Source: Patescibacteria group bacterium (GTDB taxonomy: Bacteria > Patescibacteriota > Minisyncoccia > HO2-45-28). Taken from it: a stretch of DNA of 37,788 nucleotides. Below, one piece after another: positions 1-37,788 of this stretch; positions within the stretch are counted from its first letter, which is position 1; every line of letters begins with the position of its first letter. A program made the position numbers and the translations under genes. A model generated the notes under the pieces. The model searched no databases. It worked only from the letters and a program-made list of their open reading frames with translations, and was not told the origin of the DNA. The stretch spans positions 1-37,788 of the forward strand of contig JADFMT010000005.1 in NCBI GenBank assembly GCA_022563755.1, in the 5' to 3' direction.

Positions 1-2
1 TG

Positions 3-89
3 GAGTCTGGGGTATATGAGTACTTAGTAAAAAGTGATTGGAAAATTGAGGATGTGGTACTAAGAGTTAAAGAAAAATTAGGATTATAA
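3..89 (+). CDS. Response regulator receiver domain, C-terminal fragment (partial)
   Basis: This is the last 28 codons of an open frame entering from the left edge. The peptide contains YLVKSDWKIEDVV and ends in VKEKLGL. That matches the end of a CheY-like receiver domain, where the conserved lysine (here in LVKS) precedes the last helix. The phosphoacceptor aspartate would lie outside the window, so output domain and function cannot be judged. Single-domain receivers ending in this way are common in CPR genomes. The call rests on a short stretch and is moderate. Confidence 0.55.
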   Translation, partial: ESGVYEYLVKSDWKIEDVVLRVKEKLGL

Positions 90-143
90 TTCCTCTTCAT
101 TGAATATCTTTTATCCATCCAAGGGTTTCCCGCCGACGCTTCC

Positions 144-187
144 TCCTCCGCTAAAGCTATGGAGAACAAGAAAGCTTTGGCGAAGGA
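144..187. repeat. Imperfect inverted repeat (CCGCTAAAGCT family)
   Basis: Arms TCCTCCGCTAAAGCT and AGCTTTGGCGAAGGA pair with two mismatches around a 14-nt loop. Flanking CCCGC (129-133) and GCGGG (194-198) extend the fold. It lies just upstream of the promoter of the first microprotein. A compact relative, CGCCAAAGCTTTAGCG, occurs inside the acyl ligase gene at 18013-18028, so this looks like a dispersed palindromic repeat and not a terminator; there is no T-run. Confidence 0.6.
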
Positions 188-208
188 GACCCAGCGGGGG
201 AGTAAATA

Positions 209-221
209 GTGTATAATTATA
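209..221 (+). promoter_or_regulatory. -10 promoter element, near-leaderless
   Basis: GTGTATAATTATA contains a consensus TATAAT at 212-217, only seven bases before the microprotein ATG, with no Shine-Dalgarno sequence between. The same block recurs at 9272-9284 before the third copy. No good -35 was identified. Confidence 0.6.
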
Positions 222-224
222 TTT

Positions 225-344
225 ATGGCAAAACGAAGTACAGGAGTAGGAAAGAGAAAGAAGTCGCGTTCAAAAAAGACCAAAAAACGGCTTGCGATAA
301 AGCATGAAATGTTGGCAAAGCGGGCCAGCAAAAGACGCAAATAA
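225..344 (+). CDS. Very basic 39-aa microprotein, copy 1 of 3
   Basis: The frame encodes MAKRSTGVGK followed by a Lys/Arg/Ser-rich tail ending KASKRRK-like (here RASKRRK). It is too short for the ORF track. Two close paralogues lie at 3012-3131 and 9355-9471. DNA identity runs through long stretches, including synonymous sites, which indicates recent duplication or gene conversion. More than half the residues are K, R or S, there is no membrane segment and no cysteine, so binding to RNA, DNA or ribosome is the natural guess. I do not recognise the family. It resembles short basic ribosomal proteins only in composition. Confidence 0.7.
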   Translation: MAKRSTGVGKRKKSRSKKTKKRLAIKHEMLAKRASKRRK

Positions 345-396
345 AACAGCATCCACCTCTCGGAGCATCTAAATATTATTCGTTAAATCAATTTTT

Positions 397-951
397 ATGA
401 CTACATGGACATTTGAGTCGGGACATACGGCGGCAGGATTCAAGGTAAAGCATATGATGGTTACATGGATTCGCGGCAGCTTCAATGATGTTCATGGCAC
501 GATTAAAGGCGATTTTGATGATCCTGCAAATATTTCCGTTGAAGCAGAAATCGATGCAGGTACGGTATGGAGCGGACATTCTATGCGCGATGAACATTTA
601 AAAGGAGAGGGCTTTCTTGATGTGAAAAATCATCCCAAAATTACGTTTAAGAGCACGAAAGTTGAAAAGGCCGGTGAGAATAATTACAAAGTTACGGGTG
701 ACTTAACTATTCGTGGCGTTACCAAAGAAGTTGTACTTGATGCAGAATATTTAGGAAGTTGGGAGACGCCGTTCTGGGAAGAAGGAGTTGATAAAGGACC
801 AAAGACCCGTGCCGGATTTGTTGCAATAACTAAAATCAACCGTCATGATTTCGGTGTAAGCTGGCAGAGTCCTATGGATAAAGGCGGTGTTGTGGTGGGC
901 GACGAAGTGTTCATCACGATTGATGTAGAGGCAATCCGGGATACTAGCTAA
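397..951 (+). CDS. YceI-like lipocalin-fold protein
   Basis: The 184-aa product matches the YceI family, a lipocalin-like barrel that binds isoprenoid or other long-chain lipids. Family landmarks are the opening W.F...HT..GF.VKHMMV, then G.F..V.G, then HPKITFKSTKV, and the late TRAGFVA..KINRHDFGVSW. Length is near the usual 180-190 aa. There is no signal peptide, unlike many proteobacterial members, so this version is probably cytoplasmic. The ATG gives the full family N-terminus. It is followed by a strong symmetrical terminator and appears monocistronic. A CPR cell that scavenges lipids could use it as a lipid carrier; that role is inferred. Confidence 0.9.
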   Translation: MTTWTFESGHTAAGFKVKHMMVTWIRGSFNDVHGTIKGDFDDPANISVEAEIDAGTVWSGHSMRDEHLKGEGFLDVKNHPKITFKSTKVEKAGENNYKVTGDLTIRGVTKEVVLDAEYLGSWETPFWEEGVDKGPKTRAGFVAITKINRHDFGVSWQSPMDKGGVVVGDEVFITIDVEAIRDTS

Positions 952-979
952 CATTCGAAAATCGTCCCATCCTAGGAGC

Positions 980-1023
980 AAAAAAGAAAAACAGATGGGT
1001 TATTTCATCTGTTTTTCTTTTTT
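980..1023. terminator. Bidirectional intrinsic terminator after yceI
   Basis: AAAAAAGAAAAACAGATG pairs perfectly over 18 bp with CATCTGTTTTTCTTTTTT around an 8-nt loop. The A-tract on one side and T-tract on the other give a terminator in both directions. It isolates the YceI gene from TypA. Confidence 0.85.
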
Positions 1024-1102
1024 ACCGGGTTCTGTTTCTAACGAGCAGGGCGGCGGGGCTTCGCTTCGGCTCGGGTGAGGCAGAAAAGGAGGCATAGATG
1101 CT

Positions 1103-1131
1103 TTGACAGATGGATATAAATATGTTATTGT
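1103..1131 (+). promoter_or_regulatory. Likely promoter of typA
   Basis: TTGACA at 1103-1108 is followed 17 bases later by TATTGT, about 45 nt before the TypA start. The -35 is perfect and the -10 weak. TATAAA inside the spacer could also act as a -10. Confidence 0.5.
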
Positions 1132-1176
1132 TAAAAACGTTGTCAGGAGATTTTTTGTTAGGCTAAATTTGTCAAC

Positions 1177-2970
1177 ATGGAAATTCGAAATATAGCTATT
1201 ATTGCCCACGTAGATCACGGAAAAACCTCGCTTACCGACGCTATTTTGCGCCAAACCGGTGCTGCAGATAGTGAAGTGAGCATGGATTCAAATGCGCTCG
1301 AAAAAGAGCGTGGAATTACGATTTACTCAAAGAATGCTGCCGTACTGTATAAAGGTACCAAGATTAACATTGTAGATACGCCAGGGCATGCAGATTTTGG
1401 TTCTGAAGTAGAGAGAGTATTGCGCTCCATCGATTCAGTATTGTTGGTGGTAGATGCCGGGGAAGGTCCAATGCCGCAAACTCGTTTTGTATTAAAAAAA
1501 TCTTTGGAACTTGGGTTGCGACCCATACTAGTAATTAATAAAATTGATAAGCCAGCAGTAAATCTAGATCACGTGTACAACGAAGTATTTGAGTTGTTTG
1601 TAGAGCTTGGGGCAACAGACGAGCAGCTCGATTTTCCAGTGGTATACGCTATTGCAAAAGACGGCGTTGCGAAACGCAATATTGCGGATACAGCACATGA
1701 TATTATTCCGGTATTGGACGTGATTTTAGAGTATGTGCCGGTAGCTTCAAAAGATAGTGACAAGCCGTTTCGCGCCCAGCCTTTTAGTTTGGCATACGAT
1801 AATTTTCTGGGGCGATTTGCAATTGTCCGTGTGTATAGCGGAAGTGTCAGTGTTGGAGATATAGTATATGTAAAAAAGCATTCCGGGCAAACTACAAGTC
1901 ATAGAGTAACAAAACTATTTACCTTTGAAGGAGTTGTCAGAAAGGACGCGCAAATCGTTGAAGCGGGCGATATTGGCATCATTGCCGGACTTCCAGATGT
2001 ATATATTGGAGATACGTTGGTAAAATCTGCAGATGAAGCGTTGCTCGAAAGTATTACGGTAGACGAACCCACCATTGAACTTATATTTTTAATAAACGAC
2101 TCTCCGTTCGCTGGACGCGAAGGAAAGTTTGTAACAAGCCGACAAATTCGAGAACGCTTAGAAAAAGAGCTTGAGGTAAACGTAGGATTAAAAATAGATT
2201 TTGACACGCAGTCAGCGGATCGATTTGTCGTATATGGAAGAGGAGAATTGCATGTAGCTATTCTTCTTGAAAACATGCGTAGAGAAGGGTATGAGCTCCA
2301 GGTTTCTCAGCCCCAGGTTATTATAAAAGAAATTGACGCCAGTATGCACGAACCTTTTGAGGAAATTATAGCAGATGTACCCGAGGAATTTCGGGGAACG
2401 GTTATTGAAAAGTTAAGTTCTCGCAGAGCGCGGCTGGTGCATATGGAACAAAAAGAAGGCCGTTCTTTTATGCGGTTCGAAGGCCCAAGCCGCGGTTTAT
2501 TTGGATACAGAAACCAATTTGTTATAGATACGAAAGGAAACGGAATTTTAGCAAGTCGGGTTATTGGATACCGCCCACACACGGGAGAAATTGTACATAG
2601 AAAAGTGGGATCGATGATCTCGGGAGCAACCGGCAAAACATTGGCCTATGCGCTCGATAACTTGCAAACCAGAGGCACCTTGTACATTAGAGAAAACACC
2701 GAAGTGTACGAGGGTATGGTAATTGGAAATACCGCAAAGGGCGAGCAAATGACAGTAAATCCAATTAAAGGAAAGCATCTTACGAATATGCGGGCCGCTG
2801 CCGCTGACGACGCCATTAATCTTACACCTCCCCAAATTATAACTATTGAAACAGGACTCGAGATAATGAACAAAGACGAATATTTAGAAGTAACGCCTAA
2901 GAGCGTAAGGCTGCGAAAGAAATATCTTAAGGAAACAGATCGCATAAAAGCAAAACGAGAAAATAAATAA
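1177..2970 (+). CDS. typA: Ribosome-associated GTPase TypA/BipA
   Basis: At 597 aa this is a full-length TypA/BipA, a translational GTPase of the EF-G type that acts on the ribosome, especially in 50S assembly at low temperature or under stress. The G1 loop AHVDHGKTS is at about residues 10-18, DTPGHADFG (G3) at about 67-75 and NKID (G4) at about 121. The switch I region has EKERGITI. Domain II, the EF-G-like domains and the TypA-specific C-terminal domain ([21 protein letters not shown], then LRKKYL) follow in order. The frame is intact. A microprotein gene begins 42 bases downstream. Confidence 0.97.
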
Positions 2971-3011
2971 TTGGATTAATTCAGTAGAAAATTATGTTAA
3001 GATAGTTGTAT

Positions 3012-3131
3012 ATGGCAAAAAGAAAAACAGGAGTGGGGAAGATGAAGAAGTCGCGTTCAAAAAAGACCAAAAAACGGCTTGCGATAAAGCGTGAGATGTT
3101 GGCAAGAAAGGCCAGCAAACGGCGCAAGTAG
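3012..3131 (+). CDS. Very basic 39-aa microprotein, copy 2 of 3
   Basis: This copy encodes MAKRKTGVGKMKKSRS and ends KASKRRK. It differs from copy 1 by a few substitutions and has its own upstream sequence with TAAGAT as a possible -10. Identity with copy 3 runs past the stop codon (TAGATCTATTT in both), so the duplicated unit is larger than the reading frame. It sits between TypA and the sugar dehydrogenase. Proximity to a ribosomal GTPase gene would suit a ribosome-linked role, but the other two copies lack such neighbours. Confidence 0.7.
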   Translation: MAKRKTGVGKMKKSRSKKTKKRLAIKREMLARKASKRRK

Positions 3132-3165
3132 ATCTATTTGATATCAAGTATTAAATACATTGTTA

Positions 3166-3193
3166 TTGCAGGGGAAAGTGTTGTTGCTATACT
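3166..3193 (+). promoter_or_regulatory. Likely promoter of the sugar dehydrogenase gene
   Basis: TTGCAG and TATACT are separated by 16 bases, 27 nt before the ATG at 3221. Confidence 0.5.
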
Positions 3194-3220
3194 GCTAGCC
3201 AGTATTCTCTTTTCAAAAAA

Positions 3221-4435
3221 ATGATCAAATTCGGTAAAATTCTGATCTTCGGAATTATTGTCGTCGTTGCAATAATTGGCGTTGCTTTTTATTTTGGTTT
3301 CGACTTTTATAAAGGCATTAAACCGGCTTTACTTTCATCCTCGGAAGATATTACGAAGTTTGAAAGTGCAAAAAATAACTTAGGACTCCAACTGCCGGAA
3401 GGATTTAGTATCAATATTTTTGCAGAAGATTTAGGCGCTCCACGAGTTATTACTTTTGATCCAAACGGAATACCATATGCAAGCATTACGAAGCAAGGCT
3501 TGATCGTTGCTCTTAGAGATAAAAACAACGACGGATTTGCGGAAGATAATCTCAAAGTTCTCGCAGGATTAAGAAATCCTCATGGATTAGCGTTTTGGGA
3601 AGATTATCTTTATGTTGCCGAAGAGGACAAAATAAAACGCTATAAGTACGATATCGCAAATTCAAAAATCCTCGATACTACTGGAGAGAAAATAATCGAC
3701 CTGCCTCTTGGAGACAGGCATGTGACGAGGACCATCGTTTTCAGTAAACGAGACGGTAAGCCGGTACTTTATGTTTCCATCGGATCAACCTGCGATGTGT
3801 GTTTTGAAAAAGACGAGAGAAATGGAACCGTTATGGTTATGGACCCGGACGGTACAAATGCCAGAATTTTTGCTACAGGACTTCGCAATGCCGTTTTTAT
3901 TATTCTCTCTCCGTGGACAGGAGGAATTTTAGCAACCGAGATGGGGCGAGATTGGCTTGGGGATGATTTACCACCAGATGAAATAAACATTTTGAGCCAC
4001 GAAGGAGAAGATTTTGGCTGGCCGATTTGCTACGGAGACGGAGTATATGATGAAAAGTTTAACGGTCTTGAGTCAGTAAGAGAAGGCATGCAAGCGTGCG
4101 TGAATGCCGAACCGCCCTTTATTCAGATTCCTGCACATTCCTCACCATTGGGATTTGCTTTTATGGATGATGGCTGGGGTAAAGAATATGAAGGAGATCT
4201 TTTCGTTGCCTATCATGGTTCATGGAATAGAAGTGTTCCCACTGGGTATAAAATCGTCAGATTCAAACAAATCGCAGGTAATACCTCGAAAACAGAGCAA
4301 GATTTTATCACGGGCTGGCTTCAAGGAGACGGAACATCCATCGGTAGGCCGGTTGACATCAAAATCGGTCCCGACGGCGCAATGTATATTTCGGATGATA
4401 AAGCAGGGGTGATTTATAGGGTCACAAAAGATTAA
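3221..4435 (+). CDS. Membrane-anchored PQQ-dependent sugar dehydrogenase-like protein
   Basis: The 404-aa product starts with one hydrophobic helix (about residues 5-27), an uncleaved anchor or signal sequence that puts the rest outside the cytoplasm. The remainder matches the six-bladed propeller family of soluble glucose and L-sorbosone dehydrogenases: LRNPHGLAFW, a DRHVTRTIVF blade, TGLRNAVF and a final GRPVDIKIGPDGAMYISDD. A TCDVC cysteine pair at about residue 190 could form a disulfide. Substrate is unknown, and nothing in the window makes PQQ, so the cofactor would have to be scavenged or the protein may no longer be an enzyme. Family assignment is solid; catalysis is inferred. Confidence 0.82.
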   Translation: MIKFGKILIFGIIVVVAIIGVAFYFGFDFYKGIKPALLSSSEDITKFESAKNNLGLQLPEGFSINIFAEDLGAPRVITFDPNGIPYASITKQGLIVALRDKNNDGFAEDNLKVLAGLRNPHGLAFWEDYLYVAEEDKIKRYKYDIANSKILDTTGEKIIDLPLGDRHVTRTIVFSKRDGKPVLYVSIGSTCDVCFEKDERNGTVMVMDPDGTNARIFATGLRNAVFIILSPWTGGILATEMGRDWLGDDLPPDEINILSHEGEDFGWPICYGDGVYDEKFNGLESVREGMQACVNAEPPFIQIPAHSSPLGFAFMDDGWGKEYEGDLFVAYHGSWNRSVPTGYKIVRFKQIAGNTSKTEQDFITGWLQGDGTSIGRPVDIKIGPDGAMYISDDKAGVIYRVTKD

Positions 4436-4448
4436 TTAAAAACTCTTA

Positions 4449-4500
4449 TATAGTATTGCATGATCAAGAAGTAGTGTTATAGTATTGTATGATTAAGAAG
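4449..4500 (+). repeat. Duplicated start region (two 23-nt copies)
   Basis: The block TATAGTATTGCATGATCAAG (4449) recurs 29 nt later with two C-to-T changes (4478-4500). Each copy includes an ATG. The first gives only MIKK followed by TAG, while the second is the start of the UPF0182 gene. The upstream copy looks like a decoy or vestigial start made by local duplication. Confidence 0.75.
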
Positions 4501-7281
4501 CGTCTTATTTCTTACATTATCTACGGCTCGATATTTCTGGCTGTTTTTATCGTGCCCGGCCTTTTGCGGTTGCTGACTGATTGGTATTGGTTTGGAGAAA
4601 TTGGCTTTAGTAATATTTTTACCACTATACTTTACTCAAAGATTCTCCTTGGATTAGTGGTGGGCGTCCTGACCTTTTTTATTATCTACGGCAATCTTTT
4701 GTTGGCCAGGCGACTTGTTGCGTCAAAGCCGCTGGTTATCCGTCTGCCCGCTTCGATGAATCTTCAGCGAGGCGAGCGCGAAGACGAGCGTGGAGAAACC
4801 GTCAGGATTAAAGAATTAGACGTGGGGAAATACGTCCGCAAATTCATTCTGCCAATTTCGCTGTTATTCGGATTTTTAACAGGTTTGGCTGGGGCGGGCA
4901 GTTGGGAGACGGTGCTTAAGTATTTTAACGCAGTACCATTTAACACACTCGATCCGATATTTGGCCGTGATATTGCTTTCTATTTCTTTGATTTGCCGTT
5001 TATTCAGTTTTTGATAGGAATGGGGTTTTGGATTATCGGCGTGTCTTTGATCAGCATAGTTGTTAGTTACGCCTTGCGGGGCGCTATTACTTTAAGACAG
5101 CCAGTATCAGGCTTGTCTGCCAAGGCAGGTGTGGGAATCTTGAAGTCCTTATTCATAGAAAAGACGGCCAAGACACATATCTCAATTCTCGTTGCCCTTT
5201 TATTTGTTTTAATGAGTTTAAAGATTTACGCTGTCAAAATCCCGTCTTTGCTATATGGTTCTACCGGACAGTTTACCGGCGTAAGCTTTACTGATATTCA
5301 TGCGGTTTTGCCATTTTTGAAAATACTCATTTTTGTAGTTATGGCCGTAGCCGTGCTGACGGTGATAAATATTTTTAGGCCAAGTAATCGTCTTATTGTT
5401 TTCGCTGTCGGCATCTATGTCGTGGTTTCTATTTTTGGCGGTTGGATATATCCTGCTATTTTGCAGAGATTCGTGGTTTTGCCAAATGAGTTGGTTAAGG
5501 AAACTCCCTACATAGAGCACAATATTGCAGCCACGCAAAAAGCATATGCCTTGGACATGGTGATGGAACGCGATCTAACGGGCGAGGCCACGCTTACCAT
5601 GGCTGATATTAACAACAATCGTTCCACGATTAAAAACGTGAGACTCTGGGACCGTGAGCCCTTGCTTGACACGTTTGGTCAACTTCAGGAAATCCGCACC
5701 TACTATAGTTTTATCTCTATTGATAACGATCGTTACCAGCTAAACGGCGACTACCGTCAGGTTTTGCTTTCTCCCAGGGAGCTTGATTCCGCGAGCCTGC
5801 CTCAACGCACCTTTATCAATGAGCGTTTAACCTTTACTCATGGCTTCGGGCTTACATTAAGCCCGGTTAACGAAGTAACGCCCGAAGGTTTACCGGTGTT
5901 GTTTGTGAAAGATCTGCCTCCTTCCTCTGATATAGAATCGCTTAGGGTGAACCGGCCTGAAATATACTACGGAGAGCTGGTCAATGATTGGGTTGTGGTC
6001 AACACCAAGACCAAAGAGTTTAATTATCCCTCGGGCGAGGAAAACGTCTTTGAAAGCTATAAAGGAAATGGAGGCGTAAAAATTAAATCGATTTTCCGCA
6101 AAACGCTGTTTGCGTTGAGGTTTGGGTCATTGAAAATTCTTTTGTCCAATGATATCACCAATGATTCAAGAATAATGTATTACCGCAATATCGAGGAGAG
6201 AGTCAGGCGGGTTCTGCCTTTCTTGAGCCTGGATCACGACCCTTATATAGTCGTTACCAAAGAAGGAAAGCTGAAGTGGATTTATGATGCCTATACCATT
6301 TCAGACAGTTATCCGTATTCAGAGCCGATGGTAGATGCATTTAGTTCTTCGCCGGGCAAGCGCCTCAATTATATTAGAAATTCGGTTAAGATTGTGATTG
6401 ACGCTTATGACGGCAAAATGACATTTTATATTGCCGATAAAAATGATCCGGTTATTCAAACCTACGCTAAGATTTTTAAGGATTCGTTTTTGCCGCTTGA
6501 CGAGATGAGCGATGATCTCAGAGCTCACATCAGATATCCGGAAGATTTATTCGCCTATCAAACAAGGCTTTACACGGTTTATCACATGGATGAAGCGCAG
6601 ATTTTCTACAATAAAGAAGACCAGTGGCAGATTCCAGTCATTACCAGTGGGGGACAGGCCGATCCAATGATGCGGCATATGATTATGAAGCTGCCGGGCG
6701 AAGAGCGGGAAGAGTTTATCCTGATGATCCCGTTTACGCCTCGCGGTAAAGACAATCTCTCGGCTTGGATGGTGGCGCGCAATGACGGAGAGTTTTATGG
6801 CCAGCTGGTGGTTTATCGTTTCCCTAAGCAAAAATTGGTTTTTGGCCCAAAGCAGATTACCAACCGTATTAGTCAAGATGCAGATATCTCCCGCCAAATT
6901 TCCCTTTGGGACCAGAGGGGTTCTAGAGTTGTCAGGGGGAGCCTCTTGGTGATCCCCATTGAAGAATCGCTCATTTATGTCCAGCCGATCTATCTGCAGG
7001 CTGAAGGCGGCAAAATTCCGGAGTTAAAAAGAGTGATTGTGGCGCATGAAAATCGCATTGCCATGGAAAAAACTCTGGATTTAGCATTGGCCAGCGTGTT
7101 TAGCGGCAGAATTTCCACAGACCAGAAAGCAGTTACACCTACTTCAACAAAGTCTGCTTTAGACTCGGATTTAATCCGGCGAATCAAAGATCATTTCAAC
7201 CGCGCAATGCAGGCGCAGCGACGCGGTGATTGGACTTTGTATGGTGAAGAAATCAGAAAACTCGGCGAGATTATTAACTAA
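4489..7281 (+). CDS. UPF0182 family multi-pass membrane protein
   Basis: The 930-aa product is a full-length UPF0182 protein, a family of unknown function widespread in Actinobacteria, Cyanobacteria and CPR. The first third holds about seven membrane helices. It begins with YGSIFLAVFIVPGL and includes the family feature DWYWFGEIGF near residue 27. The rest is a large soluble domain containing TYYSF..IDNDRY, SLDHDPYIVV, YDAYTISDSYPYSEP and NSVKIVIDAYDG, all typical of the family. An acidic low-complexity stretch (ERGEREDERGE-like) lies after helix 2. It has no partner genes here and ends before a weak terminator. Confidence 0.92.
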   Translation: MIKKRLISYIIYGSIFLAVFIVPGLLRLLTDWYWFGEIGFSNIFTTILYSKILLGLVVGVLTFFIIYGNLLLARRLVASKPLVIRLPASMNLQRGEREDERGETVRIKELDVGKYVRKFILPISLLFGFLTGLAGAGSWETVLKYFNAVPFNTLDPIFGRDIAFYFFDLPFIQFLIGMGFWIIGVSLISIVVSYALRGAITLRQPVSGLSAKAGVGILKSLFIEKTAKTHISILVALLFVLMSLKIYAVKIPSLLYGSTGQFTGVSFTDIHAVLPFLKILIFVVMAVAVLTVINIFRPSNRLIVFAVGIYVVVSIFGGWIYPAILQRFVVLPNELVKETPYIEHNIAATQKAYALDMVMERDLTGEATLTMADINNNRSTIKNVRLWDREPLLDTFGQLQEIRTYYSFISIDNDRYQLNGDYRQVLLSPRELDSASLPQRTFINERLTFTHGFGLTLSPVNEVTPEGLPVLFVKDLPPSSDIESLRVNRPEIYYGELVNDWVVVNTKTKEFNYPSGEENVFESYKGNGGVKIKSIFRKTLFALRFGSLKILLSNDITNDSRIMYYRNIEERVRRVLPFLSLDHDPYIVVTKEGKLKWIYDAYTISDSYPYSEPMVDAFSSSPGKRLNYIRNSVKIVIDAYDGKMTFYIADKNDPVIQTYAKIFKDSFLPLDEMSDDLRAHIRYPEDLFAYQTRLYTVYHMDEAQIFYNKEDQWQIPVITSGGQADPMMRHMIMKLPGEEREEFILMIPFTPRGKDNLSAWMVARNDGEFYGQLVVYRFPKQKLVFGPKQITNRISQDADISRQISLWDQRGSRVVRGSLLVIPIEESLIYVQPIYLQAEGGKIPELKRVIVAHENRIAMEKTLDLALASVFSGRISTDQKAVTPTSTKSALDSDLIRRIKDHFNRAMQAQRRGDWTLYGEEIRKLGEIIN

Positions 7282-7320
7282 GATTTGATAAGGAAATGAA
7301 ATGGAAGAATCTCTAATGTA

Positions 7321-7358
7321 AAAAGCCGCTAATATACAAAAGTTGAGGCGGTTTTTTT
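7321..7358 (+). terminator. Probable intrinsic terminator
   Basis: AAAAGCCGC and GCGGTTTTTTT can form a short stem with one bulge around a 17-nt loop, followed by a T-run. It lies 40 nt after the UPF0182 stop. Confidence 0.55.
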
Positions 7359-7418
7359 ATTTTCCAAACTAGATGATTTTACTATTTGCATGTTAAAATA
7401 CAGACAAGGGGGTAGTAT

Positions 7419-7994
7419 ATGCTAAACTTTTTTAAAAAGACATGGAAGCCGCTTGCTAAACTGTCGTGGGTATTGGCCATATTTGTTGTTGCATATTGGT
7501 TGACCAGTCTTGTACAAGAGAACGGTGCTGTGCGTGACATAGTGTTTGATCTCGGTTATCTTGGCGTGCTACTTTTATCACTTGTGAGCGGGTTTAATTT
7601 GCTTGTTCCTATCCCCGCCGTGTCATTTGTACCTGTTTTTGTTGAAGCGGGACTTAGTATTTGGATTATTATCTTTTTTATTATTGTAGGAACTAGTATT
7701 GCTGATAGCGTTTCATATGTAATTGGTATACTGGGTCGAGGATTTGCTAAATCGTGGGAGCATAAGAAATTGTTCCGAAAACTTGACGAGCTGCGAAGTA
7801 AGCATTATTGGGCACCTATTGTTGTTTTGTTTTTCTTTGCAACATTAGTGCCGTTGCCAAACGAGCTTATTCTTGTACCGCTTGGTTTCATGGGATATAA
7901 AATTCGCCATGTGCTTATTTCATATATTGCAGGTAATATCATTTTTGCCACGCTTACCTCGCTCGGTATCATCAGGATTTTTAATATTATATAA
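7419..7994 (+). CDS. VTT/DedA-type membrane protein
   Basis: The 191-aa product has four to five hydrophobic segments and resembles the VTT (SNARE-associated/DedA) superfamily, whose members include phospholipid flippases. Family-like features are the re-entrant loop G.NLLVPIPAVSFVPVFVEAG near residue 60 and the later ATLVPLPNELILVPLGFMGY, which carries the proline-rich second half. The usual E/D-x-x-x-P..PE signature of DedA is not exact, so this is a divergent member. A GGGGGT ribosome binding site precedes the start and TAAAAT is a candidate -10. Confidence 0.7.
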   Translation: MLNFFKKTWKPLAKLSWVLAIFVVAYWLTSLVQENGAVRDIVFDLGYLGVLLLSLVSGFNLLVPIPAVSFVPVFVEAGLSIWIIIFFIIVGTSIADSVSYVIGILGRGFAKSWEHKKLFRKLDELRSKHYWAPIVVLFFFATLVPLPNELILVPLGFMGYKIRHVLISYIAGNIIFATLTSLGIIRIFNII

Positions 7995-8126
7995 TCTGGG
8001 CACTCTTGACATGTATTCGATTGCCCGTTTTCCTCGATAGTAGGCGGATTCGAACAGGTAAGTACCCCGGAGGAGATTACAATTGTTGGACAAAATTCGA
8101 AGTAACATGACACTATTTGGTAAACA

Positions 8127-9173
8127 TTATCTTTGGTTTAACTTCAAAAAATAAATCAGCTCATCCAAAATCTTTTTTAGTTTTATTGTCGCCACACAGC
8201 ATTTTTTGTCCGCGGCTCCGTAATACACAAAAAGAGTATTATTTTTTACTATGGTGCCTGCGGGGAAGACGACATTATCAACATCTCCTTTTAATTCGTA
8301 TTTTTTCTCGGGGCTCAAGATGCTATAAGGTATTTTCGAGATGATTTTTGAGGGGTTTTTCAGGTCCAGGAGCGCTGCTTTTGCCGTGTATATAATGCCG
8401 CCTTTTTTATTTTTTTTCACATGATGATAAATCAAAATCCAGCCTTTATCCGTTTTAATTGGTGGTGCTCCGGCGCCGGTCTTTTCGTCTTCTTCATGAG
8501 TTGATCGTATAAGCAGTTTATGGTTCTCCCATTTTTTGAGGTCATCTGAAAATGATATCCATGTAGCCGGTCTTTTCGGCAAATCTTTTCGCGGAACCGG
8601 CATTTTTATTTTAATTTTTTTGGATAAAGGATTTTTGAACCAGTTTTTGCACCATCTGTGGGGTCTATGGATTATGGCAAACTTTCCGTTGATTTTTTCT
8701 GGAAAAATTACCACGTCGCGATTGTCTGAATTTTTTGGCGTGATGATTCCATGACGCTTAAAACTAATAAAATCTTTTGTTGAAAGAAGCGCTGTTTGAG
8801 AATTAAGCAGGTGGATGATTTCGTATGTCGGCTTGCCGCCTTTTTTTATCCTTTGGGACAACGCTACATAGGTAATGTAGTAATTGTCTCCGATCCGCGT
8901 TATGCGCGGGTCTTCGCATGCCCATTTGTCATATTTTTTTTCTGGCTCGATTATCGGCTTTTTGTTTGTTCTTTTAAAATTAAATCCGTCTTTGCTTATA
9001 GCGAGTCCTAAACGGGATATGTATGAGTCGTATTCTCCTATCGCGCGATAAAGCATATAAACCTTTCCGTCGTGCATGGTAACTCCCGGATTAAAAACCG
9101 CTTTTGATTCCCACGCGTTTTTTTTGTTTGGATTAAGAACTGGATTATTTTTGTAGCGAGTAAGTTTTATCAT
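8127..9173 (-). CDS. GH130-family glycoside phosphorylase/hydrolase
   Basis: The 348-aa protein belongs to GH130, a five-bladed propeller family of beta-mannosyl phosphorylases and related hydrolases. It shows NPVLNP near the N-terminus, then W.SKAVFNPG, YRAIGEYDSYISRLGLAIS, the family EDPR motif near residue 89 (WACEDPRITR) with the probable catalytic acid, and GAGAPPIKTDKGWILIYHH. Late in the chain DNVVFPAGT and YYGAADKKCCVAT fit the end of the propeller. There is no signal peptide. Substrate is probably a manno-oligosaccharide, but phosphorolysis versus hydrolysis cannot be settled by eye. It is alone on the reverse strand. Confidence 0.9.
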   Translation of the reverse strand: MIKLTRYKNNPVLNPNKKNAWESKAVFNPGVTMHDGKVYMLYRAIGEYDSYISRLGLAISKDGFNFKRTNKKPIIEPEKKYDKWACEDPRITRIGDNYYITYVALSQRIKKGGKPTYEIIHLLNSQTALLSTKDFISFKRHGIITPKNSDNRDVVIFPEKINGKFAIIHRPHRWCKNWFKNPLSKKIKIKMPVPRKDLPKRPATWISFSDDLKKWENHKLLIRSTHEEDEKTGAGAPPIKTDKGWILIYHHVKKNKKGGIIYTAKAALLDLKNPSKIISKIPYSILSPEKKYELKGDVDNVVFPAGTIVKNNTLFVYYGAADKKCCVATIKLKKILDELIYFLKLNQR

Positions 9174-9271
9174 ATTACATAAATAATAGCAGTTATAAGA
9201 TTTCTCTTACAGTTTTCGAAGTTGTATTTGGCGTTTTCTGTTCTGAACTTGTCCAGTTTGGGGAGCAAATA

Positions 9272-9284
9272 GTGTATAATTATA
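9272..9284 (+). promoter_or_regulatory. -10 promoter element of microprotein copy 3
   Basis: GTGTATAATTATA is identical to 209-221 upstream of copy 1, with GGGGAG(C/T)AAATA before it in both. TATAAT occupies 9275-9280. Here it is separated from the ATG by an inserted hairpin. Confidence 0.6.
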
Positions 9285-9351
9285 ATTGGCAACGAGGACG
9301 ATTGAAAATTTATTTTCAGTTCGTCCGAGCGAACCAATTATACGAAGTATA
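9285..9351. mobile_element. Palindromic insertion between promoter and gene (about 67 nt)
   Basis: Arms beginning ATAATTGG (9282) and ending CCAATTAT (9341) fold into an imperfect hairpin of about 28 bp per arm with the inner stem GGACGA..TGAAAAT/ATTTTCA..TCGTCC. Copy 1 of the same gene has the identical flanks, GTGTATAATTATA on the left and T-T/C-T-ATGGCAAAACG on the right, with nothing between. The comparison defines an insertion of about 67 bases, with boundary uncertainty of a few bases because of the shared TATA. Confidence 0.75.
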
Positions 9352-9354
9352 TCT

Positions 9355-9471
9355 ATGGCAAAACGAAGTACAGGAGTAGGGAAGAAGAAGTCGCGTTCAA
9401 GAAAGACCAAAAAACGGCTTGCGATAAAGCGTGAAATGTTGGCAAGAAAGGCCAGCAAACGGCGCAAGTAG
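9355..9471 (+). CDS. Very basic 38-aa microprotein, copy 3 of 3
   Basis: The product starts MAKRSTGVGKKKSRSRK and ends KASKRRK. The ORF track starts it at 9286, but the extra 23 codons are translation of the inserted hairpin. The ATG at 9355 aligns with the starts of copies 1 and 2. It carries a one-codon deletion relative to the others. Whether the insertion silences it or simply gives a longer leader is unknown. It runs convergently with nothing and precedes the ATP-grasp gene by about 200 bases. Confidence 0.7.
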   Translation: MAKRSTGVGKKKSRSRKTKKRLAIKREMLARKASKRRK

Positions 9472-9580
9472 ATCTATTTTTTTATGTAGCCAGAACGTGT
9501 TTTGGAAGTAAGTTCCGTTCACGACGCGGAGCAAGCAATTTTCTTTATTGAGCCAGTATTCCAATTTAGACTTTACATTT

Positions 9581-9615
9581 TTACAGTTTTATGGTTATAT
9601 AAACCAGAACTGTAA
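9581..9615. repeat. Hairpin upstream of the ATP-grasp gene
   Basis: TTACAGTT (9581-9588) pairs with AACTGTAA (9608-9615), and GGTT/AACC stacks inside around ATATA. No T-run follows. It lies 60 nt before the ATP-grasp start and could be an operator or part of its leader. The rest of 9472-9675 holds no small open frame that looks like a precursor peptide. Confidence 0.5.
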
Positions 9616-9675
9616 CTGGCTGAGTTAATACTATAAATTGGGAGAATTTCAGGAGAGGATTATAAAAAACACTTT

Positions 9676-10602
9676 ATGGCAAAAATACTAATTTGCTGTC
9701 CTTACGATGGCCTTGCAGGTTTAAAAAAGTCCCTGGAAAAATTTTCTAAAAGAAACGATTTTATATTTTCAGATAGAGATATTGTTGCCATTGATGATAA
9801 TGCTATCTATGTCGGAGAAAAAGCAGAAAAACATGATTTAAAAAGCTTTAGCAATGCATTTATTAGATATCCCTACGACCTCATTGAACCCCATACACGA
9901 AATTATACAAAAAGAGAAGATACGGAGTTTTTAAAAACACTCGCACTCTTATTCTCTGATATAGGTTTAAACAACATAAAAAGTGCACACTTTGCTAGAA
10001 ATAGATTTTTCTCTCTCAGCAAGGCAAAAGAGTGTGGTCTAAAAATACCACGATCATTCCTCTTAAGAAAAAACGATGTTGATATAGCGTTACCAGATGA
10101 ACTGATTTCAAAAAGTCTCGGTAATTGTTATTTTTCTGAGCTATTACCCCAAAATACAGATTCTTATATAAGAAAAATTCTATCTCGTGAAGACGATGCG
10201 GGAGATACGGCTTATATTTACTCGCCACACATTATTTTATCAAAAAGCGAGATACAGAAGCACATAGAAAGTTTCGGTTCTTGTTTTCTGCAGAGTAAAA
10301 TAGAGGGGGAAGAATATCGTGTCTTTATTGTGGAAAAAGAAATATTTACCTATAGAAGAAAAGCCGTGGAGTCCTTGGATAAGAGCTCGGCTGGACTAAT
10401 TTTTACAGAAACAAGGTTGCTGAATAAATATAAGGGCAGATTTCAGAAATTACGCAAAAAACTAAATTTAACCTACTTATGCCTCGATGTGATTTTTGAA
10501 AAAGATTTATTTGTCATAGATATTAATCCTTTCGGTTCTTTTCCAGCATATAACAAATATCCAAGGGTTACCGATGCTTTATCAAAATTACTTCTTAGTT
10601 AA
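9676..10602 (+). CDS. ATP-grasp ligase resembling graspetide synthetases (MvdC/MvdD type)
   Basis: The 308-aa layout matches ATP-grasp enzymes that make omega-ester or omega-amide crosslinks in graspetides (microviridin type), themselves related to RimK. The N-terminal part has AFIRYPYDLIEP, equivalent to the W-x-R-R-P region. Then come SAHFARNRFFSLSKAKECGLKIPRSF, matching the A..K..QL..A...GL.IP.T block, then EGEEYRVFIVEKEIFTYRR, and finally CLDVIFEKDLFVIDINPFGSFPAY with the Mg-binding D.NP. Base composition is more AT-rich than the surrounding genes. The stop overlaps the next gene by 29 nt, indicating co-translation. No precursor peptide was found, so substrate is open: a peptide encoded elsewhere, a protein tail or a small molecule. 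Confidence 0.75.
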   Translation: MAKILICCPYDGLAGLKKSLEKFSKRNDFIFSDRDIVAIDDNAIYVGEKAEKHDLKSFSNAFIRYPYDLIEPHTRNYTKREDTEFLKTLALLFSDIGLNNIKSAHFARNRFFSLSKAKECGLKIPRSFLLRKNDVDIALPDELISKSLGNCYFSELLPQNTDSYIRKILSREDDAGDTAYIYSPHIILSKSEIQKHIESFGSCFLQSKIEGEEYRVFIVEKEIFTYRRKAVESLDKSSAGLIFTETRLLNKYKGRFQKLRKKLNLTYLCLDVIFEKDLFVIDINPFGSFPAYNKYPRVTDALSKLLLS

Positions 10603-11176
10603 TGTGCGTAAAGAGATAGAAAATAAAATACAATCTTTTTGCACGGCAGTTGTAGATAAAAGAGTCGCCTCAGTGTTGCACCTAAGAGGTTTATTTAACG
10701 AGAGTGTTATTAAGGAAACAAGAGAATATTTAACTTCACTAAAATATGAGCCGTTTAAGAACGAGAATAAAATTAATCGATACGAATCTTTTATAAATGA
10801 GGTAGAAATATCAGCCGCTCAATTTCAGAAAGAAGCCATTTTATTAATAGAGAAATATTTATCTATAAAACCCTTATTCAAATTTGAATACTACGCCTTC
10901 AAACAGAAAAAAGGTCACAGTATTCCAAAACACAAAGATAAAGATAGACATCAAATTGTTTCCATGTTTTATGCAGGTTCCTTTACCGGCGGTGAATATG
11001 TTTACTGGTTTAAAGGGCGAAAAAAGGTCCTATCTTTAAGGGAAGGGAGTATGCTTCTTGGCATTAATCAATTACACAAAAAGTTTATCGGCGTAGAGCA
11101 TGAGGTCAATAAAATAACCTCTGGGGAACGCTTAGTATTAGCAATAAGTTTGTGTAAACCGAAGCCCGCATCATAA
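10574..11176 (+). CDS. 2-oxoglutarate/Fe(II)-dependent oxygenase (prolyl-hydroxylase-like)
   Basis: The 200-aa product carries the complete facial triad of the 2OG-Fe(II) family: His120 and Asp122 in PKHKDKD, and His176 in GVEHEVNKITSG. Arg186 in GERLVLAISL would bind 2-oxoglutarate. FTGGEYVYW forms the typical strand after the HxD motif. It should hydroxylate or otherwise oxidise a protein, peptide or small substrate using O2. The ATG lies inside the ATP-grasp gene; a GTG at 10604, just after that gene's stop, is an alternative start. The shared low GC and tight overlap tie the two enzymes into one pathway, possibly acquired together. Confidence 0.85.
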   Translation: MLYQNYFLVNVRKEIENKIQSFCTAVVDKRVASVLHLRGLFNESVIKETREYLTSLKYEPFKNENKINRYESFINEVEISAAQFQKEAILLIEKYLSIKPLFKFEYYAFKQKKGHSIPKHKDKDRHQIVSMFYAGSFTGGEYVYWFKGRKKVLSLREGSMLLGINQLHKKFIGVEHEVNKITSGERLVLAISLCKPKPAS

Positions 11177-11199
11177 ATATAGATTTTATAGAAAAACCA

Positions 11200-11223
11200 A
11201 CGGGAGCGATAAAATGCTCCCGT
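11200..11223. terminator. Hairpin after the ATP-grasp/oxygenase pair
   Basis: ACGGGAGC and GCTCCCGT form a perfect 8-bp GC-rich stem with an 8-nt loop 24 nt after the oxygenase stop. There is no clear T-run, so termination or 3'-end protection is inferred from position. Confidence 0.5.
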
Positions 11224-11364
11224 AAGCTTAGTCTTTCCAGATAGCCATATTAAGTTTTTATAATTAATAATACTTCTTAATGCTAACACCTTTGTATAGA
11301 TTGTGCAAAACTTAAAGAATCTAGCTTTCTCTCAGTGACTCCCCAGTTAACAGTTTGTCGGATG

Positions 11365-11393
11365 TTGACACCGTATTCTGCTTGTGATATCCT
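11365..11393 (+). promoter_or_regulatory. Promoter of the cold-shock protein gene
   Basis: A perfect TTGACA at 11365 is followed after 17 bases by TATCCT at 11388. Transcription would begin near 11400, giving a leader of roughly 90 nt, unusually long for this window. 11224-11364 shows no gene. Confidence 0.7.
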
Positions 11394-11412
11394 TAATCTA
11401 ATCAAATCAGAG

Positions 11413-11488
11413 CTGTAAGAGAAACGAGTCGGGTTTTGTTCTTCAGTATTCTGTGTTTGAGCGTTTATTTAAATTATTTCTCTTACAG
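11413..11488 (+). promoter_or_regulatory. Structured 5' leader, possible cold-responsive RNA switch
   Basis: CTGTAAGAGAAA (11413-11424) is the exact reverse complement of TTTCTCTTACAG (11477-11488), which ends three bases before the start codon. Pairing closes a 52-nt loop and would bury the translation initiation region. No Shine-Dalgarno sequence is otherwise visible. Known cspA leaders are long and temperature-responsive; here the same idea is inferred from structure and position. Confidence 0.6.
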
Positions 11489-11491
11489 TAC

Positions 11492-11692
11492 ATGCAAGAA
11501 GGAACTATTGCTCGACTGACTGACCGAGGATTTGGGTTCATTTCTCGTGAAGGTGAGGAAAAGGATCTCTTTTTCCACTCAAATGAACTCCAGAACGTAC
11601 AGTTCAATGATCTTCGCGAAGGTGACAAAGTAACCTTTGAAGTAGTAGAAGGTCCAAAAGGACTAAACGCTACGAAAATCAATCGAGTGTAA
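11492..11692 (+). CDS. Cold-shock domain protein (CspA family)
   Basis: The 66-aa product is a single OB-fold cold-shock domain that binds single-stranded RNA and DNA. It starts MQEGTIARLTDRGFGFIS, with RNP1 in GFGFIS and RNP2 in LFFHS. It ends GDKVTFEVVEGPKGLNATKI as expected. The ORF track begins at a GTG at 11453, but those 13 codons overlap the leader stem and have no family counterpart, so I chose the ATG at 11492. It has its own promoter, a structured leader and a perfect terminator, and is therefore a single-gene unit. Confidence 0.93.
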   Translation: MQEGTIARLTDRGFGFISREGEEKDLFFHSNELQNVQFNDLREGDKVTFEVVEGPKGLNATKINRV

Positions 11693-11698
11693 CTTAAC

Positions 11699-11729
11699 AA
11701 AAGCACCCCGCTTTCAGCGGGGTGCTTTT
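11699..11729 (+). terminator. Intrinsic terminator of the cold-shock gene
   Basis: AAAAGCACCCCGC and GCGGGGTGCTTTT form a perfect 13-bp stem with a TTTCA loop, ending in TTTT. Confidence 0.9.
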
Positions 11730-11807
11730 GCGTTTAAGTCCACGGCAGTTTATGGGCGGCTTCTTCTTTGCCTGAAATGTCAGGCATTGCATTTTCTTAG
11801 TTTTTGA

Positions 11808-11850
11808 TATCCTTGTGGCGGAAGTGTAACCTCAACTAGAGAAGGAGGTG
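11808..11850 (+). promoter_or_regulatory. -10 box and strong Shine-Dalgarno of the GC-rich gene
   Basis: TGATATCCT (TATCCT at 11808-11813) matches the -10 of the cold-shock gene. AGGAGG at 11843-11848 lies six bases before the ATG. This is one of the few canonical ribosome binding sites in the window, where most genes are near-leaderless. Confidence 0.55.
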
Positions 11851-11854
11851 CCAA

Positions 11855-12352
11855 ATGGAAGTCCAAGTTCATCCACAGAATGGCGCCCCATTCGCCGGCA
11901 TGAAACTGGCGAAGGGAGCGATACTACAGCAAGACGATGTCTACAATTCGACGGCTGGTGTATGGGAACAGTGTCCATGTCCGGGACTAAAGCTCGGTGC
12001 GACCTCGACAATCTGGGTGCGGCCGAGGACAGAGCTTTCCGAGAACGCCCGGTTGTTGTTGGGTTATCTCAATCTACGCGGTGGTGATCTTTACGGATGC
12101 ATCGCAGAGCGGAATGGCACCTACTACGTCATACCGAGCCCGAGCTTCAACTGGGACAGTCGGCTCGAGCTGTTGCGGGTGCGGTATCCAGAGTGCATCC
12201 GAGAACTCGTCGACTACGGCTACCTGACCTATGGGGAGCATCCGACGGCCGAATGGCACCCGGATTACTCGCCGGCGGGCATCTGCGTCAGCAACAGCGT
12301 CTACACGCTCACGGAAGAAGGTAAGCATGAAGGTGCGAATATACTGGCTTAA
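11855..12352 (+). CDS. GC-rich orphan gene, possible winged-helix protein
   Basis: I do not recognise this 165-aa protein. Its DNA is far richer in G and C, especially at third codon positions, than any neighbour. The middle and end suggest a winged-helix DNA-binding fold: LSENARLLLGYL, then an alternating stretch, then ECIRELVDYGYLTYG and SNSVYTLTEEGK, which looks like the wing strand. Three cysteines near CPCPG and GCIAE are not arranged as an obvious zinc site. It has its own -10, a strong Shine-Dalgarno and a double terminator, forming a self-contained cassette. Recent transfer is the simplest reading of the composition. Other long frames over it (11997, 12074, 12097) are shadows caused by high GC. 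Confidence 0.7.
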   Translation: MEVQVHPQNGAPFAGMKLAKGAILQQDDVYNSTAGVWEQCPCPGLKLGATSTIWVRPRTELSENARLLLGYLNLRGGDLYGCIAERNGTYYVIPSPSFNWDSRLELLRVRYPECIRELVDYGYLTYGEHPTAEWHPDYSPAGICVSNSVYTLTEEGKHEGANILA

Positions 12353-12371
12353 TGAGCCGGTCTTCACGAGT

Positions 12372-12404
12372 CGCCTCTAGCGAAAGCGAACGGCGGGTTT
12401 TTTT
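12372..12404 (+). terminator. Intrinsic terminator after the GC-rich gene
   Basis: CGCC/GGCG closes around a small GCGAAAGC hairpin and is followed by seven T residues. Confidence 0.6.
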
Positions 12405-12434
12405 ACCCCCACACCTATGCATAGGTGTGGGGGT
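12405..12434. terminator. Perfect 30-bp palindrome, second terminator
   Basis: ACCCCCACACCTATG is directly followed by its exact reverse complement, with T-rich sequence on both sides. It directly abuts the previous terminator. It could act in both directions or be a palindromic repeat. Confidence 0.7.
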
Positions 12435-12539
12435 TTATTTCTCAAAACGGCCTCGACGTTATGTGGGCCGCTTGGTTTCCATTCCTTTTGTGGTAGTATC
12501 GAGCCTAGATGGTTGTTCTAAAAAAATTTTGAAAGGAGT

Positions 12540-12935
12540 ATGAATATGTTTATCCTAATTCTTCTTTTTTTCCTGTTTGCGTGGTTATTGATTTCCAATC
12601 TTCGTCTTCTTCGCCTTCGTTATCTCAGCAAGAAAGCTTCGGAGGCAGCTCGAAAAGAATACGAGGCCTACTCGGCCCTTTCAGACTGGCGGTTTGCAAA
12701 TCCAAATATACCAATTGGCCTTTCGTCAGAAGGACGGAGACTGATTTTGGAATACACTGCAGCGTGGCAAGAATTCCTTAAAACGCATTCCTACATTAAA
12801 GATAATGGCTGCATTGAGCTTTTATATTTTCTTTTAAATGACAAAGATCCGTCGCCTCCGGGTAAAGGAAAACGGCCTCCTAAAAAGCCTCAAAATACTG
12901 AGGCTAATTTTTTTCTAAAGAAAAATGTGATATAG
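12540..12935 (+). CDS. Single-pass membrane protein of unknown function
   Basis: The 131-aa product begins with one strongly hydrophobic helix (residues 3-22), then a basic stretch (LRLLRLRYLSKK) that would keep the remainder in the cytoplasm. A proline/lysine-rich tail (PSPPGKGKRPPKKP) ends the chain. AGGAG lies four bases before the ATG. No family was recognised. It is followed after seven bases by the MauE/DoxX-like gene, though TATAGT between them could start a separate transcript. Confidence 0.6.
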   Translation: MNMFILILLFFLFAWLLISNLRLLRLRYLSKKASEAARKEYEAYSALSDWRFANPNIPIGLSSEGRRLILEYTAAWQEFLKTHSYIKDNGCIELLYFLLNDKDPSPPGKGKRPPKKPQNTEANFFLKKNVI

Positions 12936-12942
12936 TGGGCAT

Positions 12943-13479
12943 ATGGTACATATTCATCAAGAAAGTTCTGTGGAGGACGCGGTGCAAAAATTCTCTAGTC
13001 GTCTAAAAGATTTTATACCCCTTATCGTTATTTTTTCTATTATTTTTCTCTTTACAGCCTTTATGCTTGTCCGTTTGGGCCGGTGGGATTTGGTGTTTGC
13101 CATGAGAAGCTTTATGGGCGCATTTTTTGTGATCTTCGGCGGCTTTAAAATTATCAATTGGAAAGGATTTGTAGACGCCTATAGCATCTATGATATTTTA
13201 GCAAAGCGAAGCCGCGTCTATGGGTATCTTTATCCTTTAATTGAGCTGGGATTGGGATTTAGCTATCTTTTTGCGCTGAATTTGTTTGCCACAAACGCGA
13301 TCACCCTTTTTGTAATGGGAATAAGTAGTATTGGAGTATTCAATGAACTTGGAAAGGGAAAGCAAATACCCTGCGCCTGTTTAGGGACGGTATTTAAAAT
13401 TCCGATGACCAAAGTTACGCTTTTGGAAGATATTCTTATGGCGGGAATGGCGCTCTGGATGCTTTTGTTGCTTCTTTAA
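12943..13479 (+). CDS. MauE/DoxX-like four-helix membrane protein
   Basis: The 178-aa product has four hydrophobic segments and resembles the MauE/DoxX redox-associated membrane group. The landmark is PCACLGTVFKIPMTKVTLLEDILMAGMA near the end, where MauE-type proteins place a cysteine motif followed by the last helix. The pair in CAC may take part in thiol-disulfide exchange with a thioredoxin-like partner, none of which is adjacent. The N-terminal 25 residues are soluble. It ends six bases from the convergent MFS gene. Confidence 0.7.
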   Translation: MVHIHQESSVEDAVQKFSSRLKDFIPLIVIFSIIFLFTAFMLVRLGRWDLVFAMRSFMGAFFVIFGGFKIINWKGFVDAYSIYDILAKRSRVYGYLYPLIELGLGFSYLFALNLFATNAITLFVMGISSIGVFNELGKGKQIPCACLGTVFKIPMTKVTLLEDILMAGMALWMLLLLL

Positions 13480-13484
13480 GATAG

Positions 13485-14741
13485 CTAAACTTTAACCTCT
13501 TTGGGTATCCTCCAGAGAATAATAAGACCGAGAACAAAGAAAATAAGAATCATCCAGAGCGCATTTTGATAGCCTACGATCTCGTTTCCTTTCCCGGCGA
13601 GTATTACAACCAAACCAAAAAGAACCGGTCCAACCCCACCGGAAAATTTTTGGGTTAAACCTTCAATGCCAAAGATCTCTGCAATTTTTCGCCGAGGTGC
13701 GAGCCGGGTTACCATATGGCGATTTCCAACCCAAACAGACCCTAATGCCGCTCCACCAACCATACCTCCTATAATAAAAGCCACTATTAACGAATGGGGC
13801 GTGTTTATTAAGCTTGCGACCCACGAAATATTCAAAAAATAGAGAACCACTAAAATCCAGAGCGCAAGTACTACGCTTAGCGATCGCTTTGGACCAAATC
13901 GATCAGAGAACCTTCCAAAGATAAGAGAACCGAAAAATGAACCAATCGCCAATGCTCCAAACACAAAGAAAAAAGCCTGAATCGAAAGCCCGATGATCTG
14001 GGTCGCATAGAGCGAAAGAAAAATAATCACCGTATTCATGCCATTGTTATAGATAAAGGAAGCGAGAAGAAAACTTCCGAGTCCCTTCATCTCGGGCATT
14101 TTGGTAAGCGTATATTTAAGTTCTGAGAATGCCGTACGAATACTTCTTTTAAAAGAAATCGTTGGCCGAGGGCGGTCGCGTAAATAGATAAAAAGCGGCA
14201 AAGAGAAGATAAAATAAAAGGCTGCGGTTGCCGGAAAAATGGCTTGCACCGCTTGTTTCGTATCCCACCCGATTTGATTCATAATGAGATAAGCCACTAT
14301 CAGGGATGCAATGGTGCCCAGATATCCAATCGCAATCCCGAAACCAGAGATTCGACCTCGCTGGGAGTAAGGAGCAATGTCATTTAGCTGCGAATCATAG
14401 AGGTCAACATCAATACTATGAAAGAGATTTGCGAAAAACCCGAGTGCGAGTGCGAAAAAAAGCCCAACGTATCCGGTTAGCGCAGCAAGCCCAACCGTAA
14501 TAACTGTAGAGACAAATAGGATGGGAATTTTACGGCCCGTTGCATCGGACAGGGCCCCGATCACGGGGACCAGAAGAGCTGCTGCCAGAAGCGACAACCC
14601 CATAGTAAGTCCGATTTGAAGTTCGTTTCCACCCAAATACACTTTAATTAAAATAGGAAAGAAAAAAGTAATAAAAAGGGCAGAAAATGCGGTGTCTGCA
14701 AAGTCATAGAGCGCCCAAGAAAAAACTTTTTTATTTAACAT
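13485..14741 (-). CDS. UMF1/Atg22-type major facilitator transporter
   Basis: The 418-aa product has about twelve membrane helices. Its opening SWALYDFADTAFSALF is the signature of the UMF1 (Atg22-like) branch of MFS, and GALSDATGRKIPIL is the MFS motif A between helices 2 and 3. A second copy-like motif, GRFSDRFGPKRSL, lies in the C-terminal half. Substrate is unknown; eukaryotic Atg22 exports amino acids from the vacuole, which is a weak guide. The reading frame is intact. It starts divergently from the epimerase gene. Confidence 0.88.
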   Translation of the reverse strand: MLNKKVFSWALYDFADTAFSALFITFFFPILIKVYLGGNELQIGLTMGLSLLAAALLVPVIGALSDATGRKIPILFVSTVITVGLAALTGYVGLFFALALGFFANLFHSIDVDLYDSQLNDIAPYSQRGRISGFGIAIGYLGTIASLIVAYLIMNQIGWDTKQAVQAIFPATAAFYFIFSLPLFIYLRDRPRPTISFKRSIRTAFSELKYTLTKMPEMKGLGSFLLASFIYNNGMNTVIIFLSLYATQIIGLSIQAFFFVFGALAIGSFFGSLIFGRFSDRFGPKRSLSVVLALWILVVLYFLNISWVASLINTPHSLIVAFIIGGMVGGAALGSVWVGNRHMVTRLAPRRKIAEIFGIEGLTQKFSGGVGPVLFGLVVILAGKGNEIVGYQNALWMILIFFVLGLIILWRIPKEVKV

Positions 14742-14743
14742 AT

Positions 14744-14757
14744 ACTATATAATAATA
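14744..14757. promoter_or_regulatory. Overlapping divergent -10 boxes
   Basis: Only 36 bases separate the divergent starts of the MFS and epimerase genes. TATAAT at 14748-14753 serves the plus strand. TATTAT (14757-14752) or TATAGT (14749-14744) reads on the minus strand with almost no leader. The two promoters overlap and may compete. Confidence 0.5.
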
Positions 14758-14777
14758 GATATACCTGGGATAAAGAA

Positions 14778-15683
14778 ATGAAGGTTATTATAACAGGCGG
14801 ATCAGGATTTATTGGCAGCGAGCTTACTGCAGCTTTACTGCGAAAAGGATATGAAGTCGCGGTTTTTGATCTACGTGCGCCAAAACAAAAGGATGCATCT
14901 GCTATCACCTTTTTAAAAATCGACCTGAGCCTTGAGCCGCCGCCGCCAGAATGGATTAAAGGCGCAGATGCAGTGATTCATTTAGCAGGAAGGAATATCT
15001 TTGGCCGTTGGAATAAAGCGGTAAAACATTCAATCTACCAAAGCCGCATCGCCGGGACAAAGAATATGGTTCTTGCTCTAAAAGCAGTCGAGCCCAAACC
15101 CAGGGTTCTTGTTTCGGCCTCAGCAGTAGGCATTTATGGTGATCGGGACGATGAGGAACTTTACGAGTCTTCATTACCCGGTGATGATTTCTTAGCTCGA
15201 CTCTGTATTGATTGGGAAGGCGAAGCTCGTAAAGCCGAGGCGCTTGGTTTACGTACCGTGCAGATCAGGACTGCCCCGGTTTTAGGACATGGCGGGCTCC
15301 TTAATAAATTATTGCCCATTTACAAGTTAGGTCTCGGTGGCCCCATTGGGAGCGGCTTCCAATGGTTTCCCTGGATTCACATTCATGATATTGTAGGTGC
15401 GTATATTTTTGCTGTAGAAAATGAAATAATGCAGGGCCCGGTAAATAGTTGTTCTCCCCAGCAGATTAGAAACAAGGAATTTTCGAAATACTTGGCTAAC
15501 GTGTTGAGAAGACCAGATTTTTTACGAGTTCCGTCTCTGGCATTGAAAATTATCCTTAATGATTTAGCGGATTTTATCACGGCTAGCCAAAAAGTCTATC
15601 CAAAAAAGCTTATGGAAAATGGTTATCATTTTAATTTCCCTGATATCAAGGCTGCATTAGAGGATATTCTTGGGCGACCATGA
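14778..15683 (+). CDS. NAD(P)-dependent epimerase family protein, TIGR01777 type
   Basis: The 301-aa product is a short-chain dehydrogenase-like protein of the TIGR01777 (YfcH/SDR39U1) group. It opens with ITGGSGFIGSEL, the Rossmann G-x-x-G-x-x-G. VIHLAGRNIFGRWN, SRIAGTKN, VSASAVGIYGDR and FQWFPWIHIHDIVGAY are family hallmarks. Length is close to the usual 300 aa. Substrate is not known for the group. It leads a run of five forward genes ending with the ligase fusion and the tiny coupled frame. Confidence 0.93.
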   Translation: MKVIITGGSGFIGSELTAALLRKGYEVAVFDLRAPKQKDASAITFLKIDLSLEPPPPEWIKGADAVIHLAGRNIFGRWNKAVKHSIYQSRIAGTKNMVLALKAVEPKPRVLVSASAVGIYGDRDDEELYESSLPGDDFLARLCIDWEGEARKAEALGLRTVQIRTAPVLGHGGLLNKLLPIYKLGLGGPIGSGFQWFPWIHIHDIVGAYIFAVENEIMQGPVNSCSPQQIRNKEFSKYLANVLRRPDFLRVPSLALKIILNDLADFITASQKVYPKKLMENGYHFNFPDIKAALEDILGRP

Positions 15684-15703
15684 TCCTTTTACAGGATCAG
15701 AGT

Positions 15704-15754
15704 CATGAGATTTCGGGTGAGTCTCAGTCGAAGTCTGAGCGAGATCGAATCATG
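15704..15754. repeat. Imperfect inverted repeat ending on the acpS start
   Basis: CATGA..TTCG..CTCAG on the left is matched by CTGAG..CGAA..TCATG on the right, with CTCAG/CTGAG as the tip stem. The right arm ends in CATGATGG, which contains the acpS start codon. It differs in sequence from the CCCGTTA elements but has the same placement. Confidence 0.45.
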
Positions 15755-16099
15755 ATGGTAAAAGTTGGTTGTGATATCGTAAATATAAAAAGATTTGAAA
15801 AATCGGTAGAAAATGGAGGTGAAAAATTTTTAGACAGAATATTTTCTTCTTATGAACTAGATCGCAGTTCGAAAGCAGAGACGCTTGCAGGCATATTTGC
15901 AGCAAAAGAGGCGGTGATAAAAGCTCTGGGGATCAATGCCGGGAAGTGGCACGAGATTGAAGTTCGCCATCAAAAAAATGGAAAACCAACACTTAATCTT
16001 AAAAGGTTCGCGAAAGAGAAAGACTACATCCACGATCTTTCCATTGCGCATGACGGAGGTTATGCTATGGCCTTAGTATGTTTTATAAAAAAAGATTAA
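15752..16099 (+). CDS. acpS: Holo-[acyl-carrier-protein] synthase
   Basis: AcpS transfers phosphopantetheine from CoA to a serine of acyl carrier protein. The 115-aa product has the full set of motifs: VGCDIVNIKRFE at the N-terminus with the Mg-binding Asp, FAAKEAVIKALG in the middle with the catalytic Glu/Lys, and SIAHDGGYAMA near the end. The ORF track starts at 15680, but the extra 24 codons translate the inverted repeat and do not belong to the family, so I use the ATG at 15752 (15755 is equally possible). Its natural substrate is probably the ACP domain of the fusion protein two genes downstream. Confidence 0.93.
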   Translation: MMVKVGCDIVNIKRFEKSVENGGEKFLDRIFSSYELDRSSKAETLAGIFAAKEAVIKALGINAGKWHEIEVRHQKNGKPTLNLKRFAKEKDYIHDLSIAHDGGYAMALVCFIKKD

Positions 16100-16422
16100 T
16101 CATTTTTGGAAGCTCGTTTTTTGCGGTCGTCATCCTGGACGGTCTTAAATTTATTGCGGTTGGTGGACCGAATATTATTAATTGGCAATCTTTTATCCAT
16201 CCTGGCTGGGTGTTTGCCACGCTTGCCCTATTTTTTCTTGGCGTGTGGCTTAATACCCGTATCGTATGGGAAGTCCTTTTCGGAATCTACTTAGTGGTGT
16301 TTTTGTTCGCGCTTGCCAATCAATATATGTTTTTTTCTTCTGTTTTAACCTATAATTGCATGCTTTTTAATCTCATCTTTGTCTCGCTTTATTTTTTTCT
16401 GAGCGCTCCGAAAGTTTCATAA
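16078..16422 (+). CDS. Small multi-pass membrane protein
   Basis: The 114-aa product has three or four hydrophobic helices and no recognised family. It starts inside the end of acpS (22-nt overlap) and stops 19 bases before the ligase fusion, so it is embedded in the lipid operon. A role at the membrane beside acyl transfer is possible from context only. Confidence 0.65.
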   Translation: MFYKKRLIIFGSSFFAVVILDGLKFIAVGGPNIINWQSFIHPGWVFATLALFFLGVWLNTRIVWEVLFGIYLVVFLFALANQYMFFSSVLTYNCMLFNLIFVSLYFFLSAPKVS

Positions 16423-16441
16423 CCTGGAGAAATTCCCCCGT

Positions 16442-18934
16442 ATGATTCTTACCGAAATTTTAGAAAAAAACGCTAAAGCATTTCCTCATAAAACTGCACT
16501 TACCATGCGGATGGGGTATCGGACGGTCTCGTTTACCTATCAAGAGGTATATGATTTTTCTTTAAGCGTTGCGTGTTTGTTGGAGAAAAATGGAGTGGCA
16601 AAGGGGGATAGAGTTTTATTGCTTGCACCCAACTCTCCTTATTGGATTTGTGTCTTTTGGGGCACCCTTCTTCGTGGTGCGATCATTGTACCGCTCAACA
16701 TCCAAAGCACAGCCCGGATGCTAAAGAAAATTGCCGAACAAACAGAAGCAAAAATTCTTTTCAAGCATGTACGCTTCCGGCAAGAAATTCCTACAGGGCT
16801 CAAAACCCACGATATTGAACTCCTGAAAGAAGATTTGTACGGCACGGACTCATCGAGTTTTAAAGAAACAGAAATACTGGAAAATGACCTGGCCCAAATT
16901 CTCTATACATCCGGTACTACCGGTGATCCCAAAGGAGTGATGCTTACACACAAAAATATATTCTCAAACGTTAAGACCCTAAGTCGACTTATCCCCATAT
17001 CAAAAGACGATAAATTTTTATCAATTTTGCCGTTAAGCCATATTTTTGAGCAGGTGGTAGGATTTGTGCTGCCTTTTGAGAAAGCCGCCCAAATTATCTA
17101 TGTCTCGTCTCCCGTCTTGATTCCAGATCTCTTAAAAGAGCACCGGATTACCAAAATGGTAGTGGTTCCAGAATTTTTACATATTATAATGACACGAATT
17201 TACGCGCGGGCTCGAGAGAAAGGAAAGAAGAAAATTTTTGATACCTTGATGCAGCTCGCGAACAACATGAATCTAAAAGTCCTACGGCGCCTTTTGTTTT
17301 ATCCGGTGCATGTGCGCTTGGGCGGAAAACTTCGGACGATTGCATCAGGAGGCGCCGCACTTGATCCTGAACTTGAGAGAAAATGGAATGCTTTAGGAAT
17401 CGATCTTCTTCAGGGCTACGGCCTTACCGAGACCTCGCCAATCATCTCAGCCAATACCTACCGTGATCATAGACTTGGATCCGTGGGCAAAGTTTTGCCT
17501 GATGTGCAAGTCAAAATCGCACCGGACGGAGAAATTTTGGTAAAGGGGCCGAATGTTTTTCAGGGCTATTTTAAGGACCAAGAAAAAACCAGCCAGGCAT
17601 TTAACGAGGAAGGATGGTTTAGGACTGGGGATGACGGAGGGCTCGACGCGGACGGTTTTCTCTATATCAAGGGGAGGAAAAAGTACATGATTAAGGGTTC
17701 TGGTGCGCAAAATGTCTATCCTGAAGATATCGAATTTGAGCTCAATAATATTGCGGGTGTAAAAGATAGTTGTGTTGTGGGTCTGGAAAAACCTGCTGGC
17801 AGGGTAGAGATCCACGCGGTTTTATTGGGAGATATAGAAAATCCCGAGCACATTATTGAGGAAGCAAACACCCGTCTTGCTTCGTACCAACAAATTACGG
17901 GTTGGTCTCTTTGGCCTGAGGAAGATTTTCCTAGATCTGCTACGCGTAAAGTCAAAAAAGAAGAGGTGATCCGGTGGCTGAAGAAAAAAGAAAGTTTATC
18001 CCCCGATCTGTCCGCCAAAGCTTTAGCGAAAGAGGGCGAAGAGGACAAGACACTATTGATGCATCTTTTAGCTGAGGTAACGGATGTCGACGTTGCTCGT
18101 ATATCGGGTGATACAAAAATCGTTCCCGACCTCAATTTAGACTCACTTTTACGAATTGAGTTGACAGCTCGCATTGAAGAAAAATTTGGAGCTGTCGTTG
18201 ACGAATCAAAAATCAACCCGCAAACATTAGTTTCGGATTTAGAGGAGATGATAAAAAAGAAAGAGGCACCAAAAGAAAAACTAAAATTTAAGACATGGCC
18301 GCTATCATGGTGGGTCATTCTCGACAGAATGCTTGATCAGTCTCTATTTATTTTTCCATTTGTTAAAATCTTTGTGAGATTAAAAGTAGAAGGAAAAGAA
18401 AATTTAAAAAATCTTTCTCTGCCCGCTATTTTTATGCCCAATCATATTAGCCATTTGGATTCTTTAATTATATTAATGGCTTTACCCCTTACGACGAGAA
18501 AGCGAATTGCGTATGCTGCAGCAAAGGATGTTCTCTATGGGACGTATAAAAGATGGTCGCTACTTGCAGAGTGGTTATTTAATGCGTTTCCATTTCCGCG
18601 CCGCGAAGGAGAGAATATAAAATTCGGACTCGATTATATGGGGCGGTTGTTGGATAAAAAATGGTCAATTGTTATCTATCCGGAAGGGGAGGTATCAAGA
18701 AACGGTGAGCTTCTGGCGCTCAAACGGGGCACGGGCCTTGTTACAATAGAGATGGACGTCCCGATCGTACCCGTAAAAATTACCGGTACGAATCACATTG
18801 TGCCATACGCAAAATTGATACCTAAGCGTAGAGGCGAGGTGAGTATACGATTTGGCAAACCTCTTACCTTTAGTAAAAGAGATTCGTACGAGGAGGCTCG
18901 AGAGAAAATACAAAATGCTTTGGAGCGCTTATGA
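16442..18934 (+). CDS. Acyl-adenylate ligase - acyl carrier protein - PlsC acyltransferase fusion
   Basis: The 830-aa product joins three activities. Residues about 1-510 form an AMP-binding long-chain acyl ligase with ILYTSGTTGDPKGV (about 153), GYGLTETSP (about 323), and the hinge FRTGDDG..GFLYIKGRKKYMI. About 540-605 is an acyl carrier protein with the phosphopantetheine serine in LNLDSLLRIEL (about 566). About 615-830 is a PlsC/LPLAT acyltransferase with NHISHLD (HX4D, about 665) and YPEGEVSRNG (about 745). The logical reaction is activation of a free fatty acid with ATP, loading on the internal ACP, and transfer to a lysophospholipid or glycerol phosphate. It resembles Aas of E. coli, but with ACP built in. 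AcpS just upstream would activate it. Confidence 0.9.
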   Translation: MILTEILEKNAKAFPHKTALTMRMGYRTVSFTYQEVYDFSLSVACLLEKNGVAKGDRVLLLAPNSPYWICVFWGTLLRGAIIVPLNIQSTARMLKKIAEQTEAKILFKHVRFRQEIPTGLKTHDIELLKEDLYGTDSSSFKETEILENDLAQILYTSGTTGDPKGVMLTHKNIFSNVKTLSRLIPISKDDKFLSILPLSHIFEQVVGFVLPFEKAAQIIYVSSPVLIPDLLKEHRITKMVVVPEFLHIIMTRIYARAREKGKKKIFDTLMQLANNMNLKVLRRLLFYPVHVRLGGKLRTIASGGAALDPELERKWNALGIDLLQGYGLTETSPIISANTYRDHRLGSVGKVLPDVQVKIAPDGEILVKGPNVFQGYFKDQEKTSQAFNEEGWFRTGDDGGLDADGFLYIKGRKKYMIKGSGAQNVYPEDIEFELNNIAGVKDSCVVGLEKPAGRVEIHAVLLGDIENPEHIIEEANTRLASYQQITGWSLWPEEDFPRSATRKVKKEEVIRWLKKKESLSPDLSAKALAKEGEEDKTLLMHLLAEVTDVDVARISGDTKIVPDLNLDSLLRIELTARIEEKFGAVVDESKINPQTLVSDLEEMIKKKEAPKEKLKFKTWPLSWWVILDRMLDQSLFIFPFVKIFVRLKVEGKENLKNLSLPAIFMPNHISHLDSLIILMALPLTTRKRIAYAAAKDVLYGTYKRWSLLAEWLFNAFPFPRREGENIKFGLDYMGRLLDKKWSIVIYPEGEVSRNGELLALKRGTGLVTIEMDVPIVPVKITGTNHIVPYAKLIPKRRGEVSIRFGKPLTFSKRDSYEEAREKIQNALERL
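18013..18028. repeat. Short palindrome in frame inside the ligase-ACP linker
   Basis: CGCCAAAGCTTTAGCG is a near-perfect palindrome translated as AKALA. It falls in the flexible linker between the ligase and ACP domains, and shares its half-sites with the inverted repeat at 144-187. Confidence 0.5.
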
Positions 18935-19026
18935 GCCGATTTGACCCCGTTAGACAAAATCGCATTGCGGCTATGAACCCCGTTAAGCAAAATATCATTT
19001 TGCTTAACGGGATTGACAAATTTTAG
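18931..19026 (+). CDS. 31-aa frame made of palindromic repeat sequence, coupled to the ligase gene
   Basis: The ATG overlaps the ligase TGA (ATGA). The peptide contains DPVRQNRI and then MNPVKQNI...LNG, i.e. the translation of a half element and a full CCCGTTA hairpin. Frames beginning MNPVRx are a recurrent by-product of such repeats in CPR genomes. It is probably not a selected gene, but it would be translated through coupling. Confidence 0.4.
   Translation: MSRFDPVRQNRIAAMNPVKQNIILLNGIDKF
18979..19011. repeat. CCCGTTA palindrome, compact form
   Basis: CCCGTTAAGCAAAAT pairs perfectly over 15 bp with ATTTTGCTTAACGGG around ATC. A partial second copy, ACCCCGTTAGACAAAAT, lies just upstream at 18944-18960. 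Its right edge is one base from the -35 of the next promoter. This is the loop-less member of the family found at 23832, 32001 and 34393. Confidence 0.85.
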
Positions 19027-19040
19027 GACGCGTTTATACT
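19013..19040 (+). promoter_or_regulatory. Promoter of the zinc-ribbon gene
   Basis: TTGACA (19013-19018), 16-bp spacer, TATACT (19035-19040). It directly follows the palindrome. The predicted leader is about 110 nt. Confidence 0.75.
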
Positions 19041-19105
19041 AGCGTGGTGTAGAGTATTTGAGCCAAAGTAGGCTATTTTATATAGAACATCACGTTTTAT
19101 GGAAG

Positions 19106-19178
19106 CGCCATTTTGCTTAAGTCTCGAAAGGTCCATTAGTAGTATTAAAAAACAAAATGGCGTATCAGCAAAATGGCG
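19106..19178 (+). promoter_or_regulatory. Leader sequence complementary to the start codon region
   Basis: CGCCATTTTG (19106-19115) is complementary to CAAAATGGCG (19153-19162), which contains the start codon. CGCCATTTTGC is also complementary over 11 bp to GCAAAATGGCG inside the gene (19168-19178). The two pairings exclude each other, so a switch between hidden and open start is conceivable. Confidence 0.5.
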
Positions 19179-19342
19179 ATGGCTTTCAGCGAAAGATGTA
19201 TCAGGGAAACTGGAAATGCTCAAAATGCAGTAAAGATATAACCGAGCTTCCATTCGACCCCGATCCTGCCCGGCTTGACCAGCTGCAGTGTCGCGATTGT
19301 CACCGCGAGCGGCGAACCTTTTCCAGAGGAAGTCGTTACTAA
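19157..19342 (+). CDS. CxxC-x17-CxxC zinc-ribbon microprotein
   Basis: The 61-aa product has GNWKCSKCSKDITELPF followed, 17 residues after the first pair, by LQCRDCHRERR. This is the spacing of the small CxxC-x17-CxxC domain common in CPR bacteria, a probable zinc ribbon. The N- and C-termini are basic and glutamine/arginine-rich, suiting nucleic-acid binding. It has its own strong promoter, long leader and perfect terminator. Function is unknown. Confidence 0.85.
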   Translation: MAYQQNGDGFQRKMYQGNWKCSKCSKDITELPFDPDPARLDQLQCRDCHRERRTFSRGSRY

Positions 19343-19358
19343 ACAAAAAATCAAACCC

Positions 19359-19385
19359 AACCCCCCGACGTCACGTCGGGGGGTT
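19359..19385 (+). terminator. Intrinsic terminator after the zinc-ribbon gene
   Basis: AACCCCCCGACG pairs perfectly with CGTCGGGGGGTT around TCA, and GGTTTTTT follows. The GACGTNACGTC tip is shared with the hairpin at 21673. Confidence 0.8.
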
Positions 19386-19416
19386 TAGGTTTTTTGGAGT
19401 AGGGTATAATAGCGGG

Positions 19417-20226
19417 ATGACTACGAAAATCAAGCATTTTCAAAAGAAAGTTTATGCATATTATTACAAACACGGGCGTAATTTGCCGTGGCGAAAGACC
19501 CGAAATCCTTACCATATTTTTATCTCTGAGGTCATGCTTCAGCAAACACAGGTCGAGACTGTACTTAAAAAATACCATCCTTTTCTGAAGGCATTTCCGA
19601 GCTTTCGTGCGCTCTCTTATGCCCCGCTTCGAGAGATACTTGCACTTTGGAAGGGTTTAGGCTATAATCGCCGTGCACTCTTTCTAAAAAAAAGTGCCAA
19701 AAAAGTGACCCATGAATTTAGCGCCAGGTTTCCACCCGAGGCAGAAATACTTGCAACCCTGCCCGGAATTGGGCAGGCAACCGCAAAGGCCACTGTGGTT
19801 TTTGCTTTTAACAAACCCGAGGTTTTTCTTGAGACCAATATCCGCAGAGTCTTTATCCACCATTTTTTCAGCGTCAAAAAAAGGGTATCCGACAGCGAAA
19901 TTTTACCGCTGGTTGAGCGCACCTTGGATGTTTCAAATCCCCGAATATGGTATTGGGCGTTGATGGATTACGGGAGCGCGCTTAAAAAAACGCATCCGAA
20001 TCCGAATCGAAAAAGCGCACACTACACAAAGCAAGCGCGCTTTAAGGGTTCAGATCGGCAAATTCGAGGGAAAATTCTTGAGGTCCTGATTGTTCATCCT
20101 TATCTTTCAAGACCTATGATTTTCAGTAAAATTAATGCCAGTCAAAATCAAATAATGAGGTGTCTTTTAAGTCTTCAAAAAGAAGGATTTATTACATACA
20201 CAAAAAATCGATTTCATATTATTTAG
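19417..20226 (+). CDS. mutY: MutY-like adenine DNA glycosylase lacking the Fe-S cluster
   Basis: The 269-aa product is an HhH-GPD glycosylase of the MutY branch, which removes adenine opposite 8-oxoguanine. It has LPWR..R.PY.IFISEVMLQQTQV with the catalytic Glu (E38), WKGLGYNRRA, and the helix-hairpin-helix LPGIGQATAKAT. Two features are odd. The usual catalytic Asp in LDGNV is Glu139 (FLETNIRRV). The C-terminal four-cysteine Fe-S loop is absent; after ALMDYGSALKK there is no cysteine but a basic stretch and a winged-helix-like tail (SDRQIRGKILEVL). No NUDIX-type recognition domain is present. The start is the ATG at 19417, seven bases after a TATAAT; the longer track frame runs into the previous gene and terminator. 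Confidence 0.85.
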   Translation: MTTKIKHFQKKVYAYYYKHGRNLPWRKTRNPYHIFISEVMLQQTQVETVLKKYHPFLKAFPSFRALSYAPLREILALWKGLGYNRRALFLKKSAKKVTHEFSARFPPEAEILATLPGIGQATAKATVVFAFNKPEVFLETNIRRVFIHHFFSVKKRVSDSEILPLVERTLDVSNPRIWYWALMDYGSALKKTHPNPNRKSAHYTKQARFKGSDRQIRGKILEVLIVHPYLSRPMIFSKINASQNQIMRCLLSLQKEGFITYTKNRFHII

Positions 20227-20234
20227 CCAAAATC

Positions 20235-21623
20235 ATGATAAAGTTTACACTTACCACGCAACTTCCTAGACAAAAAGACATCGCGCTCGTCTCTTTTTCT
20301 GACGAGAAAGAAAGCGTGGTTATAATGCTACCGGGCGGCCAAAAATCTATTCGGCTGGGTATCCTCGAAAAGGAGAAAATTAATCGAAGAAAGCTTGTCT
20401 TACTGATTCGTCAGACTGTTGCTCTTGCAAAATCACATCAAATCAAGCGCCTTGCATTTTTGCTGGATGACTTTGTATTTCCATCTTTTGAGACTACGTC
20501 GCGAGCGCTGGCTGAGCTTTTGGCCGTAAATTGCGAGATGGCCAATTTTGAATTTATAAAATACAAGACGCGCCCCAAAGAGGGATGGAATTTTTTAGAG
20601 GAGGTGATTGTGGTCTCTAAAAAAGCCACCGCAAACATTAAACAGGGATTAAAAATCGGAGCTTTGATTGGAGGGGAAGTTAACGCATGTCGCGTGCTTG
20701 TAAATACTCCTGCGGGCGAGATGACGCCTCAGATTTTAGCATATGCTGCTGGGAAAGCGGTTCGGGGAACATCTGTAAAAACAACCGTTCTCGGACAAAC
20801 CGAGATCGAGCGACTCCGAATGGGCGGAGTTTTAGGAGTGTCAAGGGGATCAGCCGAGGAGCCCTGTTTTATTATTTTGGAATACTGGGGAGGAGAGGCA
20901 AAGGAGAAGCCAATAGTTTTAGTGGGTAAGGGAGTTACTTTTGATACCGGCGGCCTGAATCTGAAGCCGACCGAGGGTATTTACGAGATGCATATGGATA
21001 TGTCCGGCGCTGCAGCAGTAATTCATGCGATTGCGGCTTCAGCAAAGCTGAAATTAAACAAAAATATTGTGGGTCTGATCCCGGCGGTTGAAAATATGCC
21101 GTCCGGCTCCAGTTATCACCCGGGCGATGTATTAAGAACTATGTCCGGCAAGACGATTGAGGTATTAAATACCGATGCCGAGGGAAGAATTATTTTGGCC
21201 GACGCACTCTTATACGCGAAGCGCTATCGGCCCGGTCTGTTGGTAGATGTTGCGACCTTAACCAGCGCTGCAATAATGGCATTAGGTCAGCGAGCTTCAG
21301 CCATTTTTAGCACAGAGGAGGATCTGCAAAAACTGATTTGTGAGCTTGGAGAGGAAAGCGGGGATTATGTTTGGCCCATGCCTTTGTGGGAGGAATATGA
21401 GGAGGATATAAAAGGAACGTTTGGGGATGTTGCAAATACCGGCAAGACACGATACGGCGGCGCGATCACGGCTGCGATGTTTTTAAAACAATTCATTGGA
21501 AGCTTTCCGTGGGTTCATATTGATATTGCGCCTCGAATGACCAGCATTGAAGGCGAGCACCTTGCAAAAGGGGCCGCTGGTGCACCGGTGCGTCTTTTAG
21601 TGAAGCTTTTAGAGCGAATTTAA
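20235..21623 (+). CDS. pepA: Leucyl aminopeptidase, M17 family
   Basis: The 462-aa product is a cytosolic M17 aminopeptidase. All metal and catalytic elements are visible in the C-terminal domain: VGKGVTFDTGGLNLKP, MHMDMSGAAAV, and VLNTDAEGRIILADAL (the family NTDAEGR). The N-terminal macro-like domain is shorter and less conserved, as usual. Family members act as hexamers with Zn or Mn and release N-terminal residues. I start at the ATG at 20235, nine bases after the mutY stop. The track frame beginning at 20160 overlaps mutY with no family similarity. Confidence 0.94.
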   Translation: MIKFTLTTQLPRQKDIALVSFSDEKESVVIMLPGGQKSIRLGILEKEKINRRKLVLLIRQTVALAKSHQIKRLAFLLDDFVFPSFETTSRALAELLAVNCEMANFEFIKYKTRPKEGWNFLEEVIVVSKKATANIKQGLKIGALIGGEVNACRVLVNTPAGEMTPQILAYAAGKAVRGTSVKTTVLGQTEIERLRMGGVLGVSRGSAEEPCFIILEYWGGEAKEKPIVLVGKGVTFDTGGLNLKPTEGIYEMHMDMSGAAAVIHAIAASAKLKLNKNIVGLIPAVENMPSGSSYHPGDVLRTMSGKTIEVLNTDAEGRIILADALLYAKRYRPGLLVDVATLTSAAIMALGQRASAIFSTEEDLQKLICELGEESGDYVWPMPLWEEYEEDIKGTFGDVANTGKTRYGGAITAAMFLKQFIGSFPWVHIDIAPRMTSIEGEHLAKGAAGAPVRLLVKLLERI

Positions 21624-21672
21624 TTAAAAAATAAGACCTTAAGAGATTCCACTTTTTAATAGTTTTACTGCC

Positions 21673-21707
21673 CCAAACAGCCCTGACGTTACGTCGGGGC
21701 TGTTTGG
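21673..21707. terminator. Strong hairpin between pepA and the MFS gene
   Basis: CCAAACAGCCCTGACG pairs with CGTCGGGGCTGTTTGG over 16 bp (one G-T) around TTA. The next bases are TATTATAAT, a -10 for the downstream gene, so termination and new initiation lie within 40 bases. Confidence 0.75.
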
Positions 21708-21722
21708 TATTATAATAACGGT

Positions 21723-22907
21723 ATGTCGTTTCCAAGAGAGCATTTCCATTTTTTTGGAAATCGCGAGATGAACTCTCTCTATATGACGATCGGGCTTTTG
21801 TATTTTGCAGAGGGCCTGATGGGCATTTTTATTCCGATTTATTTTTGGAAGCTCGGATTTCCCCTTTGGAAAATCCTCTTTTTTTATTTTTTGATATCGT
21901 TTTCTTTTGTTCTTATCCTATTTGCGGCCCTGCCCGCTATTCGGAAACTTTCCGATAAAATGATGATGTTTTTAAGTATTCCGTTTTTGGTCGCATATTT
22001 TTTTGGGCTTACCTATTTAGCCGATATTCCTTTTCTTTTTTATATTCTTCCTATAATGGCTGCGGCAGGGTCTCTGCTTTTTAATGTGGGTTATCATATT
22101 GATTTTTCCGGCACTGCCGATGATGGCTACATCGGTCGGGAAGTAGGTATGCGTTACATGGTAGGCTCACTTGCACAATTTGCAGCTCCGCTTGCAGGAG
22201 GATTTTTAATTGCATTTTTAGGATTTGGAAACAATTTTTTTATTGGGTCTGCCATTTTGCTGCTTGCAGTTTTGCCGCTTTTTTTCTTCCCCAAGCGTAA
22301 TTTTTCTAGACGCCTAAATTACCGTTCTGTTTTGCGTTTTTTGAAGGATAAAGCATTGATGCCTTTTACGATTTCGGGATTTGGTTATGCGACCGAGACA
22401 ACCGTTGGCCAGGTTATTTGGCCTTTGTTTATTTTTTTGAGCGTGGGCAGTATTGAGAATTATGGCGCAGTGATATCGGGCGGTCTCTTGGTTGGTGCGG
22501 TTGTCACTTATCTCGTCGGATTTTTATCTGATCACGGACGGCGGCGAAAAACCCTGGCATGGAGCGCAAGTGCGCTAGCAGCTATCTGGGCCTTAAGACC
22601 TTTTTTCCTTAACCCATTTATAGTTTCTGCTAGTCAAGCAGGAGGAGCGGGAGTTAAGGGCGCGCTTATGGTTTCCTGGTCAAGTCAATACTATAAGATT
22701 GCGCGCGCAATTCCCAATCACGAAACATTTATCTTAAGCCGTGAAATGCTTTACCACCTTGCTCGTATGCTTTTTCTTCCTTTTCTCATGCTTGCCTCTT
22801 ATCTTTTCTCGTCGAGCCAATTTTTTACCTTCAGTTTTATTATCGCCGCCCTCCTTTCTCTTCTTTTTCTGTTTGCCAACCGTTTTCATCTTCAGCCAAA
22901 ATCATAA
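21723..22907 (+). CDS. Major facilitator superfamily transporter
   Basis: The 394-aa product has about twelve hydrophobic segments. YMTIGLLYFAEGLMGIFIPIYFWKLG opens the first helix pair, and FLSDHGRRRKTLAW is the second-half MFS loop motif. The substrate cannot be inferred. TATAAT lies at 21710-21715, eight bases from the start. Its TAA shares one base with the ATG of the DUF362 gene (TAATG), so the two are translated together. Confidence 0.82.
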   Translation: MSFPREHFHFFGNREMNSLYMTIGLLYFAEGLMGIFIPIYFWKLGFPLWKILFFYFLISFSFVLILFAALPAIRKLSDKMMMFLSIPFLVAYFFGLTYLADIPFLFYILPIMAAAGSLLFNVGYHIDFSGTADDGYIGREVGMRYMVGSLAQFAAPLAGGFLIAFLGFGNNFFIGSAILLLAVLPLFFFPKRNFSRRLNYRSVLRFLKDKALMPFTISGFGYATETTVGQVIWPLFIFLSVGSIENYGAVISGGLLVGAVVTYLVGFLSDHGRRRKTLAWSASALAAIWALRPFFLNPFIVSASQAGGAGVKGALMVSWSSQYYKIARAIPNHETFILSREMLYHLARMLFLPFLMLASYLFSSSQFFTFSFIIAALLSLLFLFANRFHLQPKS

Positions 22908-23803
22908 TGGATAAAACGGTTATTTTAGTAACTGGGTCGGATCGGCGAGAGATGGTTCGCGAAGCATTGACTAAACTTGGCGAGGCGTTTACGAACGCAG
23001 TCAAAGACGCAAAAAAGATTTTCATTCATCCTAATTTGGTTTCTCCCTACAATAAAGCTGCATCAACCGACGTGGAGGTTGTCCGTGGCATCGTGGACCA
23101 TATCTCGCTTATCCGGTCAGATGAGATCTTGATTGGCGACGCAAGCTATTATGATACGAAAAAAGCATTTGAAATTTTTAGCTATCCATCACTCAAACGC
23201 TCAGGAAACATTAAACTCGTTGATTTAAATGCGGAGGCAACCACTCAAAGCTACACCTATGCGTCCGATTTGAAAAAAAAGCCGATTGGATTTTCAAGAA
23301 TCGTTTCCGATTCCGATCTCAATATTGTCGTGGTGCCGGCCAAAATGCATAGCTATTATATTGTGACTCTCTCGATTAAGACGCATACCGTGGGTTCATG
23401 TGTGGTGAAAAAATCTCCCTTTGGAATTCACGCCCGGTGGCCGTGGTTTCATACGGGCTTTAAGTCCGCGCATCTGTCGGTTGCTGATATGTATGGCGTC
23501 CGTCCTGCCCAACTTGCCGTTATTGACGCAACGCGAGCCATGGAGGGCGAAGGGCCTACTTCTGGTGACGAAATGGATCTTGGCTGGCTGATCGCCTCAT
23601 TTAATCCTGTTGCGGCTGATGCGCTTGGGGCATACTTGATGGGACTTGATCCATCTGATATCGGATATCTTTATCATTTGGATAAAAAAGGTTTAGGTCC
23701 CATTGATCCTGAAGCAATGAGCATCATGGGAGCGGATCCGAAAATACTCAGGCGAGAACTTAAACGACCTTCTAGTTATCCAGAGATTCTTGCATGGAGA
23801 TGA
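22907..23803 (+). CDS. DUF362 domain protein without Fe-S cysteines
   Basis: The 298-aa product matches DUF362: IFIHPNLVSPYNKAASTDVEVVRGIVD near residue 40, ILIGDASYY, KMHSYYIVTLSIKTHTVGSC in the middle, and a late MEGEGPTSGDEMDLGWLIAS.NPVAADALGAYLMG. Many relatives carry ferredoxin-like clusters; here only one cysteine (GSCVV) is present, so no cluster is expected. Function is unknown. It sits between a transporter and an ATP-grasp gene. Confidence 0.85.
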   Translation: MDKTVILVTGSDRREMVREALTKLGEAFTNAVKDAKKIFIHPNLVSPYNKAASTDVEVVRGIVDHISLIRSDEILIGDASYYDTKKAFEIFSYPSLKRSGNIKLVDLNAEATTQSYTYASDLKKKPIGFSRIVSDSDLNIVVVPAKMHSYYIVTLSIKTHTVGSCVVKKSPFGIHARWPWFHTGFKSAHLSVADMYGVRPAQLAVIDATRAMEGEGPTSGDEMDLGWLIASFNPVAADALGAYLMGLDPSDIGYLYHLDKKGLGPIDPEAMSIMGADPKILRRELKRPSSYPEILAWR

Positions 23804-23827
23804 AGAAGAGATAGTATACTATAAGTA

Positions 23828-23962
23828 ATGAATCCCGTTAGAGATCAAAACCTTGTGTTTTATACGTATATCATTAAAAGTCAGAAGAGTAATAAATGGC
23901 GCATAGGTATTATCAATAATTTACGGAAATGCTCAAAGCATTTCCTATCTCTAACGGGATGA
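23828..23962 (+). pseudogene. Decayed GIY-YIG nuclease N-terminus inside an inverted repeat
   Basis: A 44-aa frame starts MNPVRD, contains FYTYIIKS and then WRIGIINNLRK, and stops at TGA. This spacing matches the first strands of a GIY-YIG nuclease (Y-x-Y-I-L-K-S ... Y-I-G-x-T-N-N-L-x-x-R). The second conserved Tyr-Ile-Gly reads WRIG, and the catalytic Arg and Glu region is missing, so it cannot be active. The frame is bounded by the two arms of the CCCGTTA inverted repeat. Its TGA overlaps the next ATG. TATACT at 23817-23822 may transcribe it. Confidence 0.55.
23832..23960. mobile_element. CCCGTTA inverted-repeat element with GIY-YIG remnant
   Basis: ATCCCGTTAGAGAT (23832-23845) and ATCTCTAACGGGAT (23947-23960) are perfect 14-bp inverted repeats separated by 101 bases. 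The right arm runs into the start codon of the ATP-grasp gene. Confidence 0.75.
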
Positions 23963-24834
23963 AAGTTTTTGATGTTGGCATCGGGTGGGCAAATCCGGTT
24001 GATCGCGTATTTATTGAAACGCTCAAACTTTTTTTAAAAAAAGAAAAACTCTCCTTTCATGAAATTACATTTGTAAATCTCACGCGCGCGTATGAGGAGA
24101 TAAGGAATGGCAAGATTCATTATAAAACGTTTATTGATCGCGCCTCCGAAGACCATCCCGCGTATTTGTTAATTGCTGAGAAGCTAAAAGAGCGGGGTAC
24201 TTGCGTAATCAACGATCCGCATCACGTTATCCGTTTTGCATCTAAATCGTTCTTGCATAGGCTTTTTGAGGCCGAACGTCTTCCTGTCCCCCGGACATTT
24301 GTTATCTCGCCTACTGCATCAAAAAAACTTTCAAAGAGTGTGGCAAAAACTCTGGGCATCCCGTTTGTTCTTAAGCCTTCTTATAGCGGTTTGCAGGATG
24401 TCACCTTGACCGCGCGTACGGCAGGGGACATCATGAATTTTCTCAAGGAAAACTTAACGGATGAGTGCTTGGCCCAAGAATATGTTGCGCCATCTCTTAT
24501 AAACGGTCGGACCGCATGGTTTCGGCCGATCTTTGTCTGCGGCCGCACCATTGTGCACTGGTGGGATCCGAAAAATCAGTTTTATCATTCATTTGGGAGG
24601 TCGCGAGAGGAACAAAAAATCGGAAGAGTATTGGATAACTTCATGCAAAAAATTTTTCAAATCACAGGTTTTAAGCTTTTCTCAAGCGAGGTAGCAATGG
24701 ACAAAAAAGGAAAATTTTTGATTATTGATTACGCAAACCATCCGATTGATTTAAATAGTCAAGAGATTACTCCGGACGGTCTCCCTTTAGAGACCATTCG
24801 TATGATTGCGTCAAGTATTGTAAAATCCATATAA
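23959..24834 (+). CDS. ATP-grasp domain protein, RimK-like
   Basis: The 291-aa product has the ATP-grasp layout. CVINDPHHVIRFASKSFLHRLFEAERLPVPRTFVIS corresponds to the N.....A.DK......L...G.P.P.T block. GIPFVLKPSYSGLQDVT is the ATP-binding strand and glycine loop, QEYV is the adenine hinge, and FLIIDYANHPIDLN is close to the Mg-binding end, where the classic D.NP reads DYANHP. Substrates are unknown. The track start at 23929 includes codons from the repeat; the ATG at 23959 gives MKVFDVGIG and overlaps the remnant TGA by four bases. It is unrelated by order or composition to the ATP-grasp at 9676. Confidence 0.8.
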   Translation: MKVFDVGIGWANPVDRVFIETLKLFLKKEKLSFHEITFVNLTRAYEEIRNGKIHYKTFIDRASEDHPAYLLIAEKLKERGTCVINDPHHVIRFASKSFLHRLFEAERLPVPRTFVISPTASKKLSKSVAKTLGIPFVLKPSYSGLQDVTLTARTAGDIMNFLKENLTDECLAQEYVAPSLINGRTAWFRPIFVCGRTIVHWWDPKNQFYHSFGRSREEQKIGRVLDNFMQKIFQITGFKLFSSEVAMDKKGKFLIIDYANHPIDLNSQEITPDGLPLETIRMIASSIVKSI

Positions 24835-24876
24835 AGAGTAAAATAAAATATCATTACCTATTAAAAAGTTTATATC

Positions 24877-25656
24877 ATGAATGAAAAGATAAAAAATTAT
24901 TTAGCAATCGCAATCGTGGTAGCACTTTTCCTTTTTTCTCTCTCGGCAGTCGGTTTCGTCAGGTCTTATTCCAAATCGATTGAACCCTCGGCATTTCGCA
25001 GCTTTTCTGTAAGAGGGGAGGGGAAAGCTATTGCGATTCCGGATGTAGCCCAATTTACCTTCAGCGTAATTACTGAAGGAGGATTGGATATTGCAGGTCT
25101 TCAAAAAGAAAATACCCAGAAAGCAAATAGCGCAATTGATTTTATAAAGTTAGAAGGCGTGAAGACAAAAGATATTAAAACCCAGAACTATACTATAGAG
25201 CCGCGTTACCAGCGATTCAGCTGTCCTCGTCCGTTACCTGGTGGTGTTGTCAAGCCGTGTCCGCCCCCGAAGATTATCGGATATACCGTACGCCAAAGCG
25301 TGTTAGTAAAAATACGGAATTTTGATACGACCGGCGACATACTTGCGGGTGTAGTTAAAAGCGGCGTAAATTCAGTCTCGCAACTTTCTTTTACGATTGA
25401 TGATCCTGCCGAACTTGAGAATGAGGCGCGCACAAAAGCCATTAAACAAGCGAAAGAAAAAGCAAAATCTATTTCGAAAGCGGGTGGTTTTCGTTTAGGC
25501 CGACTCCTCTCGATTGAGGAAGGAGGGTTTTTCCCTCAGCCTGTCTTTCGGACTTTAGAAGCACGCGTTGCAGGCGCGTCCGCTCCCGTCCCAACCATCG
25601 AGCCTGGCTCCCAAGAGATACGCATAAATGTAACCCTAAGATACGAGATAAAGTAA
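24877..25656 (+). CDS. SIMPL (DUF541) domain exported protein
   Basis: The 259-aa product has an N-terminal hydrophobic helix (residues 8-28) that anchors or exports it. The remainder is a SIMPL domain: SFSVRGEGKAIAIPDVAQFTFSV, then GVKTKDIKTQNYTIEPRY, then IIGYTVRQSVLVKIRN, and a closing RINVTLRYEIK. Family members are periplasmic or envelope proteins of poorly known role, some linked to oxidative stress. Two cysteines flank a proline-rich loop (SCPRPLPGG...KPCPPP) and may form a disulfide. Confidence 0.9.
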   Translation: MNEKIKNYLAIAIVVALFLFSLSAVGFVRSYSKSIEPSAFRSFSVRGEGKAIAIPDVAQFTFSVITEGGLDIAGLQKENTQKANSAIDFIKLEGVKTKDIKTQNYTIEPRYQRFSCPRPLPGGVVKPCPPPKIIGYTVRQSVLVKIRNFDTTGDILAGVVKSGVNSVSQLSFTIDDPAELENEARTKAIKQAKEKAKSISKAGGFRLGRLLSIEEGGFFPQPVFRTLEARVAGASAPVPTIEPGSQEIRINVTLRYEIK

Positions 25657-25686
25657 TAATCCCAAGAAATATGTTATCATAAATCT

Positions 25687-25968
25687 ATGAAAGCTATTTG
25701 GAAAAATACGGTGCTGGCCGAAAGTGATAAGACAATTGTGGTGGAGAACAACCACTACTTTCCGCCGGAGTCGGTTAAAATGGAATACCTCAAGAAAAGC
25801 GGCAATCAGTATCAATGCAAGTGGAAAGGAACAGCGGATTATTATGATGTGGCGGTGGGCGACGAGGTGAATAAGGATGCGGCATGGATGTATCTTGAAC
25901 CCACCGAACCCGCAAAGGAGATCAAAGACCACTTTGCCTTCTGGCACGGCGTTGAGGTAGGGGAATAA
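25687..25968 (+). CDS. DUF427 domain protein
   Basis: The 93-aa product matches DUF427 along its length: KAIWKNTVLAESDKTIVVENNHYFPPESV, YQCKWKGTADYYDV and a final DHFAFWHGVEV. It is a small beta-rich cytoplasmic protein of unknown function. TATCAT lies 11 bases before the start, so it is probably transcribed separately from the SIMPL gene. Confidence 0.88.
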   Translation: MKAIWKNTVLAESDKTIVVENNHYFPPESVKMEYLKKSGNQYQCKWKGTADYYDVAVGDEVNKDAAWMYLEPTEPAKEIKDHFAFWHGVEVGE

Positions 25969-25990
25969 AGTTCATTTTCCATAAAAAATA

Positions 25991-26013
25991 CCCACCTCGA
26001 GATGCAAGGCGGG
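25991..26013. terminator. Hairpin between convergent genes
   Basis: CCCACCT and AGGCGGG form a 7-bp stem with one mismatch, flanked by AAAAAATA on one side and TTATTATTTATT on the other. It could terminate both the DUF427 gene and the reverse-strand gene. Confidence 0.45.
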
Positions 26014-26054
26014 CTTATTATTTATTATTATTGTAAAGGATTACTTCTTGGTGG

Positions 26055-27059
26055 TTACCTTGCAAACGGCCTACACACCTCTGCCTTAAAAGCTTGTAAG
26101 CGGAGATAGATTGTCCTGCGTTTTTCCGGAAGGGCGCGGACATCTGCTTTCAAAGGAACGCCTTCGCAAACAAGTTCTCGGAGCTCTTCGTTATAGAACT
26201 CATCCAAAGCTCGCCGTCTTTGTTGTTCTTCTCTTTGTCTACGTTCCTCTCGTCTTTCTATGCGCGCTTTTTGTCTTTGTCTGCGTTTCTCAAGCCGCGC
26301 ATTAGATGACCATCTTGTTATCTTTATCGCTAGTTCGGCAATCCGGTCAAGGGGACCCGAAAAGATATCAGCATACACCGATCCCTCGCTGTACGCCCAG
26401 ATTTCCTTGGTTCTGAACTTGAATGGGCGAAAAATTGCCCGAAAGCCGATACCCTTTCTACCCAGAAGAAGAAACCAGAACATAGCAGATAGGCGTGCTA
26501 TCACGAGAATGAATACGAACGCCAATAGAACAGGCGGTTGGATCGAATATGCCACGAACCTTCGCCTGCGATACTGACATTGATCGCGAGGCGCAGTTTC
26601 GTACCAGAAATTAACCCATCCTTGCTCCCATTGAGGCGGATTTTCCGCAAAGAATCGCTCATCAACAGAGATTTTTAAGCGACCAAATTCATTTAAACCT
26701 CTCATTTCAAGGTTGCAATTGAGCAGAAATGGGTTATCGGAATCGATATCACAGAGCTTCGTGTAGTGGTGAAAAACGTTTTTTTGCAGCTCGAAGCGAT
26801 CACCTGAATTATCCCACACGATAGACCCACAGAGATCATGGGTGCCGGGGTGATTAAAGAACACGTAGTGCATCATTTGCTCAAGCGGGATGAGCAGCCG
26901 TTGTTGTTCTTTTCCGTCTTTGAAGACGAACAAAAGAAGATGAGGGTTTTTCGCTTCTCGCTTCTTCAATTCTTGTAAAGCCTCGCGTCCCACGCACCAC
27001 CGGAGTGCCACTGCAGCATCATTCTGTCTGGCCTCACCAACAAAAAATTCTATCATCAC
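26055..27059 (-). CDS. Hypothetical membrane protein with Arg/Glu-rich coiled coil
   Basis: I do not recognise this 334-aa protein. The first 170 residues look soluble, with beta-rich patches. One hydrophobic stretch at about residues 175-200 (PPVLLAFVFILVIARLSAMFWFLLL region) could span the membrane once. From about 255 to 290 there is an extremely charged helix (RQRQKARIERREERRQREEQQ) that would form a coiled coil or bind nucleic acid. A good AGGAG lies seven bases before the ATG. Base composition is somewhat GC-richer than neighbours. Confidence 0.7.
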   Translation of the reverse strand: MMIEFFVGEARQNDAAVALRWCVGREALQELKKREAKNPHLLLFVFKDGKEQQRLLIPLEQMMHYVFFNHPGTHDLCGSIVWDNSGDRFELQKNVFHHYTKLCDIDSDNPFLLNCNLEMRGLNEFGRLKISVDERFFAENPPQWEQGWVNFWYETAPRDQCQYRRRRFVAYSIQPPVLLAFVFILVIARLSAMFWFLLLGRKGIGFRAIFRPFKFRTKEIWAYSEGSVYADIFSGPLDRIAELAIKITRWSSNARLEKRRQRQKARIERREERRQREEQQRRRALDEFYNEELRELVCEGVPLKADVRALPEKRRTIYLRLQAFKAEVCRPFAR

Positions 27060-27166
27060 GCTTCTCCTATACAGGGTTGGATTTCAGAATATATTATCTG
27101 TTTCAAAGGACTCTATCAGAGTACAGATCGCGAGAGAAAAGTCAAGGATATGATATAATTAAAGTT

Positions 27167-27313
27167 ATGCCCTTGCCGCGTCCCAGAAAAAAAGAAAAAG
27201 AACGTGATTTTCTGTCTCTGTGCATGAAGGCAAAAGTTACGAAAGAGTACAAAAACATCAAACAGCGTGTTGTGGTCTGTTATTCCCAGTGGCGTAGAGT
27301 AAAAAAGAAGTAG
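27167..27313 (+). CDS. 48-aa phage-like microprotein (RCM...VCYSQW type)
   Basis: The product begins MPLPRPRKKEKERDF and contains FLSLCM and RVVVCYSQWRR. Short proteins and N-terminal segments with the pattern P.P...E....F..RCM....... QR.AVC.S.W occur in tailed phages near portal or protease genes and in metagenomic viral contigs. Here it stands alone. TATAAT at 27154-27159 lies seven bases before the ATG. The frame at 27005 in the track extends it with no support. Function is unknown; it may be a phage remnant or a domesticated protein. Confidence 0.6.
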   Translation: MPLPRPRKKEKERDFLSLCMKAKVTKEYKNIKQRVVVCYSQWRRVKKK

Positions 27314-27384
27314 GCCGAGACATAGGAATGTGGATAAGTCAATGGCGCTACGGACTGAACTTGTATAAAATAAAAGGAGGTCGA

Positions 27385-27399
27385 ATGATTATTCGCTAA
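27385..27399 (+). other. Four-codon mini-ORF with strong Shine-Dalgarno
   Basis: AAGGAGG (27374-27380) is followed by ATGATTATTCGCTAA, encoding MIIR. The next gene starts 11 bases after its stop and lacks its own Shine-Dalgarno. It may be a ribosome-loading leader or a decayed start. Confidence 0.35.
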
Positions 27400-27410
27400 G
27401 TGTTCACATT

Positions 27411-27674
27411 ATGCTTAAACAAATTCCATTTGCAAATGCGGCAGCAACTTTGTCCGGAGTTTTCTACATTGTTTTTGCAGGGATTTGGGCGATCGCACCG
27501 GATTTCTTCGCGCTGATTTATAATGCGCAGTTTCTGGGAGCCGATGTCGCCCGTTTTTTTCCTCAAGAACTTACCGTGGCAAATTTTATCTGGACGCTCG
27601 TTATCCTCGTGGTTACAGGCTGGATTATAGGATACGCGTTTGTCTGGTTCTATAACTGGTTTTTAAAGCGCTAA
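27411..27674 (+). CDS. Two-helix small membrane protein
   Basis: The 87-aa product has two hydrophobic segments (about 10-30 and 58-82) joined by a loop. The sequence IPFANAAATLSGVFYIVFAGIWAIAPDFF resembles small two-TM proteins of the DUF5676 type. Family assignment is tentative. Confidence 0.65.
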   Translation: MLKQIPFANAAATLSGVFYIVFAGIWAIAPDFFALIYNAQFLGADVARFFPQELTVANFIWTLVILVVTGWIIGYAFVWFYNWFLKR

Positions 27675-27748
27675 ATCATTTACATAAAAATAGGGGAAAA
27701 CAAAGAACTGCTCTTCTCGAGTAAGGAGATGTAGTGTATCATATTTTT

Positions 27749-27985
27749 ATGATAGAGATATTTTTAGAACAAAATTTTTGGCTGCTTCTTTTGTTAGCGC
27801 TCTGGATATTGCCCTGGAAAGGGGTGGCGCTCTGGAAGGCTGCGCGCAAGACCGATAAATGGTGGTTTATCGCGATTTTGATTGTAAATACCCTTGCTAT
27901 TTTAGAGATTCTTTATATTTTTATTTTCAGCAAAAGAAAAAGCAAAAAACCACCGGAGGAAAACCGCTATATTACGTCCCTTTAA
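27749..27985 (+). CDS. DUF5652 two-helix membrane protein
   Basis: The 78-aa product contains LWILPWKGVALWKAARKTDKWWFIAILIVNTLAILEILYIFIFS, in short segments diagnostic of DUF5652: WKG.ALWKAAR, then the second helix with NTLAILEI. It is a membrane protein typical of CPR and some archaea, of unknown role. The ATG at 27749 follows TATCAT closely; the track start five codons earlier is less likely. Confidence 0.85.
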   Translation: MIEIFLEQNFWLLLLLALWILPWKGVALWKAARKTDKWWFIAILIVNTLAILEILYIFIFSKRKSKKPPEENRYITSL

Positions 27986-27991
27986 TGGGGA

Positions 27992-29485
27992 TTAACGGCT
28001 GTGACGGTTATGTGCGTGTTGCGCTCGAAGCGAACAGTCCCGTAGTTTTTCATGAAGTTCTGCAATATTCCGAGCACCCGCGCGCTCGAAGATTCTTTGC
28101 AATTTTGCATGGAATCCTTTAAGAAACTCTTCGAGGGATCCGGTAACGGTTACGCTTAATGTTGTACCTTCGGCCACAAAACCAGAGAGATTATAGCGCT
28201 TCGAGGCAGAGGCATGGGTACGTGCAATTTCAGGCGATCCCATGGCTCGAAACATTTTCTTTCCTGGCTCAGTCTCTTTTGCGGGAGAGTCTTTGCATTG
28301 GGCAACCAGTTTCCCCACCATAATGGTTTGGGCGCCTGCCGCCAATGCTTTGAAAGCATCATATGCGGTTTGGATTCCGCCATCCGCATTGCATGGAATC
28401 GGTTCTTTATCAGATTCTTTGGCAATCATAAAGGCAGTTTCTGCACAGTCATAAATAGCAGAAAGCTGTGGTCTCCAGATTCCGACCACATCTTCCTCAC
28501 CGGTTAAACAAGCTGATCCCGGACCTTGTCCTATCTTGATACCATCGGCTCCATTTGTCCTATGAAATCGAACGGCTTCGCGAACACTATCATTGCCAAC
28601 CACCATATCTATATGCGGGTAGGTTTTTTTTAGATACCGGGTCATCCTGCCGGTATCTTCATTCCATGCATGGGCCTGTTCAATAACCAGCACATCAATC
28701 TCGGCATCTACAAGCTTTTGGATGCGTGAAAGATTATCGTCGGTCATATATTCAAACACAGCTGCTCCTACAACGAGGCGATTTTTGCGATCTCGGGTGG
28801 CTTTCTGGTGGTGTGTTTCATTTGAGGCTACGTCCTTCATCGTAACGAGAGCGAGAAGTTGCTCGGCTGTATTCATAACCGCAAGAACGGGGATCATGCG
28901 TTCTTGCATTAAGGCTTGTGCGCGTTTGAAGTTAAGGATTCCTTCTGCGGTTACATGGTTACGCTCAACGGCTATTCGCGCGAGATCTTTTTCCATAACC
29001 GTATCCAGTGACTTTTCCAAGCGGCTTGCGTAATAATACTCTCCATATTTTTGACGAACAAACATACCGACCAGCTTACCGGAATCAATAATGGGAATGT
29101 TTGAGAAGGGCGCACAAAGCGCACGTTTCAATGTATCGCGGGGGCTGAGCGTAAACGGATGCTCGATGAATCCGCCTTCGACTGCCTTTACCCGGCGAAT
29201 GATTTCTGCTTGTTCATCGGCTTCATAGGTCATCGGAATGATGCCCAATGCGCCGTTTCGGGCCGCAATAATGGCAATGTGTTCGTCTGTGACGTCTGGC
29301 ATCGGTGCGGTTACAAGCGGTATGTGAAGCTTAATATTTTTTGAAAAGTATCCGGAAGTATCGACTACCGTATCGTTTCTAGAAAACGCCCGTACCCCTT
29401 CGAGAATATCGATATCGCGAAGATTATAGCTTCGCAATGAGTCGCCAAGCAAGTCTTTAAGCGCGATTCCGGATTGCTTTTCCAT
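27992..29485 (-). CDS. guaB: IMP dehydrogenase-like protein, divergent active site
   Basis: The 497-aa product has the IMPDH architecture: a split TIM barrel with a tandem CBS insert at about residues 110-222. VTAPMPDVTDEHIAIIAARNGALGII, NADGGIQTAYDAFKALAAGA and MFRAMGSPE support it. IMPDH oxidises IMP to XMP with NAD+, the first committed step to GMP. The active-site loop is unusual: GPGSACLTGEED replaces GPGS.C.TR, although the nucleophile is kept (Cys326), and IEQAHAW stands where D-x-A-H-G is expected. It may be a divergent IMPDH or an altered relative such as GMP reductase. TATAAA lies close upstream of its start. Confidence 0.85.
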   Translation of the reverse strand: MEKQSGIALKDLLGDSLRSYNLRDIDILEGVRAFSRNDTVVDTSGYFSKNIKLHIPLVTAPMPDVTDEHIAIIAARNGALGIIPMTYEADEQAEIIRRVKAVEGGFIEHPFTLSPRDTLKRALCAPFSNIPIIDSGKLVGMFVRQKYGEYYYASRLEKSLDTVMEKDLARIAVERNHVTAEGILNFKRAQALMQERMIPVLAVMNTAEQLLALVTMKDVASNETHHQKATRDRKNRLVVGAAVFEYMTDDNLSRIQKLVDAEIDVLVIEQAHAWNEDTGRMTRYLKKTYPHIDMVVGNDSVREAVRFHRTNGADGIKIGQGPGSACLTGEEDVVGIWRPQLSAIYDCAETAFMIAKESDKEPIPCNADGGIQTAYDAFKALAAGAQTIMVGKLVAQCKDSPAKETEPGKKMFRAMGSPEIARTHASASKRYNLSGFVAEGTTLSVTVTGSLEEFLKGFHAKLQRIFERAGARNIAELHEKLRDCSLRAQHAHNRHSR

Positions 29486-29552
29486 ATAAGGATTTATAGC
29501 ATACTACAAATACTCGAACAAGAAAATATTTCATGTTATGTTGATACTATTG

Positions 29553-29819
29553 ATGAAACACTTATCGATTCGGATTTATGGAAGCGTGCAAGGGGTATTT
29601 TTTCGATATTCAGCAAAAAGCCAAGCCGAAAAATTAGGGATTAAGGGGCTTGTTCGAAATGAGTCGGATGGATCGGTATATATAGAAGCCGAGGGGGACG
29701 GGGCGGCACTGGAGAAGTTTTTGGAGTGGTGTCGCGCCGGCCCGACATTTGCGGACATCCAGAACGTAAAAATCGAAGAAGCCCCGCTAAAAAATTTCAC
29801 TGAATTTGTTATTCTTTAA
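29553..29819 (+). CDS. acyP: Acylphosphatase
   Basis: The 88-aa product hydrolyses acyl phosphates. The motif GSVQGVFFRYSAKSQAEKLGIKGLVRNESDGSVYIEAEG carries the catalytic Arg (FFRY) and Asn (RNES). I chose the ATG at 29553 because it begins the first beta strand (MKHLSIRIYG). The five-codon extension in the track overlaps the -10 sequence GATACT. Confidence 0.94.
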   Translation: MKHLSIRIYGSVQGVFFRYSAKSQAEKLGIKGLVRNESDGSVYIEAEGDGAALEKFLEWCRAGPTFADIQNVKIEEAPLKNFTEFVIL

Positions 29820-29893
29820 TGATGTATAGAATCTCTTTCATTTTCGTTCTAATTGGAGAAGGTAGAGCTCATCGGACTTTATAGCCGGCAATA

Positions 29894-31741
29894 ATGAAAC
29901 AAAGCACCAAGGTTCCTTTACTCGTTTATGACGGCGAATGCAGTTTTTGTCGTCTGTGGGTTGAGCGATGGAAGGGGTTAACGGGAGGACGCGTTCGGTA
30001 CGCGCCTTTCCAAGAAGTTGCAAACGATTTTCCAAAAATCCCGCTTGAAAAATTTGAGCAGTCCGTACAGCTCATAGTGTCTTCAGGTGATGTATTCAGT
30101 GGTGCGCATGCTGCATTTCAGGCTCTTGCGTATGCTCCAGGCAAGGGATGGATGCTTTGGATATACAAATATATTCCAGGGTTTTCTACTGCTTCAGAAT
30201 GGTTCTATCGTCTTATAGCAGCACATCGCCCTTTTTTCTATAAGCTCACTCGACTTTTGTGGGGAAAGCACGTTGGGCGTTCTTCCTACGTTCTTGCGCG
30301 ATGGATATTCTTAAGACTTCTGGGCATTATTTATTTTATTGCCTTTATATCACTTTGGATACAGATTACGGGATTGGTCGGGGGCAGCGGAATCTTGCCT
30401 GAAAATAATTTTTTAAACGCAGTCAAAGATAACATTGGTGCCAAGGGCTTTTGGTATGTCCCAACGCTTGCATGGTTAAGCGCTTCTAATGGTTTTTTAG
30501 AGTTTTTAACCTTAAGCGGAGCGCTTTTGTCTCTTTTCGTTGTTGCCGGAGTTCTCGTAGCCCCGGTTTTGGCCGTACTCTGGGTTTTTTATCTTTCGCT
30601 TTTTAGCGTTGGTCAAGTTTTTTTATCATTTCAGTGGGATATTTTACTTTTAGAGGTTGGGTTCTTGGCTGTTTTCTTGGCACCTCTCCAAGTTTTACCT
30701 AGGCTTTCTCGGGTATCACCCCCATCGTCACTCGTTGCGTGGCTTTTTCATTTTCTTTTATTCCGGCTGATTTTTGGATCAGGCGTCGTTAAACTCGCGA
30801 GCGGCGATCCTACGTGGAGGAATTTTACTGCACTCAATTTTCACTATTTTACCCAGCCACTGCCCAATCCCATTGCATGGTATGTGCATCAATTGCCGGT
30901 TTGGTTTCAAAAAGTTTCCGTAGCAGGTACATTTGCTGTCGAACTTTTTGTGCCTTTTTTAATTTTTGCGCCGCGCCGTCTCAGATTTTTTGCTGCTTTC
31001 TCAATAATCTCTTTAGAAACCTTCATTCTTTTAACCGGCAATTATACCTTTTTTACTTTTTTAACGATCGCGCTATGTATTTTGTTGCTTGATGATGCGT
31101 TTTTGCAGCGGTTTTTACCAAAGAAGCTCCGAAAGTCCTTTTCGGAAACGCTTGCTCGGCTGCAAAGGTCCTCGAAAAAGACTTTTGGAGCTTTTATTAT
31201 TCTTCTTGCCATCGTTATTATAGTTGCAGGCAGCATTCGGATTATAGGATTGTTTTCACCCTTGCCAAAACCGGTTATTCAATTTCAGAGCGTGCTTGCA
31301 CCCTTACGGATCGTAAATAGTTACGGCCTTTTTGCGGTTATGACAACGTCACGATCCGAAATTATTGTAGAAGGTAGTAGGGACGGCGAGACATGGTTGG
31401 AATACGAGTTTAAATATAAGCCCGGAGATGTTAAGCGAGCGCCACCTTGGGTAGCACCCCACCAACCTCGTCTGGATTGGCAAATGTGGTTTGCCGCACT
31501 CGGTGATTATCAGCAAAATCCCTGGTTTACGAATTTTATGATCCGACTGCTTCAAGGTTCTCCGGAAGTTACCCGACTGCTTGAGAAAAATCCATTTCCG
31601 GTTATACCCCCTCGCTACATTCGCGCATCTCTCTACGATTACACATTCACTGACTTTGAAACCAAGCGCGCTACGGGCGCCTGGTGGCAGCGCGAACTAA
31701 AAGGACTCTATTTCCCGGTTGCTTCGTTAGAAGGGGTGTGA
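29894..31741 (+). CDS. DCC (DUF393) - lipase maturation factor fusion
   Basis: The 615-aa product begins with a DCC/DUF393 thioredoxin-like domain (LVYDGECSFCRLWVERW, residues about 9-25, with the CxxC). From about residue 135 it is a lipase maturation factor family membrane protein: SYVLARWIFLRLLGIIYFIAFISLW, GGSGILPENNFL, FQWDILLLEVGFLAVFLAPL, RLIFGSGVVKLASGDPTWRN, FEYKPGDV-type EFKYKPGDVKRAPPWVAPHQPRLDWQMW. About eight to ten helices are visible. In animals LMF1 helps fold lipases in the ER; bacterial function is open. The fused redox domain suggests help with disulfide chemistry of exported proteins. Confidence 0.9.
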   Translation: MKQSTKVPLLVYDGECSFCRLWVERWKGLTGGRVRYAPFQEVANDFPKIPLEKFEQSVQLIVSSGDVFSGAHAAFQALAYAPGKGWMLWIYKYIPGFSTASEWFYRLIAAHRPFFYKLTRLLWGKHVGRSSYVLARWIFLRLLGIIYFIAFISLWIQITGLVGGSGILPENNFLNAVKDNIGAKGFWYVPTLAWLSASNGFLEFLTLSGALLSLFVVAGVLVAPVLAVLWVFYLSLFSVGQVFLSFQWDILLLEVGFLAVFLAPLQVLPRLSRVSPPSSLVAWLFHFLLFRLIFGSGVVKLASGDPTWRNFTALNFHYFTQPLPNPIAWYVHQLPVWFQKVSVAGTFAVELFVPFLIFAPRRLRFFAAFSIISLETFILLTGNYTFFTFLTIALCILLLDDAFLQRFLPKKLRKSFSETLARLQRSSKKTFGAFIILLAIVIIVAGSIRIIGLFSPLPKPVIQFQSVLAPLRIVNSYGLFAVMTTSRSEIIVEGSRDGETWLEYEFKYKPGDVKRAPPWVAPHQPRLDWQMWFAALGDYQQNPWFTNFMIRLLQGSPEVTRLLEKNPFPVIPPRYIRASLYDYTFTDFETKRATGAWWQRELKGLYFPVASLEGV

Positions 31742-31791
31742 TAATTTAGCATTATATGCCAACCGTTGTTTATAAAGATAAGAAAAAATAG

Positions 31792-32001
31792 ATGGAATTT
31801 TTTGGCTTTACCTTGGGCATGATTGGAAAAGTGATGGTGGCCTATACGGCGATTCGGGTTCACTATCGTTTTCGGAAAGAACACCGAATTGACGAGAGGG
31901 TGTTTGTTACGATGCGTCGCGAGCAGACAATCGGCATTGCAGGCATCGTCTTAATCGTGATTGGTTATACCCTAGAAGCCTCTATACGATTCTGGATATG
32001 A
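31792..32001 (+). CDS. Small two-helix membrane protein
   Basis: The 69-aa product has hydrophobic segments at about 3-22 and 46-66 joined by a basic loop (YRFRKEHRIDER). No family was recognised. The last base of its TGA is the first base of the next inverted-repeat element. Confidence 0.65.
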   Translation: MEFFGFTLGMIGKVMVAYTAIRVHYRFRKEHRIDERVFVTMRREQTIGIAGIVLIVIGYTLEASIRFWI

Positions 32002-32142
32002 TCCCGTAAGGCAATATCGAAAGCTAAATTTAGTTTCTTGCGAGGTATAATTATGTATTATTACAAGCTTATATTAATAACAGCAGATTCGAATGGTTAT
32101 TTTGGAATTTAGCAAGAAACATTCGATTTTGCTTTACGGGGT
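32001..32142. mobile_element. CCCGTTA-type inverted-repeat element filling the intergenic space
   Basis: Left arm ATCCCGTAAGGCAATATCGAA...GTTTCTTGC (32001-32041) pairs with GCAAGAAACATTCGATTTTGC...TTTACGGGGT (32112-32142). The left arm carries an extra AGCTAAATTTAG, itself nearly palindromic. The loop is 70 bases. The element begins at the stop of one gene and ends directly before the ATG of the next. Confidence 0.72.
32053..32112 (+). pseudogene. Second GIY-YIG-like remnant in an element loop
   Basis: A 19-codon frame reads MYYYKLILITADSNGYFGI and stops at TAG. It aligns in spacing with Y-x-Y-x-L-x-x-x-x-D-G-x-x-Y-x-G of GIY-YIG nucleases. TATAAT lies one base before the ATG and may instead drive the isomerase gene. 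The match is short and suggestive only when taken with the remnant at 23828. Confidence 0.4.
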
Positions 32143-33138
32143 ATGATGGATCAAGCAATTAGGGATTTTCCTAAGCAATTTGAATATGAGCCGGTTATTG
32201 AAAATGAGGATAATTTAAAACGGAAAAAACGATTTATTGTCTGCGGTATGGGGGGGTCAAACCTGTCGGCCGGTTTGCTGAAGATCGTAAACCCAAAGCT
32301 CGATATCATTTCTCATCGAAACTACGGATTACCTACCATCCAAGGACCGTCCTTGGATGCTCCAAGGACGGTCCTTGGATTTGAAGAACACCTTGTTATC
32401 GCAGGTTCCTATTCCGGCAACACAGAGGAGACTATTGATGCGTTTAACGCCGCTTTAGAAAAAGGACTTGCGCTTGCGGCAATCACAACGAACGGCAAGC
32501 TGCTCGAGCTTGCCAAAAAAAATACTGCGCCCTATATTCAAATGCCTAAAACTGGCATTCAGCCGCGTTTGGCATTAGGATTTACTATACGGGCCTTACT
32601 AAAGTTAATGGGTGACGAAGAAGGTCTGCGTCAAACTCGGACGCTTGCAGACTCTTTGGATGTTGACGGGTGCGAGTACAAAGGCAAGGCGCTTGCCGAA
32701 GTTCTTCGCGCAAAACTTCCCGTTGTGTACTCTTCTCAGCGCAATGAGCCGATTGCATATAACTGGAAAGTGAAGTTTAACGAGACCGGAAAAATCCCTG
32801 TTTTTTACAATGTATTTCCCGAGCTCAACCACAATGAAATGACTGGCTTTGATGTCTCGTCTTCTGCAAAGCCACTTTCTGAGAAAATACATTTTATATT
32901 TTTACGTGATGATCAAGATGATTCAAGGATCTTAAAACGAATGGACGCGACCAAAAAAATCTATACGGACCGGGGTTTTGGGGTTGAGGTTTTGGAACTG
33001 ACCGATGGTGATCCGTGGCAGAAAATTTTTACCTCGTTACTGATTGCGGATTGGGCCGCTTTTTATCTTGCCCGCTACTACGGCGCTGATCCCGAGCAAG
33101 TTCCTATGGTCGAGGAGTTCAAGAAACTTATAGCATAA
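32143..33138 (+). CDS. Bifunctional phosphoglucose/phosphomannose isomerase, SIS domain
   Basis: The 331-aa product has two SIS folds and matches the bifunctional PGI/PMI family. FIVCGMGGSNLSAGLL, VIAGSYSGNTEETIDA, the sugar-binding region near PRLALGF, and FPELNHNEMTGF are all family features. It interconverts fructose 6-phosphate with glucose or mannose 6-phosphate. About 14 residues (TIQGPSLDAPRTVLG) before the SGNTEE strand have no family counterpart and are encoded by a palindrome. ATGATG gives two adjacent starts. Its TAATG overlap with the ROK kinase gene indicates one operon. Confidence 0.92.
   Translation: MMDQAIRDFPKQFEYEPVIENEDNLKRKKRFIVCGMGGSNLSAGLLKIVNPKLDIISHRNYGLPTIQGPSLDAPRTVLGFEEHLVIAGSYSGNTEETIDAFNAALEKGLALAAITTNGKLLELAKKNTAPYIQMPKTGIQPRLALGFTIRALLKLMGDEEGLRQTRTLADSLDVDGCEYKGKALAEVLRAKLPVVYSSQRNEPIAYNWKVKFNETGKIPVFYNVFPELNHNEMTGFDVSSSAKPLSEKIHFIFLRDDQDDSRILKRMDATKKIYTDRGFGVEVLELTDGDPWQKIFTSLLIADWAAFYLARYYGADPEQVPMVEEFKKLIA
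32338..32380. repeat. Perfect palindrome inserted in frame within a coding gene
   Basis: ATCCAAGGACCGTCCTTGGA is followed by TGC and then TCCAAGGACGGTCCTTGGAT, an exact 20-bp-arm hairpin. It keeps the reading frame of the isomerase, adding about 14 residues. This recalls Rickettsia palindromic elements. Confidence 0.9.
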
Positions 33139-33974
33139 TGGCCGGTCTATTTTTTGACATCGGAGGAACCAGTATACGCGCTGCATTTTGCCAGGACGGT
33201 AAGTCTTTGGGGGAGCCAAAAATTCTTGAAACCCCTAAGGATTTTAATGAGGGGATTTTGCTTTTAAAAAAAACCGCAGAAGAATTGTCCGGCGGAAAAA
33301 AGATTCAAAGTATAGTCGTGGGAATCGCCGGCGCATTTGATCGAGAAAAAACTCAGCTGCTTGCTTCCCCCAACCTTCCGGGCTGGGTAGGTAAACCACT
33401 CAAAGTCAGACTTTACCAGGAGTTTGGCTCATTAGTATTTATTGAAAATGATGCAGCGCTGGCAGGATTAGGAGAGGCAGTGTACGGGGCAGGCAAAGGT
33501 AAGGAGATTGTAGCCTACATGACGATCAGCACGGGTGTGGGAGGGGCTCGTATTATAAAAGGCAAGATTGATGTAAGTGCGAAAGGATTTGAGCCGGGCC
33601 ATCAGATCATTGATGCCGGAGCGGTCTGGCAAGGCGAATACGATGTGTTAACGCTTGAGAATGCAATTTCAGGGACCGCGTTTGAGAAACGATTTGGCAA
33701 AAAGCCCTACGAGATTACCGATGAAAAAATTTGGGATGAGGCTGCACGGATTTTGGCAATCGGGCTCAATAATTCCATGGTCTATTGGTCGCCCGATATT
33801 GTGGTTTTGGGCGGATCTATGATGAAGGAAGTAGGAATTCCCATAGAACGAATACGATTTCATCTGAAAAATATTTTAAAGATTTTTCGTGAACCATCGC
33901 CGATTGAAAAAGCCGCTTTAGGTGACGCGGCGGGTTTATACGGCGGTCTTGCGTTTTTGAATCCCAGTGGATAA
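33138..33974 (+). CDS. ROK-family sugar kinase
   Basis: The 278-aa product is a ROK kinase that phosphorylates a hexose with ATP. LFFDIGGTSIRAA is the phosphate-1 motif, NLPGW and FIENDAALAGLGEAVYGAG include the catalytic Asp, and TISTGVGGARIIKGKI is the phosphate-2 motif. FEPGHQIID is present, but the zinc-binding CxCGxxGCxE loop that normally follows is absent, replaced by AGAVWQGEYD. It partners the isomerase upstream, so glucose or mannose kinase activity is plausible. Confidence 0.88.
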   Translation: MAGLFFDIGGTSIRAAFCQDGKSLGEPKILETPKDFNEGILLLKKTAEELSGGKKIQSIVVGIAGAFDREKTQLLASPNLPGWVGKPLKVRLYQEFGSLVFIENDAALAGLGEAVYGAGKGKEIVAYMTISTGVGGARIIKGKIDVSAKGFEPGHQIIDAGAVWQGEYDVLTLENAISGTAFEKRFGKKPYEITDEKIWDEAARILAIGLNNSMVYWSPDIVVLGGSMMKEVGIPIERIRFHLKNILKIFREPSPIEKAALGDAAGLYGGLAFLNPSG

Positions 33975-34057
33975 CTTTGGTATTCAACGATTCGTCATTT
34001 TGTTATTCTAAAGAGTAGGTAAGGTCGAATTATAAACTTAAATTTTATTATAAATCT

Positions 34058-34348
34058 ATGTTAACCGCAGCATTAAGTATAGATATTATTGGGATAACGA
34101 TTGGGCTTATCTCAATATACATTATTCTAAAGATTAAAAAAAGTTTAGGAGGTCGAGTCGGCGGAGCGCTCATCATGTTTGTCTGGGGAGTTACCTTCCA
34201 GATTTTTGCCTTTAGCTGGACAATCGTTTTTTCTCGATTGGCGCTTCTTCCCAAGCCCGCGATTGATGTGCATCACTTATTGATGGCTACCGGAATGATT
34301 CTTTTTGTGGCCGCGGCCTGGAAATTTTCCAAGCTTATCCAGGTATAA
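34058..34348 (+). CDS. Small three-helix membrane protein
   Basis: The 96-aa product has hydrophobic segments at about 5-24, 37-58 and 74-92. No family was recognised. HH in DVHHLLMATGMILF could bind metal or heme, but this is weak. Confidence 0.6.
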   Translation: MLTAALSIDIIGITIGLISIYIILKIKKSLGGRVGGALIMFVWGVTFQIFAFSWTIVFSRLALLPKPAIDVHHLLMATGMILFVAAAWKFSKLIQV

Positions 34349-34392
34349 TCACGAGCCTGTTTTTCATTAAGAAAGATTAAAGCTTTGCCGTA

Positions 34393-34475
34393 TACCCCGT
34401 TAGAAATATTTGATTACGGGGTAGTTAATACGTGTTATTATTTACTGACATAATAGCGTAATTTCTAACGGGGTA
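34393..34475. mobile_element. CCCGTTA inverted-repeat element ending on the kinase start codon
   Basis: TACCCCGTTAGAAAT (34393-34407) and ATTTCTAACGGGGTA (34461-34475) are perfect 15-bp inverted repeats with a 53-base loop. The final A is the A of the histidine kinase ATG. The loop contains a nested ACGGGGTA and a frame reading YVLLFTD, which may be a third GIY-YIG trace. Confidence 0.78.
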
Positions 34476-35686
34476 TGGCAAAAGAAACTTTGGATATTGT
34501 AAAAGAATATGGGACGGTCTTTATTCAGATGGTCATCAGCCTGATTGGAGTCGGGGCGGTACAGGCGAGTCTGAAGAATGAGTTTCCTCAAGGAGAAATT
34601 TCTGTTAATGAAGCTGGAGATATTGAAATTCGCTCTGACGGCGCAAAAAAAAATATTAAAAAAACGATTTCCTATTTTGCTGAACGCATGGTAAAAAATT
34701 TCGGTTATGATTTTTCAGAAAACGCTCTTCGAAGGATATACGGGAACTTGAAAAATAAATATCGGGATGAGATATATATTCGCGAGATTTTGGACATTAT
34801 TCCAGAGGGGTTTTTAGAGAAAGAAAAAGTCGGATATCTTTCTAAGGGGGAATTAGAAAAGCGGGTGCTCGAGAGAACTAAGGAACTTCGAGAGCTCAAT
34901 ATTGGTCTGGAGAAGACCGTGCTTGAACGAACGAAGGAGCTGATTGCGGCAAACGATCAACTTGAGAAAAAGAATAAAGAGCTTGAACATCTGAGTCAGG
35001 CTAAAACAGAATTCCTTTCATTGGTATCGCATCAGATGCTGACCCCGCTTTCGGCTATCCGATGGTCGTTAACCACCCTTCAGGAATCCATTGGTATTGC
35101 TCGTCTTCGCAAAGAAGACAAAAGGCTTTTTGATAATCTTTTAATAAGTAATGAGCGAATGAGCAGGCTCATTATTAATCTTCTTAATATTGCACGAATT
35201 GAAGAAGGGAGGTTTCTTTACCGGTTTGTCAAAATCCCCATCATAGACGTTGTATCTGAGGTTATCGAGGCACTCTCTCCGCTTTCAAGAAAGAAATCGA
35301 TCACCGTTAAGTTTAAAAAACCATCCTTAAATGCCTTGGTTATGGCTGATAAAGAAAAGCTGTCGTTGGCGGTTGAAAATATTTTGGATAATGCGATTAA
35401 ATATACGCCCGTAAAGAAAAATATAGAGGCCGGCATTACATTCAAAGATACCCGCGCAGTGATTTATATTAAGGACGAAGGGGCCGGAATTCCAAAAGAA
35501 GATCAAGGCAAGATATTTACTAGATTTTTTCGAGCAAAAAATGTTCAAGGGGGCGAGGCGTCGGGTTCGGGCCTCGGTTTGTTTTTGGCAAAGAAAATCA
35601 TTGTCGATCACGGAGGCGAGGTTCGGTTTGAAAGCAAGGTGGGAAAGGGCACGACATTCTTTGTCGAGCTGCCCGTGGTGAAATGA
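34475..35686 (+). CDS. Cytoplasmic sensor histidine kinase
   Basis: The 403-aa product has an unrecognised N-terminal domain (about 1-125), a coiled coil built from a duplicated L-E-K-x-V-L-E-R-T-K-E-L unit (about 128-175), then HisKA with the phosphoacceptor in SLVSHQMLTPLSAIRW, and HATPase_c with NILDNAIKYTP (N box), DEGAGIP, FTRFFRA and GSGLGLFLAKKI. One hydrophobic stretch near residue 15 may touch the membrane; otherwise it is soluble. No response regulator lies beside it. Its stop overlaps the glycosyltransferase start (ATGA), coupling the two. Confidence 0.92.
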   Translation: MAKETLDIVKEYGTVFIQMVISLIGVGAVQASLKNEFPQGEISVNEAGDIEIRSDGAKKNIKKTISYFAERMVKNFGYDFSENALRRIYGNLKNKYRDEIYIREILDIIPEGFLEKEKVGYLSKGELEKRVLERTKELRELNIGLEKTVLERTKELIAANDQLEKKNKELEHLSQAKTEFLSLVSHQMLTPLSAIRWSLTTLQESIGIARLRKEDKRLFDNLLISNERMSRLIINLLNIARIEEGRFLYRFVKIPIIDVVSEVIEALSPLSRKKSITVKFKKPSLNALVMADKEKLSLAVENILDNAIKYTPVKKNIEAGITFKDTRAVIYIKDEGAGIPKEDQGKIFTRFFRAKNVQGGEASGSGLGLFLAKKIIVDHGGEVRFESKVGKGTTFFVELPVVK

Positions 35687-36990
35687 GATTTTTATCAGAT
35701 ACAATGTTATTTTTATCGAAGGTATCTATTGCAAAAAGGAGCTTTGCTCCGTATCGCAAGTTCAATAAAAGGCATTTTGTCTCGGTAACTTCGCGTGCTC
35801 GCAAGCTGCGAGGCAAGCGTATTTTACATATTTCAGCAACTCGTTCGGGCGGAGGAGTGGCAGAAATTTTACAAAGCCAGGTGGCGCTTGAGCAGGGATT
35901 GGGGCTTGATTCAAAGTGGTTTGTGATTCAAGGCTCCCCCGGATTTTTCAAAATCACAAAAAAAATTCATAACCTACTACAGGGAAAATCCGGCATTTTG
36001 ACCCCGCAGGAAAAAAATCTCTATATTTCTGAAAGTAGCCGAATGTCCAGTGGTCTGCCTGAGTTTTTTGAAAATTTGAGGCCAGATCTTCTGATTATGC
36101 ACGACCCTCAACCCGCCGCGTTTGTTAACTCTTTTCCTGCATCTACCCCCTCGATTTTGCGTCTCCACATTGATCTTTCGATTCCCAACGTAAGCGCGCT
36201 TGAATTTTTGCGGCCCTTTATTGAAAAATACTCGCGAGTCATTATCTCTCGGAAAGATTACCGGCCTCTTTGGCTGCCTCTTAAAAAAACGCTGGTAATT
36301 ACGCCTACGATTGACCCGCTTACTCCGAAAAACCAAAAAATGCCTACGCGCAAAGCCCGGAAGGTTTTAATGAATTACGGACTCAATCCGGATTGCCCGA
36401 TCATCTCCCAAGTATCGCGTTTTGATGCATGGAAAGACCCCCTGGGGGTTATTGAGGCATTTTACCGGGCGAAAAATGAACTTCCGCATTTGCAGTTGAT
36501 TTTAGCTGGATTTTTTCAAGCAGCGGACGACCCTGAATCGGTTGAAATTTTTAAACGTGTCCAGCGATACGCAAAAGGGGATCCAGACATCTTTCTTTTT
36601 GAGAATCCTCGGCTGCTTAAAGATATTTCGATCGATCTCTTTGTGAATGCTATACAGTCGGCAAGCGACGTCGTGCTGCAAAAATCGCTTCGCGAGGGCT
36701 TTGGGCTTACGGTAACCGAGGCGATGTGGAAGGGGAAACCCGTGATTGGCGGAATGTCGGCCGGAATTGCGCTCCAGATTAAAAATGGGAAGAACGGTTT
36801 TTTGGTGCGTAGTCCTTCTGAGGCAGCGAATCGCATTGTCGCCCTCATTAAAGACAGAAAACTTCACAGCAAAATCGGCAAAGAAGCTGCAAAAAGCGTT
36901 GCCAAAAACTTTTTAATTCCCCGCTCTCTAAAAGAACATTTTGAGATTTATTCCCGTCTACTTGGCGGTCGGGCCGCCAAGTCAGTTTAG
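35683..36990 (+). CDS. GT4-family glycosyltransferase, trehalose synthase (TreT)-like
   Basis: The 435-aa product matches the TreT-like branch of GT4. ILHISATRSGGGVAEILQSQV is the N-terminal glycine loop, DLLIMHDPQPAAF and RLHIDLS follow, VSRFDAWKDPLGVIEAF opens the second Rossmann fold, and QKSLREGFGLTVTEAMWKGKPVIGG is the nucleotide-sugar site (E-x7-E). TreT makes trehalose from a nucleotide glucose and glucose; substrate here is inferred. Coupling to a histidine kinase gene is unusual. The last codons (LLGGRAAKSV) are encoded by a hairpin. Confidence 0.88.
   Translation: MRFLSDTMLFLSKVSIAKRSFAPYRKFNKRHFVSVTSRARKLRGKRILHISATRSGGGVAEILQSQVALEQGLGLDSKWFVIQGSPGFFKITKKIHNLLQGKSGILTPQEKNLYISESSRMSSGLPEFFENLRPDLLIMHDPQPAAFVNSFPASTPSILRLHIDLSIPNVSALEFLRPFIEKYSRVIISRKDYRPLWLPLKKTLVITPTIDPLTPKNQKMPTRKARKVLMNYGLNPDCPIISQVSRFDAWKDPLGVIEAFYRAKNELPHLQLILAGFFQAADDPESVEIFKRVQRYAKGDPDIFLFENPRLLKDISIDLFVNAIQSASDVVLQKSLREGFGLTVTEAMWKGKPVIGGMSAGIALQIKNGKNGFLVRSPSEAANRIVALIKDRKLHSKIGKEAAKSVAKNFLIPRSLKEHFEIYSRLLGGRAAKSV
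36960..36982. repeat. Hairpin over the last codons of the glycosyltransferase
   Basis: ACTTGGCGG and CCGCCAAGT form a perfect 9-bp stem with loop TCGGG. It ends eight bases before the stop codon's last base and could act in termination or be another inserted palindrome extending the C-terminus. Confidence 0.55.
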
Positions 36991-37012
36991 AGTTATTGAG
37001 GCGGTTCTAATC

Positions 37013-37788
37013 CTATTTTGAAACAGAAACCGCGCCGGTACCGTCAGTTTTGTTGATGAATGCTATAGCCTCTCTAAGGTTTTCATCGGTTAACGGTACG
37101 GGTTTGTCTAGATTCCAATTTTTAAAACCGTGTCCGTCTACCGCGACCGTACCATTCTTATTGATGAGCAAATCAACATCTACGGCATTATTTTTAACAT
37201 CAAAGCTGACCTCTAAGTTGCCGTCTTCAATTTTCCATTCTACCGCATTAAACAAGCCGCTCTTTGTCCAATCTTCGCCAATTAAACGTGCCAGTGGCAT
37301 TTTACCTTCCGGGTGTTCAAAGATTTTAATAAGATCTACCAATTTGTCATCGCTTAGTCCTTTAAAATTCTCAGTAAATCCACTTTCGTAATATTTTTGT
37401 ATAATGTCAGGACTTAATACATTTCCGGATTTGCTGTTAAGATTAAAAATCGTTCCTAATTCTTTTTTATCTAAACTTGGATGCTCTGTCCAAAACTTTA
37501 ATTGATCTTCTTTACCCCATCCTTCTGAGGTAATATTCCACTCTTTTAGTTGTTCTTCTACATTTTCAATTGGAGGTGATACTTCTGCCGTTCCCTTAAC
37601 AAGTTTTCCAATAAGCGCTTCTTTAGTTTTATTGAACGCGTCTACTTTTTTGTCCATTATTTTTCCAGCTATTTCAGGCATACTTTTTGCCCCGTCAGCC
37701 ATTTCGGTTTTAATATTTTCTTCCGTAAGTATATGCACCGGTCCATTCTTGCTATAGATAACCGGCGTCACTTCTCTTGGCCCTCCCG
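37013..37788 (-). CDS. Hypothetical protein, probably cut by the window end
   Basis: The frame is open to the right edge with no stop, and the track start at 37771 is a GTG, so the true N-terminus may lie outside. At least 252 residues are visible. The protein is acidic, without membrane segments or cysteines, and no family was recognised. The C-terminal part (about the last 75 residues) looks beta-rich: WKIEDGNLEVSFDV, VDVDLLINKNGTVAVDGHG. The middle contains short helices with repeated D-K/E patterns. It converges on the glycosyltransferase gene. Confidence 0.6.
   Translation of the reverse strand, partial: GGPREVTPVIYSKNGPVHILTEENIKTEMADGAKSMPEIAGKIMDKKVDAFNKTKEALIGKLVKGTAEVSPPIENVEEQLKEWNITSEGWGKEDQLKFWTEHPSLDKKELGTIFNLNSKSGNVLSPDIIQKYYESGFTENFKGLSDDKLVDLIKIFEHPEGKMPLARLIGEDWTKSGLFNAVEWKIEDGNLEVSFDVKNNAVDVDLLINKNGTVAVDGHGFKNWNLDKPVPLTDENLREAIAFINKTDGTGAVSVSK

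Follow-up and report, generated by a model that had tools for sequence, protein, structure and literature searches.

The DNA analysed here is a stretch of 37,788 nt from a Patescibacteria group bacterium, referred to as the window, in which a Lys/Arg-rich microprotein of 38-39 amino acids, without a match in Pfam, is encoded three times within 9 kb (ATG at 225, 3012 and 9355). The third copy carries a hairpin ahead of its start codon that is missing from the otherwise similar first copy. The question is whether this hairpin is a mobile element that was inserted at copy 3, a regulatory leader, or the remnant of an arrangement that copy 1 has lost. The question has some general interest, because the Patescibacteria have very small genomes and, to our knowledge, few mobile elements have been described from them. 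An earlier note on this DNA had read the hairpin as a palindromic element that entered the junction between promoter and gene, and this view is supported by copies found elsewhere and by independent pairs of filled and empty sites. The hairpin very probably belongs to a family of non-autonomous mobile palindromic elements of Patescibacteria, in the class of the host (Paceibacteria-like).

In the window, bases 9260-9284 ahead of copy 3 and bases 197-221 ahead of copy 1 are identical at 24 of 25 positions, both ending in TATAATTATA, and by direct comparison the start of the ORF is also alike in the two copies. Copy 1 reads GGGGAGTAAATAGTGTATAATTATA-TTT-ATGGCAAAACGAAGTACAGGAGTAGG, and copy 3 reads GGGGAGCAAATAGTGTATAATTATA-[ATTGGCAACGAGG...CGAACCAATTATACGAAGTATA]-TCT-ATGGCAAAACGAAGTACAGGAGTAGG, where the bracketed insert begins with ATTGGCAACGAGG and ends with CGAAGTATA (Table 1). 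The insert, put at about 67 bases in the earlier note, is exactly 67 bp long, and TATA is found on both sides of it, in agreement with the target-site duplication proposed there. That copies 1 and 3 share promoter and start region almost base for base is correct for the 25 bp and for the start of the ORF, so the immediate upstream regions are not independent; beyond the 25 bp, however, the two copies are unrelated. Since a search of the + strand upstream of copies 1 and 3 gave no sigma-70 -35/-10 pair, the 'promoter' at these copies denotes a match to TATAAT.

Table 1. Coordinates of the microprotein copies and of the parts of the insert in the window.
Feature	Position	Strand	Details
Microprotein copy 1, empty-site paralogue	225..344	+	39 aa
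Microprotein copy 2	3012..3131	+	39 aa; lacks the shared upstream segment and the element
Microprotein copy 3, 3' of the element	9355..9471	+	38 aa; Lys/Arg rich; no match in Pfam search
Upstream segment common to copies 1 and 3, contains TATAATTATA	9260..9284	+	direct comparison; BLAST segment C11:197-231
Insert, very probably a mobile palindromic element	9285..9351	+	67 bp including right-hand TATA; missing from copy 1; family by covariance model
Left TATA (T1), target sequence kept at left end	9281..9284	+	filled/empty comparison with copy 1
Right TATA (T3), apparent 4-bp target duplication	9348..9351	+	filled/empty pairs, including that with copy 1
Empty-site TATA of copy 1	218..221	+	direct comparison
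Hairpin 1	9281..9342	+	DNA and RNA folds; covariation over 86 sequences
Hairpin 1, outer stem TATAATTGG/CCAATTATA	9281-9289 with 9334-9342	+	folds, covariation
Hairpin 1, conserved internal loop CAACGA/GAGCGAA	9290-9295/9327-9333	+	folds, covariation
Hairpin 1, inner stem GGACGA/TCGTCC	9296-9301/9321-9326	+	folds, covariation
Hairpin 1, apical stem TGAAAAT/ATTTTCA	within 9281..9342	+	folds, covariation
Hairpin 2 (TATAC-GAA-GTATA), forming the right end	9339..9351	+	direct sequence; enriched across copies

The hairpin in the window is not a chance structure. Its folding energy corresponds to z = -3.3 as DNA and z = -3.7 as RNA, and none of 200 shuffled sequences folds as well. In an alignment of 86 sequences, 89% of the cells are paired and 20 of the 22 pairs show change on both sides; the number of doubly changed cells is 185, compared with 49.5 ± 8 in shuffles and 24-46 when the partner is slid. 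The alignment was fitted to a model that holds 10 of the 22 pairs, and the other 12 are therefore the cleaner test; these 12 pairs, in helices 2 to 5, also covary. Covariation backs a fold in which a 9-bp outer stem leads into a conserved, asymmetric loop (ARYGAG/CGARYGAA) and then into an inner stem that varies, followed by a further small hairpin ending in TATA. Its constant positions are the two sides of the internal loop, A-R-Y-G-A-G and C-G-A-R-Y-G-A-A, within which R-Y pairs and G.A mismatches stand opposite one another. The tandem G.A mismatches and the asymmetry of the loop show that it is a single strand whose folding is under selection.

The element is more than one hairpin, and its right end is a second, small hairpin of the form TATA-N-loop-N-TATA directly to the right of hairpin 1. 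A stem score of at least 6 is reached at this position in 100 of 129 unique copies, compared with 46.5 (maximum 56) in shuffles and with 36 of 128 in control windows 200 nt downstream. The arms of hairpin 2 vary among the copies with their complementarity kept, and they form, for example, 16 pairs in L085. The complete unit is about 65-150 bp long and comprises hairpin 1, with its strongly conserved fold, followed by hairpin 2, with TATA-like tetranucleotides as its bounds.

The hairpin is not confined to the window. BLAST of the host genome gave a second copy on contig C8 (C8:40221-40299, E = 1e-7, 77% identity), upstream of a gene that was named HU by eye from its sequence. The two host copies have ATAATTGGCARCGAGGA and CGAGCGAACCAATTATA in common, and their inner stems are different. 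The search for the arms that the earlier note had suggested is thus borne out as to the existence of copies and the keeping of the pairing, but not as to the letters GGACGA and TGAAAAT, which are not conserved between copies. A covariance model (R1) built from the two host copies only was then run on 384 genomes of the host class, and 43 of them match at E ≤ 1e-5, where about 0.004 false matches are expected; at E ≤ 0.1 per genome 82 match, of which about 38 may be false by expectation. All of the 80 loci fetched display TTATAATTGGCARYGAGG ... CCGARYGAACCAATTATA or covarying versions of it, and the feet of the stem, from inspection of 83 copies, are TTATAATTGG/CCAATTATA, the foot being TTATA. 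With the refined model (R2), the copy numbers are 43-44 in G156, 21 in G373, 16 in G205, 14 in G292 and two in the host. The match L010 in G003, which is in or next to coding sequence and does not have the fold, was discarded as due to chance.

The exact pattern was found in six stretches among 84,980 GTDB genomes, all in Patescibacteria (including Portnoybacteria, Tagabacteria and Niyogibacteria), and all named matches are likewise Patescibacteria. Carriage by a virus or plasmid was rejected, as the exact pattern has no match in IMG/VR and BLAST against plasmids and phages gave none. A known RNA family was also rejected: the Rfam scan of the window gave nothing at the gathering level, and that of 17 other loci gave tRNAs and weak matches, with no family overlapping the element. 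No description of the element was found in the open-access literature, subscription papers and preprints lying outside the search. These very small mobile hairpins, spread through many Patescibacteria genomes, thus form a family that had not been listed before.

Evidence of movement comes from four filled/empty comparisons beside the window pair, and TATA or (C)ATA is found at the joints of these four pairs and of the window pair. Within one genus, G121 has 71 nt ahead of the start codon of a conserved gene (its product begins MSEKSP) that G169 lacks, and the joint shows (C)ATA. Between paralogous copies of a long intergenic repeat in G205, the empty site (contig C109) reads GGAGTTATAATTTTACATAACTCACC, and the filled site (C74), which has the same 25-bp flank, reads GAG-TTATA-[ATTGG...GAATAA]-TATAATTTTACATAACTCACC. 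In a homologous LAGLIDADG-bearing (PF00961) intron-like region of G276 and G048, the empty version is CAAATTATAATATCAAGG and the filled one CAAATTATA-[ATTGG...CCCA]-TATAATACAAAG; judged by eye, and not from an Rfam match, this region appears to be an rRNA-type intron. In G143, a tRNA-Ile(TAT) fragment is split in its anticodon loop (GAGCTTATA...ATATCTCGG), compared with the intact neighbour GAGCTTATATCTCGG. In a further comparison, L057 with G294 and G305, the flanking genes are alike and the intergenic region is too diverged for an empty site to be read.

Near-identical copies also occur in unrelated flanks, which requires movement. G073 has five such copies (TTATAATTAC...GATATAAT), G373 has at least nine, and in G156 there is a 114-bp pair, the ends being constant in each case. 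Among the 129 unique copies TTATA is the most frequent T1. Insertion is precise at TTATA-like sites and leaves TATA on both sides, and among the sites are promoters, a tRNA gene and the intron that by eye is of rRNA type.

Some of the high-copy genomes contain additional repeats. In G205, elements are nested inside another repeat, which is palindromic, compound and present in high copy number (CCTCCTCTTAA..TTAAGAGGAGG ... ATAACTCACCC...CCCTCTCTTAA; e.g., L044 and L116-L129). In G373, loci L213-L222 have extra nested hairpins (CGCCGCTCTGCGGCG, TATCAAGAGG..CCTCTTGATA and CTCGCGGC..GCCGCGAG) in the right part of the element; in L220 these are missing except for CTCGCGGC..GCCGCGAG.

Small palindromic mobile repeats are already known as a kind, and include bcr1, Correia elements, REPINs and the Rickettsia palindromic elements (RPEs). 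RPEs are palindromic repeats inserted in many gene contexts in a reduced bacterial genome, and are known mainly from coding genes. Unlike them, the elements described here are almost all intergenic, and the likeness to RPEs is one of description and not of sequence. The nearest in outline is bcr1 (Bacillus cereus repeat, group A), also a short, multi-copy intergenic repeat with features of mobility. It has a short AT-rich target motif and a possible recombination-like mechanism with no known enzyme, and it is confined to the B. cereus group (PMC6542083). The role of its target motif is filled here by TTATA/TATA, and the two-hairpin unit of Patescibacteria is again compared with bcr1 by description, not by sequence. 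A resemblance of another sort is to the lactis-plasmid RNA (RF01742), which has the same internal-loop letters, CGAG...CGAGYGAA, between two stems. The likeness, at 9266-9371 of the window and centred on the loop CGAG/CGAGYGAA, is below threshold (28.6 bits compared with a gathering score of 70); the C8 copy and other members are unmatched, and the RNA is known from Lactobacillales, whereas the element is from Patescibacteria. The feet of the 83 copies inspected lack the core sites RYYYAAC ... GTTRRRY of integron attC.

As to how the elements move, we infer that the mover would be an enzyme supplied in trans that recognises a folded strand. Since the fold is that of one strand and the ends have no terminal inverted repeats, an enzyme that acts on a folded single strand (IS200/IS605-like or recombinase-like) is likelier than a classical DDE transposase. 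It is possible, though doubtful, that the family is of the IS200/IS605, REPIN or PATE type, with a HUH (Y1) transposase acting in trans, recognising hairpin 1 and cleaving at TTATA. Two subterminal hairpins, a strand-specific fold, a fixed short target at the left end and a lack of terminal inverted repeats are all found here, and Y1_Tnp genes (PF01797) are common in the class. REP/REPIN sequences with RAYT and IS200/IS605-derived palindromic elements are likewise dispersed intergenic hairpin units that are presumably moved in trans (PMC3116915, PMC3733652). Unlike them, the present elements have no GTAG or CGTC tag at the foot of the hairpin, and hairpin 1 is longer and has an internal loop. 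Moreover, the PF01797 search found no Y1_Tnp in two carrier genomes, the host and G039 (8 copies). The Y1 genes show no correlation with the copies of the element, and no element was found in the neighbourhood of 12 Y1 loci; on these grounds a Y1 transposase was rejected as the current mobiliser. The highest-copy genome, G156 (contigs C3, C7, C8, C10, C13 and C16), does display a strand bias, with the folding strand on the C-rich strand in 32 copies and not in 12 (p = 0.004, confounded with gene direction). Taken at face value, the direction of this bias is the reverse of what a folding strand serving as lagging-strand template would give.

A classical MITE, derived by deletion from a DDE insertion sequence (such as one of the TA-target IS630 type) and flanked by a TA or TATA duplication, is rather unlikely. 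Like MITEs such as Correia, the elements are short, non-coding and multi-copy, lie upstream of genes, have a TA-containing duplication and can add hairpins to transcripts (PMC10969869, a review of prokaryotic MITEs that does not mention Patescibacteria). They have TATA on both sides and matching empty sites, and a TA duplication of a TA-ended element is indistinguishable from a TATA duplication. However, they have no terminal inverted repeats past TATA, which is all that the ends TTATAATTAC and AAGATATAAT of the G073 element have in common, and the conserved feature is instead a one-strand fold with G.A mismatches, on which selection acts. No parental insertion sequence with these ends was found in 0.5 Mb of loci. 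The family lacks the terminal repeats of MITEs as well as the Y1 gene, in the two carriers above, and the tag of REPINs. An autonomous version with an ORF between the arms was also rejected, as none of the copies in the 0.5 Mb holds a long coding insert. The recurrent neighbouring ORFs are ftsH (at one orthologous locus), PilB-like, DnaA and others, with no transposase among them. That these searches gave no mobiliser weighs against the mobile-element reading, as does the strand bias of G156.

A further lead is given by copies with altered targets. In L025 and L056 the left end is TTACA in place of TTATA, and the middle segment is changed to match (TGTA); in L025, TTACA is found at both T1 and T3, with TGTA at T2. 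In G373 the target is TTATT. The L025 and G373 targets would fit a choice of target by pairing with T2, which we regard as a lead and not as a result. In its full form, this idea posits a mobile class specific to Patescibacteria in which the folded single strand picks its target by base pairing of the middle TATA (T2) with T1 or T3, with lineage-specific targets TTATA, TTACA and TTATT, and in which the hairpin loop of some units holds a complete tRNA-Ile gene that takes the place of the interrupted one; we consider it improbable. Whatever the mover, precise empty sites together with one-strand covariation make this a tractable system for asking what moves non-autonomous hairpins, and the same question stands for similar repeats such as bcr1. 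Dispersed through the genomes of Patescibacteria, and present dozens of times in some lineages, a hairpin element of 65-150 bp would be a main cause of change in their promoters and leaders.

The tRNA locus deserves separate treatment. Five copies from five families (L021, L033, L037, L058 and L092) occupy one orthologous place near ftsH, where the tRNA-Ile(TAT) gene is split in its anticodon loop CTTATAA and an intact tRNA-Ile(TAT) lies inside or beside the insertions. In L033 and L058, 20-bp inverted repeats flank the intact tRNA, within the D-loop of the split one. In G106 the acceptor, D, anticodon and T stems of the split tRNA-Ile are perfect around the insertion, and in G266 the intact tRNA is enclosed by a hairpin that bears the motif of the family. 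These five copies are not independent insertions. Against the mobile-element reading, the locus could reflect local function or old vertical inheritance and not fresh insertion; it may hold an insertion of long standing that is kept from being lost by the working tRNA within it, or it may be functional.

Nearly all of the 83 copies inspected are intergenic. Both flanking genes are co-directional with the element in 29, both are opposite in 24, and the arrangement is mixed in 20; overall, the orientation relative to genes is unbiased. In the host genome, as in G121, the element separates the start codon from a TATAAT-like sequence and probably lengthens the 5' leader. At copy 3, a transcript started at the TATAAT-like element would carry an added 5' hairpin leader about 65-70 nt long, and the hairpin may affect the expression of this copy. 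It is very unlikely, however, that the hairpin is a conserved cis-acting RNA (a structured 5' leader) of a regulon, and that its placement ahead of copy 3 and HU reflects regulation and not transposition. Both host copies are in the sense direction upstream of small basic proteins of nucleic-acid-binding type, and the strong covariation, the weak resemblance to the lactis-plasmid RNA and the five copies at a single orthologous tRNA locus would all be in keeping with such a leader. On the other hand, the neighbouring genes are diverse, copies also interrupt a tRNA and an intron or lie in terminator regions, and near-identical copies have unrelated flanks. A cis-regulatory leader was rejected as the main reading because of the unbiased orientation and the precise empty sites.

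That copy 1 once had the element and a deletion from one TATA repeat to the other removed it, rather than copy 3 having gained it, is also highly improbable: a 4-bp direct repeat permits precise slippage deletion, and gain and loss are not polarised by the window alone, but copy 2 also lacks the element, the family relatives G001-G003 have zero copies, and elsewhere identical elements lie in unrelated flanks, which needs gain.

The leader of the cold-shock-domain gene, at about 11410-11490 of the window, was also considered as a member of the family and was rejected, as it has a 13-bp stem but lacks the fold. This stem, CUGUAAGAGAAA...UUUCUCUUACAG, lies at 11412-11488, just upstream of the gene, and its right arm is partly repeated at 9193-9213.

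Follow-up and report, generated by a model that had tools for sequence, protein, structure and literature searches.

The window, a stretch of 37,788 nt that is one whole contig of a 781-kb CPR genome (100% complete, 47 contigs), contains overlapping genes for a graspetide-synthetase-like ATP-grasp ligase and a 2OG-Fe(II) oxygenase, which we read, with a probability of about 0.5, as a horizontally acquired two-enzyme module that would ligate and then hydroxylate a peptide or protein encoded elsewhere. We favour this reading because the genes overlap, run in the same direction and share an atypical composition, because the ligase lies nearest to peptide macrocyclases in three comparisons (NCBIfam, hhalign, and Foldseek), and because the ATP/Mg residues of the ligase and the cofactor residues of the oxygenase are kept, with corallotide (PMC13097080) as a precedent. 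In such a module, the ATP-grasp enzyme, whose predicted fold is related to that of MvdC/MvdD-type synthetases, would phosphorylate a side-chain carboxylate at the expense of ATP and would then form an amide or ester bond on its substrate, while the co-expressed oxygenase would add a hydroxyl group to a residue of that substrate, by analogy with CorC acting after CorB in corallotide. The substrate could be encoded elsewhere in the genome or could be a host protein.

The gene pair and its setting

The locus comprises the following features:

9676..10602, plus strand: divergent graspetide-synthetase-like ATP-grasp ligase, 308 aa (complete ORF, ATG start)
10574..11176, plus strand: 2OG-Fe(II) oxygenase, 200 aa (complete ORF, ATG start; HxD...H...R complete)
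10574..10602, plus strand: 29-nt overlap between the ATP-grasp and oxygenase CDSs (from the ORF coordinates)
11200..11223, no strand: GC-rich hairpin just 3' of the oxygenase gene (read from the sequence)

Both ORFs and their 29-nt overlap, described in an earlier note on this DNA, were reconfirmed. The overlap suggests co-expression; with an alternative oxygenase start, an in-frame GTG at 10604, the genes would lie without overlap. The hairpin has a T-run for minus-strand transcription only and is therefore a possible transcript end. The pair had also been described as AT-rich against its surroundings, which holds: the G+C content is 0.332 for the ATP-grasp gene and 0.333 for the oxygenase gene (third positions 0.27 and 0.31, respectively) whereas 28 other genes average 0.426 (sd 0.029, minimum 0.374), and the two are the most AT-rich of the 31 genes in the window. 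The pair is probably foreign and may have been acquired horizontally. Its neighbours are ordinary (a GH130 phosphorylase, a cold-shock protein, a MauE-like protein, MFS transporters, BipA, UPF0182, and others), and family scans of the window's main genes found no C39 peptidase, peptide ABC exporter or HlyD protein, nor any other biosynthetic genes adjoining the pair. The size of the genome, like the 0.5-1.4 Mb of others in its phylum, is consistent with the CPR assignment made in the earlier note.

A 165-aa ORF without a family (11855-12352, plus strand; G+C 56.6%, third positions 65%) sits 3' of the AT-rich pair and the cold-shock gene, with one partial, interrupted relative in another genome, which suggests that the region around it collects foreign genes.

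Family, fold and residue comparisons of the two enzymes

No Pfam family scored above its cut-off for the ATP-grasp protein. The top NCBIfam match was TIGR04192 (GRASP_w_spasm, grasp-with-spasm peptide maturase; 26.8 bits vs. a cut-off of 230), and further scores were 21.3 bits for TIGR04187 (GRASP_SAV_5884, cut-off 350), 18.7 for MvdC and 18.6 for MvdD (both far under their cut-offs), and 12.4 for rimK_fam (cut-off 143.4), so that neither RimK-type membership nor any of the curated graspetide synthetase cut-offs (MvdC/MvdD, TIGR04184/04185/04187/04192) was reached. Profile comparison with hhalign gave 97.3% (E 1.8e-11) against 14 graspetide synthetases and 23.9% (E 8.4e-4) against 6 RimK-like proteins, the RimK-like profile being shallower. 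The AF2 model (pLDDT 73.9, pTM 0.77; poorly modelled in the mid-protein stretch 152-185) has the MvdD-type pre-ATP-grasp plus ATP-grasp fold, and in Foldseek ranks 1-27 were all solved graspetide synthetases, with ArgX and RimK directly after. The best PDB matches were AMdnB, MdnC, CdnC, and PsnB, and together with MdnB and PruB, also matched, they share with the ligase a predicted whole-length fold (TM about 0.6-0.7) as well as ATP and Mg residues. Since the AF2 input alignment consisted mostly of graspetide synthetases, matches to graspetide-type folds are favoured.

At the residue level the ligase is very divergent, with an identity of no more than 20%, and of 12-17% to the solved graspetide synthetases. 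It retains ATP/Mg residues (K146, Q206, R215, D271, D282, which is Glu in most, and N284) and has no RimK-type DFRxN stretch. The D-x-R motif, invariant in 14/14 aligned graspetide synthetases, occurs nowhere in the protein, and Arg110 replaces a conserved Lys that is kept by 13 other alignment rows. In a tree against MvdC/MvdD and RimK, as the earlier note had proposed, the ligase fell on the same side as the graspetide synthetases where these split from RimK, at the end of a branch of 3.7-3.9 changes per column; grouping with RimK was not rejected (p-AU 0.37), so the tree does not tell a graspetide-side position from one beside RimK and gives no firm placement. The name graspetide-synthetase-like is hence kept as a statement of resemblance, not of membership: in profile, NCBIfam, and fold comparisons the protein is nearer to graspetide synthetases (MvdC/MvdD, PsnB, CdnC) than to RimK or small-molecule ligases, and because of the absent DxR, Arg110, the long branch and the unrejected RimK grouping we call it graspetide-like and do not file it as a graspetide synthetase.

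The oxygenase had been called complete, and all of its cofactor residues are indeed present, i.e., HKD at 120-122 (H120, D122) and, within HEVNKITSGER, H176 and R186, which align with those of annotated 2OG oxygenases. An HMM built from 3-4 independent 2OG proteins, with the window protein left out, scored it at 28.6-34.0 bits vs. ≤ 9.5 for 999 shuffles. Its sole match in single-protein searches was PHROG_13746 (E 2e-4), and no Pfam 2OG family matched it directly; three weakly similar phage/plasmid proteins match PHROG_13746 at E 1e-32 or better and PF13640 weakly, and have GxxIPKHxD...RH...GG...HxVxxVTxGxR in common with it. Judged by these sequence matches, the oxygenase is related to PHROG_13746 and to oxygenases of the PF13640/prolyl-4-hydroxylase type. 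PHROG_13746 oxygenases (Pseudomonas phage D6, Xanthomonas phage XaC1, and a Pseudoalteromonas plasmid) show the same core pattern but are single-domain proteins of 109-116 aa, whereas the window oxygenase is ~90 residues longer at its N-terminus and adjoins an ATP-grasp gene. The single-sequence model of its fold (pLDDT 51) is too low in confidence for a double-stranded beta-helix call.

Recurrence of the pair and search for partner genes

No close homologue of the ATP-grasp protein was found in 55 relatives, 380 same-phylum genomes, phages, plasmids, viral contigs, and one GTDB contig scan, the only relative from these searches being a Flavobacteriaceae grasp-with-spasm enzyme (25% identical). 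For the oxygenase, 55 relatives, 240 same-phylum genomes, phages, plasmids, and viral contigs yielded no close homologue and weak matches only, and PHROG_13746, searched across 287 same-phylum genomes, matched in the window only. The graspetide-synthetase profile had strong matches (E ≤ 2e-18) in 10/287 same-phylum genomes; none of these ten strong CPR graspetide loci had a 2OG neighbour of the window type, nor did any 2OG neighbour occur around ~45 ATP-grasp loci of graspetide or RimK type, taken from CPR genomes, plasmids, and viral contigs. The earlier note had suggested collecting homologous pairs and looking for a recurring small ORF beside them; as no close homologue was found, neither a recurring pair nor such an ORF could be demonstrated. 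A second ATP-grasp/oxygenase pair was absent from every collection searched, so the functional linkage of the two genes rests on one locus. Another divergent ATP-grasp with a grasp-with-spasm-like C-terminus was seen in a genome of the same class (L035:7190-8149), where it adjoins glycosyltransferase-like genes and has no evident precursor.

The flanks of the pair contain no plausible small precursor ORF, in agreement with what had been noted for the adjacent gaps, unlike two control CPR loci in which convincing precursor-like ORFs are visible. The surroundings of the ATP-grasp gene yielded neither a leader peptidase nor an ABC/HlyD exporter nor a DUF6624 partner. DUF6624, frequent in several graspetide groups (PMC13097080), is absent from the window's genome; in another CPR locus, the gene adjoining an ATP-grasp weakly resembles it.

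The sole convincing small gene near the pair (9355-9471) encodes a basic protein of 38 aa. It is one of three plus-strand copies (225-344, 3012-3131, and 9355-9471) of a very basic 38-39 aa protein (MAKRSTGVGKKKSRSRKTKKRLAIKREMLARKASKRRK) that are 89-95% identical and have mostly unrelated flanks. Homologues (63-79%) occur in four other genomes, and the tested window copy has no match in Pfam, NCBIfam or PHROG; it looks like a small conserved multi-copy gene. As a precursor candidate this ORF was rejected, since it is present in three copies in the window and has homologues in four genomes that have no match to the window ligase, which does not fit a dedicated precursor.

Known systems and alternative readings

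In corallotide from Corallococcus exercitus, a graspetide synthetase (CorB, TIGR04187) joins Lys and Asp, after which a 2OG oxygenase (CorC, PF13640) hydroxylates the Lys delta-carbon (Carter et al. 2026, PMC13097080); the same study cites a further graspetide cluster with the oxygenases SmaO and SmaX. Like the window, the corallotide locus combines a graspetide-type ATP-grasp with a 2OG oxygenase, but it also has a large adjacent precursor that contains KxxxD repeats, as well as a beta-lactamase-family protein, both missing here, and the window ligase is remote from the CorB family (TIGR04187, above). Makarova et al. 2022 (PMC8939145) reported graspetide clusters from CPR bacteria, in some of which no precursor could be identified. 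The loci of their branches 1 and 2 share a graspetide-type ATP-grasp with the window, and many in branch 2 also have no identifiable precursor; unlike the window, these CPR loci encode cluster-23 proteins, frequently together with precursors, peptidases or SPASM/methyltransferase genes. The word "oxygenase" is absent from that paper. Coupled crosslinking and hydroxylation had been put forward as a new modification logic in CPR bacteria. This is unsupported, since corallotide is an experimentally studied precedent for pairing a graspetide-type ligase with a 2OG hydroxylase and CPR graspetide clusters with precursors are published; the strong profile matches in ten same-phylum genomes likewise speak against novelty. 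Rather than in the general logic, the particular interest lies in how far the DxR-less ligase has diverged and in how rare the pair is.

Several observations count against the two-enzyme module: no precursor, peptidase, exporter or DUF6624 was found, DxR is absent, position 110 is Arg, the RimK grouping has a p-AU of 0.37, the AF2 alignment is rich in graspetide synthetases, the pair is a single locus, and the oxygenase model reaches a pLDDT of only 51. Some of them fit a RimK-like ligase whose target, for amino-acid addition or crosslinking, is a housekeeping protein (e.g., a ribosomal one) which the oxygenase also hydroxylates. With such a substrate no precursor gene would be expected, and none lies within the flanks; 2OG oxygenases acting on ribosomal proteins exist, the tree allows a position beside RimK, and ArgX and RimK come next in the fold list. 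The rimK_fam score (12.4 of 143.4 bits), the hhalign preference for graspetide synthetases and the absent DFRxN stretch argue against this account, which we consider unlikely, although we rank it first among the alternatives.

ATP-grasp ligases and 2OG oxygenases co-occur in small-molecule clusters too, and the missing precursor and DxR motif of peptide-acting relatives would also suit an amino-acid or dipeptide ligase whose partner acts as a hydroxylase on a free amino acid, an arrangement found in some toxin and antibiotic clusters; with peptide macrocyclases as top family and fold matches and no biosynthetic genes adjoining the pair, we think this improbable. Slightly lower still we place the idea that the genes are the remnant of a foreign cluster, decaying or stranded, imported without precursor, peptidase and exporter and now functionless. 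The atypical composition, the loss of DxR and Lys110, the lack of any partner gene found and the occurrence of the pair in this genome only, among those searched, would agree with decay, but neither reading frame is broken or truncated, and the oxygenase has kept all its cofactor residues. As for the preferred two-enzyme module, a bolder form, in which a deeply divergent, DxR-less ATP-grasp and a 2OG hydroxylase modify an unlinked peptide or host protein in a CPR bacterium via an undescribed linkage, appears doubtful to us.

Tiny symbiotic bacteria have few biosynthetic genes, so the persistence of a foreign ligase-hydroxylase pair may point to a modified peptide or protein with a role in host contact. 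Should the pair act without a linked precursor, it would offer a route to crosslink and hydroxylate a protein substrate.

The window also encodes a protein that combines a lipase maturation factor (LMF1) domain with a DCC1-like thiol oxidoreductase domain at its N-terminus (29894-31741, plus strand), unexpected at such a small genome size.

What the first reader, a model, noticed from the sequence alone, without database searches (positions are those of the whole stretch)
32001..32142. Second CCCGTTA-type element, with a second GIY-YIG-like trace
This element occupies the whole gap between a stop and a start. Its loop contains MYYYKLILITADSNGYFGI, again of the form Y-Y-x-L ... D-x-G-Y-x-G. Two independent loops showing the same short pattern is hard to explain by chance in random AT-rich loops.
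Basis: partly seen in the sequence, partly recalled or inferred. Interest (0 to 1): 0.7.

Follow-up and report, generated by a model that had tools for sequence, protein, structure and literature searches.

The report
Hairpin offshoot of GIY-YIG jumping gene
This 139-base DNA hairpin is a small jumping element whose ends match those of tiny (about 275-300 base) elements in related ultra-small bacteria that carry one gene, a GIY-YIG DNA-cutting enzyme, which suggests a very compact kind of transposon that lands on gene start/stop codons without breaking the genes.

Summary
The element is real: window 32003-32141, an imperfect palindrome filling the gap between a TGA stop and an ATG start. A 98% copy lies elsewhere in the genome, and five copies at 67-80% identity lie in three other genomes. 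Across these seven copies the stem is kept by changes on both sides (10 of 28 pairs). It is flanked by a direct repeat, TATGAT, and an orthologous gene start in a relative carries no element.

The peptide MYYYKLILITADSNGYFGI is not a GIY-YIG remnant. It scores no better than 3-5% of shuffles, its Y-x-G frame depends on one base missing from all five copies in other genomes, the interior shows no codon pattern, and it does not match the parent gene. The other loop (23834-23958) is a true remnant: 25.9 bits, 0/300 shuffles.

The GIY-YIG link is nevertheless right. E3's ends match autonomous elements of about 300 bp (TATG duplications) whose only gene is a GIY-YIG nuclease. A sister group (CCCGTTAGAG ends, about 275 bp) occurs in Patescibacteria and other phyla. 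Best reading: E3 is a MITE of a GIY-YIG terminal-inverted-repeat transposon that targets stop/start codons. I found no published description in the open library searched. That the nuclease drives movement is inferred.

The parts
32003..32141 (+). E3: 139-nt non-autonomous palindromic element (MITE) with ends CCCGTAAGGC..GCTTTACGGGG
   Evidence: 98% copy at G000:C8; 7-copy family in 4 genomes, 67-80% identity between genomes; 28-pair stem with 10 compensated pairs
31997..32002 (+). left copy of the flanking direct repeat TATGAT; holds the TGA stop of the upstream 69-aa ORF (31792-32001)
   Evidence: read directly
32142..32147 (+). right copy of the direct repeat TATGAT; holds the ATG (32143) of the downstream bact-PGI_C gene 32143-33138
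   Evidence: read directly; Pfam PF10432, 141.7 bits; the G003 ortholog starts ATGATGGAACAAGC with no element in front
32003..32021 (+). outer stem, left arm
32122..32140 (+). outer stem, right arm
32023..32031 (+). inner stem, left arm (an alternative inner stem GTTTCTTGC 32033-32041 / GCAAGAAAC 32112-32120 is also possible)
32105..32113 (+). inner stem, right arm
23834..23958 (+). E2: deletion derivative of a canonical GIY-YIG element; loop keeps MFYTYIIKSQKSNKWRIGIINNLRK joined in frame to ..FLSLTG; duplication TGAA at 23829-23832 / 23960-23963
   Evidence: (25.9 bits, 0/300)
23855..23962 (+). 35-codon in-frame remnant of the GIY-YIG gene in E2; GTG start, stop overlaps the ATGA start of the next gene (ATG at 23959)
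34396..34472 (+). E4: 77-nt MITE of the CCCGTTAGAAAT type, two bases before the ATG of a histidine kinase gene (34475)
18946..19011 (+). E1: 66-nt member with 4-bp duplication TTGA

Best explanation
E3 is a non-autonomous miniature element (MITE) of a family of very small bacterial transposons. The full-length members have terminal inverted repeats and one gene, a GIY-YIG endonuclease of about 85-100 aa. Shown here: E3's ends match, including the left/right asymmetry, the ends of autonomous GIY-YIG elements in related genomes; these sit at TATG and most show it duplicated; E3 has multiplied within and between genomes. Inferred: the GIY-YIG protein recognises the palindromic ends (as inverted repeat or extruded hairpin), cuts at ends and target with a roughly 4-nt stagger, and host repair seals the element in and fills the gap, giving the duplication. 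Targets are TGAN or TATG, often an overlapping stop/start (ATGA) junction, and the duplication leaves the upstream stop and the downstream start intact, so insertion in a dense genome is nearly harmless. E3 itself encodes nothing; it would move in trans, its helper being absent from this assembly.
For: Full-length elements: 52 stretches found by CCCGTTAGA plus the start of a GIY-YIG gene; most have the ORF about 10 nt inside the left end and a matching right end. Parents of the E3 type: L131, L133, L136, L145, L140 with ends such as TATG[CCCCGTAAGGCAAAACCGATT...AATCGGTTTTGCTTTACGGGG]TATG. In G004, G077 and G002 the MITE ends match the autonomous element of the same genome, asymmetries included. 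4-bp duplications: 13/19 MITEs against 0.6 expected; 18/41 full-length elements against 5.7, maximum 12. A right end forming a start codon of an ORF >=60 aa: 27/41 against 13.8% at random positions; upstream stop at the left end: 12/41 against 2.5%. A nested MITE in L040 with duplication CCTG; joining the flanks restores the ORF ..KRFLSLTG. End type follows nuclease clade (6 changes against 21.2 shuffled; 7 against 18.1 with the TIR-coded C-terminus removed). GIY-YIG ORFs in related genomes are flanked by inverted repeats >=11 nt in 11/24 cases against 0.9%. Invariant Y, Y-x-G, R, H, E in 44 proteins; Pfam GIY-YIG 58.8 and 61.3 bits.
Against: No autonomous copy with E3's ends was found in the window's own assembly. 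E3's own duplication is TATGAT with one terminal base missing on the left, not the exact 4-bp form. Over half of the full-length elements lack an exact 4-bp duplication. No experiment shows that the GIY-YIG protein moves DNA; known GIY-YIG nucleases only hydrolyse, so joining would need host enzymes (own knowledge). E3's interior has no detectable parentage in the GIY-YIG gene.
Confidence: 0.72

Rival explanations
1. E3 and its kin are MITEs moved by some other host or transposon transposase; the GIY-YIG gene is a passenger that hitched onto the same ends.
For: GIY-YIG nucleases are not known as strand-transfer enzymes (own knowledge); several GIY-YIG genes in the same genomes lack inverted repeats.
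Against: No other gene fits in 275-300 bp; at least five unrelated end sequences all enclose a GIY-YIG gene; end type follows nuclease clade; MITE ends match the GIY-YIG element of the same genome.
Confidence: 0.15
2. The palindrome is mainly a functional RNA or regulatory hairpin in the 5' leader of the downstream gene (attenuator, terminator or start-site control), not a mobile element.
For: It lies directly before a start codon; the stem covaries in seven copies (10 of 28 pairs compensated, covariation above all 500 shuffles).
Against: Copies lie before unrelated genes, are flanked by target duplications, and the ortholog of the downstream gene in G003 has no hairpin. Covariation is also expected of inverted repeats recognised as a pair.
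Confidence: 0.06
3. One reading: the E3 loop is a decayed GIY-YIG coding region.
For: The E3 loop reads YYxL..GYxG and scores 3.0-3.5 bits against the family profile; the motif fitted to it occurs in 0-1% of shuffles.
Against: 9-15 of 300 shuffles score as high; the other five family copies lack the frame; no DNA homology to parents (92 of 100 shuffles at least as good against E3-type parents); differences are flat over codon positions.
Confidence: 0.07

Closest known systems
MITEs (miniature inverted-repeat transposable elements)
   Same: Short, non-coding, inverted-repeat ends, target duplications, several copies, autonomous relatives with the same ends
   Different: The autonomous partner encodes a GIY-YIG nuclease instead of a DDE transposase; the ends are long imperfect palindromes that covary; the target is a stop/start codon
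UPF0213 / GIY-YIG catalytic domain proteins (PF01541; solved relative 1zg2, next SLX1)
   Same: The single gene of the full-length elements is a GIY-YIG domain protein with the conserved Y, Y-x-G, R and E
   Different: Here the gene sits inside matched inverted repeats, in some groups is partly encoded by them, and moves with target duplication
GIY-YIG homing endonucleases (free-standing or in introns)
   Same: Compact mobile GIY-YIG genes that choose short target sites
   Different: Inverted-repeat ends, 4-bp duplications, many different loci and MITE derivatives; no intron seen. PMC11270868 reports GIY-YIG proteins in CPR rRNA insertions that match no intron class and seem not to spread by homing
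Penelope-like retroelements (GIY-YIG as integration nuclease; own knowledge)
   Same: GIY-YIG nuclease used to open the target
   Different: No reverse transcriptase here; DNA inverted repeats at both ends
IS200/IS605 and REP/RAYT hairpin elements (own knowledge)
   Same: Hairpin ends, tiny size, non-autonomous palindromic derivatives
   Different: HUH/Y1 enzymes and no target duplication there; here GIY-YIG and a duplication

Membership tests
MITE (miniature inverted-repeat element) | terminal inverted repeats | tested here: met
   E3 arms 32003-32021 / 32122-32140; 96.4% of cells paired in 7 copies
MITE (miniature inverted-repeat element) | target-site duplication | tested here: met
   E3: TATGAT on both sides, with an atypical left border. 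Group: 13/19 exact 4-bp duplications against 0.6 expected
MITE (miniature inverted-repeat element) | no functional coding capacity | tested here: met
MITE (miniature inverted-repeat element) | several dispersed copies | tested here: met
   Two at 98% in this genome, five more at 67-80% in three other genomes
MITE (miniature inverted-repeat element) | autonomous partner with the same ends | tested here: met
   L131, L133, L136, L145, L140 in related genomes; none found in the own assembly
   3.0-3.5 bits, 9-15 of 300 shuffles as good; no DNA homology to E3-type parents
GIY-YIG family PF01541 (gene of the autonomous partners) | profile match and catalytic residues Y, Y-x-G, R, E | tested here: met
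   58.8 and 61.3 bits against a cut-off of 22.6; invariant Y5, Y16, G18, R26, H30, E50 in 44 proteins
GIY-YIG family PF01541 (gene of the autonomous partners) | nuclease and transposition activity | not testable with these tools
   needs biochemistry
Group I/II intron with homing endonuclease | intron RNA fold around the ORF | not tested
   275-300 bp elements hold only the ORF and inverted repeats; Rfam was not run
IS200/IS605 | HUH/Y1 transposase and no target duplication | tested here: not met
   the only gene is GIY-YIG and duplications are present

The most novel reading that the evidence does not exclude
A new class of DNA transposon: about 275-300 bp in all, mobilised by a single 85-100 aa GIY-YIG nuclease acting on covarying palindromic ends, inserting at overlapping stop/start codons so that neighbouring genes stay intact, spread across Patescibacteria and several other phyla and accompanied by lineage-matched MITEs such as E3. 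If so, it would be among the smallest autonomous DNA transposons and the GIY-YIG fold would be a new kind of transposase.
Probability: 0.6. Interest if true: 0.87.

Novelty: new variant of a known kind. Interest (0 to 1): 0.72.

Why it matters
Reduced Patescibacteria genomes carry many small GIY-YIG genes and unexplained palindromes before genes. Treating them as one transposon/MITE system explains both, offers a candidate explanation for the intron-less GIY-YIG insertions and short ORF-less insertions reported in CPR rRNA genes (PMC11270868) and for transfer of GIY-YIG genes from Patescibacteria (PMC12455944), and proposes a nuclease fold not known to me as a DNA transposase. The codon-preserving target choice shows how a mobile element can live in a genome with almost no spare DNA. 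It can be tested directly with synthetic elements of about 300 bp.

Tried and rejected
Looking for GIY-YIG genes with CCCGTTA ends in the own genome: seven PF01541 matches, none so flanked. Looking for full-length elements with long fixed spacers between perfect ends: the spacer assumption was wrong because the ORF runs into the right end; one hit, not followed up. Looking for a GIY-YIG remnant in the other MITE loops of the genome: none significant apart from E2. Testing whether the E3-family frame (MPSKTKSNAKSDFLPSINMYYYQIIFKRNGRMLILGFSKKYSI) is a real micro-protein: no codon-position bias. Phage, plasmid and viral collections: no match in phages or plasmids; one viral contig hit against two for a scrambled tip, so no sign of viral carriage. 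Searches for an existing description found none; subscription journals are not held.

Full report
What is at the coordinates. The gap between the TGA stop of a 69-aa ORF (31792-32001) and the ATG of a bact-PGI_C gene (32143-33138) is filled by an imperfect palindrome, 32003-32141 (E3). Folded as single-stranded DNA it reaches -22.6 kcal/mol, z = -4.7. A 98% copy lies on another contig in the opposite orientation, again just before a start codon. Thirteen further elements with CCCGTWA tips were found in the genome, most of them 76-78 nt long, besides E3 and that copy.

It is a mobile element. Five further relatives of E3 over most of its length, at 67-80% identity, lie in three other genomes of the class. 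Across the seven copies 96.4% of cells in a 28-pair structure are paired, 10 pairs have changes on both sides, and the covariation score exceeds all 500 shuffles and all slid versions. E3 is flanked by TATGAT on both sides. The ortholog of the downstream gene in G003 starts ATGATGGAACAAGC with no element in front. Among 19 CCCGTWA elements of this family's genomes, 13 have an exact 4-bp duplication one base outside the CCCG/CGGG tips; shuffled pairing gives 0.6 on average and at most 5 in 2000 trials. Reading the flanks, the pre-insertion sequence would have been TGGATATGATGG, an overlapping stop/start.

The autonomous relatives carry a GIY-YIG gene. A scan of bacterial and archaeal genomes for CCCGTTAGA followed within about 60 nt by M[FY]YVY gave 52 stretches, mostly Patescibacteria and also Syntrophaceae, Desulfobacteraceae, Omnitrophota, Planctomycetes, Bacteroidota and others. 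In most of them the ORF starts about 10 nt inside the left end and runs into a matching right end, for about 275 bp in all; the stop codon is often supplied by the target (..ACGGGATGA). In 41 elements with both ends, 18 have exact 4-bp duplications (shuffled pairing 5.7, maximum 12), mostly TGAA and TGAG. In 27 of 41 the right end forms the start of an ORF of at least 60 aa (13.8% at random positions), and in 12 of 41 the left end carries the stop of an upstream ORF (2.5%). Bases 10-14 of the two ends agree within an element (3.46 of 5) more than between elements (2.25, maximum 2.78). In a strict-pattern survey of 380 genomes of the phylum, 4 had a match and the reversed control pattern had none.

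E3 belongs to a sub-group with ends CCC(C/A)GTAWGRC. GIY-YIG genes of related genomes include its parents: L133 TATG[CCCCGTAAGGCAAAACCGATT..AATCGGTTTTGCTTTACGGGG]TATG, and L136, L145, L140 and L131. The left/right asymmetry of the ends (GTAAGGC on the left against GTAAAGC on the right in E3 and L133) is shared. In G004, G077 and G002 the MITE ends match those of the autonomous element in the same genome. The nuclease tree groups by end type: 6 changes against 21.2 with shuffled labels, and 7 against 18.1 after removing the C-terminal part that the right end encodes. Other GIY-YIG genes have unrelated inverted repeats; 11 of 24 have repeats of at least 11 nt against 0.9% in re-paired controls. 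In L040 a 98-bp palindrome with a CCTG duplication interrupts a GIY-YIG gene, and joining the flanks gives back the canonical C-terminus KRFLSLTG.

Against a profile of 44 element-encoded GIY-YIG proteins E3's loop scores 3.0-3.5 bits, matched by 9-15 of 300 dinucleotide shuffles, whereas E2 (23834-23958) scores 25.9 bits with 0 of 300. E2 reads MFYTYIIKSQKSNKWRIGIINNLRK joined in frame to FLSLTG and is a clear internal-deletion derivative. A motif fitted to E3 itself is rare in shuffles (0-1%), but that test was built after seeing the peptide. In the five copies of other genomes a one-base difference separates MYYY from the Y-x-G stretch. The E3 interior has no similarity to E3-type parents, and its differences fall evenly on the three codon positions. 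I conclude that the peptide is fortuitous while the link to GIY-YIG elements is real.

Mechanism. Shown: matched ends, target preference, duplication, copy spread, nuclease-only content, and co-segregation of end type with nuclease clade. Inferred: the GIY-YIG protein cuts ends and target, host repair completes insertion, and E3 moves in trans. The closest solved relatives by sequence are a UPF0213 protein (1zg2, E = 2e-6) and, weakly, SLX1, an endonuclease of branched DNA; this fits recognition of extruded palindromes but does not prove it. Rivals are a passenger nuclease moved by another transposase, and a regulatory hairpin.

Known work. Within the open library searched I found no description of GIY-YIG elements with inverted repeats and target duplications in bacteria. 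PMC11270868 reports GIY-YIG proteins in CPR rRNA insertions that match no intron class and seem not to spread by homing, and short ORF-less insertions of unknown nature. PMC12455944 lists GIY-YIG genes among those Patescibacteria were predicted to donate to other bacteria. Both fit the present reading.

Noticed in passing
window 32338-32380: A perfect 20-nt inverted repeat, ATCCAAGGACCGTCCTTGGATGCTCCAAGGACGGTCCTTGGAT, lies inside the reading frame of the bact-PGI_C gene: a second, different palindromic insertion type tolerated within a protein.
   Followed up: no
L005 1360-1770, L008 1440-1760, L003 1450-1820 (own genome): GIY-YIG genes without inverted repeats sit beside tRNA genes together with duplicated or related tRNA fragments (e.g. 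GATTGTCCACTCCGCCACCTGCGCA twice in L005), suggesting another GIY-YIG element type that inserts into tRNA genes and restores them.
   Followed up: no
L027, L030, L040, L058: CCCGTTA-tipped palindromes nested inside GIY-YIG elements of the same type; in L040 joining the flanks restores the ORF.
   Followed up: partly
L118, L121, L127, L128, L129: GIY-YIG genes flanked by unrelated inverted repeats of 12-20 bp (e.g. ATCCCCCACCTTTGCAGTTT, ACCCCGCACATAAAAC); several have TGA or TATAA right after the right end, so the class is wider than CCCGTTA.
   Followed up: partly
own genome C3, C5, C10, C11, C32, C37, C38, C46: MITEs of the CCCGTTAGAA type are almost all 76-78 nt long although their loops differ, which hints at a fixed length requirement.
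   Followed up: no
window 224-343, 3011-3130, 9351-9470: A 120-nt direct repeat in three copies (73-87% identity to the first).
   Followed up: no
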